A stretch of DNA of 64,000 nt from positions 1,823,985 through 1,887,984 of the forward strand of contig NZ_KB900609.1 in assembly GCF_000379105.1 (NCBI RefSeq), in the 5' to 3' direction. Numbering within the stretch: position 1 is the first letter of the stretch; the number at the start of each line of letters is the position of its first letter. The stretch is from Methylobacterium sp. WSM2598 (GTDB taxonomy: Bacteria > Pseudomonadota > Alphaproteobacteria > Rhizobiales > Beijerinckiaceae). This document shows, piece by piece, positions 1-64,000 of this stretch. A program made the translations under genes and the position numbers. The notes under the pieces are model-generated. The model saw nothing but the letters and a program-made list of their open reading frames with translations, was not told the DNA's origin and did no database searches.

Positions 1-4239
<4,239 letters not shown>

Positions 4240-4367
4240 CACCGGATTGTCACCCGCTCCCCCACCGGTCGGCCCGCCCCACAAGCGAGTGGAGATTGTC
4301 TCTGTGCTGAGCTGCAACTTGCCGAACGGTTCCCCACGATTTCAGCATAGAACATCCGGAGGGCGCG

Positions 4368-4503
4368 GCGCAAAGCCGGCGCGCCCGCGCGCCGCGCGGC
4401 CTTCGTTGGGGCAGGGCGCGCGGCCGGCCTCAGCGGCGCAAAGCCGGCGCGCCCGCGCGCCGCGCGGCCTTCGTTGGGGCAGGGCGCGCGGCCGGCCTCA
4501 GCG
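4368..4503. repeat. Tandem duplication of a ~68 bp GC-rich unit
   Basis: Two near-identical head-to-tail copies of a unit of about 68 bp (beginning GGCGCAAAGCC and ending GGCCGGCCTCAGC). The second copy runs into the last codons and stop of the small minus-strand gene ending at 4498, and the first copy repeats that stop-codon region. It therefore looks like a duplication of the gene's 3' end and trailer. Confidence 0.75.
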
Positions 4504-4755
4504 GCGGCCGAGCAGCTCGCCCATCCGGGCGGCCCGTCCCTGCTCGATGTGCCAGCGCGCATCCGCAACCTGAAGGCGCAATCTGTGGCGACGCCAGCGA
4601 TGGTAGAGGGACAGGACCGGGATGTTCCTCGCGACGCCGCGCTCGTGCCGATCGAGGCGCCGCAGCAGGCCGGGCAGGCAGGCGCTCGCGGCCTCGCCGG
4701 TGGCGATGTCGCCGGCCCGGACCTGGCGCAGCAGCTCGGCGCGATAATCCTCCAC
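4498..4755 (-). CDS. Small basic hypothetical protein (85 aa)
   Basis: An 85-residue, Arg-rich, probably helical protein beginning MEDYRAELLRQVRAGDIATGE. I recognise no family, and there is no signal peptide, membrane segment or Cys motif. The frame is favoured over overlapping ones because its amino-acid composition is balanced and it has a normal ATG. It sits alone between the divergent kinase and glycosyltransferase genes, and its stop codon lies inside the 68 bp duplication. It may be lineage-specific; a spurious frame in GC-rich DNA is possible. Confidence 0.5.
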   Translation of the reverse strand: MEDYRAELLRQVRAGDIATGEAASACLPGLLRRLDRHERGVARNIPVLSLYHRWRRHRLRLQVADARWHIEQGRAARMGELLGRR

Positions 4756-4822
4756 CGGGTGGCCCCTCTCGGGTGTGGCGGGTCCTCCGCGGCCCCGACA
4801 TCTGCCGCGTCCCGCCGCCGCG

Positions 4823-4864
4823 TCAAGGGCCAGGGGTCAAGGGCCAGGGGTCAAGGGCCAGGGG
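4823..4864. repeat. Three tandem copies of TCAAGGGCCAGGGG
   Basis: Three exact 14 bp head-to-tail copies at 4823-4836, 4837-4850 and 4851-4864, in non-coding DNA upstream of the glycosyltransferase. Consistent with replication slippage. Confidence 0.9.
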
Positions 4865-4878
4865 CCCTCGCGAAAAGT

Positions 4879-4903
4879 GCCCTGCCGGCGGGGCCGGCAG
4901 GGC
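4879..4903. terminator. Strong hairpin, possible terminator or attenuator
   Basis: GCCCTGCCGG (4879-4888), a 5-nt loop, then CCGGCAGGGC (4894-4903): a perfect 10 bp GC-rich stem followed by AGTCGCTTT. The U-tract is weak. It does not directly follow any coding region, so a leader attenuator or the end of an unseen small RNA are alternatives to a conventional terminator. Confidence 0.4.
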
Positions 4904-5338
4904 AGTCGCTTTGGGGGCCTCGGACGCGTCCCTCCCGCCCGCAGATGCGCTCCCGCATTGACGGACGGACAGGCCGGGTGGCCGACGGGCCGCGGACCGA
5001 CCTTGTCAGTATGGCCGATTCACGCTGCCGGCGCCTTCACAAATGGCAAGTTCAGACCCAATCCTCGGACCTGCGCACCCGATCGGCCGGCGCCCACATT
5101 GTCACGAACGACAGTACGGGCCGCGTGCGGGACTTGCCCGGCGCTGGCGCGGTGGGGCGGCGCACGGGGCCCGCACTGCGTCAGCGCGGGCGTCGGGCGG
5201 TCGGGCCGGTGCCGACCGGGACGGGCGTTCCGCGGCGCGGCGGGACCGGATCGGGCCCGCGGATCGGCCCGGGCGAGGACCGCCGACCAAGTTCCGCCAC
5301 ACTCGCACCGCTCAAGCGGGCGCCCGGAGCCGAGACGA

Positions 5339-6211
5339 TTGACCAGAGCCGACGACGAACCCATCCCGCTGACGGTCCTGATGCGGGCCTTCAACGAGGC
5401 CGACCGCATCGAGGCGGCGATCCGCTCCGCCCTGCCGCTGCGGGCCGAGATCCTCGTGATCGACTCGGGCTCGACCGACGCGACCGCGACGATCGCCCGC
5501 TCCCTCGGGGCGCGGGTCGTCACCAACCCCTGGGCGGGTTTCGGGCCGCAGCGGCGGTTCGGGGAGGGGGAGTGCCGCCACGACCACGTCTTCAGCATGG
5601 ATGCGGACGAGGTGCTGACGCCCGCCCTGGTGCGCGAGATCCGGGCGCTGTTCCGGCCCGGCCCTCCGCCCGCGCTCGCCAAGGTGCGCAAGGCCATGGC
5701 CCTGCCGCACCGCGACCGGCCGCCTCCCTTCGCGTTCTGCACCGAGCAGATCTACCTCTACGACCGCCGCGTCGCGCGCACCATCGACAACCCCAACTGG
5801 GATCACCTGGAGATCCGCACCGACGAGGCGCCGCGGCGACTTCGTGCGGTGGCATGGCACTTCACCTACCGCGACTGGAACCACGCCGTCGCCAAGGCGA
5901 ATTACGTGGCGGAGCTGGCCGCGCGCACCTCGGCGCCGCGCTCGCGCCTCTCCCTGACCCTCCGCCTCCTCGTCGAGTTTCCCTCGACCTTCCTGCGCTT
6001 CTACATCCTGCGCCGGCTCTTCCTCGCCGGGGCCGACGGCTTCGCGATGGCGACGATCCTCGCCTTCGGGCGCTTCCTGCGCATCGCCAAGATGCGTGAG
6101 GCCAAAATGCGCGAGGCCAAGATGCGCGAGGCCAAGATGCGCGAGCGCGCCCCGTCGCGGGCGGCCGATCCGGCCGGAGGCGCGACTGACGCGCAGGGCG
6201 CGGCGCGATGA
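5339..6211 (+). CDS. Family 2 glycosyltransferase, LPS-core type
   Basis: A GT2 (GT-A fold) transferase, probably adding a sugar to the lipopolysaccharide core on the inner face of the inner membrane. The N-terminus has the nucleotide-sugar region (TVLMRAFNEADRIEAAI, then VIDSGSTDAT) and an acidic metal-binding motif in FSMDADEVL. Length (290 aa) and the pattern beyond it resemble the WaaE/KdtX-like group. TTG at 5339 is chosen because GGAG lies 9 nt upstream and upstream sequence is low-complexity; longer reading is possible. The C-terminus carries four KMREA-type units encoded by a 15 bp repeat. The stop overlaps the next gene's ATG (ATGA), implying translational coupling with the exporter. 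Confidence 0.85.
   Translation: MTRADDEPIPLTVLMRAFNEADRIEAAIRSALPLRAEILVIDSGSTDATATIARSLGARVVTNPWAGFGPQRRFGEGECRHDHVFSMDADEVLTPALVREIRALFRPGPPPALAKVRKAMALPHRDRPPPFAFCTEQIYLYDRRVARTIDNPNWDHLEIRTDEAPRRLRAVAWHFTYRDWNHAVAKANYVAELAARTSAPRSRLSLTLRLLVEFPSTFLRFYILRRLFLAGADGFAMATILAFGRFLRIAKMREAKMREAKMREAKMRERAPSRAADPAGGATDAQGAAR
6086..6146 (+). repeat. 15 bp tandem repeat encoding KMREA x4
   Basis: Four in-frame copies of GCCAAGATGCGCGAG with two silent substitutions, at the C-terminal end of the glycosyltransferase gene. The copies add a charged, probably helical tail outside the conserved domain. Confidence 0.9.
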
Positions 6212-7926
6212 CCCGGCGCGCGATGGTCCTGCGGGTCTGGCACGGCTGGCTCTCGCGCCAGAAGGGGCCGCTCGCCTGGCTCGCCCTCGCCATCGCGGTG
6301 GTCGGCGCCTCGACCGGCATCTACCCGGTGGTCGTGCGCTTCGCCTTCGAGGCCTACGGGGCGAACGACCGCACCTCGCTCTCCTACGTGCCGGCGGCGA
6401 TCCTGCTCGCCACCGCCTTCCGGGGCACCGCGCTTCTGGCGCAGCTCGTCCTGACGAACCGCATCGTCACGCGGGTCGAGGCCGACATGCTCTCGGACCT
6501 GTTCGCCCGGCTGGTCCGCGCCGATGTCGGGCGCACCGCGCGGGAGAGCCCCGCGGCCCTCGCCCAGCGCTTCACCGCCGATTTCGCGCCCGTCACCGAG
6601 GCGCTGACGCGGCTCTCGACGGTGCTCCTGCGCGACCTCGCCATGCTGATCGCGCTCGGGGCCGCGCTCCTGTGGATGGACCCGCTCCTGACCCTGGTGT
6701 CGGTGGTGATGGTCCCGCTCGTCGCCCGGCCGGTGAGCCAGATCGGCCAGAAGCTGCGCCGCTACGCCCGCGCCATCCACGAGACCGTGGGGACGACGGC
6801 GGGGCTGATCGGCGAGAGCCTGCTCGGCTCGCGGGTCGCCAAGGTCTACGGGCTGGAGGATCTCCTCTCGGCCCGGGCCCGCGAGGGATTCGAGCAGGTG
6901 CGGCGCCTGAAGATGAAGGCCGCCAACGCCCGCGGGCGCCTCGATCCGCTGCTCGAGATCGGCGGCGGGCTCGGCGTCGCCGCCGTGATGGTGCTGATCG
7001 GCGACCGCGTGATGTCGGGGGAGCGCTCGATCGGCGACTTCACCGGCTTCGTCACCGCACTGCTCCTCGCCTCGCAGCCCGCCCGGACCCTCGGCGGCCT
7101 CAACGCCACGCTGCAGCAGGCGGCGGGCGCCCTGCAGCGCTACTTCGAGGCCTTCGACGAGGAGCCGGCGATCCGGGACGATCCCGGGGCGCCCGCGCTC
7201 CGCGTCGGCCCGGGGGAGATCCGCTTCGAGGGGGTCGTCTTCGCCCACCGGGAGGGCGCGCCGGTCCTGCGCGGGATCGACCTCGTGTGCCGGCCCGGCA
7301 CGGTGACGGCCATCGTCGGGCGCTCGGGCGCCGGCAAGTCGACGCTCCTCGACCTGATCCCGCGGCTGCAGGACGTCACCGCCGGCCGCGTGCTCATCGA
7401 CGGCCAGGACCTGCGCGCCGTGACGCTGCGCTCCCTGCGCGACGCGATCGCCATGGTGACGCAGGACGTGATGCTGTTCGACGACACGATTGAGGCGAAC
7501 ATCGCCTTCGGCCGCCCGGGCGCGACGGCCGAGGAGGTGCGGGAGGCGGCCCGCGCGGCGGCGGCGGATTTCGTCGAGGCGCTGCCGGAGGGGCTCGCCT
7601 TCCGGGTCGGGCCGGGCGGCGCGCGGCTCTCGGGCGGGGAGCGCCAGCGCGTCACGCTGGCGCGGGCCTTCCTGAAGGACGCGCCGATCCTCCTCCTCGA
7701 CGAGGCGACGAGCGCCCTCGATCCCGCCTCCGAGGCCCGGGTGCAGGAGGCGGTGCGCCGCCTGATGGCGGGCCGCACCACGATCATCGTCGCCCACCGC
7801 CCGTCGACCTACATGGCGGCCGACCAGGTCGCCGTGATGGAGGCGGGCCGCATCGTCCGCTTCGGGCCGCCCGCCGCCGTGATGGGCGAGGATCAGGCGG
7901 CGCTCCCGGCCGCGGCGGCCGGCTGA
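6208..7926 (+). CDS. MsbA-like ABC exporter (fused membrane and ATPase domains)
   Basis: A 572-aa half-transporter that would act as a homodimer in the inner membrane, flipping lipid A or a related glycolipid. Residues about 20-310 are an ABC exporter membrane domain with several hydrophobic segments. The ATPase domain has Walker A GRSGAGKST, signature LSGGERQR, Walker B ILLLDEAT and the H-loop IIVAHR. The ATG overlaps the glycosyltransferase stop by four bases, so the pair likely forms one operon for LPS synthesis and export. Peptide or drug export by the same family is an alternative. Confidence 0.88.
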   Translation: MTRRAMVLRVWHGWLSRQKGPLAWLALAIAVVGASTGIYPVVVRFAFEAYGANDRTSLSYVPAAILLATAFRGTALLAQLVLTNRIVTRVEADMLSDLFARLVRADVGRTARESPAALAQRFTADFAPVTEALTRLSTVLLRDLAMLIALGAALLWMDPLLTLVSVVMVPLVARPVSQIGQKLRRYARAIHETVGTTAGLIGESLLGSRVAKVYGLEDLLSARAREGFEQVRRLKMKAANARGRLDPLLEIGGGLGVAAVMVLIGDRVMSGERSIGDFTGFVTALLLASQPARTLGGLNATLQQAAGALQRYFEAFDEEPAIRDDPGAPALRVGPGEIRFEGVVFAHREGAPVLRGIDLVCRPGTVTAIVGRSGAGKSTLLDLIPRLQDVTAGRVLIDGQDLRAVTLRSLRDAIAMVTQDVMLFDDTIEANIAFGRPGATAEEVREAARAAAADFVEALPEGLAFRVGPGGARLSGGERQRVTLARAFLKDAPILLLDEATSALDPASEARVQEAVRRLMAGRTTIIVAHRPSTYMAADQVAVMEAGRIVRFGPPAAVMGEDQAALPAAAAG

Positions 7927-8047
7927 CGGCCCCGGGCCCTCGTCGAAGGTCCCCGGGCCGGCCCCGGCACCTGCCTCGCGCAAGCTCCGGGCGGCAAGAG
8001 AGCGGCGTCGGAGGCCCGTCCCGGGCTCCCGGACCCGGACACGCCCG

Positions 8048-8539
8048 ATGGCCGATTCGCCCGATTCCACGACCGCGCCGAAGAAGGGCAAGGGCTGGCT
8101 CCTCGCCCTCGCCGTGCTGACGCTCGGCGCGGGCGGAACCGGCGGAGGCCTCGGCTACTACCTGCTCACCACCGTCGAAAAGGCGGTCGACAAGAAGAAG
8201 ACCGAGGAGCAGGCCCGGGCCGAGAAGGTCCTGACCTACACGGGCGACCTCAGCACCCGCAGCGTCGGTCCCCTGGTCACCAACCTCGTCGATTCCGGCG
8301 AGATGTGGGTGCGCCTGGAGGGCTCGATCATCTACAGGACCGGCGCGGTGGCCAATCCCGACGTGGCCGTGGCGGAGATCCGCCAGGACATCCTGGCCTA
8401 TCTGCGGACCGTGTCGCTGGCGCAGATCCAGGGGGCGAGCGGCCTCATGCACCTGCGCGAGGACCTCAACGAACGCGTGATGCTGCGGACCAAGGGGGCC
8501 GTGCACGAGCTCGTGGTCGAGACCCTGATCATCCAGTGA
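8048..8539 (+). CDS. fliL: FliL, flagellar basal-body-associated protein
   Basis: Single-pass inner-membrane protein of the flagellar stator region, 163 aa. A short Lys-rich cytoplasmic start is followed by one membrane segment (GWLLALAVLTLGAGGTGGGL) and a periplasmic FliL domain including RQDILAYLRT and the C-terminal LNERVMLRTKGAVHELVVE. The stop codon shares one base with the ATG of fliP, as expected for a coupled pair. Only these two flagellar genes are present; flagellar loci are often dispersed in this group. Confidence 0.9.
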   Translation: MADSPDSTTAPKKGKGWLLALAVLTLGAGGTGGGLGYYLLTTVEKAVDKKKTEEQARAEKVLTYTGDLSTRSVGPLVTNLVDSGEMWVRLEGSIIYRTGAVANPDVAVAEIRQDILAYLRTVSLAQIQGASGLMHLREDLNERVMLRTKGAVHELVVETLIIQ

Positions 8540-9327
8540 TGCGGCGGATCCTCCCGATGACGCGTGCCCTCCCGGCCCTCGCCTGTCTCGCCCTCGCGGG
8601 GATCCTGGCGCTCCTCGCCGCGGGACCCGCCGCCGCCCAGGCCGCCTCCGGCCTCCCGTCCCTGGACGCGCTGCTGCCGCCCGGGAACGGCGCGGCGAGC
8701 GGGCGCATCATCCAGATGGTCGCGCTCCTCACGGTCCTGTCCGTGGCGCCGGGCCTGCTCGTGATGGTGACGAGCTTCACGCGCTTCGTGGTCGCCCTGT
8801 CCTTCCTGCGCTCCGGGCTCGGGCTTCAGAGCACGCCCGCCAACCTGTTCATGGTCAGCCTGTCGCTGTTCATGACCTTCTACGTGATGGCGCCGACCTT
8901 CGACCGGGCGTGGCAGGAGGGCGTGCGGCCCCTCACCGAGAACCGCATCAGCGAGGAGGACGCCTTCGGCAAGGTCGTCGACCCGTTCCGCGAGTTCATG
9001 CAGTCCCACGTGCGCGAGAAGGACCTCCAGACCTTCGCGGACCTCGCCAGCCGCAACTTCCCCAAGGCCGAGGCCGGCGAGAAGGTCGACCTGCGCATCC
9101 TGATCCCGGCCTTCATGATCTCGGAGCTGCGCCGCGGCTTCGAGATCGGCTTCCTGATCGCGCTGCCCTTCCTCGTCATCGACATGATCGTGGCCACGGT
9201 GGTGATGTCGATGGGCATGATGATGCTGCCGCCCACCGTGATCTCGCTGCCCTTCAAGGTGCTGTTCTTCGTCCTGATCGACGGCTGGAACCTGCTGGTG
9301 AGCGGGCTGGTGCGCTCCTACTTCTGA
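8539..9327 (+). CDS. fliP: FliP, flagellar type III export channel protein
   Basis: Polytopic export-gate protein of the flagellar secretion apparatus, 262 aa. An N-terminal signal-like segment ending near AAAQA is followed by the FliP core: SVAPGLLVMVTSFTRFVVA, QSTPANLFMVSLSLFMTF, the RISEEDAF loop, IPAFMISELRRGFEIGF, and the C-terminal MGMMMLPPTVISLPFKV. The ATG at 8539 overlaps the fliL stop. Length and all conserved blocks match the family. Confidence 0.95.
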   Translation: MRRILPMTRALPALACLALAGILALLAAGPAAAQAASGLPSLDALLPPGNGAASGRIIQMVALLTVLSVAPGLLVMVTSFTRFVVALSFLRSGLGLQSTPANLFMVSLSLFMTFYVMAPTFDRAWQEGVRPLTENRISEEDAFGKVVDPFREFMQSHVREKDLQTFADLASRNFPKAEAGEKVDLRILIPAFMISELRRGFEIGFLIALPFLVIDMIVATVVMSMGMMMLPPTVISLPFKVLFFVLIDGWNLLVSGLVRSYF

Positions 9328-9329
9328 TG

Positions 9330-9411
9330 CGACATCCGCCGGATGGGGTCGCCATGCGGATGTCGGCTTCGCTCAAGCCCGCGTCGGGCCGGGCCGACAC
9401 TCCCGCTCTTA
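9330..9411 (-). repeat. Modular 3'-end element, copy 1
   Basis: Read on the minus strand, this follows the stop of the cyclase gene: a GTCGGCCCGGCCCGAC palindrome, then the linker CTTGAGCGAAGCC, then a hairpin GACATCCG...CGGATGTC. The same linker and second hairpin recur at 11781, 57351 and 60321. Here it also lies directly after fliP, so it could act as a bidirectional terminator between convergent genes. Confidence 0.75.
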
Positions 9412-10437
9412 CACGGTGGCGATCGGCGTGGTCGGCGAGCCGACGGCCCCGGGCAGCCGCAGGGGCGGCGCGGTGAGCAGGAAGCGCGAGCGCCCGTTGG
9501 CCCGCAGCCAGGTCGCCAGCGGGGTGAGGTGCCACAGCTCGCCGAGATTGACGCCGAGCCGGAACAGGCAGTGCTCGTGGAGGGGCAGCGTGGCGCAGCA
9601 GCCCCGCATCGGGCCGGCCGGATAGATCTCGACCGCGTAATTGTCGGCGATCAGCGCGCAGAGGCCCGACTCGGTGATCCAGGCAAGGAGGTCGGGATCG
9701 CGCCCGTCGAGCCCGGCCCCGAGCCGGTGCACCTCCGCCGGATCGGGCGCCCGGTTCATCCCCAGCAGCCGCTCGGCGAAGCCCGTGTGCAGGCAGACCA
9801 TGTCGCCGGGCTCGACCGCGACGCGGTCCGCCTCCAGGATCCACCGCAGGGTGGCGTAGCCCACCGCCTGGCGGGCGTCGCCCAGATGGGCGCGCAGGTC
9901 GATCATCACGCCGCGGCCCTGCATGCCCCGCTCGGCGAGCCGCTCGATGCCGAGCGCCCGGGCGCGCGAGGGGGCCCCCGCCTCCTCGGCCCGGCTCGGC
10001 CCGGCGATGTCCCGGTCCGCCCGGAAGCCGTTGTAGTAGACGGGCTCCGGCACGCCGTCGCCGTCCGCGTCGAAGAGCGAGCCGACGTGGCAGAGGCCGT
10101 CCCACTGCGTCGAGTATTGCAGGTGCAGCACCGCGAGGTCGTCGCTGATCACGTCGGTGGCGTCGGGCACCTCCTCGCAGACCGGGAAGTTGAAGTTCGG
10201 GCGGCCGCTCGCCCGCACGGTCGGGGTGATCTTCGGCGGGTGGCGGCGCGGGTTCAGCACGTTGCCGCCCGGGTAGTCGAGGGGCAGGCTCAGGCAGAAG
10301 GTCAGGCCCTCGCGCACCTCGGCCACCCCCTGGCGCACCTTCTCGGGCGTCAGCAGGTTGAGGCGGCCGAGTTCGTCGTCGGGCCCGAACTCGCCCCAGG
10401 TCGAGCCCTCCGGGCGGCGGCGCCAGCGCGGGGTCAC
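9409..10437 (-). CDS. Cyclase-family / kynurenine-formamidase-like metal hydrolase
   Basis: A 342-aa member of the cyclase (PF04199) family, which includes metal-dependent formamidases and amidases. The metal-site region is recognisable in LHLQYSTQWDGLCHVG, and the family's second block appears in the region with GRGVMIDLRAH. GTG at 10437 is chosen because it overlaps the stop of the preceding substrate-binding-protein gene (GTGA), indicating coupling. The substrate is not evident; an amide or formamide delivered by the neighbouring uptake protein is plausible. It ends at a modular 3'-end element. Confidence 0.8.
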   Translation of the reverse strand: MTPRWRRRPEGSTWGEFGPDDELGRLNLLTPEKVRQGVAEVREGLTFCLSLPLDYPGGNVLNPRRHPPKITPTVRASGRPNFNFPVCEEVPDATDVISDDLAVLHLQYSTQWDGLCHVGSLFDADGDGVPEPVYYNGFRADRDIAGPSRAEEAGAPSRARALGIERLAERGMQGRGVMIDLRAHLGDARQAVGYATLRWILEADRVAVEPGDMVCLHTGFAERLLGMNRAPDPAEVHRLGAGLDGRDPDLLAWITESGLCALIADNYAVEIYPAGPMRGCCATLPLHEHCLFRLGVNLGELWHLTPLATWLRANGRSRFLLTAPPLRLPGAVGSPTTPIATV

Positions 10438-11654
10438 TTCTTCACCAGCGGGCAGCGGGAGGCCGAGAGCGGCTGGAAGGCCTGATCGCCCGGGATGGTC
10501 GCCACGCGCCGGTAGAGGTCCCACTCGCCGGTCGATTCCCCGGGCCGCTTCACCTCGAACAGGTACATGTCGTGCACCATGCGCCCGTCCTCGCGGATGC
10601 GCCCGCCATGGGCGTAGAAATCGTCCACCGGCGTCTCGCGCATCGCCCGCATCACCGCGTCGGTCTCGTCGGTGCCGGCCTTGGCGACGGCCTTCAGGTA
10701 GTGCGTCACCGTCGAGTAGACCCCCGCCTGGGACATGTTCGGCATCCGGCCGGTCCGGGCGAAGTAGCGCTTCGAGAAGGCGCGCGTGCCCTCGTCGAGG
10801 TCCCAGTAGAAGCCCTCGGTCAGCAGCATGCCCTGGGTCGGGGCGAGGCCGAGGCTGTGCACGTCGTTGATGTAGACGAGGAGCCCGGCGAGCTTCTGGC
10901 CGCCCTGGGTCAGGCCGAACTCGGCGGCCTGCTTGATGGCGTTGGTGGTGTCGCGGCCCGCATTGGCGAGCCCGACCACCTTGGCGCCGGAGGCCTGCGC
11001 CTGGAGCAGGAACGAGGAGAAATCCGGGGTGTTGAGGGGGGCCCGCACGCTCCCCGCCACGGTGCCGCCCTGGGCCCGGACGACCGCCCCCGCGTCCCGC
11101 TCCAGGTCGTGCCCGAAGGCGTAGTCGGCCGTGATGAAGAACCAGGAATCGCCCCCCGCCTTCACGGTGGCCTGGGCCGTCACGTTGGCGAGCGCGTAGG
11201 TGTCGTAGGCCCAGTGGATCGAGACGGGCGAGCAGGCCTCGTTGGTGAGCCGCACGGCCCCCGGCCCGCTGAAGGCGATGATCCTGTGCTTGGCCTTGGC
11301 GATGTCCGCCGCCGCGAGCGCCGTCGCGGAGGCGGCGACGTCGAGGATCGCGTCGACCTTCTCGGTGTCGAACCACGCCCGGGCGGTCGCGGCGGCGATG
11401 TCGGCCTTGTTCTGGTGGTCGGCCACCAGGACCTCGATCGGCGCGCCCAGCACCTTGCCGCCGAAATCCTCCACCGCCATGCGCGCCGCCGCGGCGCTGC
11501 CCGGCCCGGTGACGTCCGCGTAGACGCTCGACATGTCGAGCAGGAACCCGATCCGGACGACCCCGTCCGAGATGCCCGGCGGGGCGGCCTGCTGGGCGCA
11601 GGCCGCGCCGTGCCACGCGGCCACGCACGCGGCGGCTAGGAGCGTTTTCCTCAC
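10434..11654 (-). CDS. Branched-chain-amino-acid-type ABC substrate-binding protein
   Basis: Periplasmic solute-binding protein of the LivK/Peripla_BP_6 family, 406 aa. A clear signal peptide (MRKTLLAAACVAAWHGAACA, then QQ) is followed by the family's start (GVVRIGFLLDMSSVYADVTG) and the two-lobed core. No permease or ATPase genes lie nearby, so it is an orphan receptor or uses a transporter encoded elsewhere. It is coupled to the cyclase-family gene, suggesting its ligand is that enzyme's substrate or product. Confidence 0.9.
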   Translation of the reverse strand: MRKTLLAAACVAAWHGAACAQQAAPPGISDGVVRIGFLLDMSSVYADVTGPGSAAAARMAVEDFGGKVLGAPIEVLVADHQNKADIAAATARAWFDTEKVDAILDVAASATALAAADIAKAKHRIIAFSGPGAVRLTNEACSPVSIHWAYDTYALANVTAQATVKAGGDSWFFITADYAFGHDLERDAGAVVRAQGGTVAGSVRAPLNTPDFSSFLLQAQASGAKVVGLANAGRDTTNAIKQAAEFGLTQGGQKLAGLLVYINDVHSLGLAPTQGMLLTEGFYWDLDEGTRAFSKRYFARTGRMPNMSQAGVYSTVTHYLKAVAKAGTDETDAVMRAMRETPVDDFYAHGGRIREDGRMVHDMYLFEVKRPGESTGEWDLYRRVATIPGDQAFQPLSASRCPLVKK

Positions 11655-11780
11655 GCGGGTGATCCCTGTCCGGGCCTTCTGGCGAGCCCGGGCGCATGCT
11701 TCGGCCCCGCGCGCGACTTGTCAATGTTGCGGAACGGTGTTTCGCACGGGAAGGCGCGCCGGGCGCGTCCTCGCCCGGTT
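11655..11780. other. Leader of the substrate-binding-protein gene
   Basis: A short stretch without a supported gene, upstream of the minus-strand substrate-binding protein. It should hold that gene's promoter, but I see no clear box. Confidence 0.4.
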
Positions 11781-11925
11781 CATACGACATCCGACGGATT
11801 GCTTCGCCATGCGGATGTCGGCTTCGCTCAGGCGCCGCGCTCAGGCGCCGCGCTCAGGCGCCGCGCTCAGGCGCCGCGCGGGCTCGTGATCCGGGAGCCG
11901 CTTCGATCAGGCCGATCCCGGATCA
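11781..11925 (-). repeat. Modular 3'-end element, copy 2, with four 13 bp units
   Basis: On the minus strand the element starts at the stop codon of the GT51-like gene: TGATCCGGGATCGGCCTGAT pairs with a downstream TCCCGGATCA. Then come four exact copies of GCTCAGGCGCCGC (11826-11877, plus-strand sense), the GAGCGAAGCC linker, and a GACATCCG...CGGATGTC hairpin. Copy 4 at 60321 has the same order, with the stop codon likewise the first bases of the first hairpin. Confidence 0.85.
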
Positions 11926-13914
11926 CTCCTGCCAGATGCCGGCCTTGCGCGCCCTGGCGTTCGCCTCCGCGGCGAGCAGCTCCGGCGTGGCCCCGGGGGC
12001 GGCCCGCCCCGCCCCGTTGAACAGCACGACCTCGGACAGGTCCTGCGATCCCGCCCGGCAGCGATAGACCTCCGCCTCGCCCGCCGGCTCGCACGAGACG
12101 TCGCGCTGGCGCAGGTACTGGCGGAACTCGCGGGCCGCGCGGCCGCCCTGGCCCTCGACCCCGAACAGCCGCACCGGCTGGCCCTCGACCTTGAGGCGGC
12201 CGGTATCGACCACCCGCGCGGTGCCGCGCAGCGGCGGGGGATGGCGCGGCTCCTCGGGGGGCTGCCAGGTGCGGCGGGCGGCGGCCCCCCGCGGCGGCGG
12301 CTCGCTCCGGTCCCGGAGCTTCGCGGCGAGGTCCTGGAAGATCTCGGACGGGCCCGCGCTCGCGGCGCCCTCGTCCTCCGACGCCACCCAGACGCCCAGG
12401 GTGACGTCGCCGGCCGGCCCGACCGCGAGGCCGTCCCGGGCGGCGGGTGCCGCCGCGACGCCCTCGGGCAAGCGGGCGAGGCCGGACAGCAGCGCGAAGG
12501 CCCGCGCCCGCACGGTCGCGGGGTCGAGCGTGGCCGCCTGGGGCCGGTCGTAGACCGGGCGCCCGTCGCGGGTCACCCGGCGCAGGCTCGCCTCCGCGGC
12601 GGCGCGCCCGGCCGGATCGGCCGCGAGCGGGCTGCCGCCGCTCACCGCGGCGAGGATCGCCCCGTCGGGGCCGAGGACCACCAGCCCGGCCCGGTCGCCC
12701 CGGTTCCTGGCCGCCGCGTCGAGGCGCTTGTTCACGGCCGCCTCGGCGGCGGATTGGAGCGACCGGTCGAGGGAGATGCGCAGCGAGGCGTTCCGCACCT
12801 CGTCGCCGAGGCGGTCGCGGGCCGCCAGCACGGCGAGGTCGACGACCCCGCTGCGGGTGACCGCCGTCGCGGTGGGCGACTTGATCGCCGCGAGCGCGCG
12901 GCCCGCCTCCTCCGCCTCCAGGCGCGTGATGGCGCCCGTCATCACCATGGCGTCGAGGACGCCCCGGGCCCTGGCACGGGAGGCCTCCACGTCGCGGTCC
13001 GGCCGGAGGTCGGCGGGGGGCAGGGTGAGCCCGGCCAGGAGGGCGGCCTCCGCGGTGGTGAGGTCGCGCGGGGCCTTGCCGAGCAGCCGCTCGCTCGCGG
13101 CGTCGAGCCCGATCAGGTCGGGGCCGAAGGCGGCACCGCTCAGGAAGCGCGCCACGATCTCGTCGGGGCTGGCCCGCGCCTGCAGCCAGAGCACCAGCAT
13201 CGCTTCCTGCAGCTTGCGCACGAGGCCGCGCTCGCCGCCGAGGAGCTGGGTGCGCACGAGGCGCTGGGTGAGCCGCGCGCTGCCCTCGCGCGGGCCGGGG
13301 CTGATCGTGTCCCGGAAGGCGCCGCGGATCACCGCCGCGACGCCGGCGGCGTCGAGCCGGTGGGGATCCATGAACCACGGATCCTGGGCGGCGATGATCG
13401 CGCGCCGCATCGCCGGCGCGATGGCCGAGGCGGGCAGGGGCCTGCCCCGCAGGCTGCCCCGCGTGGCGAGCACTTCGCCGTCCTCGGCCCTGACGGTGAC
13501 CGGCGCGCTGGCCGGGCCCGGCCCGTCGAGGCGCGGCAGGGTCGCGGCGCTCACGGCGAGGAGCGCGGCGCAGCCCACGAGGAGGAGCAGGCCGAGGGCG
13601 AGGGCGAGCCGGCTCCAGCGCAGGGCGGCGAGGCGCTCGGCCGCGGCTCCGGCGCCGGAGCGGGCGCGCCGCGCCAGGGGATGGGCGGCGAGGCGGGCGC
13701 CGGCGCGGCCCGCCGTGAGGCGCAGGGGCGCGACCCTGGCGGCGAGGGCCGGCTGCCAGCGCGCGGCGACCGCCTGTCCGACGCGGACGGCCTCTCCGGC
13801 GATCCGGGCGGACCATCCGGGAGGCGGCGCCTGCGGCGGGGGAGGGGCGGGAGCCGGGGAGGACCCGAGATCCAGCCAGTCACGCTCGGGCGCTGTCGAG
13901 GTCTCCGCCAGCAT
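11923..13914 (-). CDS. Membrane GT51-like (PBP1-type) protein with SNase-like C-terminus; probable pseudoenzyme
   Basis: A 663-aa membrane protein with the layout of a class A penicillin-binding protein but degraded catalytic sites. A Pro/Ala-rich cytoplasmic region precedes one membrane segment (about 103-126). The GT51 region (about 150-310) keeps EGSARLTQRLVRT and VRKLQEA, but the catalytic Glu of the usual ED..F motif is Gln (AAQDPWF). Only the edges of a transpeptidase domain remain (VVLGPDGAILAAVSGG and TLGVWVASEDEG); SxxK, SxN and KTG motifs are absent. The last ~95 residues resemble a staphylococcal-nuclease fold (RVVDTGRLKVEGQPVRLFGV through ARARKAGIWQE) without the catalytic Asp residues. 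ATG at 13914 is chosen; an in-frame TTG at 13992 would add 26 residues. A structural or regulatory cell-wall role is inferred. Confidence 0.8.
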   Translation of the reverse strand: MLAETSTAPERDWLDLGSSPAPAPPPPQAPPPGWSARIAGEAVRVGQAVAARWQPALAARVAPLRLTAGRAGARLAAHPLARRARSGAGAAAERLAALRWSRLALALGLLLLVGCAALLAVSAATLPRLDGPGPASAPVTVRAEDGEVLATRGSLRGRPLPASAIAPAMRRAIIAAQDPWFMDPHRLDAAGVAAVIRGAFRDTISPGPREGSARLTQRLVRTQLLGGERGLVRKLQEAMLVLWLQARASPDEIVARFLSGAAFGPDLIGLDAASERLLGKAPRDLTTAEAALLAGLTLPPADLRPDRDVEASRARARGVLDAMVMTGAITRLEAEEAGRALAAIKSPTATAVTRSGVVDLAVLAARDRLGDEVRNASLRISLDRSLQSAAEAAVNKRLDAAARNRGDRAGLVVLGPDGAILAAVSGGSPLAADPAGRAAAEASLRRVTRDGRPVYDRPQAATLDPATVRARAFALLSGLARLPEGVAAAPAARDGLAVGPAGDVTLGVWVASEDEGAASAGPSEIFQDLAAKLRDRSEPPPRGAAARRTWQPPEEPRHPPPLRGTARVVDTGRLKVEGQPVRLFGVEGQGGRAAREFRQYLRQRDVSCEPAGEAEVYRCRAGSQDLSEVVLFNGAGRAAPGATPELLAAEANARARKAGIWQE

Positions 13915-14209
13915 GTCGTCGATGCGTCCCTCGCGGCGGGTGGCCGGGCTCAGGGTGGCCGGGCTCACGGCCACGGTCCCCGAAAACGCCAATCACCCGG
14001 CAAGGTTCCCGCCGGCGCGCCCGCGCGCCGCACGGTTCGGCCCCCGGCGGAGCCCCGGCGCGGCGCTTCCGATCTGTCTTGTCCTGCCACTCACCAGAAC
14101 AGGAATGACGATCACCTTGGCAATAGCGGCGAGGTATGCCGGCGGAATGGAACGATAGTCATGAGACGACGTTTTGAGGCAGATTTTTCTGCACTCTCGG
14201 AGGAGCATC

Positions 14210-15439
14210 ATGACGAAATCGTCCATGGGCCGCGTGACCGTCGGCCTCGCCGCCCTGCTGATCAGCACCTCGGTCTTCGCCCAGACCGGCGCCGGGTCGC
14301 CGGGCGGGTCCGCGGGCGGGCAGGGCGCCGCGATGTCGGGCAGCGGCTCCGGCGGCCGGTCCTCCGGCGATGCCTCGTCCGGCGGGGCGACGCGCGCCGG
14401 CGGGCAGGGCGCCCGCAGCGAGAACGGCAGCGAGGGCAACATGGGCCAGGGCAACATGGGCCAGGCCGGCACGGGCCAAGGCAAGATGAGCCAAGGCAAC
14501 ACGGGCCAAGGCAACACGGGCCAGCGCGGCGCCCGGCAGGAGATGGGTGCCCGCGACGACAAGGGCGAGGGCCGCGGCCGGCACGAGGCCGGGATGGACG
14601 GGCGCGACCGCGACGGCCGCCAGGCCCGCGAGGAGATGCGGGGCGGCCGCGACAGCGTCCGGCACGAGCGCGGCGTGCATGCCGAGCGGACCCGCGAGGA
14701 GCACGGCAGCGTGCGCACCAGCAGCCGCGAGGAGCACGTCGGCGGGCGTCGCACGGTGACGGTGGCGGGCCAGCGCGTCGTCTACGGCTCGCCCGAGTAC
14801 CGCCGCCTGGTGGTGATCGAGCAGCGCCAGAAGCGCGGCGTGCGCCATGCCGGGTCGGAATTCGTGGTGATCCAGGGCCGCCGCGTGCGGGTCGGCTCGC
14901 CCGAGTACCGCCGCCTCGTCGTCCGCGAGCATAGCGGGCCGCGCTACGTCGTGGTCCACGGCCGGCGGGTGGTCTACGGCTCGCCGGAATATCGCCGGCT
15001 CGTGGTCACCGAGCGGTCGAGCACGACCGGCAGCGTCGGGATCCGCGGCGAGCGGCACGACCGGGTCGACGTGCGCTCGAGCGAGCGGAGTTCGGTGCGC
15101 GGCGGGCGCGACGAGATCCGCACCGGCGAGCGCCGCGAGGAGCGCGGCACGAGCGAGCGCGGGCGCAGCGAGCAGCGCGCCGGTCAGGAGCGCGGGCAGG
15201 GCAGCAGCGACCGCATGAGCCAGGACCGCTCCGGTCAGGACCGGATGGGCCGCGGCGGCCAGGACCAGTCCCAGGGCCTGCGCGACCGCTCGGGCGGCCA
15301 GGGCCGCGGCGGCGCGCCCGAGACCACCGGCAGCACGATGCGCGGCGGCCAGGGCGGTGGCCAGGGCGGCGCGGCGGGCGCCTCGGGCGGCGCCGGGAAG
15401 GCGGGCGGCGCCGGCGCCTCGGGCGCGGGCCGCATGTGA
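14210..15439 (+). CDS. Secreted repeat-rich protein with three GSPEYRRLVV units
   Basis: An exported 409-aa protein of unknown function. The signal peptide is MTKSSMGRVTVGLAALLIST ending at VFAQ. It is followed by a Gly/Ser/Gln-rich stretch with short N-M-G-Q / N-T-G-Q repeats, an Arg/Glu-rich region, and three well-conserved units built on GRRVVYGSPEYRRLVV (about residues 185-265). The tail is again Gly/Gln-rich. ATG at 14210 is chosen for its GGAGGAG ribosome site 5 nt upstream. No catalytic motif is visible. The repeated unit has a regular beta-strand-like pattern, so surface or matrix binding is possible. A terminator follows. Confidence 0.8.
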   Translation: MTKSSMGRVTVGLAALLISTSVFAQTGAGSPGGSAGGQGAAMSGSGSGGRSSGDASSGGATRAGGQGARSENGSEGNMGQGNMGQAGTGQGKMSQGNTGQGNTGQRGARQEMGARDDKGEGRGRHEAGMDGRDRDGRQAREEMRGGRDSVRHERGVHAERTREEHGSVRTSSREEHVGGRRTVTVAGQRVVYGSPEYRRLVVIEQRQKRGVRHAGSEFVVIQGRRVRVGSPEYRRLVVREHSGPRYVVVHGRRVVYGSPEYRRLVVTERSSTTGSVGIRGERHDRVDVRSSERSSVRGGRDEIRTGERREERGTSERGRSEQRAGQERGQGSSDRMSQDRSGQDRMGRGGQDQSQGLRDRSGGQGRGGAPETTGSTMRGGQGGGQGGAAGASGGAGKAGGAGASGAGRM

Positions 15440-15465
15440 CGTCACTTCTCGCGTTACTTCGGCAA

Positions 15466-15501
15466 CCGGACCGACGGTCACGTCCGTGACCGTTGGTCCG
15501 G
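15466..15501 (+). terminator. Hairpin of the GGTCACG family
   Basis: CCGGACCGACGGTCA and TGACCGTTGGTCCGG form a stem of about 15 bp with one G-T pair, 27 bp after the secreted-protein gene. The core resembles the hairpin after the UbiB-family gene at 17548. There is no U-tract, so it may be an mRNA 3'-end stabiliser or intergenic repeat. Confidence 0.55.
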
Positions 15502-15546
15502 GGCTTCGCGAGAGCGAGGGGCGGGAGGCCTTCCGCCCCTTCTCGG

Positions 15547-15579
15547 CCCCGCGGTCGGGTGACCGCGGGGCTTTTCTTT
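15547..15579 (+). terminator. Rho-independent terminator
   Basis: A perfect 10 bp stem, CCCCGCGGTC / GACCGCGGGG, with a 4-nt loop and a CTTTTCTTT tract. This is the clearest intrinsic terminator in the window; it ends the secreted repeat protein's transcript. Confidence 0.88.
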
Positions 15580-15910
15580 GCCGTCTCCGCCGCCGGCCCG
15601 CCGGCGGCCGTGGCGGATCCGCCACGTTGTGCCGGCCCGGCGCATGCGCTACCGCGAGCGTCGTCGTCGCGCCGGACGGAATGAATGTCGCCGTGGCCTG
15701 TCCCGTGCCGCTCCCGTACCCGCGGCCCTGCCGGGGAGCCCGGCCCGTCCGCCGCCCGCCAAAGTCCCGCCAAGTTGAGGGCCTACCCGAACGACCCGGG
15801 CATGACTCGATCCGGCGCCGGGCGGCGCGCCTGTTTCGTCAAGGAGCGCAGCGCGGCAGCCCCACACTGTGCTTCACCTCCCATGGCAGCCGGGCTGAGC
15901 TGATGCATCC
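15580..15910. other. Intergenic region upstream of the UbiB-family gene
   Basis: No convincing gene on either strand. It should contain the promoter of the UbiB-family gene, but no clear -35/-10 pair is evident. Confidence 0.5.
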
Positions 15911-17545
15911 ATGCTGAAAACCGCTTTCGTTGCGGCGCGCGACCGGCAGCGCCTCCAGGAGATCGCCGGGATCCTGATCGGGTTCGGCGTGAACCAGGTC
16001 GTGGACCGCCTCGGCCTGCGGGCGATCCCGCGCCTCGCCTGGCGCAGCACGCCGGCGGTCGACCTCACGCGCCTGTCGCAGCCCGAGCGGATGCGCCGCG
16101 CCATCGAGGCGCTGGGCCCGACCTTCATCAAGCTCGGCCAAGTGCTGGCGAGCCGGGCCGACCTCCTCGCCCCGCAATGGACGGAGGAACTCGGCAAGCT
16201 CCACGACCGGGTGGCGCCGGTGCCCTGGGAGGTGATCCGCCCGCAACTCGAGGCCGACCTCGGCGCTCCCCCGAGCGAGATCTTCTCCGAGTTCGACACC
16301 AATCCGCTCGCCTCCGCCTCCATTGCCCAGGTCTACCGGGCGCGGCTGGAGAGCGGCGAGGAGGTGATCGTCAAGGTGCGCCGCCCCGGCGTGCAGAAGA
16401 TCATCGAGGCCGACCTGCGGCTGCTCTCGCACGCCTCGCGCATCGTCGAGAGCGAGTGGCCGGAGATGACGCGCTACCGGCCGCACGAGCAGATGCGCCA
16501 CATCGCGCAGGGCCTGCGCGAGGAACTCGACCTGCTGAACGAGGCCCGCAACTGCGAATTGCTCGCCGGGCTGTTCGCGGACCGGGACGACATTGTCTTC
16601 CCGAAAATCTACTGGGAATGGACCTCCGAGCGGGTGCTCGTGCAGGAGTTCATCCACGGCATTCCCCCGACCGACATCAAGCGGCTGGACGAGGAGGGCT
16701 ACGACCGGGTGGTGCTGGCGCAGCGCGGCACCGACGCCTTCCTGCAGATGTCGCTGATCGAGGGCGTCTTCCACGCCGACCCGCATCCCGGCAACCTGCT
16801 CTGCCTGACCGGCAACCGCATCGCCTTCGTGGATTTCGGCATCATCGGGCGGCTGTCGCAGCGCCGCCGGGCCCAGCTCCTGATCCTGATCGGGGCGATG
16901 CTGAAGGAGGACGCGGACGGGCTGATGGCGGTGCTGCTCGACTGGACCGGCGGCAGCGCGCCCGACCTGACCCGCCTGGAGGCCGCCTCGCAGGCCTTCG
17001 TGATGCGCCACAACGGGGCGACCCTGAATCTCGGGGTGGTGCTCACGGATTTCATGACCATGGCGCGCGAGAACGACCTCGCCATGCCGACCGACCTGGC
17101 GATCCTGTTCAAGGGCCTCGTCACGGCCGACGGGGTGATGCGCCAGCTCGACCCGCAATTCGACCTCTTCGCGGCGGCCGGCCCGACCGTGAAGCGCACG
17201 ATGCGCACGCGCTTCTCGCTCAAGGAGGTCAAGAGCAAGTTCGAGGGGCTCGCCGCCGGCCTCTACGGGGCCGCCTCCGAGCTGCCGACCCTCGTCCACC
17301 TGATGCTGGTGCGCCTGAAGCAGGGCCGCGTCACGGTGGAGATCGAGCTCAAGGGCATGGACAAGCTCACCCGGGGGATCGAGCGGGCGGCGGCCCGGGT
17401 GGCGGTGGGGCTGGTGGTGGCGGCCTTCGCCACGCAGCTCGCCCCGAAGCTCATGGAGCACGGCACCCCGGCCTTCGCGACGATCGGCATCCTGGTCCTG
17501 ACGATCGGCATCGGCTGGATCCTGCTCCTCGCGCGCAACCGCTGA
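15911..17545 (+). CDS. UbiB/ABC1/ADCK-family atypical kinase
   Basis: A 544-aa member of the UbiB family, ATP-binding proteins linked to ubiquinone synthesis or lipid handling at the inner membrane. The KxGQ motif is present (GPTFIKLGQVLASRADLL), followed by the Ala-rich loop region ASASIAQVYRA, the catalytic stretch FHADPHPGNLL and the metal motif VDFGIIGRL. Two hydrophobic C-terminal segments end in WILLLARNR, typical of UbiB membrane anchors. It stands alone rather than with ubiE/ubiJ, so a paralogous lipid role is possible. Confidence 0.9.
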   Translation: MLKTAFVAARDRQRLQEIAGILIGFGVNQVVDRLGLRAIPRLAWRSTPAVDLTRLSQPERMRRAIEALGPTFIKLGQVLASRADLLAPQWTEELGKLHDRVAPVPWEVIRPQLEADLGAPPSEIFSEFDTNPLASASIAQVYRARLESGEEVIVKVRRPGVQKIIEADLRLLSHASRIVESEWPEMTRYRPHEQMRHIAQGLREELDLLNEARNCELLAGLFADRDDIVFPKIYWEWTSERVLVQEFIHGIPPTDIKRLDEEGYDRVVLAQRGTDAFLQMSLIEGVFHADPHPGNLLCLTGNRIAFVDFGIIGRLSQRRRAQLLILIGAMLKEDADGLMAVLLDWTGGSAPDLTRLEAASQAFVMRHNGATLNLGVVLTDFMTMARENDLAMPTDLAILFKGLVTADGVMRQLDPQFDLFAAAGPTVKRTMRTRFSLKEVKSKFEGLAAGLYGAASELPTLVHLMLVRLKQGRVTVEIELKGMDKLTRGIERAAARVAVGLVVAAFATQLAPKLMEHGTPAFATIGILVLTIGIGWILLLARNR

Positions 17546-17547
17546 TC

Positions 17548-17573
17548 CCGGCGGTCACGGACGTGACCGCCGG
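17548..17573 (+). terminator. GGTCACG-family hairpin after the UbiB-family gene
   Basis: CCGGCGGTCACG / CGTGACCGCCGG, a nearly perfect palindrome starting 3 nt after the stop codon. It shares its core with 15466-15501. Downstream is a further palindromic stretch with TCGACGCGTCG repeats (17581-17625). No U-tract. Confidence 0.6.
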
Positions 17574-17679
17574 TTCCGTTCTCGACGCGTCGCCGAGCCC
17601 TCGGCTCGGTGTCGACGCGTCGAGACGGCCCGATGCGTCGGCATCCCGGGCGTCGGGACGAGGGGCCGCCCGCGCGCGG

Positions 17680-17874
17680 TCAGTGGCGCGAGGGCTTGCC
17701 CCGACGCGCCCTCAGCTCGCTCGCGGCGCGCGTGGCGTGGCGCGGGCTGCGGAAGATCCGGCCCTCGAGGCGGACGAAATCCGGATGGGCGGCGAAGAAG
17801 CGGAATCCCTCGGCCTCGGGCACGACGATGCCGGCGGAGGTCTCGCCGACCTCCACGATGCGGGCTGACGACAT
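17680..17874 (-). CDS. Small hypothetical protein (64 aa)
   Basis: A 64-residue protein starting MSSARIVEVGETSAGIVVPE and continuing FRFFAAHPDFVRLEGRIFRSP. The pattern of alternating hydrophobic residues suggests a small beta fold. I recognise no family. It is a single gene between the UbiB-family gene and a divergent cupin gene. The composition is less biased than overlapping frames, which supports it as real. Confidence 0.6.
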   Translation of the reverse strand: MSSARIVEVGETSAGIVVPEAEGFRFFAAHPDFVRLEGRIFRSPRHATRAASELRARRGKPSRH

Positions 17875-18368
17875 GGTGACACGACTCCTCTCGCCGGCGC
17901 GCGCCGGGGGGGCGCGCCGCTGCGGCGCGCGGTGACGGGGGGGTGACGCGGGCGAGGCTCAGCCGCGACAGCCGTCGAGGAGGGTGCGGGCCGGGCCCCG
18001 CACGGCGTGGCGGAGGCGGTCGCGTCGCATCGGGATCGGCCGCATCGCCGCAGGTCTCCGGGAAGGCCGGGGCGGCCCCGGCGCGCTGGCACGGCGGGGC
18101 GCCCCCTCCGTCCTCCGCGAAGATCCCAGGCGGGCTCCGCCCTGTCAACCGGAATGTTCTTTCTATAGAACAAATCGAGGGAGCAGAAGCCTTCGCGCCG
18201 AGACGGTTCCGCGAGAAGATCCCTCCTTCTGAGCGGTCGCGCACCGGTATTCGCCGGGACTTGGCGGCCTAGACGTTCGGTAAAACGAACGAGGGGCGGC
18301 GGCTTTGCGCTGGCGCCGCGGCGCGGCCTGGCGCAGGATGACGGGGCGACCGGAGAGGAGCCGACGAC
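17875..18368. other. Divergent intergenic region upstream of cupin gene
   Basis: No supported gene. It includes a locally AT-rich patch with the perfect 10 bp palindrome TTCTATAGAA (near 18158-18167) and a small CGTTC...GAACG inverted repeat near 18273. Either could be an operator for the cupin gene; neither matches a consensus I can name. Confidence 0.4.
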
Positions 18369-18866
18369 ATGGCGGACGAGCCCCACGACCCCGATCACGG
18401 CGAGGCGTCGCCGCGCTGGAAGCACGACGGCGTCCGGGTGATCACCGGCGACCGGCTCGACCCGAACACCGCCCAGACGCCGGGGATGTTCCGGCAGGCC
18501 GCGATCAACCACGCGCGGGTCGGCGCGCAGAAGATCTGGGCCGGCACCGTGGCGATCCAGCCGGACGCCAAGACCGGGGTGCACCATCACGGCGCGCTGG
18601 AGAGCGTGATCTACGTCGTGCGCGGGCGCGCTCGCATGCGCTGGGGCGACCGCCTGGAATACACCGCCGAGGCGGGGCCGGGTGACTTCATCTACGTGCC
18701 GCCCTACGTCCCCCACCAGGAGATCAACGCCTCGCCGGACGAGCCGCTCGAATGCGTGCTGGTGCGCTCGGACAACGAGGCGGTGGTGGTCAATCTGCCC
18801 GACGTGGCGCCGGCGGAGCCGCCCGAGACGGTCTACTGGGTCGATCCGATCCATCGGCACCCGTGA
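18369..18866 (+). CDS. Single-domain cupin protein
   Basis: A 165-aa protein with one cupin barrel (about residues 55-140). Metal-binding motif 1 is seen as GVHHHGALESVIYVVRGRA and motif 2 as PGDFIYVPPYVPHQEIN, so His/Glu metal ligands are retained. The family includes dioxygenases, isomerases and small-molecule binders; no substrate can be assigned. ATG at 18369 has a GGAG-containing leader. It has no operon partners. Confidence 0.82.
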   Translation: MADEPHDPDHGEASPRWKHDGVRVITGDRLDPNTAQTPGMFRQAAINHARVGAQKIWAGTVAIQPDAKTGVHHHGALESVIYVVRGRARMRWGDRLEYTAEAGPGDFIYVPPYVPHQEINASPDEPLECVLVRSDNEAVVVNLPDVAPAEPPETVYWVDPIHRHP

Positions 18867-19013
18867 CCGACGCAGGGTCGCGGGCGGCGGGCCTGCGTCC
18901 TTTCTGCCGATCAACTTGCCTTCGTGGCGGTTCCGGCGCTCGCTCGGTGCCGGTTTAAGTGATTGTTAATCGTACGCTCACAGGCTTGCCGCATCCCCGC
19001 TCACAGGTGCGCC

Positions 19014-19373
19014 ATGCCGCTGCCGAACGCCCGACCCCAGTCGACCGACGAGGCGGAATGTCCCGTGCCTCTGTCGGTTCTCGGCCAGATCTACCGGGGC
19101 GACAGCGAGACGGTGGACGCGATCGTGGCGGACATCCCGCCCCGCACCCGGGCCCGGCTGGCCGCGTACCTGTACGGGAAGAGCCACACCCACGAGATCG
19201 GGCTGCGCATCGCGGCGACCTGCGAGGAGGCGGACCTGATCCAGGCGGCGGGGCTCGCCGGCTCGGTGCTGCACGCGCAGTCGCGCAGCCGCAGCCTGCG
19301 CGCCGCCGAGCCGCGCCTCCCGGCGGCCCGGCGGGTGAGCCTCGCCGGTTCGGGGCGGGGCTCCGCGGGCTGA
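19014..19373 (+). CDS. Hypothetical cytoplasmic protein (119 aa)
   Basis: A 119-aa protein starting MPLPNARPQSTDEAECPVPL. A helical core (LSVLGQIYRGDSETVDAIVA and RARLAAYLYGKSHTHEIGLR) with conserved-looking Cys, His and Glu residues is followed by a basic tail. No family is recognised and no signal peptide is present. The last gene before tRNA-Ser, so it lies outside the island. ATG at 19014 has AGGTG upstream. Confidence 0.65.
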   Translation: MPLPNARPQSTDEAECPVPLSVLGQIYRGDSETVDAIVADIPPRTRARLAAYLYGKSHTHEIGLRIAATCEEADLIQAAGLAGSVLHAQSRSRSLRAAEPRLPAARRVSLAGSGRGSAG

Positions 19374-19507
19374 CTCGCGTTTTCTCGCGGCATCGCGCGA
19401 TCGGCGCTTGTGACCGGTCGCGATGCCGTGTTAAAGGCGCCCGCCTGCGACGCGAAAGCGACGCTGGCGCGACGCGAAACCCGGCCCGAGCGGCCAGGCG
19501 CGGCGCC

Positions 19508-19597
19508 GGAGAGGTGGCAGAGCGGTTGAATGCACCGCACTCGAAATGCGGCATGGGCGCAAGTCCATCGGGGGTTCGAATCCCTCCCTCTCCGCCA
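19508..19597 (+). tRNA. tRNA-Ser (anticodon CGA)
   Basis: Acceptor stem GGAGAGG pairs with CCTCTCC; the anticodon loop CTCGAAA places CGA at 19542-19544. A long variable arm and the T-loop GGTTCGAATCC are present, and CCA is encoded at 19595-19597. The 90-nt length is normal for tRNA-Ser. Its 3' end is the attachment site for the island to the right. Confidence 0.97.
19584..19597. other. Left attachment core (attL) in tRNA-Ser
   Basis: CTCCCTCTCCGCCA, the last 14 nt of the tRNA gene including CCA, is repeated exactly at 41452-41465. Such tRNA 3'-end duplications are the standard footprint of P4-type integrases. Confidence 0.88.
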
Positions 19598-19652
19598 CCT
19601 GCGCTTCGTAAGCGCTTGAATTTGTTTGCTTTTCTTGAGCCTTTTGCACTCT

Positions 19653-19678
19653 GGCCCTAACATGGGCCCCAACACAGC
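19653..19678. promoter_or_regulatory. Candidate integrase arm-type sites, left
   Basis: Two direct copies of GGCCCYAACA spaced 13 bp apart (GGCCCTAACA and GGCCCCAACA), about 55 bp inside the island. The same pair recurs 15 bp upstream of the integrase start at the right end. Position and repetition suit arm-binding sites of a tyrosine recombinase; this is inferred. Confidence 0.5.
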
Positions 19679-19849
19679 CTTTGGATCTGAGTGGGCTTCG
19701 GTGGACGCAACGCGGTGTCGTTGCGCTGGTCATGCGGGATCGTTCGCGTCCGACATATGGCTGGTGAACCCGGGACGAGTCGCTCCGCCCCCGCGAAGAC
19801 TGCAAAGCTGAGATGGAAGCACCGAGCGATCCTGCCAGACTGCGCCTTG

Positions 19850-20095
19850 GTGATATTGTGATCGATGTGATCGCTCCTCGCAGCAGCGGCCTTGATCATC
19901 GGCGTGTCCGTGACTGACGGTGAGAGCGCGGTCGAGGATGAACCGAGCTACCTGCCTGGTAGTCCTGGCTTTGCTGCTTGTGCACCCGCGGTCGTGCACC
20001 CCTAAAAAGCGACCCATTCTTTTTACCAGGAAATAGGGGCGACCTTGCGGGACGGCTATATACTGGCGATGCACAAAAGGCTTATCTTCCCTAAC
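19850..20095. repeat. Diverged ~240 bp direct repeat, left copy
   Basis: Shares ordered blocks with 37140-37375: GTGATCGATGTGATCGC, GAGGATGA..CGAGCTAC, CTGCTTG, TGCACCC, and GCGATGCACAAAAGGC. Order, spacing and orientation agree, so the two are homologous though diverged. The copies flank the island's cargo. Confidence 0.65.
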
Positions 20096-20426
20096 GACGG
20101 CGCGAGGCCGGAGCGATCTGGAATTTTTTAAGCCTTGCTGAAGCGCCTGCCCCTGACCCCTTCAGGACGTTTGCGATGCATTGCGAGAGCGTCCGGTTAC
20201 GGGCCTTTTCCGGATATTCGAATTCGCGACAGCGTGTCCTGACACGAATGCCTTGGCCCGCGCGTGGGGCAGCGCGCTCCGGTCCACTATGGCGCCCTCG
20301 ATCGCCTGCCTCCACTTGTCGGTTCGCCGGTTCAATTGCTCGGCGAGACCCTCGAGGTCAGGGGCGGTCAGAATGCGAGGCTGGTGCTTCTGCCCGGCAC
20401 GGCCGCATCGGCGATGGCGCTGCGAC

Positions 20427-20885
20427 TCAACGGTAGTGCAGCGCGATGACCTCCGCAACGCAGGCCGGACGCTCGTGGTTCTCGATCTCGAACGTGATGC
20501 CGTAGGTGACCCGCAAGCCGTCCGGCGGGGCGTCTTCCGCCGCAGCGATGGTCGTGCGGCCGCGCAGCCGTGATCCGGCCGGCACGGGAGCCAAGTAGCG
20601 GATGCGGTTCGCCCCATAATTGAGGGTGTTCCTCAATCCTTCCAGGCTCATCACGTCACGGATGAATACCGGCGCGAAACTCAAGGTGAGCAGCCCGTGG
20701 GCAATCGTGGTTCCCGTCGGCAATTCACGCGCCGCCCGCTCGACGTCGACGTGGATCCACTGATTGTCGCCGGTCGCATGAGCGAAACTCTCGATCCGCT
20801 CCTGGGTCACCTCGATCCAGCCGCTCACCCCGACTTCCGTCCCGACGGCTGCTTTGATCTCTTCGAAATCCCGGAAGACCCGCAT
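20427..20885 (-). CDS. MaoC-like (R)-enoyl-CoA hydratase
   Basis: A 152-aa hot-dog-fold hydratase, expected to convert between trans-2-enoyl-CoA and (R)-3-hydroxyacyl-CoA. The hydratase motif is intact: ATGDNQWIHVDVERA with Asp and His in catalytic positions, then GTTIAHGLLTLS. It is the last gene of a six-gene minus-strand operon with fabI, a PhaC-like protein and the acyl-phosphate enzymes, so it probably supplies or removes (R)-3-hydroxyacyl groups, as PhaJ does. The gap to fabI is 55 bp. Confidence 0.88.
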   Translation of the reverse strand: MRVFRDFEEIKAAVGTEVGVSGWIEVTQERIESFAHATGDNQWIHVDVERAARELPTGTTIAHGLLTLSFAPVFIRDVMSLEGLRNTLNYGANRIRYLAPVPAGSRLRGRTTIAAAEDAPPDGLRVTYGITFEIENHERPACVAEVIALHYR

Positions 20886-20940
20886 GTTGCCCTCCGTCAG
20901 GGACGTTGGAGATCGGCGATGAGTCCGGCCATGACGCCGC

Positions 20941-21723
20941 TCACGCCATGATGCTCAGGCCCCCGTCGACGTAGACCGTCATGCCGGTGAGGCGCGCGGC
21001 GAAGGGCGTCGTCAGGTAGGCGGCGGTGAGGCCGACATCATCGATGTCGACGAGTTCGCCGATGGGCGCGCGCGCCACCGCCTCGTTGAGCAGGAGGTCG
21101 AAATCCTTCAGGCCCGAGGCCGCCCGGGTCTTGAGGGGGCCGGGCGACACGGCATGGACGCGGATGTCGCGGTCGCCGAGTTCGTAGGCGAGGTAGCGCA
21201 CCGCGCTCTCCAGCGCCGCCTTGACCGGCCCCATCAGGTTGTAGTTCGGCACGACCTTGCTGGCGCCGTGGTAGCTCATGGTGAGCAGCGTGCCGCCCTC
21301 CGTCATCAGCGGGGCGGCCAGGCGCGCCATGCGGATGAAGGAGTGGCAGGACACGTCCATAGCGATGCCGAAGCCCTCGCCAGAACTGTCGACGAGCCGG
21401 CCCTGCAGATCCTCCTTCGGCGCGAAGGCGATGGAGTGGAGTGCGATGTCGAGGCGGCCCCAGGTCTCGGCGATCTGGCGGAACACCGCCTCGAGATCGC
21501 CCTCCCGCTGCACGTCGCAGGGCACGAAGATCGGCGCGTTGAGTTCGCGCGCCAGCGGCTCGACGTAGGGCTTGGCCTTCTCGTTGAGGTAGGTGAGGGC
21601 GATCTCCGCCCCGAGCCGCCGGAACACCCGGGCGCAGCCATAGGCGATCGAGTGCGCGTTGGCGACGCCGAGCACGAGGGCACGCTTGCCGGCGAGGGCG
21701 TTGCCGTTAGGGATCTGCGTCAT
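20941..21723 (-). CDS. fabI: FabI-type enoyl-ACP reductase
   Basis: A 260-aa NADH-dependent enoyl reductase of the SDR fold. The FabI nucleotide motif appears as LVLGVANAHSIAYG; the active site is YNLMGPVKAALES (Tyr-x6-Lys) and the C-terminal part has VSPGPLKTRAASG. The gene sits in the pta-ackA operon rather than with fatty-acid genes, so it is probably an accessory copy consuming NADH under low oxygen. Inferred from context. Confidence 0.92.
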   Translation of the reverse strand: MTQIPNGNALAGKRALVLGVANAHSIAYGCARVFRRLGAEIALTYLNEKAKPYVEPLARELNAPIFVPCDVQREGDLEAVFRQIAETWGRLDIALHSIAFAPKEDLQGRLVDSSGEGFGIAMDVSCHSFIRMARLAAPLMTEGGTLLTMSYHGASKVVPNYNLMGPVKAALESAVRYLAYELGDRDIRVHAVSPGPLKTRAASGLKDFDLLLNEAVARAPIGELVDIDDVGLTAAYLTTPFAARLTGMTVYVDGGLSIMA

Positions 21724-21778
21724 GACTCTCGTCTCCGGAACGGGCTCGGCCGGCTCGCGCCCCGGCCGGATGGCGAAC

Positions 21779-24160
21779 TCAGCCGGCCTTGCGCTGGCGG
21801 GGGGCGGGTTCGGGCGCCGGGACGGGCTCAGGTGCCGTCCCGAGGAGATCGCGGAACCGCGGCATCATCGCCCGCTGCTCCGGCTCCAGGTCGATCTGGT
21901 CCATCAGGCGATCGAGGACGGCGAGGAGGCGACGGCGCTCCTCCGCCGTCCGCACGAGGTCCGGCAGGGAGGCCATCGCGCTGTCGGGGGCGTGCTCGAC
22001 GAGGGTCGATTGCTGGCGCACCACCTGGGCCGCGGCGCTCGCCGGCATGTCGAGCAGGCCGACCTCGCGGCCGACGAGTTCGCGGATGCGCTTGAAGGTG
22101 GACAGCCGCCGCTCCCTGCGGCCGAGGCGGGAGACGAGCAGGCCGGCCCGCACGGCCGCCTCGGTGAAGCCGCCCTCCGCGATCCGGCTCATGGCGTCAT
22201 GGAGGGCCGGCGCCGCCTCGGCGGGGAGAGCGGCGGCCGCCTTCTCCTCCTCGCGCGGCGCGACCACGCTCATCGTCGCGTAGACCGAGAAGAACAGGTT
22301 CTCGACCGCGGCGTCGCGCATCTGCCGGTAGAGGTCCCACCCGGCCATGATCCCGGCCGCCGCCCGGCGCTCCGCCGTGGCCCAGGCGCCCGTGTCGTCC
22401 CGGTGGACCCGGTGCGCCTTCACGAGATCCGCGCAAGGGCCGAGGGAGGCGAGCGCCGGATTGAGGTCGGAGAGCGCCCAGCGCCGGGCCCGCAGGGGAT
22501 GCAGCGCCCGCGACAGCGCCCCGACCTCCTGCGGCACGAGCGCGCTCACCACCGGATGCACGAAGGTCTCGTAGGCGGCGGCGTTCAACTCCGAGACCCG
22601 GTTCACCGCCGCGAACGGCACCTCGTCCTTGCGGGCGTACTTCTGCAGTGTCTGCAGGTCCTCGACCTGCAACTCGCGCAGCACCACGTCGTAGCGCACC
22701 GTCCCGTCGACGCGCTCCTCCTCGACCTTCATGCCGTAGAGGCCGGGCGGCAGGTGCTCGATATAGTCGAGGAGATCGACGATCTGGGCGTGCTCGCGGC
22801 GCGCGACGCTCGCCGAGACGAAGATGCCGAGATGCCCGACGCTCTCGTGCATCAGCCCGACGATGACCTGCCCGTTCGCCTTGAGATCCTCCGTCGTCGG
22901 GTAGAGGTCGGCCACCCAGTTGAAGGCCTGCTGGGGCGGCGTGATGTTGTCGCCGAGCGAGGCGAACAGGATGATCGGCGAGCGGATCGCCTTGAGGTCG
23001 AAGGCCTTGCCCTCGGCCCACTCGGCGCCGCCGTTCGCCAGCCGGTTGCCGACGAACAGGTTGTCGACGATCCAGCGGATCTCCTCCCGGTTCATCAGGA
23101 AGTAGCCGCCCCACCAGCGCTCGAATTCGAGGTAGCGCGCCTGTTCGGTGTCGATCTTGGAAAAGAGGTTGTAGGACTTGCCGAAATTCGTGTTGGCCGG
23201 GTTCAGGTACTCGAAGTTGTCGACGAGGTGGGCGCCATCGAAGACGCCGCCGCCGAGGTCGCTGGCGAAGAGCGCCGTCCACGACCCGCCGAGCATCCCG
23301 CCCGCGTAGCGCATCGGGTTCTCGGCGTCGTTGCCGGCCCAGTAGGACATCGGCGCCCCGTTCACCACGATGGGGCCGGCGGCCTCGGGGTCGAGCGCCC
23401 CCACCAGCATCGCGGCCCAGCCGCCCTGGCAATTGCCGACGATGACGGGCTTGCCGCGCGTCGGGTGGCGCTCGCGCACGAGGCGCAGGAAGGCGGCCTC
23501 GGCCTGCGCCACGTCGGCCAGCGTCTGGCCCGGGACCGGCTCGGCGAAGAAGATCACCGCGTAGACCGGGTGCCCGGCGCGCAGGGCCACGCCGATCTCG
23601 GAATCGGGCTTGAATCCGCCGATGCCCGGCCCGTGCCCGGCCCGCGGATCGATGATGACGTAGGGGCGCTTCTCGGCATCCGTGCGCAGGTGCGGCGGCG
23701 GCCGGATGCGCGCGAGGGCGTAGTTCACCGGCCGCGGATAGCGGCGGGCATCGGCGACCATCTCCCAGTCGAAGGCGAGGAGCGGCGGCTTGCCGGCCGC
23801 CTCGTGCGCGAGCCAGTTGTTGCCGCGCTGCCGGAGCGTGTCCCAGAACAGGAGCGAGCGCTGGGCGAAGTCGGTCCAGTAGGTGAGGGTGTCGCCGAGG
23901 GCCTGCGCCGGCGTCACGGGCTTGAAGGCGTCGAACCAGGCGCGGTTCGCCTCCCGCGTGGCGTCGAGGTAGGTCTCGAGCGCCGCGGCGCAGCGGTCCC
24001 GGTAGACCTCGCCGATGCGGGCCTGGAGCGGGAGCAGCGGGGGCAGCCCGCCGGCCGTCGCGGCGCCTTGAGTGGGTCCTTGGACGGGGCCTTGGGCGGG
24101 TCCTTGGGCGAGGTGTCGGGCGGGGCCTTGGGGAATCGCGGGTCGTCCGGTTTCTGCCAT
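21779..24160 (-). CDS. DUF3141 protein, PHA-synthase-like alpha/beta hydrolase
   Basis: A 793-aa cytoplasmic protein of the DUF3141 family. An N-terminal stretch of QGP repeats (about 19-33) precedes an alpha/beta-hydrolase core. The nucleophile box is GNCQGGW with Cys at about residue 244, as in polyhydroxyalkanoate synthases rather than Ser lipases. A matching Asp (ASLGDNITPP) and His (ESVGHLGIF) complete a triad. The long C-terminal region is helical and of unknown function. ATG at 24160 avoids overlap with the upstream gene. Operon partners (MaoC, FabI, AckA, Pta) fit acyl-CoA or polyester metabolism; the reaction is not established by sequence. Confidence 0.85.
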   Translation of the reverse strand: MAETGRPAIPQGPARHLAQGPAQGPVQGPTQGAATAGGLPPLLPLQARIGEVYRDRCAAALETYLDATREANRAWFDAFKPVTPAQALGDTLTYWTDFAQRSLLFWDTLRQRGNNWLAHEAAGKPPLLAFDWEMVADARRYPRPVNYALARIRPPPHLRTDAEKRPYVIIDPRAGHGPGIGGFKPDSEIGVALRAGHPVYAVIFFAEPVPGQTLADVAQAEAAFLRLVRERHPTRGKPVIVGNCQGGWAAMLVGALDPEAAGPIVVNGAPMSYWAGNDAENPMRYAGGMLGGSWTALFASDLGGGVFDGAHLVDNFEYLNPANTNFGKSYNLFSKIDTEQARYLEFERWWGGYFLMNREEIRWIVDNLFVGNRLANGGAEWAEGKAFDLKAIRSPIILFASLGDNITPPQQAFNWVADLYPTTEDLKANGQVIVGLMHESVGHLGIFVSASVARREHAQIVDLLDYIEHLPPGLYGMKVEEERVDGTVRYDVVLRELQVEDLQTLQKYARKDEVPFAAVNRVSELNAAAYETFVHPVVSALVPQEVGALSRALHPLRARRWALSDLNPALASLGPCADLVKAHRVHRDDTGAWATAERRAAAGIMAGWDLYRQMRDAAVENLFFSVYATMSVVAPREEEKAAAALPAEAAPALHDAMSRIAEGGFTEAAVRAGLLVSRLGRRERRLSTFKRIRELVGREVGLLDMPASAAAQVVRQQSTLVEHAPDSAMASLPDLVRTAEERRRLLAVLDRLMDQIDLEPEQRAMMPRFRDLLGTAPEPVPAPEPAPRQRKAG

Positions 24161-24185
24161 GACGCATGTCCTGTCGCGGTGGCGC

Positions 24186-24680
24186 TCAGTGGCGCGTGGA
24201 CTCCCAGGTGAGGAAGAAGCCGACATCGCCCGGCATGCCGTCCGGCCAGTCGACGATCATCGCCTTGAGGCCGTAGCCGGCGGGGTGCAGGCGGTCGCGC
24301 CAGAACTCGTAGGCCTGGCGCGGCCGGCCCGTCAGCGTCTCGGCCCAGCCGGCTTCGGCATTGTTGATGGCCCGGCCCTTGTCGGTGCACATCAGGTTCG
24401 GGAAGCGCATCACCAGCAGTTCCTTCTGGCCCTGCTCGGCGGCGATGCGCAGCTTGTCGAGGAGCCGCTGGGTGATCTCGTGCAGCTTCTCGGGCGTGAC
24501 CGGGATCGGCACGGAGAGTTGCTTGACGAGTTCCTCGCGCGCCAGGGCGGCGCGGTCCTGCCCTTCCAGCTCCTTGAGGGCCTTGGCGGCCCGCATCCGG
24601 GCCGAGTAGGCGGCGAGGTCGTCCGCCGACATGAAGGGCTCGCTCGCGAGCGTGACGGTCGTCGTCTGGGTGTCCATCAT
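24186..24680 (-). CDS. Hypothetical protein in the acyl-phosphate operon (164 aa)
   Basis: A 164-aa soluble protein, starting MMDTQTTTVTLASEPFMSAD, with a helical middle (ITQRLLDKLRIAAEQGQKEL) and a C-terminal block (PAGYGLKAMIVDWPDGMPGD). No family name is recognised. It lies 16 nt after ackA and 25 nt before the DUF3141 gene, so it is co-transcribed and probably works with one of them, for example as a phasin-like or regulatory partner. That role is inferred. Confidence 0.75.
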   Translation of the reverse strand: MMDTQTTTVTLASEPFMSADDLAAYSARMRAAKALKELEGQDRAALAREELVKQLSVPIPVTPEKLHEITQRLLDKLRIAAEQGQKELLVMRFPNLMCTDKGRAINNAEAGWAETLTGRPRQAYEFWRDRLHPAGYGLKAMIVDWPDGMPGDVGFFLTWESTRH

Positions 24681-24696
24681 GGCCTCCCGCTTCGTG

Positions 24697-25899
24697 TCAC
24701 AGCGCCGGCAGGGGCGCCTCGTCGAGCACCTCGCGCATGCCCCGCGCGATCATGGCTTCCTCGTCGGTGGGGATGACGAAGGCCTGGGGGCCGGGGCCGC
24801 GGGTGATCTGCGGACCGCCGGCTTCGTTCGCGCCCTCGTCGAGGCGGAACCCCGCCCAGGCGGCGCCCCGCAAGACCTCGGCCCGGGTGGCGGCGTCGTT
24901 CTCGCCGATGCCCCCGGTGAAGACGAAACCGTCGATGCCGCCGAGCGCCGCGACGAGGGACCCGAGTTCGCGCCCGATGCGGTAGACGAAGAGGTCGATG
25001 GCGGTCCGCGCGCGGGGATCCTCGGCCGCGCGGGCGCGCAAGGTGCGCATGTCGTTCGACAGGCCCGAGACGCCGAGGAGCCCCGAGCGGGTGTAGAGCA
25101 TGCGCTCGGCCGCCTCGGGGGTCAGCCGCATCTCCCGCAGCAGGAAGAACACCACGGCCGCATCGAGGCTGCCGCAGCGCGTCCCCATCGGCAGGCCGTC
25201 GAGGGCCGAGAAGCCCATCGTGGTGGCGACGCTGCGCCCGCCGTCGAGGGCGCACAGGCTCGCGCCGTTCCCCAGATGGGCCACTACCACCCGGCCCTGC
25301 GCGAGGGCGGGATCGGTCGCGGCGAGATGATCGGCGATGAAGGCGTAGGACAGGCCGTGGAAGCCGTAGCGGCGCACGCCCAGGTCGGCGACCTCGACCG
25401 GCAGGGCGAAGAGTTGCGCGATCTCGGGCTGGCCGCGGTGGAAGGCGGTGTCGAAGCAGGCGACCTGCGGCAGGTCTGGGAATTGCCGGCGCAGGATGCG
25501 GATCGGCTCCAGGTTGTGCGGCTGGTGCAGGGGTGCGAGCGGTACGAGGCGCTCCAGCGCCGCCAGCACCGCGTCGTCGATCCGCACCGGACCCGCATGC
25601 GCCATGCCGCCATGCACGACCCGGTGCCCGACCGCCGCCAGCCGGTGCCCGCTGCGGTGGGCCATCAGCCAATCGGCGACGTGGAGCAGGGCCTCCTCGT
25701 GACCGAAGCCGCCGCTGTCGAGGCGCTCGTCGGCCACCACCGCGCCGGTATTGTCGCGCACCACGAGGTGGGGCGCGTCGCCGAGCCCCTCGAACAGGCC
25801 GCGGTAGAGCCGGCGGGGGGCGCCGTCCGGCCCAGGCTCGAAGACCTGGAACTTCAGGCTCGACGAGCCGGCATTGAGCACCAGGAAGGCCGGGATCAT
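24697..25899 (-). CDS. ackA: Acetate (or propionate/butyrate) kinase
   Basis: A 400-aa ASKHA-fold kinase converting acyl phosphate and ADP to the acid and ATP. The start is FLVLNAGSSSLKFQVF (phosphate 1 motif), and the fold continues with VGHRVVHGG, ACFDTAFH, RRYGFHGLSY, VVVAHLGNGASLCA, FSALDGLPMGTRCGSLD and FTGGIGEN. Full length and all motifs are intact. It begins 2 nt after the pta stop, giving a tightly coupled pair for substrate-level phosphorylation. Confidence 0.95.
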   Translation of the reverse strand: MIPAFLVLNAGSSSLKFQVFEPGPDGAPRRLYRGLFEGLGDAPHLVVRDNTGAVVADERLDSGGFGHEEALLHVADWLMAHRSGHRLAAVGHRVVHGGMAHAGPVRIDDAVLAALERLVPLAPLHQPHNLEPIRILRRQFPDLPQVACFDTAFHRGQPEIAQLFALPVEVADLGVRRYGFHGLSYAFIADHLAATDPALAQGRVVVAHLGNGASLCALDGGRSVATTMGFSALDGLPMGTRCGSLDAAVVFFLLREMRLTPEAAERMLYTRSGLLGVSGLSNDMRTLRARAAEDPRARTAIDLFVYRIGRELGSLVAALGGIDGFVFTGGIGENDAATRAEVLRGAAWAGFRLDEGANEAGGPQITRGPGPQAFVIPTDEEAMIARGMREVLDEAPLPAL

Positions 25900-25901
25900 C
25901 G

Positions 25902-26876
25902 TCAGACCTCGGGTAAGGGCTTGGCCGCACGTTGCGCGGCGGAGAAGAGCGAGGCCACCGCGCAGGAGGCGAGCCGGGTCAGGCGGGAATCCGCGCGGCT
26001 CGTCAGGATGACGGGCACCCGGGCGCCGAGCACGATGCCGGCCGCGTCCGCATCCGCCAGGAAGGTCAGGCTCTTGGCCAGCATGTTGCCGGCCTCGAGA
26101 TCCGGCACGACGAGCACGTTGGCGCGGCCCGCGACCGGCGAGCGGATCTTCTTGATCGCCGCCGCCCCGAGGTCGATGGCGTTGTCGAGGGCGAGCGGCC
26201 CGTCGAGGACCGCGCCGGTGATCTGGCCGCGATCCGCCATCTTGCAGAGCGCGGCGGCCTCGATCGTCGAGGGGACCTTCGGGTTGACCGTCTCCATCGC
26301 CGAGACGACCGCGACCCGCACGGTCTCGATCCCGAAGGCGTGCGCGAGGTCTATGGCGTTCTGGACGATGTCGCGCTTCTCCTCCAGGGAGGGCGCGATG
26401 TTGATGGCCGCGTCCGTGACGATGAGCGGCTCGTCGTGGCTTGGCACGTCCATCACGAAGCAGTGGCTGAGGCGGCGGGCGGTCCGCAGCCCGCCGTCGC
26501 GCCGCACCACCGCCGCCATCAGCTCGTCGGTATGGAGGCTGCCCTTCATCAGCGCCTCGGCCTCGCCGGCGGTCACCAGCGCCACCGCGCGGGCGGCCGA
26601 ATCGTGGCTGTGGGCGGCCTCGACGACGCGGAATTCCGCCAGGTCCTTGCCGAGCGCCGAGGCCGCCGCCAGGAGCTTCGGCCGGGGACCGACCAGGATC
26701 GGCTCGATCAGCCCGAGATCCGCCGCCTCCAGCGCCGCGCCGAGGGAGGCCTCGTCGCACGGGTGCACGACCGCGACCTTGAGCCGGGGCAGCGCCTGCG
26801 CGGCCGCGACCAGGCGCTCGTACTTCTCGTGCCGGCGATGCCGGGCCGGCGCCTCCTGCGTCGTCGAACTCGCCAC
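25902..26876 (-). CDS. pta: Phosphate acetyl/butyryltransferase
   Basis: A 324-aa PTA/PTB-domain enzyme, expected to exchange CoA for phosphate on acetyl-CoA or a short acyl-CoA. Recognisable blocks are AEALMKGSLHTDELM, HCFVMDVPSHDEPLIVTDAAINIAPSL (split across the strand pair of the fold), GPLALDNAI, VLVVPDLEAGNMLAKSLTF and GARVPVILTSRADS. It is the first gene of the operon ending in maoC. A perfect FixK/FNR box lies 211 bp upstream of its ATG, which suggests induction at low oxygen. Confidence 0.9.
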   Translation of the reverse strand: MASSTTQEAPARHRRHEKYERLVAAAQALPRLKVAVVHPCDEASLGAALEAADLGLIEPILVGPRPKLLAAASALGKDLAEFRVVEAAHSHDSAARAVALVTAGEAEALMKGSLHTDELMAAVVRRDGGLRTARRLSHCFVMDVPSHDEPLIVTDAAINIAPSLEEKRDIVQNAIDLAHAFGIETVRVAVVSAMETVNPKVPSTIEAAALCKMADRGQITGAVLDGPLALDNAIDLGAAAIKKIRSPVAGRANVLVVPDLEAGNMLAKSLTFLADADAAGIVLGARVPVILTSRADSRLTRLASCAVASLFSAAQRAAKPLPEV

Positions 26877-27536
26877 GATGCACTCTCCTGCTCAGCCCGT
26901 CTCGGGGCGGCGTCGACGGATCGGCGAGCGGCCCGGAGCACGCGCTAAAGGACCCGAGCAGAGGGCCCGTTCGCTCTGCCCCGCCACCGTGCCTCGCAGC
27001 GGTGTCTTGCGCGCTAATCTCACGGACGGCGTCGACCCCCGCTTGATCGAACGTGACACCGCGATCGGGGTTTTTGCAGCGCAACGTTGATCTGGATCAA
27101 ACTGCCAGGGCCGGAGCGGACAAGGATGGGCGCGGTCCGGGGTTGGGCCGTGGCTCACGATCACGGGACGCGCGATGGTGAGCCCGAAGCATGACGCAGC
27201 CGGGCTGTTGCTGCTCGCCGCGAGCGGGATCTGCGCACAGTCCGAGGGGACCCAATTGACCGACCGTGCCGATTTGGCTGTGCCGATGGCCGCTGCCTCG
27301 CTGATCCCGACGCTGCATGGGCGCTGGCTCCACGCCCACCACGAGCACGTGGTCGGGCGCGTGCGCCACGTGCGGGCGGCGCAAAACGGCTAGACGCTGC
27401 TCGCGGTCGTCGGGCCGGCAGTGGCGAGGTCGGTGCGCCGGCGCCGACCCCGCGCGAGGAGGGCAGCGTCTTGACCATGACCGGCACGGCCGAGGCCGTC
27501 CATGCGCTGCCGCCACTCTGAGAGACGAGGGCCTTG
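26877..27536. other. Regulatory gap upstream of pta
   Basis: About 660 bp between divergent pta and the GNAT relic. It holds a FixK/FNR box at 27087-27100. The plus strand near 27175-27393 has a short frame ending in RWLHAHHEHVVGRVRHVRAAQNG that looks like eroded coding sequence, but I cannot name it. Confidence 0.5.
27087..27100. promoter_or_regulatory. FixK/FNR-type box TTGATCTGGATCAA
   Basis: An exact match to the FNR/FixK consensus TTGAT-N4-ATCAA. It is 211 bp upstream of the pta start codon and in the only long intergenic gap at the head of the six-gene operon. Regulators of this family activate transcription under oxygen limitation. Confidence 0.8.
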
Positions 27537-28091
27537 ATGACAGAGCAGGCCGCCGCGGTCCCGGTCTTGCGCTACGCCGCCGCGGAGCGCGTGCGCCACG
27601 GGCGCGCCCTCGTTGTTTGGGCGCTGCTTCCGGACGACCGGGAGGGCCTGCTCGCCGCCATCGCGCGGGTCGGACCGCGCCCGCGCCCTCCGATTCGTCG
27701 CGCCCATGCGCGCCTTCAGCGAGTGGGAGACCGGCTACTTCGTCAGCGTCGATTTCCTCGTGCACGTCGCCCTGGTGGCGGAGGCGCAGAAGGGCGACGC
27801 ACCGGCGATCGTCGGCAGCGGCCGCTTCATCGTGCCGGCGCCGGACACCGCCGAATTGGCCTTCGCGTCGCGGATGCGTGGCAGGACTGCGACCCCGGCG
27901 CCGCGCTGATGCGCGACCTCATCGCCCTCGCGCGCGAGCAGGGCCTCGCGGAGTTCACCGCCGAGGTGATGTCCGACAATGCCGCGATGCTGGCGCTGTT
28001 TGAGCGCTGCGTGACGTCGGTGCGGCTGCGACCGGAAGGCGGTACGGTTCACGTCGCGAAGCTGCTGTCGTTACGGGAGGCGGCTAGCGGG
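27537..28091 (+). pseudogene. GNAT acetyltransferase with two compensating frameshifts
   Basis: The N-terminal part (TEQAAAVPVLRYAAAERVRH) and C-terminal part (DAWQDCDPGAALMRDLIALA and FTAEVMSDNAAMLALFERC) are in one frame. The middle (ALRFVAPMRAFSEWETGYFV and VDFLVHVALVAEAQKGDAPA) is in the +1 frame between about 27690 and 27870. Together they make one GNAT domain like the acetyltransferases that accompany low-oxygen islands. The frame also lacks its own stop before the convergent CoA-transferase gene. A sequencing error is the alternative to a true relic. Confidence 0.7.
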
Positions 28092-28109
28092 GACGATGGC
28101 GACCGACTG

Positions 28110-28751
28110 TCACGCTCCTTCGGCCAGAGCGATCGCGAGGTCGGCATCCGTGGCGGCGCGCACCTCGTCGAGTCTCACGCCCGGTGCCGTCTCAATGAGC
28201 GTGGCGCGACCGTCCGGAAAGGCAATCACCGCGAGCTCCGTCACCAGGAGGTCGATGCGGCGCTCGGCCGTGAGCGGCAGCGTGCAGTCCCGCACCACCT
28301 TCGGCCGGCCCTTGGCGGTGTGCTGCATCGCCACGATAACCCGCTTGGCCCCGGTCACGAGGTCCATCGCCCCGCCCATGCCGGGGACCATCCGGCCCGG
28401 CACCATCCAGTTGGCGAGCCGCCCCGTCTGATCGACCTGCAGGCCGCCGAGCACCGTGAGGTCGAGGTGCCCGCCGCGGATGAGCGCGAAGGAGGTCGCG
28501 CTGTCGAAGGTGGAGGCGCCCGGCAGCGCCGTCACGGCCTTGCCGCCCGCATCGGTCAGCCAGCGCAGGGCCATGCCGGGCTCCGGCACCGGCCCGGTGC
28601 CGATCAGGCCGTTCTCGGACTGAAAGAAGACGGTCATCCCGGGCGGGACGTGGTTGGCGACCAGCGTCGGGATGCCGATCCCGAGATTCACCAGCATCCC
28701 GTCGCGGAGTTCGCGGGCGATGCGCGTGGCGATGACGACCTGCGGTTCCAT
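28110..28751 (-). CDS. atoA: 3-oxoacid CoA-transferase, beta subunit
   Basis: The 213-aa small subunit of an acetoacetate/acyl CoA-transferase, which moves CoA between acetate (or succinate) and a 3-oxo or short-chain acid. The catalytic Glu lies in FFQSENGLIGTG, the family's SENG motif. Further blocks are GIPTLVANHV and LDLTVLGGLQVDQTGRLANW. ATG at 28751 lies 4 nt after the alpha-subunit stop, so the subunits are co-translated. It links naturally to pta-ackA and the PhaC-like protein for acetoacetate/PHB turnover. Confidence 0.93.
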   Translation of the reverse strand: MEPQVVIATRIARELRDGMLVNLGIGIPTLVANHVPPGMTVFFQSENGLIGTGPVPEPGMALRWLTDAGGKAVTALPGASTFDSATSFALIRGGHLDLTVLGGLQVDQTGRLANWMVPGRMVPGMGGAMDLVTGAKRVIVAMQHTAKGRPKVVRDCTLPLTAERRIDLLVTELAVIAFPDGRATLIETAPGVRLDEVRAATDADLAIALAEGA

Positions 28752-28755
28752 CGGC

Positions 28756-29403
28756 TCACCCGCATGCGATGACGTGATCGACCAGCGGCGCCGGCGTGAC
28801 GACGTGGTCGGGCGCAATGACGCCGGTCGGGACGATGTGCTCGGCGCACACGATCACCGTGTCGGCCGCCATCGCCATCAGGGGATTGAAGTTGCGCGCG
28901 GTCAGCGCGTAGGTGAGGTTGCCGAGGTAATCGCACAGGAAGGCCTGGATCAGCGCGAACCCGGCGCGCAGGGCTGGTTCGAGCAGGTACTCGCGGTCCT
29001 CGACCGTGATCCGCCGCTTGCCCGCCTCGGCGAGGGTCCCGATTCCGGTCGGGGTGAGGACGCCGCCCAGGCCGCACCCGCCCGCGCGGATGCGCTCGGC
29101 CAACGTGCCCTGCGGCACGAGATCGACCTCCAGCGTCCGCGCGAGCATCTGCGCCTGGGTCTCCGGGTTGAGACCGATATGGCTGACGACCGCCTTGCGC
29201 AGCGCCCCGGCCGTGACGAGCTTGCCGATGCCCCGACCTGGCATGGCGGTGTCGTTGGCGATGACGGTGAGATCCCGCCGGTGTTGCCGCACGAGTTCGT
29301 CGATGAGCGGCTCGGGCGTCCCGACGCCCATGAAGCCGCCGACCATCAGGCTGGCCCCGTCGGGGATCTGGGCAACGGCATCGGCGAGTGACAGGATCCG
29401 CAT
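28756..29403 (-). CDS. atoD: 3-oxoacid CoA-transferase, alpha subunit
   Basis: The 215-aa large-fold subunit paired with the beta subunit downstream. Blocks include GASLMVGGFMGVGTPEPLID, DLTVIANDTAMPGRGIGKLV, VVSHIGLNPETQ, VPQGTLAERIRAGGCGLGG and NLTYALTARNFNPLMAMAAD. The start is taken at 29403 (MRILSLADAV); ATG at 29415 would add four residues and neither has a strong ribosome site. No FixK box is visible immediately upstream. Confidence 0.93.
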   Translation of the reverse strand: MRILSLADAVAQIPDGASLMVGGFMGVGTPEPLIDELVRQHRRDLTVIANDTAMPGRGIGKLVTAGALRKAVVSHIGLNPETQAQMLARTLEVDLVPQGTLAERIRAGGCGLGGVLTPTGIGTLAEAGKRRITVEDREYLLEPALRAGFALIQAFLCDYLGNLTYALTARNFNPLMAMAADTVIVCAEHIVPTGVIAPDHVVTPAPLVDHVIACG

Positions 29404-29482
29404 GGCGAGGATCATCGGATGCTGACGACGGGTCGTTCGGTCCCGGCGGCGATCGCGGCCGCACGCGGACCGGCGACACGTG

Positions 29483-29908
29483 CTAGTAGACGTACACGGC
29501 GCGCACGCGCCGGCCGGCATAGGGGTCGGTCCACGCCGGAACCCCGACCAGCACGGGCCGGGGCGCGGGGTCGAAGGGCAGCACCGAGGCGCCGAAGGCG
29601 ATGAAGCCGGCCGTGGCCCGCACGTCGTCGGGCTGGCGCGGATCGCGCGAGATCAGGTCCGCCTCCCGGAACAGGCGCAGGTTGCAGCGGCGGGACGGCA
29701 GCCCGCCCGTGGGCGTGCAGGCGTCGTGGCGGGCGCAGGCCGCATCGAGCGCATCGACCGGCGGCAGCGGCGCCCGGTTGCCCAGGCCGCAATAGTTCCC
29801 GTGCACGAGGAGGTTCGGCTCCGGCGCGTATCCGCCCGACTGCGCCAGGGCTGACGGCGAGGCCAACCCCGCGGCGGCGAGGAGCAGCGCGGCGATCGTG
29901 GTGCGCAT
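29483..29908 (-). CDS. Secreted phospholipase-A2-like protein
   Basis: A 141-aa exported protein with a signal peptide (MRTTIAALLLAAAGLASPSA, cleaved near LAQ). The core HGNYCGLGNRAP, then DALDAACARHDAC, is the PA2c calcium loop and His-Asp active-site pattern, with paired Cys residues for disulfides. The family cleaves the sn-2 ester of phospholipids, but some bacterial members are non-enzymatic. It is a single gene in island cargo next to another secreted protein. Confidence 0.75.
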   Translation of the reverse strand: MRTTIAALLLAAAGLASPSALAQSGGYAPEPNLLVHGNYCGLGNRAPLPPVDALDAACARHDACTPTGGLPSRRCNLRLFREADLISRDPRQPDDVRATAGFIAFGASVLPFDPAPRPVLVGVPAWTDPYAGRRVRAVYVY

Positions 29909-30003
29909 GAGGGAGGCTCCGCGTGCGTCCGGGGATGGTGTCGTCGGGGCCCCGCCGTTATGGCGTCCCGTTGGGGGAGATCGCGTCGTCGCTGCGGCCG
30001 CGC

Positions 30004-30459
30004 TCAGTACGGACGGCACACGCCGGCATAGGAGTCCCAGTAGCGGTAGGGACCGCAGCCGCCATAGGTGGACCCGTAGTAGCCCGCGGCCGCCGCCGCG
30101 CCCACGGCCCCGGCCGCCAGCCCATAGCCGTAGGGCCGGTAGCGATAGCCGTAGGCACCGTAGCCGTAGCGCCCGTACCGGCCGTAGCCGTAGCGGCCAT
30201 AGCGGCCGTAGCCGCCCCGGTAGGCGTAGCCGCCGCGGTAGCCGCCACGATAGCCCCCGCGCACGCCCGCGACCCGTGCGCCGTGGAAGCCGCCGCCCCG
30301 GAATCCTCCGCCGCGGAACCCGGCCCCCCGGAACCCTCCGCCGTGGAAGCCGCCGCCGCGGAAGCCGCCACCGCCGCCGCGGAAGCCGCGCGCCTCGGCG
30401 GCGACGCTGGTCAGGATCAGGGCGGCAATGGCGGAGACTGCGATGATGAAGCGCTTCAT
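30004..30459 (-). CDS. Secreted Gly/Arg/Tyr-rich protein
   Basis: A 151-aa exported protein. The signal peptide is MKRFIIAVSAIAALILTSVA; the mature part begins with tandem FRGGGF/FHGGGF units, then GGYRGGY and YGRYGRYGYG repeats, and ends with a short two-Cys segment (GGCGPYRYWDSYAGVCRPY). Such proteins are common in Rhizobiales envelopes, with unknown function. ATG at 30459 has GGGAGAC upstream. The low-complexity core is repeat-derived. Confidence 0.8.
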   Translation of the reverse strand: MKRFIIAVSAIAALILTSVAAEARGFRGGGGGFRGGGFHGGGFRGAGFRGGGFRGGGFHGARVAGVRGGYRGGYRGGYAYRGGYGRYGRYGYGRYGRYGYGAYGYRYRPYGYGLAAGAVGAAAAAGYYGSTYGGCGPYRYWDSYAGVCRPY

Positions 30460-30898
30460 GACGTCGTCTCCCTGACGTGTAAGATTGGCCGGCGCGGCGC
30501 CCACGAGCGATCGTGCCTGAACAAGCCCGTGACGGCCTTCCAGCAGCTCAGTTTGGACGATAGTGTTCGCCGCTCCGCGGCGCTTGATCGGACAGGACAG
30601 TGCACGTCGTGCGCGGCTGGATCATGTCTATTGCACGGGGAAACGACCTCGATTTGCGCTCGTGTGTGCGAATTTATTCTGTAGAGGCCGACCAAACGGA
30701 CGAGCGCCGCCGTGCCTAGTGCACAGACGCCGACGAACACACCATGTGCGCGTCCGCTAATTGCCTGCAAACGCACGAGAAATCGCGCTGAGCTATGTAC
30801 GTTTTGAAGGCGTCACTGCACTAGCAGCCCTGCCCGAACAGTATCGAGGCTGGGGTCATCGACGACCGATATCGAGTCGGTGGGGCACCGATCCGATC
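30460..30898. other. Intergenic, no gene seen
   Basis: About 440 bp, less GC-rich than its surroundings, upstream of the Gly-rich protein gene. No convincing coding frame, RNA or operator was found. Confidence 0.4.
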
Positions 30899-31166
30899 AT
30901 GACCGAGGTGGCAGCGTTCGAGATCAGGATCACGATTGGACTCTCGGGCACGATCCTGCGCGCGGCGACCGAACGGATCGCTGCCAGCAAGGCCGAGGAA
31001 CTCATCCGCCTTGCCCACCAACGTCGGCGGCACCATCGCTCTCACCATTTTGGGGAGCCATGCCCAGGCGGTGCGCCGGATCAAATTCTACCTCGCGAGC
31101 GTGATCCACGATGTGGAGAAGGCCTGGCAGCCTTTGATGGGTCGTGGACGATCAGCGGCAGATTAA
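30899..31166 (+). pseudogene. Small protein gene split by a +1 frameshift
   Basis: From ATG at 30899 the frame reads MTEVAAFEIRITIGLSGTIL then AATERIAASKAEELIRLA. Its continuation, TNVGGTIALTILGSHAQAVR and FYLASVIHDVEKAWQPLMG, is in the next frame after about base 31010. Joined, they form a coherent protein of about 90 residues. I do not recognise the family. It faces the convergent universal-stress-protein gene. Confidence 0.5.
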
Positions 31167-31583
31167 AACCGGCAGTTTGGAATGCGTGAGAACCTTCATA
31201 GTCTCGCTGCCGATGACGAGGGCGGAAAAGCCACGACGGCCATGCGAGGCCATGGCGATGAGGTCACAGCCGCGGGCTTCGGCGGTTTCGATAATGGCCT
31301 CAAACGGTTGCCGGTGTTCGACTTTCACGACCTCGCAAGCGACACCGACCCGCTTGGCTTCCTGCTCGGCCTCGGTGAGACTACGATCGGCGTCGGCATG
31401 GGCATGTCGCGTGAACTCATCCACGTATGGGTTCGAGGCCCCCAAAGGCACTGCCGGGAACCGCGCAACTACCGTGAGCACCGTCACCTTTGCCCCGACA
31501 GCCTTGGCGAGCGACACGGCGTTCTTGACGGCCGAGGCGGAAATCGACGTCCCGTCGGTAGGGACAAGAATGTGCTGGTACAT
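31152..31583 (-). CDS. Universal stress protein (UspA family)
   Basis: A 143-aa UspA-fold protein. It starts MYQHILVPTDGTSISASAVK and ends with the ATP-binding motif MASHGRRGFSALVIGSETMK followed by VLTHSKLPVLICR. ATG at 31583 has GGAGAGATC upstream; longer readings lack domain similarity. Universal stress genes often accompany FixK/FNR-regulated low-oxygen clusters, which fits the island's pta-ackA operon, but no FixK box is seen at this gene. Confidence 0.92.
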   Translation of the reverse strand: MYQHILVPTDGTSISASAVKNAVSLAKAVGAKVTVLTVVARFPAVPLGASNPYVDEFTRHAHADADRSLTEAEQEAKRVGVACEVVKVEHRQPFEAIIETAEARGCDLIAMASHGRRGFSALVIGSETMKVLTHSKLPVLICR

Positions 31584-31933
31584 CGGGATCTCTCCCAGCA
31601 GTCCGCGAGGCACGCCCGCGTGGTCGTTCGGGGCCGACCCGTAGGGCCCGATTCGGTTTATAGCAGTAGGGCCTTCTGAGTTGTAGGGCTGAGCTTCCTG
31701 GGCCGGTTCTGAGGCTCTAGGAGGGCCTTTGTAGCCTCGATGAGGGCGGACAGCTCCGCCCGTTCGCACAAGCCCGGACATGGGACGAGGGATGCGTCTC
31801 AAGAGAAGAGCCCGCCGCAGTGAGAGCGGGCGGGCTGGAACAATGGCCGTGTCTCACTGGATCAAGCGGCGTACACAAAAAACGCTAATAGTGGGACGGC
31901 AGTGCTCATTCGGGTCGCGATGAGGCAAGGGAG
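31584..31933. other. Intergenic with a GC-rich hairpin
   Basis: About 350 bp between divergent genes. It contains a hairpin AGCCCGCC / GGCGGGCT (31809-31836). A half-site TGGATCAA lies at about 31858, but no full FixK box. No gene seen. Confidence 0.45.
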
Positions 31934-31939
31934 ATGACG

Positions 31940-32158
31940 ATGCGTTATCTGGGACTTGCGGGGTTGTCTGTCGCCGTGGCACTCGTACTTGGACTAGGGA
32001 GCGGCGCAAAGGCAACCCCGCTCAGCAGTTCTTGGGCCGGAGTTGCGGCATCTGAGGCGTGCGACGGATTGGTCATCAAGGCAGTGACTAGGGTCGGAGT
32101 TGCGCATCGGTCGGCTCGAAGGACGGCCCGGCGTGTTCACCGCCGCCACAGTTACTAG
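31940..32158 (+). CDS. Small secreted peptide (72 aa)
   Basis: A 72-aa exported protein with signal peptide MRYLGLAGLSVAVALVLGLG ending near AKA. The mature part is short and has a strongly basic C-terminus (SARRTARRVHRRHS). ATG at 31940 is preferred because the GGGAG ribosome site is properly spaced from it. No family recognised. Confidence 0.6.
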   Translation: MRYLGLAGLSVAVALVLGLGSGAKATPLSSSWAGVAASEACDGLVIKAVTRVGVAHRSARRTARRVHRRHSY

Positions 32159-32510
32159 CTGCTGGCTCGATCTCGCGCATGAGGGCGGGCCGATTCGCAC
32201 TTTGGGCCGCCTTCCTTTGCCCGACTGGGTCCTGCGCGAGGGTGCGCCGGATGCGTAAGGGCGTGTATGGAACGCGAAACGTCCCCTCCTAAAAGTCCTT
32301 GGAAGCAGTCCGGCGGGCCGCGCGGCGGGCGCGAGTTGAGGCCTAATTCAAATGCCTCCGGCTGGGCCTCTGAGGCGGGCTGCTAGACTGCACTAGACTG
32401 TGTGCGCTTGCTCCGGGTCCCTGAAGCCGGCAGCGAGCGGCGAGCTGAGCCATGCTCCCCCAGAGAAGCCCGGCCCGCATCCCTTCGATGTGCGAGCCAT
32501 GGGGCTCACG
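32159..32510. other. Intergenic, no gene seen
   Basis: About 350 bp upstream of the tandem paralogous pair; no convincing frame or site was found. Confidence 0.4.
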
Positions 32511-32768
32511 ATGCCCAAGACACCCACCATCGAGGAACGCCTCCGCGCCGGTGAGATCACAGACGAGTGGCTCGACGCAGCCGTGACGGACTACCTGAAC
32601 GATCCGACGCCCGGTACGCGCACGATCGCGGAGGGCATCGCTATCGACGTCTGCGCGATCCTGCTGGCCAGCCCTTACGCCCGCAAGGTACTGGCGGATC
32701 CGGATGCCTCCGAGGCGCAGATGCGCATGGCTGTGCGGACCGCGATCCTGCTGGCGAGGCCCGGGTAG
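32511..32768 (+). CDS. Hypothetical protein, first of a tandem paralogous pair (85 aa)
   Basis: An 85-aa soluble protein closely similar to the next gene: both contain DAAVTDYLNDPTPG and SEAQMRMAVRTAILLARP. The middle has a conserved IDVCAI core. No family is recognised. ATG at 32511 is chosen because similarity to the paralogue starts just after it; ATG at 32499 is possible. Probably small helical proteins arising by gene duplication within the island. Confidence 0.7.
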   Translation: MPKTPTIEERLRAGEITDEWLDAAVTDYLNDPTPGTRTIAEGIAIDVCAILLASPYARKVLADPDASEAQMRMAVRTAILLARPG

Positions 32769-32843
32769 TTCGGTCCGCTGTCTACAGCGCTGAGCGCGGC
32801 GCTCTGAAACCTCCGCGCCAGCTGCCCGTTCTAGCCGACGATC

Positions 32844-33125
32844 ATGGCTGCCACTCCGACCATCGAGAACCTCTACAAGCTCAAGCGCATCACCGACGAA
32901 CAGCTCGACGCGGCCGTGACGGACTACCTGAACGACCCTACGCCCGGCCCGCGCCAGCTTGCAGACGGCCTCGTCATCGATGTCTGCGCGGTCATGGAGG
33001 CTAATCCTCACGCCCGCGCGGTCTTGGCAGCGAGGGACTCGTCCGAGGCTCAGATGCGCATGGCAGTCCGGACGGCGATCCTGCTGGCCCGTCCCGCCCG
33101 GTACACGGACGCGATCGCGGCGTAG
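32844..33125 (+). CDS. Hypothetical protein, second of a tandem paralogous pair (93 aa)
   Basis: A 93-aa paralogue of the preceding gene: MAATPTIENLYKLKRITDEQ then LDAAVTDYLNDPTPGPRQLA. The C-terminus extends a little beyond the shared block. The pair is separated by 75 bp and probably co-transcribed. Function unknown. Confidence 0.7.
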   Translation: MAATPTIENLYKLKRITDEQLDAAVTDYLNDPTPGPRQLADGLVIDVCAVMEANPHARAVLAARDSSEAQMRMAVRTAILLARPARYTDAIAA

Positions 33126-33475
33126 GAGGGGTCGGACTCCACAAGTCCCGTCACGAATGGCGAGGAAGGCCAGACGATCCCGCCGCCCACGAGCAATGAG
33201 TGCCGAGTGCCGAACTGACGGCTGCCCGCCGCTCAGCGCTGTTCGTCTCTGGCGCGAGGTGAGGAAGTTTGGCTTCTTGGGGCCGGTATTGCCAAGTAGC
33301 GGGTCGAGACCACGCTCAGAAGGCTCAAATAACTCGCGCACAACTAAGCTGATTAACGTACGTTAATATATTCTATCGCCTGATAGATTAAATCATTGCT
33401 ATTTTCCCTTATTGCTAAATCCTTGAATTGCAATTAGTTTCCTTTGTATGACTCAGAAACGCTAGAGGCACAGCC
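33126..33475. promoter_or_regulatory. AT-rich control region of the AraC-type gene
   Basis: The last 130 bp are strikingly AT-rich for this window. They hold a perfect 16 bp palindrome, ATTAACGTACGTTAAT (33352-33367), followed closely by CTATC-GCCT-GATAG. Both are good operator candidates for the AraC-type regulator directly downstream. The rest has no supported gene. Confidence 0.55.
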
Positions 33476-34579
33476 ATGACTTACGAAGCGTCGTCTGGCG
33501 GTGATCGGAACGGCGGATCAGGTGTAGGATGCAAAAATCCTAAGTACGATGAAAATTCGGTCTATCTTCAGGGAATAAACGCTGATTTATTTCATAATTC
33601 CGTCGTAAAGTCGATCTGCGATGTTTTGACCGAGTTGAATATCGACTATAGAGACGTGCTTGAGAAGGTAGACATCGATACACAGGTCTTCGACAGCATC
33701 GAAGCGATCTCGTTCTCGTCATTAGGGCGCTTAATCGCTTGGGCCGGTGAACAGACGCGGTGCGCCCACTTCGGCCTCCTCGTCGGTCAGCGCACCACTC
33801 TTGCCTCACTTGGTCTGCTCGGGACGCTGATGCGCCACTCGGAGACGGTCGGCGACGCACTGCAGGCTGTGCAGACGCACCACGACCTCCTGAACCGCGG
33901 CGCCGTGATCGAGGTGTCGATCAAAGGCAGCATCGTGATAGTAAGCTATGTACCGTATGAGCCCGACACAGAGGGGGTAGCCCTCCACTGCGAAAGAGCG
34001 ATTGCGGCGCTGACCAGCGTGCTGCGGTCGCTGTGCAGCCCGCACTGGAGCCCGGAGGAGGTGCTGCTGCCGCGGCTGGAGCCGAAGGATACCACGCCCT
34101 ACACGCGCTTCTTCCGCGCTCCGGTCCGGTTCTCGCAGGAGATCGCCGCGCTGGTGTTTCCGGCCCGGGTCCTGAGGCGGCCGATCGAGGGCGCCAACCC
34201 GCTCATTCGCATCGCGGCGGAGCGGCGCATCCGGCAGCTTGAGGCCGTCATCCCGTCCGACATGACTGCTGAAGTTCAGCGGCTTGTGCGCTCGACAGCG
34301 ACTCAGCAGCGGACCAGTAAGATCCACGTCGCGCAGGGGCTGGCGATCGCTCAGCGCACGCTGGCCCGCCGCCTGAAGGCTGAGGGGACGACGTTCCGGT
34401 CCATCGCGAACCAGACGCGGCTCGGAATGGCCAAGCAGTTGCTGGCCGACACCACGATGAGCTTGACGGAGATCTCGGCCGCCCTGGAGTTCTCGGAGCC
34501 AGCCGCGTTCACGCACGCGTTTCGGCGCTGGACCGGCACCACGCCGAGCACGTGGCGGAAGGAACAGCGAGCCAGTTGA
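33476..34579 (+). CDS. AraC-family transcriptional regulator
   Basis: A 367-aa regulator with an N-terminal arabinose-binding-like sensor domain (about 60-230, starting near SICDVLTELNIDYRDVLEK) and a C-terminal double HTH of the AraC type (IHVAQGLAIAQRTLARRLKA, then LTEISAALEFSEPAAFTHAF and the family ending RRWTGTTPSTWR). This is the OruR/ArgR-like group that binds small ligands. The N-terminal coding region is low in GC, unlike the chromosome, pointing to transfer. Targets may be the adjacent secreted protein and aquaporin genes. Confidence 0.88.
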   Translation: MTYEASSGGDRNGGSGVGCKNPKYDENSVYLQGINADLFHNSVVKSICDVLTELNIDYRDVLEKVDIDTQVFDSIEAISFSSLGRLIAWAGEQTRCAHFGLLVGQRTTLASLGLLGTLMRHSETVGDALQAVQTHHDLLNRGAVIEVSIKGSIVIVSYVPYEPDTEGVALHCERAIAALTSVLRSLCSPHWSPEEVLLPRLEPKDTTPYTRFFRAPVRFSQEIAALVFPARVLRRPIEGANPLIRIAAERRIRQLEAVIPSDMTAEVQRLVRSTATQQRTSKIHVAQGLAIAQRTLARRLKAEGTTFRSIANQTRLGMAKQLLADTTMSLTEISAALEFSEPAAFTHAFRRWTGTTPSTWRKEQRAS

Positions 34580-34631
34580 CGACCGTGAAGCAGTTCCACG
34601 CCGACAACGTAGGCTCTAGGGGAACGCCGCC

Positions 34632-35060
34632 GTGAGACGCGCAAGCTTTGTCCGTGCCATTGGACTCGGTCTGAGCCTGGGAACCTCGATCGCAGTGCCC
34701 AACGCAAGGGCGGCAGAGGCCGGCCTCTCGGGCTATCAAGGCGCGTGGGTGTTGAGCGGGCGCGACTGTGCCGAGGTCTACTCGTCGGTAGGGAAGAGAG
34801 CGTCGTTCAAGAAGCCGCTAGACCTCTTCGCCCCTGCCTTCATCGTCACCGGCAATCGCCTGAGGACGCCGGGGGCATCATGTCGGATCGCGTCAGTCAA
34901 ACCGGCCGGCGAGCGCCAGCTTCTCATGCTGGACTGCGCGAACGCCGTCGCGGCCAACGAGGTCAGGGTATTCATGGCGGTGTCACCGAACCGGATGCTG
35001 AAGCGCTACTACGGCGATCAAGACCCCACCGGGGTCGAGTATCAGCGCTGCTCGCGGTAG
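34632..35060 (+). CDS. Secreted hypothetical protein (142 aa)
   Basis: A 142-aa exported protein starting with GTG (MRRASFVRAIGLGLSLGTSI; cleavage near ARA-AEA). The mature domain has four Cys residues, for example GRDCAEVYSS, GASCRIAS and MLDCANA, plus QRCSR at the end, suggesting two disulfides. No family name is recognised; it resembles small periplasmic beta proteins. It lies 52 bp after the AraC-type regulator in the same direction. Confidence 0.75.
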   Translation: MRRASFVRAIGLGLSLGTSIAVPNARAAEAGLSGYQGAWVLSGRDCAEVYSSVGKRASFKKPLDLFAPAFIVTGNRLRTPGASCRIASVKPAGERQLLMLDCANAVAANEVRVFMAVSPNRMLKRYYGDQDPTGVEYQRCSR

Positions 35061-35142
35061 TGAGCAGAAATGAGCCACCAGACGGGCGGATCTTGAGGCG
35101 GCGAAGTCCTCCTCGTCCGGCCATCAGCACAGGGAGACGGCC

Positions 35143-35877
35143 ATGATACTTCGCAAATGTGTGGCTGAGGGGATCGGCACCTTCTGGCTCACCTTCGCGG
35201 GCTGCGGCAGCGCGGTGATCGCGGCGGGCTTCCCGCAGGTCGGGATCGGGCTGCTAGGCGTCTCGCTTGCCTTCGGGCTCACCGTGCTCACCATGGCCTA
35301 CGCCATCGGGCACATCTCGGGCTGCCACCTCAACCCGGCCGTCACGATTGGGCTCGCGGCAGGAGGCCGGTTCCCCTCGAAAGACATCGGGCCGTATATC
35401 GGCGCCCAGGTCGCGGGCGCGGTGGTGGCGGCGGCCCTCCTCTACGCGATCGCGAGCGGGTCCCCGGATTTCGACCTCGCGAAGGGCTTCGCGGCCAACG
35501 GCTACGGCGAGCACTCGCCCGGTCACTACGGCGTGATCTCGGCGCTCCTCGCCGAGGTCGTGCTCACCATGATGTTCCTGTTCGTGATCATGGGGGCGAC
35601 CCACGGCAAGGCGCCCGCGGGCTTTGCCCCCATCGCCATCGGCCTGTGCCTGACGCTGATCCACCTCGTCGGCATCCCGATCGACAACCTGTCGGTCAAC
35701 CCGGCGCGCAGCACCGGGCCGGCCCTGTTCGCGGGCGGCTGGGCGCTGGCGCAGCTCTGGCTGTTCTGGGTCGCGCCGCTCGCGGGCGGGGCGCTCGGCG
35801 GCGTGCTCTACCGCTGGCTCAGTGAGGAGCCCTCCGCCCAAGTCACCGGCGTCAATCCAGCAACGCGCACGATCTGA
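35143..35877 (+). CDS. aqpZ: Aquaporin Z
   Basis: A 244-aa inner-membrane water channel with six transmembrane segments and two half-helices. Both NPA signatures are intact ([16 protein letters not shown] and [17 protein letters not shown]), and the aromatic/Arg selectivity residues appear in the AqpZ arrangement. Full length. It lies 82 bp after a secreted-protein gene in the same direction, so it may be co-transcribed. Confidence 0.95.
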
Positions 35878-36060
35878 TGGGACGCCGGCGCGGCCAGATC
35901 CGCGCTGGCATTCCGTTCAGATTGTCTCGTCTGATCAAGCAGTGCACGCAGAAGCAGCAAGCATGGAATGGCTGTGCCGGTTCTGACGGCCGCGATGAGA
36001 CGAGGGAATGCTGTTGCAGCTTCCTCTAGATTAAGAGCCGCTGATCACACGGAGGCCAGC

Positions 36061-36315
36061 ATGGATCAGAGCCTCGCATCCGCAGCGGCCGCGCCGTCGA
36101 CCGATGCGTCCTCATCCGCCGCATTCTCGCCGGACGCGACCAAGCCCTCACTCCGCAAGGGCCTTCTGCTGACCTCGACCGGCGTCCTGATCGGCTGCAC
36201 AGGCTACTACTACTCGTATGTCCATCATTCTGTGATCGGGACGTTGGTGGGCGTGCTCGGCCTCGCGCTCTGCGTCCTGGGCACGGCCAAATCGGAAGGG
36301 CCGGTGCATCACTGA
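36061..36315 (+). CDS. Small membrane protein (84 aa)
   Basis: An 84-aa protein with a Ser/Ala-rich head and two hydrophobic segments (GLLLTSTGVLIGCTGYYYSY and VIGTLVGVLGLALCVLGTA). ATG at 36061 has GGAGG six nt upstream. No family is recognised. It lies about 180 bp after aqpZ in the same direction. Confidence 0.75.
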   Translation: MDQSLASAAAAPSTDASSSAAFSPDATKPSLRKGLLLTSTGVLIGCTGYYYSYVHHSVIGTLVGVLGLALCVLGTAKSEGPVHH

Positions 36316-36395
36316 TAGCTGCTCATCGCAGAGCGGAGATCCTGCCTCGCGAGGAAGGCTTGCGCCGACGTTTGTAGGGCGCTGCGGTCCTCGGC

Positions 36396-36650
36396 TCATT
36401 GGCGGGGCGCTGCGGTCCTTGCCTCATAGGCCGCGATCGCCGAACGACACGCCGGCCTCAGGCTTTCCCTCTTGCTCAGGAGACACGCCTTCACCCGTCC
36501 CGGAAACGGGATGTGCTTGCCGCAGAGGCTGATCGCGTCTGGCGTGCAGGCTTTTTGCTCCGCCAGCGTACCCAGATCCAGCGACACCGCTGGAGAGGCC
36601 AGCGCCAGGACGGACAGCCCAATGCTGACGGCGATTAACTTGACGGTCAT
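36396..36650 (-). CDS. Secreted small Cys-containing protein (84 aa)
   Basis: An 84-aa exported protein: signal peptide MTVKLIAVSIGLSVLALASP, mature part with four Cys in the order KACTPDAISLCGKHIP, VKACLLS and RPACRSA. This matches the small Cys-rich repeat proteins common in proteobacterial periplasms, whose role is unknown. It is last of the island cargo before the iteron region. Confidence 0.75.
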   Translation of the reverse strand: MTVKLIAVSIGLSVLALASPAVSLDLGTLAEQKACTPDAISLCGKHIPFPGRVKACLLSKRESLRPACRSAIAAYEARTAAPRQ

Positions 36651-37036
36651 GGCCCCTCACCCGCCACATTCTGGCGTTTATCTTTTTTGCTCCGCCATAG
36701 CGGCGGTGCGACAAGACGATCGTAGATCATCATCATGCCAAGCTGGGGTGCTCTGTCACACTCCGACAAAGCCCAGAGCAGCGGCCTCTATTTTGACGCG
36801 AGCGCTGTCGGGCAGTTTCCGGCGGCGATCCTGTGCGAGTCTGAGTCAGTGCCGGAGGCGCTATCACCGATTTCGAATGGCCGTTCTCGGATGTTGAGCG
36901 GCCGTTCCGGCGGCTTGGAGCGAAGTTCTGGAAGTGGCGCAGAGCGGCAGCATACGCCTTGAATGCCGGGCAAGACAGCACGAGGCGGCTACCCCTCGCG
37001 CCCGGGCGAGTGCTGGAAGCCGGACGACGAGGGGCA

Positions 37037-37164
37037 ATCACATCGATCACATGATCACAGCGACCCACACGCGGCCACTCAACCCAACCAAATGGCACTC
37101 CCTCGTTGCCACTTTTCGAGAGCGCAGCTGGAGAGCGGTTGTGATCGTGTGATCGATGTGATCG
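37037..37164. repeat. GTGATC iterons in two opposed groups
   Basis: ATCACATCGATCACATGATC (37037-37056) reads as three GTGATC-type units on the minus strand. GTGATCGTGTGATCGATGTG (37141-37160) holds three on the plus strand. Further units occur at 37951-37968 and 19857-19873. Spacing within each group is 8-9 bp. Neighbouring RepA-like and AlpA-like genes make an origin or control operator plausible. Confidence 0.6.
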
Positions 37165-37375
37165 CCGCCTGCGGCGAAGACCTGAACCGGCGGCGACTTC
37201 GTGACCGTTCTGAGAAAGGAGCTGAGGATGAGGCGAGCTACTCGGCTGGAGGAGGTCCAGGCTCTTCTGCTTGCGCGCTCACGGTGATGCACCCTACAAA
37301 AAGAGACCAATTTTTTATTTGGATATGGGGGTGGCCTCGCGTGACTGGGGCACACCAGCGATGCACAAAAGGCCA
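37140..37375. repeat. Diverged ~240 bp direct repeat, right copy
   Basis: Counterpart of 19850-20095, in the same orientation: the order GTGATCGATGTGATCGC, GAGGATGAGGCGAGCTAC, CTGCTTGCG, TGCACCC and GCGATGCACAAAAGGC is kept. The two copies enclose the island's cargo genes. Confidence 0.65.
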
Positions 37376-37651
37376 ATTTACGTTAGGGAGGGCTGTCCTA
37401 ACGCAGACCTGCCGGGGACCGTGCAGCCATCGCCAGAGGTGAGGCGACCATATCGGCGGCGAGGGAAACAATTCCATCTGACGTCGGAATAACGGCGGGG
37501 CCGTCGTCAGCTATGCGGCCGGGAGAGGAACGCGCTTGATCAGCGTGTTCCAGGTGCCTCGTGGCAGCCGAGCCGGCCAGCTTAAGGCTGGCCGACTGGG
37601 CGCAGTCAGCGGCGAGCTGCCGTGCGGCGTCGGGTTCTAAGTTGTGGGTCT

Positions 37652-37906
37652 TCAGAAATCGGGCGTGGCGCCCGGTGTCGATCGGATTTCGATGTCCGGA
37701 TACGACATTTGGTGGGCGACGTAGGCGGCGGGGTCAATGACGTAGCCGTCGTCGTAGCAGATGCCGGCGGCTCCAGTTTCGAAGTCGATGACGATTCGTG
37801 CCCGCAAGGCTGCCTCGATTTCGGCGAACTGGGCAGCCGTGGGATGGCGGCCGTGGAGGGCAGCGGCTTCGCCTAGGGCGGTTGCGATGGGTAAGAAGCG
37901 GGTCAT
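37652..37906 (-). CDS. Small hypothetical protein (84 aa)
   Basis: An 84-aa soluble protein with a clear helix-sheet pattern (PTAAQFAEIEAALRARIVID, then TGAAGICYDDGYVIDPAAYV). No family recognised. It is upstream of iterons and downstream of the RepA-like gene on the same strand, so it is probably part of the element's replication or maintenance module. Confidence 0.65.
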   Translation of the reverse strand: MTRFLPIATALGEAAALHGRHPTAAQFAEIEAALRARIVIDFETGAAGICYDDGYVIDPAAYVAHQMSYPDIEIRSTPGATPDF

Positions 37907-38013
37907 TTCTGTGCGTGTTCCCTGTTGGTGAGGAGTGAAGGGCGGTCAAAACGATCACAAGATCACAATCGCTCAGACCGCTCAGTGTCTTAGCTCTACG
38001 ATGGTTCGAGTTC

Positions 38014-39054
38014 TTATACTTCCGTGGTCACCTCCTCATCACCACTGTCGTTGAGGACGTACAGGCCGCGCCCGCACTTGCTGACCTCGCCTGAGGACAT
38101 CATCCTTTGGAGCAGCTGCCGGATGTTTGCGTTGGGCACGTCAAGTTTGACGCTCAGCTCTGTCGGTGACATCGGCCCGTCCCCTTTGGCCAGGGCGGCC
38201 AAGATTGCCTGCCGCTCGTCGCTGCGGCGGACTTCGGCAGCTGGTCCTTGCGCTAACCAGGTACCCGTCTGCTTGTCGAACAGCAGGGCGGTCTCGATCT
38301 CCTCGATGTCACGCCCGCGGGCGTAGAGCGTCGTGCCCTGGCTGCCCCGATCGAGGATCAGGATCGTGTCGGCCGCGCCTGTGATTCCATTTGTGCCAGA
38401 CACAGTCTCGAACGGATCTTCCGCGGCCATTTTTCGCGTGTGGTGGACCACGACTACTGCGATGCCAGTCTCGTCTGCGAGCTGCTTCAGCGGGACCAGC
38501 GCCCTGTAATCCGCCTCATAGCCTGTGTCGCTGGTGCTGCGCTCAGGCCGGATCTTTGTGAACACATCGACGATGACCATTCGCGCGTTTACGGTCGCGT
38601 CGACCCATTCACGGATTGCTTCTGCGCCGCCTGCATCCAGGCGCGGGCACTCCGTCTCGAGGTACAGTTCATCCAGGACGACCTCTTGGTCCTGCAGGAT
38701 CTGGCGCAGGCGCTGCTGCAGGCGGCGCTCGTTGTCCTCCAGGGCCAGATAGAGGACGCTACCCTGCTTCACCGGCACGTTGCCGAGCGCCAGCCCGCCG
38801 GTGGCAACCGCAACGGCCAAGCCCAGTGAGAGCCACGACTTACCGGTCTTCGGCTTTCCAGCGACGATCGACAAGCCTGGCTGGATGTAGCCGGGCACGA
38901 TGTGCTCGATCGTCGGCAGCTTCTTGGCTAGCAACGCGGTGGCGTTAAGACGACCGAGTCTCGGGCGCACCTGGACGGGGCCAACCTCTGCATCCGCCGT
39001 GGACTCGTTGACCTCGGCTGTTTCAATCGGGGATGTCTGGGCGAAATCGAGCAT
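38014..39054 (-). CDS. RepA-like AAA ATPase (DnaB/RecA-type helicase fold)
   Basis: A 346-aa ATPase of the AAA_25/RSF1010-RepA-like group used for phage and plasmid replication. After a Glu/Pro-rich head, PGLSIVAGKPKTGKSWLSLG is Walker A and ARMVIVDVFTKIRP is Walker B; VVVVHHTRKM and ILILDRG follow. The C-terminal 80 residues form a winged-helix-like region (PMSPTELSVKLDVPNANIRQ). It lies just downstream of the AlpA-like excisionase and beside iterons, so it likely drives episomal replication of the excised island. Confidence 0.85.
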   Translation of the reverse strand: MLDFAQTSPIETAEVNESTADAEVGPVQVRPRLGRLNATALLAKKLPTIEHIVPGYIQPGLSIVAGKPKTGKSWLSLGLAVAVATGGLALGNVPVKQGSVLYLALEDNERRLQQRLRQILQDQEVVLDELYLETECPRLDAGGAEAIREWVDATVNARMVIVDVFTKIRPERSTSDTGYEADYRALVPLKQLADETGIAVVVVHHTRKMAAEDPFETVSGTNGITGAADTILILDRGSQGTTLYARGRDIEEIETALLFDKQTGTWLAQGPAAEVRRSDERQAILAALAKGDGPMSPTELSVKLDVPNANIRQLLQRMMSSGEVSKCGRGLYVLNDSGDEEVTTEV

Positions 39055-39068
39055 GACTGTGCTCCCGC

Positions 39069-39245
39069 CTAGATCGTGGGGAGGGCGGCCAGCCAGCTCT
39101 GCAGGTCCGCCGCCATGATCAGCGTGCGGCGGCCGAGCTTGCGTGCCTTCAGCTTGCCGGCTTTGATCTGCTCATACAGGAAGCTGCGCCCGACCCCGCT
39201 TACCTTGACCGCATCCGCGATGCTGTAGCTCAAAACCTCGTTCAT
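39069..39245 (-). CDS. AlpA/MerR-type excisionase (58 aa)
   Basis: A 58-aa helix-turn-helix protein: MNEVLSYSIADAVKVSGVGR followed by SFLYEQIKAGKLKARKLGRR and TLIMAADLQSWLAALP. This is the AlpA/excisionase pattern, with the HTH near residues 8-28 and the wing at KARKLGRRT. Such proteins activate the integrase gene and steer excision. ATG at 39245. Its place between integrase and RepA-like genes supports the role. Confidence 0.88.
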   Translation of the reverse strand: MNEVLSYSIADAVKVSGVGRSFLYEQIKAGKLKARKLGRRTLIMAADLQSWLAALPTI

Positions 39246-39313
39246 GGATCACCTCATGTGCACTCGCCGGGTGGGCCCCGGTCAATGCACGAGAGATGGC
39301 CTGAGCCGCCGGA

Positions 39314-40072
39314 TTAAGACCACCGTCGCGATTTCGTGGGTGTCCTGTTTCGATTCGATGACGGTCTGCGCCCGCCCTCGGCCCATGCGGTAGCCCCCGC
39401 CAGTTCAATAGCGCGCGCCCAGGCACGATCTCCCGCTCGCGTTCCAAGCGACGGAGCCTGGGACCTGACCCAGTCGAGTGCCTCCTCCTTAGTCTTGGTG
39501 GGCGTGTCTGGCGACTCCTTCATCAGCTTTGCCAAGAGTTGAATGGCTACTTTTTCTTCCTCCTTGACCAGAGCGCGGCCCAACAATGCTTCTGGCCAGA
39601 TCTTCAGAACATTATCCTTTTCGACCCTCACATCACTGCCATCGATTAGATCGCCCCCCGCAACATCCAAAAATCCCCATGCATTTCGCTCCATGTCATG
39701 GTCCATCCAGTGATACCGAGCGATCTCTGCGCGCGCTTGCCTCGGAATTTTCCAAGTAGCGATAAGGCGTCCTCCTTGCAGTTCTTGCATGGCTTGGCGA
39801 CGAGCAACTGCAAGTTCAGCTGCAATGCTTGCCTCAGACATGAAAGCAATGCGTTTAAGCGCGTAAGAGATCAGAAAATAATCATCATGGAGCTTCTGCC
39901 ATGCATCTTCGTGAGAAATCTCCTGTAGGCTCTCCGCCGAGAGACTGCCAACAGTCGTCGGGTCCTTAGACACGATCCAGGCGAGTAGTTGTTCTAACGT
40001 CCATATCGGGTTACGGAAACGCTCCTCGTATGCATTGTAGAAAAAATCGTCGCTGCTACATTCGTCGTCCAT
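39314..40072 (-). CDS. Hypothetical island protein (252 aa)
   Basis: A 252-aa acidic, Trp-rich soluble protein (IWTLEQLLAWIVSKDPTTVG near residue 23, and TKTKEEALDWVRSQAPSLG near residue 195). Gene GC is lower than that of the chromosome. No family is recognised; similar unknowns sit between integrase and excisionase genes of Rhizobiales islands. The C-terminus is basic and low in order. Confidence 0.75.
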   Translation of the reverse strand: MDDECSSDDFFYNAYEERFRNPIWTLEQLLAWIVSKDPTTVGSLSAESLQEISHEDAWQKLHDDYFLISYALKRIAFMSEASIAAELAVARRQAMQELQGGRLIATWKIPRQARAEIARYHWMDHDMERNAWGFLDVAGGDLIDGSDVRVEKDNVLKIWPEALLGRALVKEEEKVAIQLLAKLMKESPDTPTKTKEEALDWVRSQAPSLGTRAGDRAWARAIELAGATAWAEGGRRPSSNRNRTPTKSRRWS

Positions 40073-40075
40073 CTA

Positions 40076-41296
40076 TTACTCCATCAGATGCGCAGACAAT
40101 GGACATAACGATCTGGTACAAAAATCCGACCACTCCTCCATCAGGGATCGTCTTTTCTCGAACAAATCCGTCCGAAAATAGGCGGCTTCAACCTTATCTT
40201 TATTGGTGTGCGCAAGCGCGACTTCGGCGACTTCGCGTGGCACACTCGTCTGCTCAGCTGCCCAGTCTCGGAACGCCGAGCGGAATCCGTGCACCGTGGC
40301 GTCCACTATCATCCGGCGCAGTAGCATCTCCAAGGCCATGGTCGACAGTGGTCGCCCGGGTTTGTTGCCGGGGAAGACGAGTTCGCCCTGGCTCACCTCC
40401 CGGAGCCCGGCCAGGATCTCGCGGGCACGGCCGGACAGGGGTACCCGGTGTTCGCGTCCGGCCTTCATTCGCTCCTTTGGCACTGTCCAAACGCCCCGAT
40501 CGAGATCAATCTCGCTCCAGTGCGCACCCATGGCTTCGCCGCTGCGAGCCGCAGTCAGGATCGCGAACTCCAGGCACAGTGCACTGATCGATCCGCTTTG
40601 ATGCAGACGCGCAATGAGAGCCGGCACCTCCTGGTAGGGGAGGGCCTTGTGGTGGCCGCGGGTCAGCTTCTGGCGGCGGGGCAGTAGGTGATCGAGGTGA
40701 CCGCGCCAACGAGCCGGGTTTTCGGCTGTCCGGTGCCCCTTGGCCCGAGCCGCGTCCAGCACCTTCTCGATCCGACCGCGCAGGCGAGAGGCTGTCTCCG
40801 GCACCTTGGGCCAGAGCGGCTTCAGGATGGCCAAAACCTGCTCGGTCGTGACCTGATCGACCGGAACGCTCCCGATCGGCTCGCAGTAGCGCGTTAGGGT
40901 CATGCGCCACTGATCTCGGTGCTTAGGGTTCTTCCAGCCAGTCTCAAGGGAGCTGACCACCTCCTCAGCCATCTCGCTGAAGGTAGGCATCCGCTTCTCG
41001 GGTACCACGTCACGCACGGCAAGCGGGTTCACGCCGTTCGCGACGTGCACACGGGCGGCGGTAGCCAGTTCGCGGGCACGGGCGAGGTTTACGGTACTGG
41101 CGCTGCCCAGACCCATCTCGCGCAGCTTGCCGGCGCCCGTCTGGCCGGGCTCACGCCAGCGGAACAGGTAGACCCAACGTCGGCGCGAGCCATCGGACGA
41201 GATAGACAGGTACAAGCCTCCACCATCGGCATGACGGCCAGGCTTCGTGAGGGTCGAGACGGTTCGGGCGGATAGGCGGTTCGTGGTGCGCGGCAT
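40076..41296 (-). CDS. P4-type tyrosine integrase
   Basis: A 406-aa site-specific recombinase. The N-terminal DUF4102-type DNA-binding domain reads LTKPGRHADGGGLYLSISSD and RRWVYLFRW; the SAM-like core-binding domain follows; the catalytic domain has LTAARSGEAMGAHW (Arg), VHGFRSAFRDWAAE (His-x2-Arg), LAHTNKDKVEAAYFRTD (His/Lys, catalytic Tyr). All key residues are present, so it should be active. ATG at 41296. It is adjacent to the duplicated tRNA end, as is usual for the island's own integrase. Confidence 0.96.
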   Translation of the reverse strand: MPRTTNRLSARTVSTLTKPGRHADGGGLYLSISSDGSRRRWVYLFRWREPGQTGAGKLREMGLGSASTVNLARARELATAARVHVANGVNPLAVRDVVPEKRMPTFSEMAEEVVSSLETGWKNPKHRDQWRMTLTRYCEPIGSVPVDQVTTEQVLAILKPLWPKVPETASRLRGRIEKVLDAARAKGHRTAENPARWRGHLDHLLPRRQKLTRGHHKALPYQEVPALIARLHQSGSISALCLEFAILTAARSGEAMGAHWSEIDLDRGVWTVPKERMKAGREHRVPLSGRAREILAGLREVSQGELVFPGNKPGRPLSTMALEMLLRRMIVDATVHGFRSAFRDWAAEQTSVPREVAEVALAHTNKDKVEAAYFRTDLFEKRRSLMEEWSDFCTRSLCPLSAHLME

Positions 41297-41311
41297 TGCA
41301 CTCCTCGGGCC

Positions 41312-41334
41312 GGCCCCAACACGGGCCCTAACAG
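41312..41334. promoter_or_regulatory. Candidate integrase arm-type sites, right
   Basis: GGCCCCAACA and GGCCCTAACA in direct repeat, 15 bp upstream of the integrase start, the same pair as at 19653-19678. They may serve in both recombination and integrase autoregulation. Confidence 0.5.
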
Positions 41335-41451
41335 AGATGCCGGATTTTGGCGGACAACGGTGGACGTGGGAAGAAGGTTCACGCCATATCACGTTGACTT
41401 TCAACGCTGTGGCAGATGCTGCTGGACGTGGGTGGAAGTGCGTATGACGGA

Positions 41452-41465
41452 CTCCCTCTCCGCCA
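41452..41465. other. Right attachment core (attR)
   Basis: CTCCCTCTCCGCCA, an exact duplicate of the tRNA-Ser 3' end at 19584-19597. It marks the right boundary of the island. Confidence 0.88.
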
Positions 41466-41843
41466 ATTTCGCTAATTTGTCCGGTATTGAGAACGGATTA
41501 GCGCCGCGGTTTGTCCCTCTTGCCGTGGTTCCCGCCGCCGTGCGCCACGCGTCGCCGCCGATGCCGCAAAGGGAGACACCGGCTTCCCGGCATTAGAGGC
41601 TTATGAGTACGTCACAGTGCCGATCCGCGACGGGCGCTGCCCGCCAGGACCGCGCGGCGAAGCGGCCGTTGTCGGGAAGGGCCGGGCCCCTCAGCGTCGA
41701 ATCGCGGTCGATTCCGGCGGGCGGCTCCCGATCACATCCGCCGACGTCCTCGCCTCGTCCGGCGCGCAGGCGCTGATCCGCGCCGCGAGCGGCGCAACCC
41801 TCATGCGCCGGCAGGCTCACCGCTCGGATCGCGCAACAGGCTC
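41466..41843. other. Junction region, no gene seen
   Basis: About 380 bp of GC-rich sequence after the island with only short overlapping frames. The minus strand before 41844 may hold the tail of the sulfotransferase relic's reading frame. Confidence 0.4.
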
Positions 41844-42632
41844 TCAGCGCCGCATGTCGGAGGCGCGGCCTGCGTCGCGTTCGCCACGACGGTCCTGCCG
41901 TTCCCCCTCGGCCCAAGGGGCGATGGCAGGGCCGCTGCCGGGATGCTCCGGATCGTGCGATCGAGCCGAATCCAGCGTCGGGATGCTGTAACCCAGGAAT
42001 TCGTAATCTTGCCGAAACATATCAACGATCATGCTGAAGTCGGATGGTTTCAAGACGGGTTTTCTCACGCCGTCAGTGTGGTTCTCACGGGGCAGGGTCT
42101 CGATGGGAATTCCGATATCGGCGGCGAGAGGCGAAGGATCGGATGACAGATCCTCCAGCCGGTAGATCTTGTCCACGATAGTATCTCCGGACGCGGAACG
42201 AATGAAATCTACCTGCGGCATCCATTGGACATGTTTCCTTTTTTGAATGGCTTCCAAACAATCCTCGAATTCGTAACGATCCTTCAGGCCGATGAACTCC
42301 CGAAGATCCGAGCGTACCGACATGTATTTGAACTGTGATACGATGCGATCCGTCGGGTTACGGACGACAGCGAACTTCAAGCATTCATCGAATAAACTGT
42401 CGCCTATGTGCCTCTTTACGAGACTCGCTGTGAGGTGCTGCAGGCCGTCTGTCTGATACCAATTAGAAAATGGTCCTATGAAGCCGTTCCAGAGTGTGTC
42501 TTCGCTCCTTTCTTACTCATTTGTCCAGATGATATTTTCGATCGACGTGCCACCGCATTTCGGAATGTGAATGAATATCAGTTTTCGCTGCTTGCAGATC
42601 ACGATCGAATTCCCGGACCGACGGCGAGGCAC
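41844..42632 (-). pseudogene. Sulfotransferase family protein with an in-frame stop
   Basis: On the minus strand a GTG at 42632 opens a frame reading RKLIFIHIPKCGGTSIENII (the PAPS-binding P-loop-like motif of sulfotransferases). It meets TAA near 42511 and then continues in the same frame as TLWNGFIGPFSNWYQTDGLQ and LKFAVVRNPTDRIVSQFKYM (3'-phosphate motif). One nonsense codon therefore separates the two ligand-binding halves. Gene GC is low. Translation could restart at ATG 42380, giving a fragment without the P-loop. Confidence 0.75.
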
Positions 42633-42893
42633 CTGCGTCAGAGGATGTCATCTCGGAGCGATAGCAGACATTCCGCCGACCTCTGCGGTAATATGGTACC
42701 GTAACCGGTCCGCCGCCGATCCATCGTCGGGCCGGACTCGCCCCGCGACCCCGGGACCGGAGAAGCCGACGCCGCCCCGAAGGCGTCGCCGCGTGACGGG
42801 CGCCGCCGTCGCCGCTCACGCTCGGCTGACGATGTCCGTCCGGCCGCGCCCGCCGCCCCTCGCGCCTGGCTGTCGTGCTGGTGACGATGCGGT

Positions 42894-43619
42894 CTACGAC
42901 GGACCTGCGGCCACGTCGTCGGACGACGCCCTGGTGCCCGCATTCCTGCCGTCGCGCTCTTCGCGGAACGGCCTGCACCATTCATAGATTTGATAGTCGT
43001 TGGAATACCAAATCTTCAGGTTGTGCTCGGCGGCCGGCGTCAGATCGCGCGGCAGAGCAGCGGGATTGCGGTGGGCCGCAACATCGTCCTGCAGCGGATG
43101 AATATCATCGTCGATCCGAAGCAGAACTTTCAACTTGGCAACATCGCAATCGAAGGTTTCCTGGCTGCCGATGAGCAGGATGCGATCGCGCGCGGCGTCG
43201 AGAGCCTCGACCGAACCGAGATAATGGGTGAGGTCACGCCGCGCATGCGCGATGCTGCGCATCGTGCGTGCGGCATCGTCGCGTCTCCCAGGATCGTCGG
43301 CCCCGAGCGCTTCGCCGAGCGCACTCGCATCGGGGAACCGGGTGAATGCCAGTTCCTCGTCGGGCGACCATGGGACGTTGTAGCGCGGCTGACCTCTCCG
43401 AAGGCGGCTGTTGAACCCGCTCACGAAGCGCCTGACCGGCTCGCGGACGAAGAAGACGATCCCGCTCTCGGGGTGATCGCGGCGCAGGTGCGCCAGCGTC
43501 ACGTGATGTGGGAAGACCTCGATCGCGGCGGAGGGATGGCGCGCCTTGTGCGCGTCGACGACGGCCCGCAGGGCAGTGCCGCCGGTCTCTCCGATGTGCA
43601 GGATGGAGATCTGTCGCAT
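42894..43619 (-). CDS. Sulfotransferase-like protein
   Basis: A 241-aa cytoplasmic protein with the sulfotransferase-type start ISILHIGETGGTALRAVVDA (P-loop-like PAPS site, here GETGGT) and the later block GIVFFVREPVRRFVSGFNSR (3'-phosphate site). It would transfer sulfate from PAPS to a carbohydrate or similar acceptor; the acceptor is unknown. It is adjacent to a sulfotransferase relic on the same strand but is too divergent to be a recent copy. Confidence 0.8.
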   Translation of the reverse strand: MRQISILHIGETGGTALRAVVDAHKARHPSAAIEVFPHHVTLAHLRRDHPESGIVFFVREPVRRFVSGFNSRLRRGQPRYNVPWSPDEELAFTRFPDASALGEALGADDPGRRDDAARTMRSIAHARRDLTHYLGSVEALDAARDRILLIGSQETFDCDVAKLKVLLRIDDDIHPLQDDVAAHRNPAALPRDLTPAAEHNLKIWYSNDYQIYEWCRPFREERDGRNAGTRASSDDVAAGPS

Positions 43620-44097
43620 GGTCGTGTCCCGGAGCGTGGTGCGGCTCGTGGGAATCTCCGCCAGGGTGGCCGGCCGGACCGGTTTCGCCGGGCTGCCGAG
43701 ACGGGCAGGCCGGCGGGGCGACCTTCGCCGATCGGGGCGGTGCTTTCCAGGTCATGGTGGCGGGCGCGATGATCGCCCGGTCGATCGACCCTCCGCCCCT
43801 CGCGCGCGCGGCTCCGGAGGGAGACGTCCTTTCCGCTTGTCTCAATAATGAGACTTTTCTTGCGAATGAGATCAGCGCGTGACACAACGGACTGGTGCTG
43901 CCCCTACAGCACCTCGGTGGCGTGCGGCATGCATCTCGCGACGTGAAGGTCACGACACGCGCCCCAGGCCGGACGCGCGAGGAACAGTGCTTCCTGCGTA
44001 GCAAGGACCGCTCGCAGATGGGTCGGCACGGTCTGACCGCGTCGCGCGCGGCGCGCCCATGCGGACGATCGTGGTGGCGGATCCCCGGAGGAGCAAG
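43620..44097. other. Divergent control region with XRE-type operator
   Basis: About 480 bp between the sulfotransferase-like gene and the MFS gene. It contains the palindrome GTCTCA-ATAA-TGAGAC (43839-43854), which recurs before the XRE regulator gene. No gene seen. Confidence 0.5.
43839..43854. promoter_or_regulatory. Operator GTCTCA-N4-TGAGAC, site 1
   Basis: GTCTCAATAATGAGAC, a 6+6 bp inverted repeat with a 4-nt spacer, 244 bp upstream of the MFS gene. The only other exact-arm copy noticed is at 46857-46872. Probably the binding site of the XRE regulator encoded at 46892. Confidence 0.65.
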
Positions 44098-45345
44098 GTG
44101 GCAGATCTCGTTTCGACCATGGATGGGCCTGCGGACCACGCAGCGGCGGGCGTCGTCGGCAGCGCCGCCCGAAAGGCGCTGTGGGGGTCGGCTATCGGCT
44201 ACGCGATGGACGGGTTCGATCTCATGATCCTCGGTTTCGCCCTCAAGGCGATATCCGCCGACCTGGGTCTGAGCGCGGCGCAGGGCGCCTCGCTGGTGAC
44301 CGCGACGCTGATCGGCGCCGTGATCGGCGGCGTCGGCTTCGGCATGCTGTCCGACCGGCTCGGCCGCGTCCGCGTCCTGACCTGGACCATCGTGCTGTTC
44401 GCCGTCTTCACCGGCCTCTGCGCCCTGGCGCGGGGCTACTGGGACCTCCTGATCTATCGCACGGTTGCGGGGATCGGGCTCGGCGGCGAGTTCGGCATCG
44501 GCATGGCCCTCGTCGCCGAGGCGTGGCCCGCCTCCAAGCGGGCCCGGGCGTCGTCCTATGTCGGCCTGGGGTGGCAGTTCGGCGTGCTCGCGGCGGCTCT
44601 CGCCACGCCCCTCCTGCTGCCGGTGATCGGCTGGCGCGGGATGTTCGCCCTCGGCGTCCTCCCGGCGGTCGTCGCCTATGTCATCCGCCACTCGCTGCAC
44701 GAGCCGGACGTCTTCGTGGCGGGCACGCAGAACAGGCCGAAGGAATCGGCGCTTCGCCTGCTGATCAAGGATGTCGAGACCGCGAAGCTCAGCCTCGGCA
44801 TGGTCATCCTCTGCTCGGTTCAGAACTTCGGCTATTACGGCGTGATGATCTGGCTGCCGAATTACTTGTCGACCCGGTTCGGCTTCGCGCTGACCCAGTC
44901 GGCCGCCTGGACCGCGGTGACCATCGCCGGAATGGCGGTCGGGATCCTCTGCTTCGGCCACCTCGCCGACCGCATCGGCCGCCGCCCCGCCTTCTTCATC
45001 TACATGCTCGGCGCGGCCGTCATGGTGGTCCTGTACGCGCGCCTGACGGATCCCGTCCAGCTCCTCGTGGCGGGGGCGGTCATGGGCCTCTTCGTCAACG
45101 GCATGCTCGGCGGCTACGGCGCGCTGATCAGCGAGCTCTACCCGACCCCGGCCCGCGCCACGGCGCAGAACGTCCTGTTCAACATCGGCCGCGCCGTCGG
45201 CGGGTTCGGGCCGGTCGTCGTCGGCGCCCTCGCCGCCACCTCCAGCTTCGCATTCGCCATCGGGCTGCTGGCGGCCCTCTACCTCCTCGACATCGTTGCC
45301 CTGTGGCTGCTCATCCCCGAGCGGCGCGGCGCCGAACTCGTGTAA
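44098..45345 (+). CDS. MFS transporter, aromatic-acid/H+ symporter type
   Basis: A 415-aa inner-membrane transporter with 12 predicted helices. The signatures are AIGYAMDGFDLMILGFALKA in helix 1, GMLSDRLGRVRVL after helix 2, and GHLADRIGRRPAFFI in the second half. The DGFD helix-1 motif is typical of the benzoate/shikimate-type MFS group. GTG at 44098 is chosen for GGAGGA five nt upstream. It leads a cluster with a PyrK-like/M20 relic and an XRE regulator, so a pyrimidine- or hydantoin-type substrate such as orotate is a reasonable guess. Confidence 0.9.
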   Translation: MADLVSTMDGPADHAAAGVVGSAARKALWGSAIGYAMDGFDLMILGFALKAISADLGLSAAQGASLVTATLIGAVIGGVGFGMLSDRLGRVRVLTWTIVLFAVFTGLCALARGYWDLLIYRTVAGIGLGGEFGIGMALVAEAWPASKRARASSYVGLGWQFGVLAAALATPLLLPVIGWRGMFALGVLPAVVAYVIRHSLHEPDVFVAGTQNRPKESALRLLIKDVETAKLSLGMVILCSVQNFGYYGVMIWLPNYLSTRFGFALTQSAAWTAVTIAGMAVGILCFGHLADRIGRRPAFFIYMLGAAVMVVLYARLTDPVQLLVAGAVMGLFVNGMLGGYGALISELYPTPARATAQNVLFNIGRAVGGFGPVVVGALAATSSFAFAIGLLAALYLLDIVALWLLIPERRGAELV

Positions 45346-45361
45346 CCGGGCGGAGACGCTC

Positions 45362-46043
45362 ATGTCGGACCTCCTCGCCCAGGCGCCCGCGACCGGCGCG
45401 CCGGCCCGCCCCGCCTCCCGCGCGACCTGGAAGGCCAGCATCGTCGCCGAACTCGCCGAGGTCGTCGTCAACCGGACCGTCAACGCCCAGTACCGCCACC
45501 TCGTGGTCCGGTGCGGCGCCGAGGCCGCCGGCGCGGCGCCCGGCCAGTTCTTCCAGCTTCTGTGCCCGCACCCGCCCGGCGAGCAGCCGTTCCTGCGCCG
45601 CCCGATGAGCCTCTACGGCGCCGACCCGATCCGGCGCCAGGTCGAGTTCCTCTACAAGGTGGCCGGGGCCGGCACGCGGGGGCTCGACACGCTCAGGCCC
45701 GGGGACCACCTCGACATCCTGGGGCCCCTCGGCGTCGGATTCACCCTCGACCCGGGCTGGCGCTCCATCGTGGCGGTCGGGCGCGGCGCGGGGTTGGCGA
45801 CGCTCGCGCCCCTGGCTCAGGCGGCCGCGCGCCGCGGCCCGGCGCCTCGGCCTGCCCGACGAGACCATCCCGAGCGGGGCCGGACACGACGCGGCGGTCT
45901 TCGCCAATGCGGGCGTCCCCACCGCGATGATCTTGGTCCGCAACCGCCACGGCTCGCACAACCCCGCCGAGGCGATGGACCTCGACGATTTCGCGGCGGG
46001 CGTCGCCGTGATGCGGGCTGCCCTGGAGGAGGCCGCCCGATGA
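45362..46043 (+). pseudogene. Deletion chimera: PyrK-like flavoprotein N-terminus and M20 amidohydrolase C-terminus
   Basis: From ATG 45362 the frame encodes the FAD-binding half of a dihydroorotate-dehydrogenase electron-transfer subunit (PGQFFQLLCPHPPGEQPFLR, then RPMSLYGADP). After about base 45835 homology in that frame ends. In another frame up to the TGA at 46041, the sequence is the C-terminus of an M20 N-carbamoyl-amino-acid or allantoate hydrolase: LPDETIPSGAGHDAAVFANA and RNRHGSHNPAEAMDLDDFAA. A deletion seems to have fused two genes out of frame, removing the NAD domain, the metal site and anything between. The first frame runs on unbroken to 46357 as junk. Confidence 0.75.
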
Positions 46044-46401
46044 ACCGGGATCCGCGCCGCGGTCGCGCGGGGCCGCCCGCGGCGGCGATCGCCCTGCGCC
46101 GGCCCGCGCCGCCGCGCGACGGGGCCACGCCGTCGAGAGGCTGCGCCGGAGCCTTCCTCGGCGCGCGCCCCCCGCGCACCGAGCCGCGGGTGCTCGCCGA
46201 GGGGCCGAGGCTCCACGCGCCGGCCTCGGGGGACGTCCTGGGCGCCGATCAGGGCGCGCCCCCCTCGGCGGATGGGCGGCGGGCGGTCGCGGCCTTCCTC
46301 ACCGACAGAGCCGCGTGGTCGACCCACCACGATGACCGATCGCGGGCCGCGCCCTGACGGAATACCGGATCCCTCCGAAGCGAGTGAGAGGAGTGTACAC
46401 C

Positions 46402-46713
46402 ATGCAGGACCTTTCGAATTGGCTGAACGCCCAGCAAGGCGGCGTGAATACGTACATTGAATTCCGGGAACGCGCCAAAATCATCAGGAAACATGATCAC
46501 GATCACGCCGCCCTGATGCGGCTCTTGTCGGATCTCGTCAGCAAGTTCATTTGGGCCTATGCGGAAGAGCCGCTGTCTCCCGAAGTCGGCACGGTCGCGC
46601 TCGACAGGCTGAAGGACCTCATGACCAGGGCGGTGCAACCGGAGAACGCCAGCGCCGAGCAGCAGATCAGGCTCCTCAACGAGATCGCGCAAACGGAGTT
46701 GGCCGACGCGTAG
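46402..46713 (+). CDS. Hypothetical helical protein (103 aa)
   Basis: A 103-aa, mostly helical, acidic cytoplasmic protein starting MQDLSNWLNAQQGGVNTYIE. No family recognised. ATG at 46402 has GAGAGGAG upstream; base composition is lower in GC than its neighbours. It lies between the eroded catabolic cluster and the XRE regulator. Confidence 0.65.
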   Translation: MQDLSNWLNAQQGGVNTYIEFRERAKIIRKHDHDHAALMRLLSDLVSKFIWAYAEEPLSPEVGTVALDRLKDLMTRAVQPENASAEQQIRLLNEIAQTELADA

Positions 46714-46856
46714 ACCGATCGGGACACCGGCGGAGACGCGGCGAACGCATCGATCGGCGGCAGCCTCGGCCGGGCCGCGCCGATCGAGAGGATTGCGCGC
46801 CTCCTCCGGACGAGGCCCCGACCGGCACTTCTCACGATCCGCGCACTGACCTATCT

Positions 46857-46872
46857 GTCTCAAGAATGAGAC
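46857..46872. promoter_or_regulatory. Operator GTCTCA-N4-TGAGAC, site 2
   Basis: GTCTCAAGAATGAGAC ends 19 bp before the XRE regulator ATG. It matches site 1 in both arms and in spacer length. Its place near the start codon suggests autoregulation. Confidence 0.7.
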
Positions 46873-46891
46873 GCGGCGACGGGACAGAGGC

Positions 46892-47779
46892 ATGGCGATC
46901 CGCCCGGATGAGATCGGCAACCGGCTGCGCGCGTACCGGATCGGGCAGGGCCTGAGCGCGGAGCAGGTCGCGGAGCGCCTCGGCATCTCGCGGGCGGCGG
47001 TCTACCGGATCGAGGGCGGCGAGGTCGTCAAGGTCGAGACGCTCGAGCGCCTCGCCGCCCTCCTGAGCACCACTTTGGCCTCGCTGCTGGGCGCGGGCGT
47101 CGAGTACTACGCCAGCTCGGTCAGCTATTTCGAGCGCATGCGTCAATTAGAAGAACAATGCGATCAAGTTGTTGCTCATTTTCCGCCCATGTCATATCTG
47201 CTGACGTCAGAAAACTACTCGGCGTTCCTGAGAAAGACTTTGATCGAGGCATTGCCCTCGTATGAGGCCGAATCGTGCAGGGCCTGCTCCGAGATCGAGC
47301 AGATCGTGTCGATCCTCGATGAGCGCAAGGCCTTGCGCGACCGCCGCCGGCTCAGCGTCATCAACTTCGTGGCGTTGCCGGAAATCGAGCGGTGGTTGAA
47401 GATCGGCGTGGTCGGCCGGTTCGACTTGCCCGCTTCCGAGGTGGCGAGGCGTCGACGGGTCGCGCGGGCCGAAGTCGAGCACCTCCTCGGCATCATCGAG
47501 CGTGAGCCGATGGGTATCCAGATCGGCATCATCAACGAGATCCTGCCGAACATGGCCTTTCAGCTCTTCAGGGTGTCTGACAGGACGCTGGTCGGGCTCA
47601 GCCCATTTCGTCTGGGAGGCGACCTTCCCAACATCAAGACTGGCGTCGCCATGGTAACGGAAGATAAACAACCGGTTCAACTTTACGAGAATATCGCGAA
47701 CGAGATCTGGAGTCGGGCCGCAAAGGGCGCGACGGCGGCGTCGCTCCTGAGGGCCGCGCTGGAGAGGTCGGCGATCTGA
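46892..47779 (+). CDS. XRE-family regulator with a large effector domain
   Basis: A 295-aa regulator. The N-terminal Cro/CI-type HTH spans about 9-62 (IGNRLRAYRIGQGLSAEQVA, then ERLGISRAAVYRIEGGEVV). The remaining 230 residues form a ligand-type domain (for example IQIGIINEILPNMAFQLFRV near residue 210) that I cannot name. The GTCTCA palindrome lies just upstream of its start and again before the MFS gene, so it probably controls both. The associated catabolic genes are mostly deleted. Confidence 0.85.
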   Translation: MAIRPDEIGNRLRAYRIGQGLSAEQVAERLGISRAAVYRIEGGEVVKVETLERLAALLSTTLASLLGAGVEYYASSVSYFERMRQLEEQCDQVVAHFPPMSYLLTSENYSAFLRKTLIEALPSYEAESCRACSEIEQIVSILDERKALRDRRRLSVINFVALPEIERWLKIGVVGRFDLPASEVARRRRVARAEVEHLLGIIEREPMGIQIGIINEILPNMAFQLFRVSDRTLVGLSPFRLGGDLPNIKTGVAMVTEDKQPVQLYENIANEIWSRAAKGATAASLLRAALERSAI

Positions 47780-48125
47780 CGAGGATCGATGGTGGAAGCC
47801 CCCACGGCGCCCGGTTCCGCATCGCGGCGAGCCGCTCGGTGCCGTGCAAGCACCCGGCGAGGCTGAACCGCCCCGGATCTGCCGGAGGCTGGTCGGCTCG
47901 GCGCGGGCCGCCAGCGCCGGCCCCGGCGGGGCCTGCCGGGTTCGGGGCTGGTGCGGTTACCCGTTCCTCACCCCGTCCCCGCGGGGGACTGCCCTCGCGA
48001 GGGGGGCCGCCCGCGCCGGCGCCGTGGAGGGCGCGGGGGAGCCGTCTCGCTCTCGTTCAGCGACCGCCTCGGCGCGACACGACCGGGCGGCGCGTCTCGG
48101 ACGGCGCCCGGTCGCCGGGCGGGCC
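47780..48125. other. Intergenic, no gene seen
   Basis: About 345 bp of very GC-rich sequence between convergent genes. No clean terminator hairpin or gene was identified. Confidence 0.4.
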
Positions 48126-49157
48126 TCAGCCGAAGGTGAAGTCGGCGGCGGTCAGCGTGGCGACCTGCCGGTTCTGCAGGGTGATGGTGTCGCCGTCGCC
48201 GTAGCTGATCAGGACGTCCGATCCGACCTGCCGGCTCGCCGCCTGCACCGCCGCGAAGTTCGCGAAGGCGTTGTTGTTGAAGGCGATCACGTCGGTGCCC
48301 GACACGAAGTCGCGCACCAGATCCTGCCCGTCCCCGCGCCCGAACGCGAAGGTGTCCGCGCCGGCGCCGCCGACCAGTTCATCGTTGCCGGCATTGCCGA
48401 ACAGGAGGTCGTTGCCGTCCTCGCCGTACAGTGAATCGGTGCCGGCGCCGCCCGAGAGGTAATCGTTGCCCGCCCCGGCACCGATGAAGTCGTTGCCGTC
48501 GCCGCCGAACACCTGATCGTCGCCGGTCTCGCCGAACACGACGTCGTCGCCGGCGCCGCCGTTCACGGTGTCGTTTCCGCCGCCGCCCAAGCCCGTATCC
48601 CCGAACAGGCGGTCGTTGCCCGCGTCGCCGAACACGACGTCGTTGCCCTCGTCGCCGTAGACGGTGTCGTCGCCCAGGTCGCCGTCGGCGTAGTCGTAGC
48701 CGATCCCGCCGCGGACGATGTCGTTGTCCTCACCCCCGGAGACGAAATCGTCCCCCTCGTCGCCGAAAACGAAGTCGTTGCCCTGCTCGCCGACGAAGAA
48801 GTCGTTCCCGGCGCCGCCGAACAGGGTGTCGCTGCCCGGATTGCCGGCCGCGTAGTCGTCGCCCTCGTTGCCGTAGATCAGGTCGTCCCCGGCCTCGCCG
48901 ATCAGCTGATCGCTGCCGCCGCGGCCGTAGATGACGTCGTTGCCGGGGCCGCCCGCCACGTAGTCCGGATCGTCTCCGCCGTCGAGCGTGTCGTTGCCGT
49001 CCTGGCCGTCGATCCTGTCGAAGCCCGCGCCTCCGTTGATCTGATCATCGCCGAGTGCGCCGAGCAGGACGTCGTTGCCTGCCAGCCCGTTGATCACGTC
49101 GGCCGCGTTCGTGCCGATGAGTTGGTCGGGTCCCGGAGTGCCGTTAAGCGTCGCCAT
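48126..49157 (-). CDS. RTX-type calcium-binding repeat protein
   Basis: A 343-aa protein built almost wholly of nonapeptide GGxGxDxxx repeats, for example AGNDVLLGALGDDQINGGAG and GGAGNDFFVGEQGNDFVFGD, from about residue 10 to 290. These fold as a calcium-filled beta roll. The C-terminus (GADTFAFGRGDGQDLVRDFV, then VIAFNNNAFANFAAVQAASR) is the usual secretion-signal region for type I export. No toxin or enzyme domain is present. ATG at 49157 has GGGAGAAAC upstream. No type I exporter gene is nearby. Confidence 0.9.
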   Translation of the reverse strand: MATLNGTPGPDQLIGTNAADVINGLAGNDVLLGALGDDQINGGAGFDRIDGQDGNDTLDGGDDPDYVAGGPGNDVIYGRGGSDQLIGEAGDDLIYGNEGDDYAAGNPGSDTLFGGAGNDFFVGEQGNDFVFGDEGDDFVSGGEDNDIVRGGIGYDYADGDLGDDTVYGDEGNDVVFGDAGNDRLFGDTGLGGGGNDTVNGGAGDDVVFGETGDDQVFGGDGNDFIGAGAGNDYLSGGAGTDSLYGEDGNDLLFGNAGNDELVGGAGADTFAFGRGDGQDLVRDFVSGTDVIAFNNNAFANFAAVQAASRQVGSDVLISYGDGDTITLQNRQVATLTAADFTFG

Positions 49158-49770
49158 GGGCGTTTCTCCCTGTGAGGCCGTGACCAACCTTGCGCACCCT
49201 CCCTTGTTCCTGCCCATGGCGACGAATGCCGCCGCTATGCTGCGCAATTACATGTGCGAGTCCCGCAGGCCGACCCGAGTCTATTTGAGACTAGTCGCGA
49301 GTTTTTGCGTCCGCGGAGCCCGGCGTGACCGGCGCGGCGGGGCACTTGGGACACTATTGTGCTCGGCGGGGAGCCCTGAACGAGTCCGAGTGAGTGTCGG
49401 AGAACGGGAGAAGCCCCGGGTTCCGATCTTGCGCCGGGCATCCGGGCCGCGCGGAACCGGGCCGAAGCCGCGGCGGGCCCTGCCGGCACGGATGCCGCTC
49501 GGAGCGCGCCGTCGACCGCGCGGCCGCGCGTCGCGCGGGCCCGCCGCCGGGCGCGGCCCACCGCAGGGCGGGCGAGGGGCGGGGGGCTCGGGCGCGAGGA
49601 TCGCCGCGCGGGCGCCGGTCGCCCGCCCGAGCGGCTCGGGGCGGGACGTCCGTCCTGCGGTGAGAGGCGCCGCGCAGGACCCGCTCCCGCCGCGCCCGGA
49701 TCCCGCCCGCGCTCGCCGGGCCTGCCGCGCCGCCCCGGACCCGCCGACGTCCCGGGCGAGCCGCGAGGCG
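49158..49770. other. Control region of the RTX gene and GC-rich spacer
   Basis: About 610 bp. The 49230-49320 part is less GC-rich and includes AGTCT-ATTTG-AGACT, a small inverted repeat, which could be part of the RTX promoter. The rest is highly GC-rich with no supported gene. Confidence 0.4.
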
Positions 49771-50019
49771 CTAATCGTCCCAGGGAAAATCGAAGCGCTC
49801 GACGAGTCGCTTGATGTCGGCCGCGCAGTACGTGCTGCCGCCGCAGCTGATGCGAACGGTGCGATCTTCGCCGAAATCCTGAGTCACGGCGAACAGGATG
49901 GCCTCCGAGAGTGTCTCGAAGGCCTGCGTGCGGCTGCCGATGCCGAAGCTTCGGCCGTCCCCGCACGGATCCTGCCAGTGGCATACGGCATACCGGTCCC
50001 AATCCATCCCGCGACGCAT
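49771..50019 (-). CDS. Hypothetical protein (82 aa)
   Basis: An 82-aa protein beginning MRRGMDWDRYAVCHWQDPCG, with the pattern TLSEAILFAVTQDFGEDRTV and SCGGSTYCAADIKRLVERF. Four Cys are present. ATG at 50019 is preferred because AGGGG lies 9 nt upstream. No family recognised; a small regulatory or stress protein is possible. Confidence 0.6.
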   Translation of the reverse strand: MRRGMDWDRYAVCHWQDPCGDGRSFGIGSRTQAFETLSEAILFAVTQDFGEDRTVRISCGGSTYCAADIKRLVERFDFPWDD

Positions 50020-50785
50020 TCGAAACGCCCCTGTTCCACGCCACGCGACCCGATTGCGTGCCGGCTTTCCCCGATGCCCGATCATGACCGGGATTCCGGT
50101 CGCCTGAGTTGATGGACGGCAGATCTCGTGACGGCTGCGCGTCCGGCGTCCGATGCACCGCGGCCCGGCCCTCGCCGATCCATCCGCTGACCAAGTCACG
50201 CGCCGACGAAGTCACGGGCCGATCAAGTCATCCCCGTGAGGCCAGCGTTCCCGGCCGCGGCGGGGCGGACGTGGCGACCGGCTCGCCCCGTCCGGCCGGG
50301 ATGACGGTCAGATCAAGCTCCGTCGGACCGGGCCTGTCATGCGCGCGGAAGCGAGCCGCGCGGCTGTCAGTCTTTGAGCTCGACGCCTTGCAATCTAGCC
50401 TTGATCTGACTTGAGAGGATTTTCCTGATGTGGTTGCGAATCGACTCGACTCTCTTCGCTTGAGAGACCGACGTGCTCTTCGGTTCAACAGAGCGCCGTG
50501 AATGCATCGCCACGCCTCATTGCAAGCAAGCTCACGCACCCGATGAGCGTCGGGTCGAAACGAGCATGGATTCACTTCGTTCCAAGCGTCCCGAGCATGT
50601 TTTTTAGTTTGTTATTGACATATAGCAGGTACCGCGACGCGCGACCATCACTAGTAACGCGTCAAATTGCGTACCGCTGCGCCCGAAGCTTCACCGGACG
50701 GCGTGTTTCGCCCATGCCGGACGACGTGCCCGCGGCGCAGGCGGAGTTCGTGCGCACGCGGCGAGGGGCAATGGGGGCTGACTTG
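50020..50785. other. Intergenic region, partly AT-rich
   Basis: About 760 bp without a supported gene. The 50400-50640 segment is unusually AT-rich and includes TTGACA at about 50617, but I cannot fix a matching -10 element. It probably holds the promoter of the DUF6894 gene. Confidence 0.4.
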
Positions 50786-51010
50786 ATGCAGCGCTTCTAC
50801 GTTGATCTCTCCGACGGCCGGGACCTCATCCGCGACGAGGAGGGCGTCGAGGCGGCCTCGCTCGAAGAAGTGCTGGACCAGGCCGAACGGGTCATCGCCG
50901 AGACGCTGCTGGGCGACGACCCGGACGACCGGCACGGCAACTGGACATTGGTGATCAGGTCGGCGGCCGGGGCGATCCTCGCGATGCTGCCGTTTCTGGG
51001 CGAGTCCTGA
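50786..51010 (+). CDS. DUF6894 family protein (74 aa)
   Basis: A 74-aa protein with the DUF6894 pattern common in Methylobacterium and related bacteria: QRFYVDLSDGRDLIRDEEGV, then EAASLEEVLDQAERVIAETL and the C-terminal strand VIRSAAGAILAMLPF. ATG at 50786 fits the family start; ATG at 50771 would add five residues. Function unknown; members often occur as several paralogues per genome. Confidence 0.8.
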   Translation: MQRFYVDLSDGRDLIRDEEGVEAASLEEVLDQAERVIAETLLGDDPDDRHGNWTLVIRSAAGAILAMLPFLGES

Positions 51011-51282
51011 CGCGCGGCCGGCGCGGCCTGCCCGGAGGCGCGCACGTGCGGTCCGGGCGGCCCGCCAGCCCGTGCCCGACGCCGATGACGCCCCGGGGAG
51101 CGTCTTTTCAGGCAGGCGACGCGGCCGCCGACACGTCGCCCTGCTTGGATGTGCTTCGAATCTGTCCAGAGATCGACCGCGTTACTGATCATCAACTTGC
51201 GGAGATATTCATCGTTCCGCGCCTACGTAGTCTCTCCCGCGGCCGGGAGGGGGCGGCCCGCAATCCCGCGCCGCCGCGCGGA

Positions 51283-52119
51283 TCAGGACCCGCGACGCGG
51301 CATCGGGTCGGCGAAGCCGAGGAGATCCCCGCGCACTCTCCATTCCTCGACCGTCCGGCCGGTGATCCGCACGACGTAGTTGCGCGTCTCCGCCGGAAGG
51401 GAGGAGCGACCGGCCAGCCAATCGCGCACCCGCCGGGGTCCGGCGTTGTAGGCCGCCGCTGCCAGACCGAGATTGCCGAACTGCGTCCGGAATTCCCGCA
51501 GCAGCTCCGCCGATTTCGGGATCGCCTCGAAGGGATCGAACGGGTCGACGAGGCCGCGCTCGCCGGCCGTGGCCGGCATGAACTGGGCGATGCCGAGGGC
51601 GCCCGCCCGGCTGACCGCCTGGTGGTTCAGGCCGCTCTCCTGCTTCAACAGGTGCAGCAGGAACTCCGCCGGCAGATCGTGGGCCAGCGCGGCATCCGCG
51701 ATGTACGCGGTCACGCGCTCGCGGTCGCCGAAGAAGGCCGCCGACCACGCGTCGGCGATGGTCGAGACGGCGAGCGGGGAGGGCGGGGCATCCGCGGTCG
51801 CCGCGTGGGCGCGGCTCACATAGGCGTGGGCGGGGCCGCCCGGGCCGGTCTCCCGCGCGATGCGCGGCACGGCGGGGGCGGGGGCGGGGGGAGGGGCCGC
51901 CAGGGCGATGGCCGGCTGCACGCCGTCCTCGCCGGGCAGCACGCCCGGGGCGGTGAGCAACAGCACCGCGGCGAGCGCGCCGGAGAGGGCGAGGCTGCGG
52001 CCCGCGACGGTTCGCACCGCGACCCGGACGAGGGCGCTCCGGGTCACCCGGGCCCGGTAGGCGCGCAGGCTCGTGGGCCTGAGGGGCCGCATGGTCGTGT
52101 CCGGGCCGGGCGACACCAT
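51283..52119 (-). CDS. Membrane-anchored lytic transglycosylase (SLT domain)
   Basis: A 278-aa peptidoglycan-cleaving enzyme of the Slt/MltC-like fold. An N-terminal basic stretch precedes a membrane anchor (LALSGALAAVLLLTAPGVLP). The catalytic Glu is in LLKQESGLNHQAVSRAGALG, followed by the Gln-rich motif GIAQFMPATA and AAAAYNAGPRRV. ATG at 52119 has GGGAGAG upstream. It is a single gene; local wall remodelling for secretion or flagella is possible. Confidence 0.88.
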   Translation of the reverse strand: MVSPGPDTTMRPLRPTSLRAYRARVTRSALVRVAVRTVAGRSLALSGALAAVLLLTAPGVLPGEDGVQPAIALAAPPPAPAPAVPRIARETGPGGPAHAYVSRAHAATADAPPSPLAVSTIADAWSAAFFGDRERVTAYIADAALAHDLPAEFLLHLLKQESGLNHQAVSRAGALGIAQFMPATAGERGLVDPFDPFEAIPKSAELLREFRTQFGNLGLAAAAYNAGPRRVRDWLAGRSSLPAETRNYVVRITGRTVEEWRVRGDLLGFADPMPRRGS

Positions 52120-52144
52120 CCTGCTCTCCCGCCACCTCGAAGCA

Positions 52145-52315
52145 TCAATTCGCCGGAGCGTCCCACGCGATCGCCCTGCTCCTGCGCGACCTCCGGTACC
52201 GGCTGCGCGAGGCAACGAGGCGATAACCGTGGAAAAGGGGAAGCGCGCCGCCAATCATCGCGACCGTCCCGACCACCAGGATGAGTTCCACACGCTCCTC
52301 CTCATCACTCTGCAT
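52145..52315 (-). CDS. Possible small membrane protein (56 aa)
   Basis: A 56-aa frame: MQSDEEERVELILVVGTVAM then IGGALPLFHGYRLVASRS and a basic tail. One hydrophobic segment is flanked by an acidic head and a basic C-terminus, a normal small-membrane-protein layout. The ribosome site is weak, so the call is tentative. It lies just upstream of the lytic transglycosylase on the same strand. Confidence 0.4.
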   Translation of the reverse strand: MQSDEEERVELILVVGTVAMIGGALPLFHGYRLVASRSRYRRSRRSRAIAWDAPAN

Positions 52316-52525
52316 GGTAGACCCACACAGGGCAACTCGCGCTCGGTCGCTCGCGCAGGAATTAACAGACTATAGTTTCGGAGCAATTTCGAGCGAGTGT
52401 TGTGTTGAGGTAACACCGTGCTCGGGTCGCCGGGTGCCTGTACTGGCGGGGGCGGCGGGGCGAGGCCTCCCGCGGCGGCGCGTCGTCCGTTCGAGGGTTC
52501 GGCGCGCGCCGAGCCCGAGGGGCGG

Positions 52526-53335
52526 TCAGGTCCGGAACCTGGCGTAGAGCGCCTTCAGCGCCGCCAGGATCGGCCGGGGAAGCGTCCCGCGCAGGATGAT
52601 CTGCAGTCTCTGAAGGGCGCGCAGCGAGGGGTGCCGGACGTAGACGGTGGCCCTGCTGTCCGAACGACCGCCGTCCTGGCGACCGTTCGTGTAGTAGTAG
52701 GCGATCAGGGCCCGGCGCGCGCGGCCGGGCCGAACCGGGCGCGGATGGCCGTGGGCGGCGGTCGCCGATTGCCCCATGATCAGCGTGGTGCCGAACACCG
52801 GCGCGATCACGGCCCCGCGCCGCGCCGGCTCCGCGTACCAGAGTTCCAGGGCGCCCCCGTCCTGGTCCGTCCCGTCGCGATTGAGGTAAGTGATCAGGGC
52901 CAGCCTGTTGTCGAGCTTCGTCTCCGGCTGGCTCTGAAAATCCACGTGGACCTCGAACAATCCACCTCCGGACACCTCGTGCATGCCTCCGCCGAACAAG
53001 CTCGGGTCCGGCAGGAGGTTCTGGATGCCGGTCAAACTCGACAGGAATCGAATGAAGCGTGGCGAGCTCACCACGTCGAAATAGAGCTGAGCTGCGGCAG
53101 GGAGGGTCGAATTCGGTGCCGTGATCCTTTTCCTCATCAATTCGGTGTTGTAGCTCGTCCAGAGCGCAGGTCCGCCTGTCCCGTATTCCTGAACAATTAA
53201 ATCGAGAAGTGACTCTGAAAATACGTCTTTCAATAAGAGATGCGGAAAAGGGGCGGCGTTCCGATAAACATCTCTCAATGTGGCAAGATCCGACTCTGAA
53301 AAATACCTGTCATCGTTCAAGACATCGCGTTGCAT
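52526..53335 (-). CDS. 2OG-Fe(II) oxygenase, prolyl-4-hydroxylase-like
   Basis: A 269-aa member of the 2-oxoglutarate/iron dioxygenase family. The iron-binding His and Asp are in GGGLFEVHVDFQSQPETKLD; the distal His is in QSATAAHGHPRPVR; and the 2OG-binding Arg is in GRARRALIAYYYT. The fold beyond the active site matches P4H-type hydroxylases, which modify proteins or small molecules. Length is normal. No operon partner suggests a substrate. Confidence 0.85.
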   Translation of the reverse strand: MQRDVLNDDRYFSESDLATLRDVYRNAAPFPHLLLKDVFSESLLDLIVQEYGTGGPALWTSYNTELMRKRITAPNSTLPAAAQLYFDVVSSPRFIRFLSSLTGIQNLLPDPSLFGGGMHEVSGGGLFEVHVDFQSQPETKLDNRLALITYLNRDGTDQDGGALELWYAEPARRGAVIAPVFGTTLIMGQSATAAHGHPRPVRPGRARRALIAYYYTNGRQDGGRSDSRATVYVRHPSLRALQRLQIILRGTLPRPILAALKALYARFRT

Positions 53336-53785
53336 GGACGGGGCCCGGGGCGCCAGTGCAGGAGCAGTTTGGGATCTGCGGCTCACTTCCCTCACTGGTC
53401 CCACGCATCGAGAGTTGCAAGCTAGTCTGCTTGCAAGCCAGGGCAGCGGGACTCGATCGAGGGATCGTCCCCGCTCGACTTGGCCGGGCGACGCGCCCGT
53501 CGCCCTCGGCCGCGGGCCGCGCGACGGCGCCCTGTCCGCGCGCCGCGACCCGGACGCCGATCCCGGTGGGGAGCCGGCATCGTGCGCGACGGGCACCGGA
53601 CGGCGTGCGACCCGGGAGCGCCCCGGCGCACCGGCGCGGCGCCGCGACGATGGCGGCGGCTTCGCCGAGCATGGCCGTCGGGGTGGTGGGCGTGGTCGGC
53701 CGCCTCCCCTCGCGGGAGCCCGGCGGGGCGGGACCGCCCGTCCGCGAGACCGACGCGCGCGGGTGCCGGTCCGGCGAGGGGCCCG
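53336..53785. other. GC-rich intergenic, no gene seen
   Basis: About 450 bp without a supported frame, RNA or site. Confidence 0.4.
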
Positions 53786-54085
53786 TCACGGGTCGCAGCC
53801 GATGCAGATGTCGCGCACGACCTTCTGGCCCTTGATCCCGGAGAGCGCCTGGTTCGGGAGCCCCCGATCCCGCGGAGGGTGGTGGGCCGCGGGCGCCGGG
53901 ATGCTGCCGGTGGCCTCGGGCCGGCGCGGCACGAAGGCGGAGCCTTCGGCCCTGGGCGGGATGTAGGCGAAGAACACGTCCCTCGCGTCGGCGGGAGGCG
54001 CGGCCGAACCGGCGGCCCGCGCGGGCGCCGGTGCCGGCAGCGCGACCGCGAGGCCGAGCGTCAGGGATGCAACGGTGATCCGCAT
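53786..54085 (-). CDS. Small secreted protein with C-terminal CIGCDP (99 aa)
   Basis: A 99-aa exported protein: signal peptide MRITVASLTLGLAVALPAPA, a Pro-rich middle, and a conserved-looking end GIKGQKVVRDICIGCDP, where two Cys are separated by two residues. No family recognised; a redox or metal-binding C-terminus is possible. It precedes a sensor kinase gene on the other side but is not overlapping. Confidence 0.65.
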   Translation of the reverse strand: MRITVASLTLGLAVALPAPAPARAAGSAAPPADARDVFFAYIPPRAEGSAFVPRRPEATGSIPAPAAHHPPRDRGLPNQALSGIKGQKVVRDICIGCDP

Positions 54086-54226
54086 GGCGGGCTCCGGAAG
54101 CGGTCGTCCCGGGAGCAACCCGCCAGCCGCAGGCAGGTTCGGACGGCCCGCGCGGGCCCCTGCGGCCGACCCGCCCGGGGCGATGCCCGCAGGAGCCCGT
54201 CCCGCGTCGCGGCCGCGGCGGAAGGC

Positions 54227-55702
54227 TCAGCCGGGCGCGAGCGGCAGCATGATCGTGCAGTCGACGCCGTCGGGTCCGAGCCTGTAGGCGACCTCGGCGC
54301 TGAGCTGATAGGGCAGCGCCCGCTCGATCAGTTCCAGGCCGTAGCCGCGGCGCGGGGGCTCTCCGTCCGCTCCGAGCGGCACCCTCACGCCGCGCTCCCG
54401 CCACGCGACCCGCAGCCGCGCGCCGCCCGCACTCCGAACCACCTGCCAGGACACGCTCAGGCGGCCCTCCGGCCGCGACAGGGCCCCGTATTTGAGCGCG
54501 TTGGTGGCCAGTTCGTGCAAGCCCAGGGCGAGCGTCTGCACCGTCGCCGAGCGCAGGGGGATGCCGCGCGGTCCCTCGAGCGCGACCCGGCCGCCGCGCC
54601 CATCGACCACGACGCCGTGGCCGGCGAGTTCGGTGCGGATGAGCGCGTCGAAGGCGATCCGGTCGCTGTCCTCGAGGCGCGAGAGCAGGCCGTTCACGCG
54701 CGCGAGCGCGGCGAGCCGGTCGTGGAACCGCGTGCGGACCTCCGCGAGGGCGGCCTCGCCCGGGATCACGCGGTCGGCGATCGCCCGGACCACGCCGAGC
54801 AGGTTGCGGGTGCGGTGCTGGAGTTCCGCCACCAGCACTCTCTGGCGCTCCCGCAGCCGCAGCAGCTGATCGATGTCCGTCGAGGTGCCGAGCCACTCGA
54901 TCACCGCGCCGCTCTCGGTGCGCACCGGCGCGGCGCGGGTCGCGAACCAGCCGTGGCGCCCCTCGGAGGCGTTGTAGATGCGGGTCTCCATCATCAGCGG
55001 GCCGCCGGAATCCGCGTCGACCCAGGCGGCGGCCGCCGCCTGCCGGTCGTCCGGGTGCAGGGCTTCCAGCCAGCCGAGACCGCGGCTCGCCTCGGCCGAG
55101 AGGCCGGTGAAGGCGCTCCATTGCGGGCTGGACCAGATCCAATGTCCGCCGTCCCGCGAGCGCCAGATGAGCTGCGGGATGCCCTCGATCAGGACCCGCT
55201 GGCGGGCCTCGCTCTCGCGCAAAGCCGCCTCGGCCCGCGCGCGGGTGCCGACCTCGATGCCGACCATGTGGACCTGCGCGACGGTCGGGCCGTCGCGCAC
55301 CGGCGTCAGGAAGGCGTCGAACACGTCCGCGCCCGGATCGCCCTCGCCGCGCGTGTCGAGGGGCTGCGCCGCGACGGCGACGCTCTCGCCGGCGAAGGCG
55401 CGCGCGTAGAAGGGGGCGACGACCGCCCAGCCTTCCGGAAACACCTCCGGGAGCGGCCGGCCCAGCGCCGCCGGGTGTCGGTCGCCGTACAGGCGGGCGG
55501 CCGCGTCGTTGTAGATCAGGATGCGCGCGGGGCCGCAGACCAGCGAGGACACGGCCGCGCAGGCGAGCACCTGCTCGACCATGATCCGCAGCGGCGGCGA
55601 CCATCCCTCGACCGGTCCGAGCGGCGTCGAGGCCCAGTCGTACCCACGGATGCGCCGGCTCATCTCGCCGTCGCCGGGCGGCCATGGGGCGCTCAATCGC
55701 AT
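54227..55702 (-). CDS. HWE-family PAS sensor histidine kinase
   Basis: A 491-aa soluble sensor kinase. Two PAS domains (about 35-150 and 165-285; the second reads LIEGIPQLIWRSRDGGHWIW) are followed by an HWE-type dimerisation region with phospho-acceptor His (LVAELQHRTRNLLGVVRAIA). The ATP domain has the N-box LGLHELATNALKYGALS and the G2-like GYGLELIERALPYQL. There is no receiver or membrane segment, so it would sense an internal signal and signal to a partner elsewhere, often a general-stress regulator. ATG at 55702 is one of several possible starts; its Shine-Dalgarno is too close for certainty. Confidence 0.85.
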   Translation of the reverse strand: MRLSAPWPPGDGEMSRRIRGYDWASTPLGPVEGWSPPLRIMVEQVLACAAVSSLVCGPARILIYNDAAARLYGDRHPAALGRPLPEVFPEGWAVVAPFYARAFAGESVAVAAQPLDTRGEGDPGADVFDAFLTPVRDGPTVAQVHMVGIEVGTRARAEAALRESEARQRVLIEGIPQLIWRSRDGGHWIWSSPQWSAFTGLSAEASRGLGWLEALHPDDRQAAAAAWVDADSGGPLMMETRIYNASEGRHGWFATRAAPVRTESGAVIEWLGTSTDIDQLLRLRERQRVLVAELQHRTRNLLGVVRAIADRVIPGEAALAEVRTRFHDRLAALARVNGLLSRLEDSDRIAFDALIRTELAGHGVVVDGRGGRVALEGPRGIPLRSATVQTLALGLHELATNALKYGALSRPEGRLSVSWQVVRSAGGARLRVAWRERGVRVPLGADGEPPRRGYGLELIERALPYQLSAEVAYRLGPDGVDCTIMLPLAPG

Positions 55703-55882
55703 CCTCCCGCGCATCGGCCCGTGAACGCCGCGAAGGTTAGCCCGCGGAATCGAATCGGCGCAAATGCCGCGCAGCACGCGCCGGCGGGCCGATTTGATGA
55801 CCGTCAACATCGGCGCTCGAAGGAATGCCTAGATAACCGCTGCGGGCCGCGACCTGACATCGATCCGCAATGGAGCGATCCG

Positions 55883-57052
55883 ATGACTTCGCTTGACGTG
55901 AAATGGCAGCAGGCAAGCTGCCGGCCACGGGGATTTGATTTATTGCGTACATCTTTGTCTATTTGTATCATCCTTTGGCATTCGGTGGCGACGAGTTATG
56001 GCTTGGTTGTAGAGGAAAGTTTGTATCACAGCCCTCTGAAGATCCTGGTGTGGTTCCTGGTCCCGGCATTCTTTGCGCTCTCGGGCTTCCTGGTGGCCGG
56101 CTCCGTGGTGAGAAACGACCTCTTGTCCTTCGCCGTGCTCCGGGTGATCCGCATCTTTCCCGCGCTCACGGCGGAGGTCGTGATTTCGGCCCTGATCCTC
56201 GGCCCGCTCTTCACGGTTCTGACCTTGCGCGGATACTTCACCGACAAGACATTCTATGTCTACTTGCTGAACGTATTCGGCGACGTGCATTTCACGTTGC
56301 CGGGGGTGTTCAATGATCTGCCGGTACCCAACCTGGTCAACGCCCAGCTATGGACGATCCCCCACGAGCTGGAATGCTACGTGGCGATCAGCATCGCCGC
56401 CGTGATCGGGCTCACGCAGCGCCCGCGCCTCTTCCTCGGCGCCTTCGCGGCCTTCCTCGTCCTGCTGATCATGAGGGATCACAACGGCGGCAGCTTGGCA
56501 TCGGCCGCCCAGCCTCCGGGCAGGATGCTCGTCCTGTGCTTCATGTTCGGCGTCGCGCTCTACCTGAATAAGGAAGTCATCGCCCATTCCACGCTGCTGT
56601 TCCTGATCTGCACCGGCCTTTACGCCTTCTGCGTCCTGCAATCGAGCCGCGTTGCCGAGGATCTTGCCTCCGTTTTCGTTTCATACGTGACTATATACAT
56701 TGGTCTCTTGGATTTCCGAGGAAAGTGGCTGACGAGGGCGGCCGATTACTCGTACGGGCTCTACCTGTACGGCTTTCCCGTGCAGCAGGCCGTCACCCAG
56801 CTGATGCCGGGCCACCGCGTCTGGTACCTGAACTTCGTGCTCAGCCTCTGCGTGACCTCCGTCTTCGCGGCGATCTCCTGGCACGGGCTCGAATCGAAGG
56901 TCATGCTGAGGAAGAAGGCGGTCCTGCGCTTCGTGGCTGAGCGCAAGGACGGGATCGCGGCGGGGATCGCCGCGGCCTGGGCCCGCGTGCGGGGGGGCTA
57001 CGCGCGCTCCGGACGCGACGGGACCGTCGCCTCGACCAAGAGCGCGTCCTGA
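55883..57052 (+). CDS. Acyltransferase-3 family membrane protein
   Basis: A 389-aa polytopic protein of the AT3/OafA group, which adds acyl groups to surface polysaccharides. It has about ten hydrophobic segments; the diagnostic early region FDLLRTSLSICIILWHSVAT contains the LRxxxxxxVxxxH-like motif with His in the first helix region, and WFLVPAFFALSGFLVAGSVV follows. Codon use in the first half is less GC-biased than in its neighbours. ATG at 55883. The start region is divergent from the HWE kinase. Confidence 0.87.
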   Translation: MTSLDVKWQQASCRPRGFDLLRTSLSICIILWHSVATSYGLVVEESLYHSPLKILVWFLVPAFFALSGFLVAGSVVRNDLLSFAVLRVIRIFPALTAEVVISALILGPLFTVLTLRGYFTDKTFYVYLLNVFGDVHFTLPGVFNDLPVPNLVNAQLWTIPHELECYVAISIAAVIGLTQRPRLFLGAFAAFLVLLIMRDHNGGSLASAAQPPGRMLVLCFMFGVALYLNKEVIAHSTLLFLICTGLYAFCVLQSSRVAEDLASVFVSYVTIYIGLLDFRGKWLTRAADYSYGLYLYGFPVQQAVTQLMPGHRVWYLNFVLSLCVTSVFAAISWHGLESKVMLRKKAVLRFVAERKDGIAAGIAAAWARVRGGYARSGRDGTVASTKSAS

Positions 57053-57080
57053 CGCCGCGGCCGCGGAGCCGCATCGGCGC

Positions 57081-57353
57081 CGACGCGCACCCTCCTACGC
57101 GAGGCGCAGCGCTCCGGCGATCGCGGCGGCCGGCGGCCGCATCCTGGCCCGCGGGTTGCCGGCCCAGGTCTGCGAGGCCGGGCTCCCGCAGCGCACCGTG
57201 CTCATCGAGTCCGACAGCGTGGAGCAGGCCCGCGCGGCCCATGACAGCCCGGCCCATGACAGCCCGGCCCATGACAGCCCGGCCTACCAGGAGGCGCTGG
57301 CCCTCCTGGCGGGCAGCGCCGAGCGCGACATCCGCATCGTCGAGGGGGTGTGA
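57081..57353 (+). pseudogene. DUF1330 fragment with an internal 15 bp repeat
   Basis: The frame ending at TGA 57351 reads AIAAAGGRILARGLPAQVCE, then AYQEALALLAGSAERDIRIV, the C-terminal two thirds of a DUF1330 domain. The family N-terminus and a start codon at the right place are missing. Between the two blocks, HDSPA is repeated three times by a 15 bp repeat (CATGACAGCCCGGCC) where the family normally has one unit. The stop codon begins a modular 3'-end element. Confidence 0.7.
57238..57285 (+). repeat. 15 bp tandem repeat (HDSPA x3)
   Basis: Three exact copies of CATGACAGCCCGGCC inside the DUF1330 fragment, expanding the helix that carries AYDSPAYQEAL in intact proteins. Confidence 0.9.
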
Positions 57354-57453
57354 TCCGCTGTCCGGACGATCAGTTCCGGACAGCGTGTCACAAGCCCGCG
57401 CGGCGCTTGAGCGAAGCCCAAATCCGCATGGCGACGCGATCCGTCGGATGTCG
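57351..57453 (+). repeat. Modular 3'-end element, copy 3
   Basis: Begins with the DUF1330 stop codon TGATCCG, then a hairpin CGCTGTCCGGA / TCCGGACAGCG, the linker GCTTGAGCGAAGCC, and a variant of the GACATCCG hairpin ending CGGATGTCG. Same order and orientation relative to the upstream gene as the copies at 11781 and 60321. Confidence 0.75.
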
Positions 57454-57470
57454 GGTGATCCCGCCTCCGC

Positions 57471-58799
57471 TCAGGCCGGGAAGCAGCGTCCGAAGGCGGC
57501 GAGCAGCCGCGGGGAGCCGCGCAGGCGCAGGCGGCCGGTGGCGAGCAGGCGCAGCAGGCTGACCTCCCGGTTCAGGAACCGCAGCCAGGCCGCCCCCTCG
57601 ACGGTGACGCGCAGGTCCGGTCGGCCGAGGTGCCCCTCGGCCACCGTGATGCGCCGGTCGCGGATCGTCACCGTGGCATTCGCCGCCTCGCGCCCCGTGA
57701 AGGCGAAGTGATAGACCGCCGAGAGGGCGCCGGCCCGCCCGGGCTGGAAGGTCAGCGGCATGCCGAACAGGAAGCCCTGGACGGTGGTGGCCCGGGCGCC
57801 CTGGCGCACGAAGCGGAGGCGCTTGTGCGGGAAGCGGCGCGCCGCGTGCGCGGCCGCGTCGCTGCCGCGCACGACGTAGACCGGCTCGGTCCGCGCCTTC
57901 AGCGGATCCACGACGGCGCGGAGGTGGCCGGCCTTGTCGGCGAGGTAGGGGCCGATCACGTCCTCGCCGGCCGGGCAGACCGCGATGCAGTAGGCCGCGT
58001 TGTAGGTCGGGCCGTAGGACAGGCTCTGCCAGCGCGTCACCGTCTCGGCGTAGCCGTGCTTGGCGCGGTAATCGGCGGCCGAGCGGCTCTCCGCGATGTC
58101 CTCAACGAAGTTGGCGAAGCCGCCCATGAACTGCTGGTAATTGTGGTTCAGGCAGGCCGAGAAATCGAACGCCCCGTCCGGCTTCAGGGCCCCGACCGGG
58201 CAGGCCGCCACGCAGAGCTTGCACGACACGCACGGGGCGACGTCCAGGGGCGTCCCGGGCGCGTCGACCTCGGCCGCGATCAGCACCGTGTTCAGCAGGA
58301 CGAAGGAGCCGAAGCGGGGATGGATCAGGCTCCGGTGCAGGCCCATCCGGCCCAGCCCGGCGGCCTCCGCGACCCGCTTGTGCGAGACCACCCAGGCCCG
58401 CGCCGGGAAATCGTCCATCTCCATCGGGAAGGCCATGGCCGGATTGAGCGCGCGGATGCCCGAATCCTCCAGCCGGCGCACGATCCGGCGCGCGACCCCG
58501 TCGAGGTCGTGACCCGAGCTGTGGAATTCCAGGTTCGCCACCGAGCGGGCCGGGGAGCGCACCGGCTCGCGGTGCATGCGCCCGACCAGGGCGAGGAGGG
58601 TCCGGGCGGCCGGAAAGGCCCTCGTCACGGAGGGAACCTCCTCGCGCAGCGCCGGATCCGTGATCGAGGCCAGGCCGCAATCGTCGGCGCCGCAGGCCCG
58701 GGCCAGCGCCAGCAGGTCGTCGCCGCGAAGCCGCGGGACGACGCCGTCGCCGCCCGCCACGGCGCGCAGGGGAGCGGGCCCCTCGGAAGCGGGCGTCAT
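57471..58799 (-). CDS. QueG-like 4Fe-4S protein fused to an SCP2 sterol-carrier-like domain
   Basis: A 442-aa protein. The N-terminal part resembles epoxyqueuosine-reductase-type proteins without a cobalamin-specific marker I can see, followed by a ferredoxin cluster motif APCVSCKLCVAACPVGALKP and a second Cys set AAYCIAVCPAGEDV. Residues about 330-440 (VYHFAFTGREAANATVTIRD and GAAWLRFLNREVSLLRLLAT) are an SCP2-like lipid-binding domain in place of the usual HEAT tail. The ATG overlaps the SDR stop by four bases (ATGA). A lipid or sterol-like redox substrate is inferred; it is unlikely to be the tRNA enzyme. Confidence 0.8.
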   Translation of the reverse strand: MTPASEGPAPLRAVAGGDGVVPRLRGDDLLALARACGADDCGLASITDPALREEVPSVTRAFPAARTLLALVGRMHREPVRSPARSVANLEFHSSGHDLDGVARRIVRRLEDSGIRALNPAMAFPMEMDDFPARAWVVSHKRVAEAAGLGRMGLHRSLIHPRFGSFVLLNTVLIAAEVDAPGTPLDVAPCVSCKLCVAACPVGALKPDGAFDFSACLNHNYQQFMGGFANFVEDIAESRSAADYRAKHGYAETVTRWQSLSYGPTYNAAYCIAVCPAGEDVIGPYLADKAGHLRAVVDPLKARTEPVYVVRGSDAAAHAARRFPHKRLRFVRQGARATTVQGFLFGMPLTFQPGRAGALSAVYHFAFTGREAANATVTIRDRRITVAEGHLGRPDLRVTVEGAAWLRFLNREVSLLRLLATGRLRLRGSPRLLAAFGRCFPA

Positions 58800-59602
58800 C
58801 GCGCGGTCATCCCGGCCATGACCCGGCCCATCATCGCCACCCGGCCGAAACGGGGCAGCGGGGTGAGCGCCGTCTCCAGCGCCTTCGCCAGGAAGCCGGG
58901 GCGAACGGTGGCCCGCCGTCCCAGGGCGCGCAGGCTGCCCGCCGCGACCTCGTCGGGCGTCTGGCCCGCCGCGATCCGCATCCCGGCACGCCCGCCGAAG
59001 CCGCTCACGACCGGGCCGGGCGCCGCGGCCAGGACGTCGACGCCGCGCGCGCGCAGCTCCGCGTGCAGACCCTCGGCCAGGCTCTGCACGTAGGCCTTGG
59101 TCGCCGCGTAGTTGGCCGCCCGGGGCACGCCCTGGAACGCCACCAGCGAACTCAGCAGGACGATGCCGCCGCGCCCCCGCTCGGCGAAGCGGCGCGCGAA
59201 GACGTGCGTCACCTCAGCCAGGGAGCGGCAATTGACGTCGATCATGCCGAGCTCGGCCGCGAGGTCGCCCTCGATGAAAGGGCCGGACGTGCCGAAGCCC
59301 GCGGCGGCGACGAGGAGGCCGAGGTCGCGGCCGGCCGTCGCCTCCGCGATCCGCCCCACCTGCTCGGCCTCGGCGAGATCGGCGGCCAGTACCTGCACGT
59401 CGACGCCGTGGCGGCTCCGCAGCGCGCCCGCGAGCTCGGTCAGGACCGCCTCGCGGCGCGCCGTGAGGACGAGGTCGAACCCCGCCGCGGCCAGCTGACG
59501 CGCGAAGGCGCGTCCGATCCCGTCCGAGGCTCCGGTCACGAGGGCGGCGGGCCCGTAGCGGTCGCGCAGGCGGGGGAGGGGGCGGGAGAGGGCAGGGAAC
59601 AT
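58796..59602 (-). CDS. Short-chain dehydrogenase/reductase
   Basis: A 268-aa SDR of the DltE/YciK-like group. The nucleotide motif is ALVTGASDGIGRAFARQLAA; NAG-equivalent is VAAAGFG; the active site is LLSSLVAFQGVPRAANYAAT then KAYVQSLAEG (Ser, Tyr, Lys). A C-terminal extension with Gly/Arg residues follows. ATG at 59602 is the first gene of the pair with the QueG-like/SCP2 protein, and is divergent from a TetR regulator. Substrate unknown; a lipid alcohol would fit the SCP2 partner. Confidence 0.9.
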   Translation of the reverse strand: MFPALSRPLPRLRDRYGPAALVTGASDGIGRAFARQLAAAGFDLVLTARREAVLTELAGALRSRHGVDVQVLAADLAEAEQVGRIAEATAGRDLGLLVAAAGFGTSGPFIEGDLAAELGMIDVNCRSLAEVTHVFARRFAERGRGGIVLLSSLVAFQGVPRAANYAATKAYVQSLAEGLHAELRARGVDVLAAAPGPVVSGFGGRAGMRIAAGQTPDEVAAGSLRALGRRATVRPGFLAKALETALTPLPRFGRVAMMGRVMAGMTAR

Positions 59603-59627
59603 CGGGGCGACCTCGCCGGGCAGATGG

Positions 59628-59643
59628 GATGTCAATCGACATC
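59628..59643. promoter_or_regulatory. TetR operator candidate GATGTC-AATC-GACATC
   Basis: A perfect 6+6 bp inverted repeat between the divergent SDR and TetR genes, with related TGTCA-containing sequence following at 59655-59680. Position between divergent genes is typical for TetR-family control. Confidence 0.65.
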
Positions 59644-59705
59644 TAATTGCGAGGATGTCACCTATCATCTAAATGTCAACCGGCAGGCAGCGGGGGGAGG
59701 AAGGG

Positions 59706-60323
59706 ATGCGCGTCTCCAAGGAGGCCGCGGCGGCGAGCCGGGTCCGCATCGTCGAGGCGGCCTCGCGCCTGCTCCGGGAGCGCGGGATCGAGGCGACCAG
59801 CATCGCCGACGTGATGGAGGCGGCCGGGATGACGCATGGCGGCTTCTACAAGCACTTCCGGTCCAAGGATGACCTCGTCGCCGCGGCCCTGGGCGCGGCC
59901 TTCGCGGGCCACGCGGACCGGTTCGACCGGCGCCGCGCGCGCGAGGGCGCGGCGGCGGCCCTCGCCGCCTACCTGGCCGAGTACCTCTCGGCGGACCACG
60001 TCGCGCATCCGGGCGTGGGCTGTCCCGTCGCGGCCCTCGGGATCGATGCGGGCCGCGGCTCGGCCGAGGTGGCGGCGGCCCTCGCGCGGGGGGTCGAGGA
60101 CATCGTCGCCCGCGTCGCGGCCGCGGAGCCCGATGGGCGGGGCCCGGCGCGGGCGCGCGCCGCGGCCATCCGGCGTCTCGCCGCGATGGTCGGGGCGGTC
60201 GTCGTGGCGCGGGGGGTCGGTCCGGGTCCCCTGCGCGACGAGGTCCTGGCGGCCTGTTCGGACGCGGCGGGCGGCCCGCCGGACGGGGAAGCGTCCCGGA
60301 CGAAGCCCTGCGCGGACGCCTGA
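59706..60323 (+). CDS. TetR-family transcriptional regulator
   Basis: A 205-aa repressor. The N-terminal HTH is SRVRIVEAASRLLRERGIEA, then TSIADVMEAAGMTHGGFYKH and FRSKDDLVAAAL, the standard TetR pattern. The Ala-rich helical C-terminal ligand domain follows. ATG at 59706 has GGGAGGAAGG upstream. It is divergent from the SDR/QueG-like operon and probably represses it through the palindrome between them. Its stop codon begins a modular 3'-end element. Confidence 0.92.
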   Translation: MRVSKEAAAASRVRIVEAASRLLRERGIEATSIADVMEAAGMTHGGFYKHFRSKDDLVAAALGAAFAGHADRFDRRRAREGAAAALAAYLAEYLSADHVAHPGVGCPVAALGIDAGRGSAEVAAALARGVEDIVARVAAAEPDGRGPARARAAAIRRLAAMVGAVVVARGVGPGPLRDEVLAACSDAAGGPPDGEASRTKPCADA

Positions 60324-60443
60324 TCCGGGATCGGCTTGATCGAAGCGGATCCCGGATCACGCGCCTGAGCGCGGCGCCTGAGCGAAGCCGACATCCGCCT
60401 TGCCGAAATGCGAGATGGCGAAGCCATCAACCGGATGTCGCAT
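60321..60443 (+). repeat. Modular 3'-end element, copy 4
   Basis: Starts at the TetR stop codon: TGATCCGGGATCGGCTTGAT pairs with TCCCGGATCA, then two GCGCCTGAGC units, the TGAGCGAAGCC linker, and the GACATCCG...CGGATGTC hairpin (loop longer than in other copies). Almost the same first hairpin as copy 2, although the upstream genes are unrelated. Confidence 0.85.
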
Positions 60444-60722
60444 GAGGCGGCACCCGGCGCAGTCCCGACCGGGGCCGTGCCGCCCGCGCGGATCCTTCGC
60501 GGCGCCCGCGAGGGGGCATGATGCGGGAATGTCCGTTCAAACGACGGAGCTCAGCCCAGTCGAATTCTCAGGAATTGAGCGGCCATCGCCTCTCGTCGAT
60601 TAACACAAGATAAGTCCGGAGGCCGTCTCGCGCCGAGACTGCCCCATCCGGTAACTTAGTTTCAGCATCAGATTTTGGATATGGTCGCGGGAGAGCTGTC
60701 CCGCACAGCGAGAGAGGCCCTC
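60444..60722. other. Promoter region of the xoxF-like operon
   Basis: No supported gene. It includes GTCTC-GCGCC-GAGAC (60625-60639) and an AT-richer stretch (60650-60680) before the GTG start. The -35/-10 are not clear. Confidence 0.4.
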
Positions 60723-62564
60723 GTGAAGAGGCTCGTACTAAGGACCTGCTTCCTTGTCGGCTTCTCCGTTCCGATCCTGGCAGCCGCGCAGGAGCCCGCC
60801 CCTTCCACGGCGGCGCGAGACCCGACGTCGGGGGCCCAGGAGCATCCCCGCCCTCCGGTCGCCGCGGCACCCGCCGACGATGGCCAGTGGACGATGCCGG
60901 CCAAGAACTTCGCCAGCACGCGCTACAGCGAGCTGGCGGAGATCACGCCGGAGAACGCCAAGAGCCTGCGCGTGGCGTTCACCTTCTCGGTGGGCGTGAA
61001 CCGCGGGCAGGAATCCTCGCCGCTGGTGGTGGGCGGTACGATGTACGTGCTCTCGCCCTATCCCAACATCCTCTACGCGCTCGACCTGACGAAGCCCGGC
61101 GCGCCGCTCAAGTGGCAGTACAATCCCAAGCCCGAGGCCGCCGCGCAGGGGGTCGCCTGCTGCGACGTCGTGAACCGCGGGCCGACCTACGCGGACGGGC
61201 ACCTCTTCTTCAACACGCTCGACGGCAACGTCGTCTCGGTGGACGCCGCAACCGGCGTGGAGGCCTGGAAGACCAGGGTCGGCAACATCCACCTGGGCGA
61301 GACCATGACGATGGCGCCGCTCGTCGCCCACGGCAAGGTCCTTGTCGGCAACGCGGGCGGCGAGATGGGCGTGCGGGGCTGGATCCAGGCCCTCGACCAG
61401 CAATCCGGCAAGGTCGCCTGGAAGGCCTTCAACACCGGCCCCGACAAGGACGTGCTGATCGGATCCGACTTCAAGCCGTTCTACGAGTCCGACAAGGGCC
61501 AGGATCTCGGTGTCAGATCCTGGCCGCCCAACGCCTGGGAACAGGGCGGCGGCACGGTCTGGGGTTGGCTGTCCTACGATCCCGACCTCAACCTCGTCTA
61601 CCACGGGACCGGCAATCCCGGTCCGTGGAACGCCGACCAGCGCCCCGGCGACAACAAGTGGACCTCCGGCATCTTCGCGCGGGATGCCGACACGGGGCAG
61701 GCGCGCTGGTTCTACCAGTGGAGCCCTCACGACCTCTACGACTGGGACGGCATCAACGAGCAGATCCTGCTCGACATGACCTGGAAGGGGCAGCCCCGGA
61801 AGGTGCTCGTGCGGCCGGAGCGCAACGGCTACGTCTACATCCTCGACCGCACCAGCGGGGAGGTGCTGTCGGCCAAGCCCTTCCACGCCATCACCACCAC
61901 CACCGGCGTCGACCTCAAGACCGGGCGGCTGCAGTACATTCCGGAAAAGAAGCCCCAGGTCGGCAAGGTGATGCGCGACATCTGCCCGAATGCCTCGGGC
62001 GCCAAGGACTGGAGTCCCTCGGCCTACTCGCCGCGCACCGGTCTCCTCTACCTGCCCCATACGAACCTCTGCATGGATGAGGAGCATATGGAGGCGAATT
62101 ACATCGCGGGAACGCCCTATCTCGGGTCGGAAGTCCGGATGAAGGCCGGTCCCGGAGGCCACCGCGGCGTCTACACCGCCTGGGACGTCGCGGGCGAGCG
62201 CGCCGCGTGGTCGATCAGGGAGGAGTTCCCGGTCTGGAGCGGAACCCTCGTCACCGCGGGCGACGTCACCTTCTACGGCACCATGGACGGCTGGTTCAAA
62301 GCCGTGAACGCGCGCACGGGCGAGGTCCTGTGGCAGTTCAAGACCGGCTCCGGGATCATCGGCCAGCCGACCACCTATCGCGGCCCGGACGGGCACCAGC
62401 ACGTCGCCATCCTGTCGGGCGTGGGCGGCTGGCCCGGCGTCATCGTCTCCGCCGACCTCGACCCGCGCGACGGCACCGGCGCGCTGGGCTTCCTCAACGC
62501 CATGCGCGACCTGAAGGAGGTCACGACGAAGGGAGGGATGCTCTATGACTTCTCCCTTCCCTAG
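60723..62564 (+). CDS. Lanthanide-type PQQ-dependent alcohol dehydrogenase (XoxF-like)
   Basis: A periplasmic quinoprotein of 613 aa oxidising methanol or another primary alcohol and passing electrons to cytochrome c. GTG at 60723 gives signal peptide MKRLVLRTCFLVGFSVPILA, cleaved near AAAQ. The mature enzyme has WTMPAKNFASTRYSELAEIT, the vicinal disulfide in GVACCDVVNRGPTYADGH, and the metal-site region WSPHDLYDWDGINEQ. The Asp-x-Asp (DWD) there is the hallmark of lanthanide-using XoxF/ExaF enzymes; calcium MxaF has Ala at the second position. It is followed by XoxJ-like and cytochrome genes. Whether it is XoxF or ExaF-like is not fixed by sequence alone. Confidence 0.88.
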   Translation: MKRLVLRTCFLVGFSVPILAAAQEPAPSTAARDPTSGAQEHPRPPVAAAPADDGQWTMPAKNFASTRYSELAEITPENAKSLRVAFTFSVGVNRGQESSPLVVGGTMYVLSPYPNILYALDLTKPGAPLKWQYNPKPEAAAQGVACCDVVNRGPTYADGHLFFNTLDGNVVSVDAATGVEAWKTRVGNIHLGETMTMAPLVAHGKVLVGNAGGEMGVRGWIQALDQQSGKVAWKAFNTGPDKDVLIGSDFKPFYESDKGQDLGVRSWPPNAWEQGGGTVWGWLSYDPDLNLVYHGTGNPGPWNADQRPGDNKWTSGIFARDADTGQARWFYQWSPHDLYDWDGINEQILLDMTWKGQPRKVLVRPERNGYVYILDRTSGEVLSAKPFHAITTTTGVDLKTGRLQYIPEKKPQVGKVMRDICPNASGAKDWSPSAYSPRTGLLYLPHTNLCMDEEHMEANYIAGTPYLGSEVRMKAGPGGHRGVYTAWDVAGERAAWSIREEFPVWSGTLVTAGDVTFYGTMDGWFKAVNARTGEVLWQFKTGSGIIGQPTTYRGPDGHQHVAILSGVGGWPGVIVSADLDPRDGTGALGFLNAMRDLKEVTTKGGMLYDFSLP

Positions 62565-63477
62565 CGCGGCGCCCGATCGCGTCGCCGTCGGACGCTGCTC
62601 CGGGTCGTCGGCCTTGCCGCATCGTCCTCGACGGACCGGCATCCGCTTCGTCGGACGATGCTCCGGGCTGCTCCGGCTCGCCTGCGGCTGCGCCGCTGCC
62701 CTCGCCTGTTCGGGGGCCGGCGCCCGCGAGCTGCGGGTCTGCGCGGACCCGAACAACCTGCCGTTCTCGAACCGGGGCGGGGAGGGTTTCGAGAACCGGA
62801 TCGTCGACATCGTCGCCCGCGATCTCGGCGCCACCGTGACCTACACGTGGTGGGCGCAGCGGCGCGGCTTCCTGCGCAACACCATCCTGGCTGGCCGGTG
62901 CGATCTCGTTCCCGGAATCCCGGTCGGGCTCGAGGCCCTGCGGCCGACCCGGCCCTATTACCGCTCGTCCTTCGTGGTCGTGTCGCGTCCCGGGGGCCCC
63001 TCGATCCGGTCGCTCGATGACCCGAACCTGGCCGGCATGACCGTGGGCGTGCAGCTCGTCGGCAAGGACGCGGCCGGCACCCCGCCCGCGCGGGCGCTCG
63101 CCCGCCGGGGCATGACCGGGAACGTGCGCGGCTACCTCCTCACGGGTGACTACGCGGCGCCGAACCCGCCCGCCCGCATCATCGACGCGGTGGCCAGCGG
63201 AGAGATCGACGTCGCCCTCGCGTGGGGGCCGATGGCCGGCTACTTCGCGGCGCGGGCGGACCCACCCCTGCGCGTGGCACCGATCGAGCCCGCCATCGAC
63301 GGGCCGAAAGGGCCGATGGTCTTCGACGTGGCCATGGGGGTGCGACGGGGGGACGAGGATCTGCGCCTGGAGGTGGGCGCGGCGCTGGAGCGCCACCGGG
63401 CCGAGATCGACGCGATCCTCCTCCGCTACGACGTGCCCCGCCTGGACGGCACGCGCCGGGTCGAGGCGGGGCCATGA
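62545..63477 (+). CDS. XoxJ-like periplasmic solute-binding-fold protein
   Basis: A 310-aa protein related to bacterial family 3 solute-binding proteins and to XoxJ/MxaJ, which help activate the PQQ dehydrogenase. A long Arg-rich N-terminus precedes the hydrophobic segment LLRLACGCAAALACSGAGA, then ELRVCADPNNLPFSNRGGEG, the typical start, and GRCDLVPGIPVGLEALRPTR and VASGEIDVALAWGPMAGYFA. It overlaps the dehydrogenase gene by 20 bp. The N-terminus before the signal segment contains a short internal duplication (GRCSG twice), so a later start is possible. Confidence 0.85.
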   Translation: MTSPFPSAAPDRVAVGRCSGSSALPHRPRRTGIRFVGRCSGLLRLACGCAAALACSGAGARELRVCADPNNLPFSNRGGEGFENRIVDIVARDLGATVTYTWWAQRRGFLRNTILAGRCDLVPGIPVGLEALRPTRPYYRSSFVVVSRPGGPSIRSLDDPNLAGMTVGVQLVGKDAAGTPPARALARRGMTGNVRGYLLTGDYAAPNPPARIIDAVASGEIDVALAWGPMAGYFAARADPPLRVAPIEPAIDGPKGPMVFDVAMGVRRGDEDLRLEVGAALERHRAEIDAILLRYDVPRLDGTRRVEAGP

Positions 63478-64000
63478 ACCGGCTTTCGGCCAAGCTGGCG
63501 CTCGCCGCGCTCGCCCTCGCGGCCTGCCAGAGGGAGGATCGCGAGGCGCGCCCGAGCCCCGTCGGGGCGGAGTCCCGGGAGCAGGTCGCCCTCAGCGATC
63601 TGTCGCCGGGCGAGGCGCTGCCGACCACCCGCACCAGCGGCCGGGCCAAGCAGTTCGAGGGCAACGCCTACCACCTCAGCCAGGGCAAGAAGCTCTTCAC
63701 GTGGTTCAACTGCAGCGGTTGCCACGCCCAGGGCGGCGGCGGCATGGGACCTGCCCTGATCGACGACCGCTGGATCTACGGCGGTTCGATCGAGAACATT
63801 GTCCAGACCATCCGCGAGGGCCGGCCGAACGGCATGCCCTCGTTCCGCGGGCGCATCCCCGACGACCAGATCTGGGAGCTCGCCGCCTATGTCCGCTCGA
63901 TGAGCGGGAACGTGCCGTCGAGCGCGGCGCCCTCCCGCAGCGACAGCATGCATCCGCATCCCTCCGAGAACCGGACCAGCCCGAGCCCGCCGGTCTCGGG
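63474..64000 (+). CDS. Lipoprotein cytochrome c, XoxG-like electron acceptor (3' end outside window)
   Basis: A monohaem c-type cytochrome, at least 175 residues. The signal ends in the lipobox LALAAC-Q, so it should be a lipoprotein. The haem motif is FNCSGCHAQGGGGMGPALID, with the axial Met probably in GRPNGMPSFRGRIPDDQIWE. ATG overlaps the XoxJ-like stop (ATGA). It is the probable electron acceptor of the upstream dehydrogenase. The C-terminal tail is Ser/Pro-rich and continues past base 64000; more domains may follow. Confidence 0.87.
   Translation, partial: MNRLSAKLALAALALAACQREDREARPSPVGAESREQVALSDLSPGEALPTTRTSGRAKQFEGNAYHLSQGKKLFTWFNCSGCHAQGGGGMGPALIDDRWIYGGSIENIVQTIREGRPNGMPSFRGRIPDDQIWELAAYVRSMSGNVPSSAAPSRSDSMHPHPSENRTSPSPPVS

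Follow-up and report, generated by a model that had tools for sequence, protein, structure and literature searches.

Why would a bacterium keep an intact gene for a protein built like a class A PBP that has lost the catalytic residues of both reactions? The gene raising this question lies in a 64,000-nucleotide stretch of Methylobacterium sp. WSM2598 DNA, the window of this analysis, and its features are collected in Table 1. An earlier note on this DNA had called it a relic with three dead sites. We find instead, with very little doubt, a maintained pseudoenzyme, here termed pseudo-PBP: a paralogue under purifying selection, with median omega below 1 in every domain.

Table 1 Features of the pseudo-PBP gene and its neighbour (window coordinates)
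Feature	Position	Strand	Basis
Pseudo class A PBP gene, 663 aa + stop	11923..13914	-	Open frame; 28 family members aligned, window protein included; median omega <1 in every domain
N-terminal part, residues 1-103, presumed cytoplasmic, fast evolving	13606..13914	-	
Hydrophobic helix, residues 104-126, presumed membrane anchor	13537..13605	-	Helix 100-124 in model; hydrophobic sequence
GT51 domain, residues 147-323	12946..13476	-	
Codon CAG, Gln177 replacing general-base Glu	13384..13386	-	
Collapsed transpeptidase domain, residues 345-540, without SxxK, SxN, KTG	12295..12882	-	
SNase-like tail, residues 562-663, without key nuclease residues	11926..12231	-	
Cys608 of tail, possible disulfide partner	12091..12093	-	Cys in 66/66 tails
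Cys619 of tail, possible disulfide partner	12058..12060	-	Cys in 66/66 tails
Divergent neighbour gene, repeat-bearing protein	14174..15439	+	Adjoins pseudo-PBP gene in 17/18 informative loci, own genome included

Catalytic residues of the two PBP domains

The window protein belongs to GT51 by sequence family and by fold: Transgly (PF00912, 95 bits) is its sole Pfam domain, and the GT51 fold is modelled with pLDDT mostly ~90. Membrane anchoring and periplasmic placement are presumed from family knowledge and the hydrophobic helix; residues 1-33 have pLDDT mostly <50 in the structure model. E. coli PBP1B and PBP1A share the GT51 fold and the general layout, but they are active enzymes, whereas the window protein lacks both catalytic centres. 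To our knowledge, neither E. coli protein has an SNase-like tail.

In alignments with PDB entries, PBP1b chains among them, Gln177 stands under the motif-I Glu. According to a review (PMC4632607), this is the key catalytic glutamate (E94 in PBP1A, E233 in PBP1B), and its mutation blocks the reaction. All 28 aligned family members have replaced the Glu, 25 by Gln and 3 by Arg, and a contig-cut copy outside the 28 (G001) has Gln too. The 28 comprise the window protein, its same-species copy, close database proteins and genus-scan loci; of the 22 close database proteins, 12 were not added because the loci already included them. When the window protein is aligned with its 22 closest relatives among the matches listed (P0003-P0024; P0002 is the window's own), the Glu is likewise absent from 23/23. 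Where an organism is given for these relatives, it is always Methylobacterium, and none of the 22 has a transpeptidase Pfam domain. The protein search behind them scored the 7995 candidates that had most words in common with the query, and the best 120 of 129 matches are listed.

In the other GT51 proteins compared, the motif-I Glu is fixed. It is present in 30/30 two-domain paralogues (20 parental, 10 from genomes without the gene) and in 97/97 further GT51 proteins among the matches listed, 96 of them with a transpeptidase domain and one, P0114, in which no such domain was seen. The window's own genome has 9 GT51 loci, and a simple pattern finds the Glu in seven of the other eight; the eighth (L006) is unmatched by a pattern that also left some motifs of the other own-genome GT51 proteins unmatched. 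Glu-bearing close homologues, which had been named as what would speak against a conserved loss, do not occur inside the family (0/28), but the parental paralogue (20/20) and the other-genome paralogues examined (10/10) all have the Glu.

Might another residue stand in for the Glu, so that the glycosyltransferase is still active? The second Glu of motif III, E237, is present in 28/28 family members and could be such a residue. We nevertheless consider this reading very improbable, given Gln or Arg here against Glu in every one of the 97 other GT51 proteins among the matches listed, and given the block that its mutation causes in PBP1A and PBP1B (PMC4632607). From these residues we infer that the pseudo-PBP makes no glycan and that the parental PBP is active.

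The transpeptidase half has fared no better. Read against the general roles of PBP motifs, the loss of SxxK, SxN and KTG is complete: as the earlier note had stated for the window protein, all three are missing, here from 28/28 family members, and all are intact in 30/30 two-domain paralogues. PF00905 has no match in the window protein up to E 10, and NCBIfam PBP-family models match far under their cut-offs, ending at residue 438 or earlier. What is left is modelled as a compact fold and is predicted to be transpeptidase-like.

Duplication within one Methylobacterium clade and the shared tail

Tree and genus scan together show, at the level of sequence, that a class A PBP gene was duplicated within one Methylobacterium clade to give this gene. 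Among 111 Methylobacterium genomes, a near-complete copy occurs in 18 and contig-end pieces in 2 more (G001, G010), and the parental PBP is present in all 20 (three of these parental frames are truncated, at a contig end or at the edge of the retrieved region). In a tree of 12 family proteins, 11 of the 20 parental and 6 of the 10 other-genome paralogues, 8 further homologues and 3 other own-genome GT51 proteins, the pseudo-PBPs form a clade among class A PBPs (100/100) whose sister group is the parental paralogues (99/97), with the other-genome paralogues outside; the stem of the clade measures 1.38 changes per column, and long stems can mislead. The family subtree and the parental subtree both contain the G000+G030 pair and the main group, as expected under vertical inheritance, and the placement of G032 differs between the two (95/89 in one, 82/55 in the other). 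Conservation across Rhizobiales was considered but not supported: close relatives among the matches listed carry only Methylobacterium names, and the gene is in 20/111 genus genomes. The family alignment that the earlier note had suggested for Rhizobiales thus confirms the Glu loss as fixed, but within a single clade.

In the own genome, the parent (L002/L055) is an 812-aa frame scoring 206.5 bits with PF00912 and 88.9 bits with PF00905. It shares anchor, GT51 domain, transpeptidase core strands and SNase-like tail with the window protein and differs in having the Glu, SxxK, SxN and KTG. The two are 39% identical across residues 100-449 and 46% identical across residues 493-662.

The tail, modelled separately, is predicted to take up a staphylococcal-nuclease (SNase) fold, as had been anticipated; its pLDDT is ~45 in the full-length model, which is why the separate model was used. 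The catalytic residues of SNase are Asp21, Asp40, Glu43, Arg35 and Arg87. In an alignment of 66 tails, the Asp21 position is never Asp, and the Asp40 position is Glu in the window protein (Glu in 46 tails, Asp in 12), so that the nuclease-like C-terminus indeed lacks its catalytic Asp residues. The loop bearing Glu43, named as active site in the title of PDB entry 1snm, is a gap, and the Arg35 position is Arg in 62/66. The tail shares its predicted fold with staphylococcal nuclease and with Hyphomicrobiales SNase-family proteins (a reference set of 15 of 20 loci, chosen by intact active-site motif) but lacks the Asp21 equivalent and the Glu43 loop and is fused to a membrane protein. Standard SNase models barely detect it, so fold and profile comparison were needed: PF00565 gives 14.5 bits on the window tail, under its gathering cut-off of 21, matches 15 of 23 tails scanned at E <=10 (best E 0.0089) and has no match in the own genome at an E threshold of 0.001, and a sequence profile search of the tail against the PDB reached a best E of 0.1.

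A recent tail fusion specific to the pseudo-PBP was rejected because the parent and the other genomes' paralogues have the same tail. Since the active parent has both the tail and its dead nuclease site, fusion and dead site predate the pseudo-PBP. All three sites do lack key residues, but on this sequence comparison the tail is non-catalytic already in the parent, leaving two losses in the pseudo-PBP rather than three.

The SNase-like tail domain occurs in 110/111 Methylobacterium genomes. In a class sample of 289 genomes, the tail model matched in 19: 2 Methylobacterium genomes and 17 others, the latter with scores of 37 to 84 bits. Tail frames were read in three of those 17 genomes and one more (L096-L099): L097 looks like an ordinary SNase, and the site motifs are altered in L098 and L099. 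In L096 (G205, from another family of the class), a frame of 431 aa, a close tail relative scoring 83.5 bits is joined to an unrelated N-terminal part; the tail therefore also exists outside Methylobacterium, on a non-PBP protein.

The own genome holds a further tail frame. Near 2402184 of its contig (G000:C1), L116:1501-2781 is a 427-aa frame with a hydrophobic stretch, the same tail and no PBP domain, and L114 (G009) is a 486-aa frame similar to it. The L116 protein is probably membrane-anchored and is likely to be the third protein that uses the tail module. Its existence suggests a docking role for the tail in the periplasm, and we regard the non-catalytic SNase-like domain as a probable periplasmic interaction module.

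Selection on the duplicate and its possible role

Purifying selection on the pseudo-PBP is shown by sequence comparison to be strongest on the tail. Over 135 genome pairs, mean identity in the pseudo-PBP is 0.709 for GT51, 0.705 for the transpeptidase remnant and 0.861 for the tail, and in the parent 0.937, 0.900 (remnant-equivalent transpeptidase part) and 0.925. Median omega for the same three domains (134 or 135 pairs per domain) is 0.349, 0.332 and 0.175 in the pseudo-PBP and 0.108, 0.172 and 0.157 in the parent. The N-terminal part has a median omega of 0.509 versus 0.480 in the parent and, together with the anchor, a mean orthologue identity of 0.578; the whole pseudo-PBP has a median of 0.338 (range 0.228 to 0.677, 135 pairs). 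Non-synonymous divergence points the same way, with dN(GT51) above dN(tail) in 135/135 pairs of the pseudo-PBP versus 41/135 of the parent, and omega(GT51) above omega(tail) in 133 versus 33; because genome pairs share branches, these pair counts are non-independent, and the rates are medians over such pairs. In 7/7 hand-picked species pairs, dN(GT51) likewise exceeds dN(tail) in the pseudo-PBP. The cut parent copy of G024 and the same-species pair G000-G050 were excluded from the identity, omega and dN comparisons, and pairs with dS >=1 or 0 from omega. Columns invariant in the two-domain paralogues (<=1 exception) are retained at 35/54 in the tail, 43/113 in GT51 and 20/97 in the remnant. 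Constraint thus eased about threefold on GT51 after duplication and hardly at all on the tail.

These rates bear on slow decay as a pseudogene. In favour of decay, the GT51 and transpeptidase parts of the pseudo-PBP change at several times the parental rate. Against it, the frame is full-length and unshifted, as first described, and open without a stop in 28/28 aligned family members; the N-terminal part has a median omega of 0.51, the other parts lie between 0.18 and 0.35, and tail constraint is close to the parent's. Given the intact frames and the omega values, we rejected decay as hardly credible. The earlier note's reading of the intact frame as a sign of selection holds across the family, and the role in wall assembly that it suggested may apply as well.

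With the catalytic residues of both reactions lost and the tail strongly constrained, the pseudo-PBP is likely a binding partner or regulator and not an enzyme. We think it probable that the tail is its main functional part. An extreme form of that idea is that the tail alone matters and that the GT51 and transpeptidase parts are passive remains spacing it from the membrane. The tail is the most conserved domain, and the third carrier L116 does without a PBP domain. However, GT51 and remnant keep 43 and 20 of the two-domain-enzyme columns and are still under purifying selection, and the model shows the remnant folded compactly; we regard passive spacing as unlikely. GT51 at an omega of ~0.35, with its 43 invariant columns, may have a function of its own.

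Such a function could be ligand sensing: the GT51 cleft would bind lipid II, polymer ends or undecaprenyl pyrophosphate without turnover and signal through the tail. Consistent with this are the well-modelled fold, the clearly sub-unity omega, the retention of Glu237, Thr216, Gln217, Arg221 and Asp178 in the family, and new fixed residues such as T214R and R179P (<=1 exception each in 28). Yet R180, N202, S213 and Q218, invariant motif positions of the two-domain paralogues, are never seen in the family, and K234 is retained in only 4/28 members, one of them the window protein. Over residues 139-340, the GT51 part, mean net charge drops from +8.5 in parental PBPs to +1.9, with lysine nearly gone (0.7% versus 4.9%), and GT51 constraint is weaker than the tail's. 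We rank a sensor below our best explanation and regard it as unlikely.

The best explanation, held with slightly less than even confidence, is that the pseudo-PBP is a conserved class A PBP duplicate acting as a membrane-anchored non-catalytic partner, which competes or recruits for the active parent through their common tail. A class A PBP was duplicated within one Methylobacterium clade, the parent persisted, and the duplicate lost the motif-I Glu and the three transpeptidase motifs. In the periplasm, its tail would dock onto a partner that the parent binds as well, and by competing for or recruiting that partner the pseudo-PBP may tune the parent's wall synthesis. Points against this role are the purifying selection on GT51, a conserved neighbour that is not a recognised wall gene, and the faster evolution even of the tail relative to the parent (identity 0.861 vs 0.925). 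More tentatively, the pseudo-synthase might be a dedicated regulator that has its pseudo-nuclease docking tail in common with the parent and a third membrane protein and sets parent activity by competing for, or delivering, a common partner.

The partner reading has a parallel in catalytically inactive LytM factors, which according to PMC8416486 have a wall-enzyme fold without catalysis and regulate active wall enzymes; theirs is a hydrolase fold, not a synthase fold, and for the window protein regulation is putative. Among the matches listed from open-licence full-text literature, neither a conserved Glu-less class A PBP nor an SNase-like PBP tail is described. A clade-wide, selected loss of the Glu in an intact duplicate offers a natural separation-of-function case: it can show what a PBP-shaped protein contributes to the wall machinery when it neither polymerises glycan nor cross-links peptides. 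The pseudo-PBP also exposes an SNase-like domain that is widespread in the genus and weakly detected by the Pfam SNase model. If the docking reading is true, it would amount to a tail-based control circuit of wall synthesis; we know of no counterpart among described PBP regulators.

Locus surroundings

The protein of the divergent neighbour gene matches no Pfam family up to E 1, and the gene is not a recognised wall gene. It contains three 84-base repeat copies, 62-71% alike, coding a GSPEYRRLVV-type motif with glycine-rich flanks. A functional link with the pseudo-PBP is putative; neighbour-like proteins occur in 89/111 genus genomes, so co-occurrence is not specific, though adjacency is conserved. 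In the sole informative locus without the neighbour (L014, in G004), tblastn at E up to 0.001 finds no match within 1500 bases past the pseudo-PBP, and the L022 locus is cut.

After the neighbour gene, at 15911, follows an ABC1/UbiB-type gene that lies near the pseudo-PBP in 9/10 fetched loci; 8 regions fetched around neighbour-like genes in genomes without the pseudo-PBP contain no UbiB match >70 bits. The surrounding genes give no pathway hint, and no consensus promoters were found in the divergent intergenic region. Separately, an identical 24-base element (GCCATGCGGATGTCGGCTTCGCTC) occurs at 9351-9374 and 11806-11829, near gene ends, and 2-mismatch copies, where none is expected by chance, lie on the other strand at 57409 and 60380.
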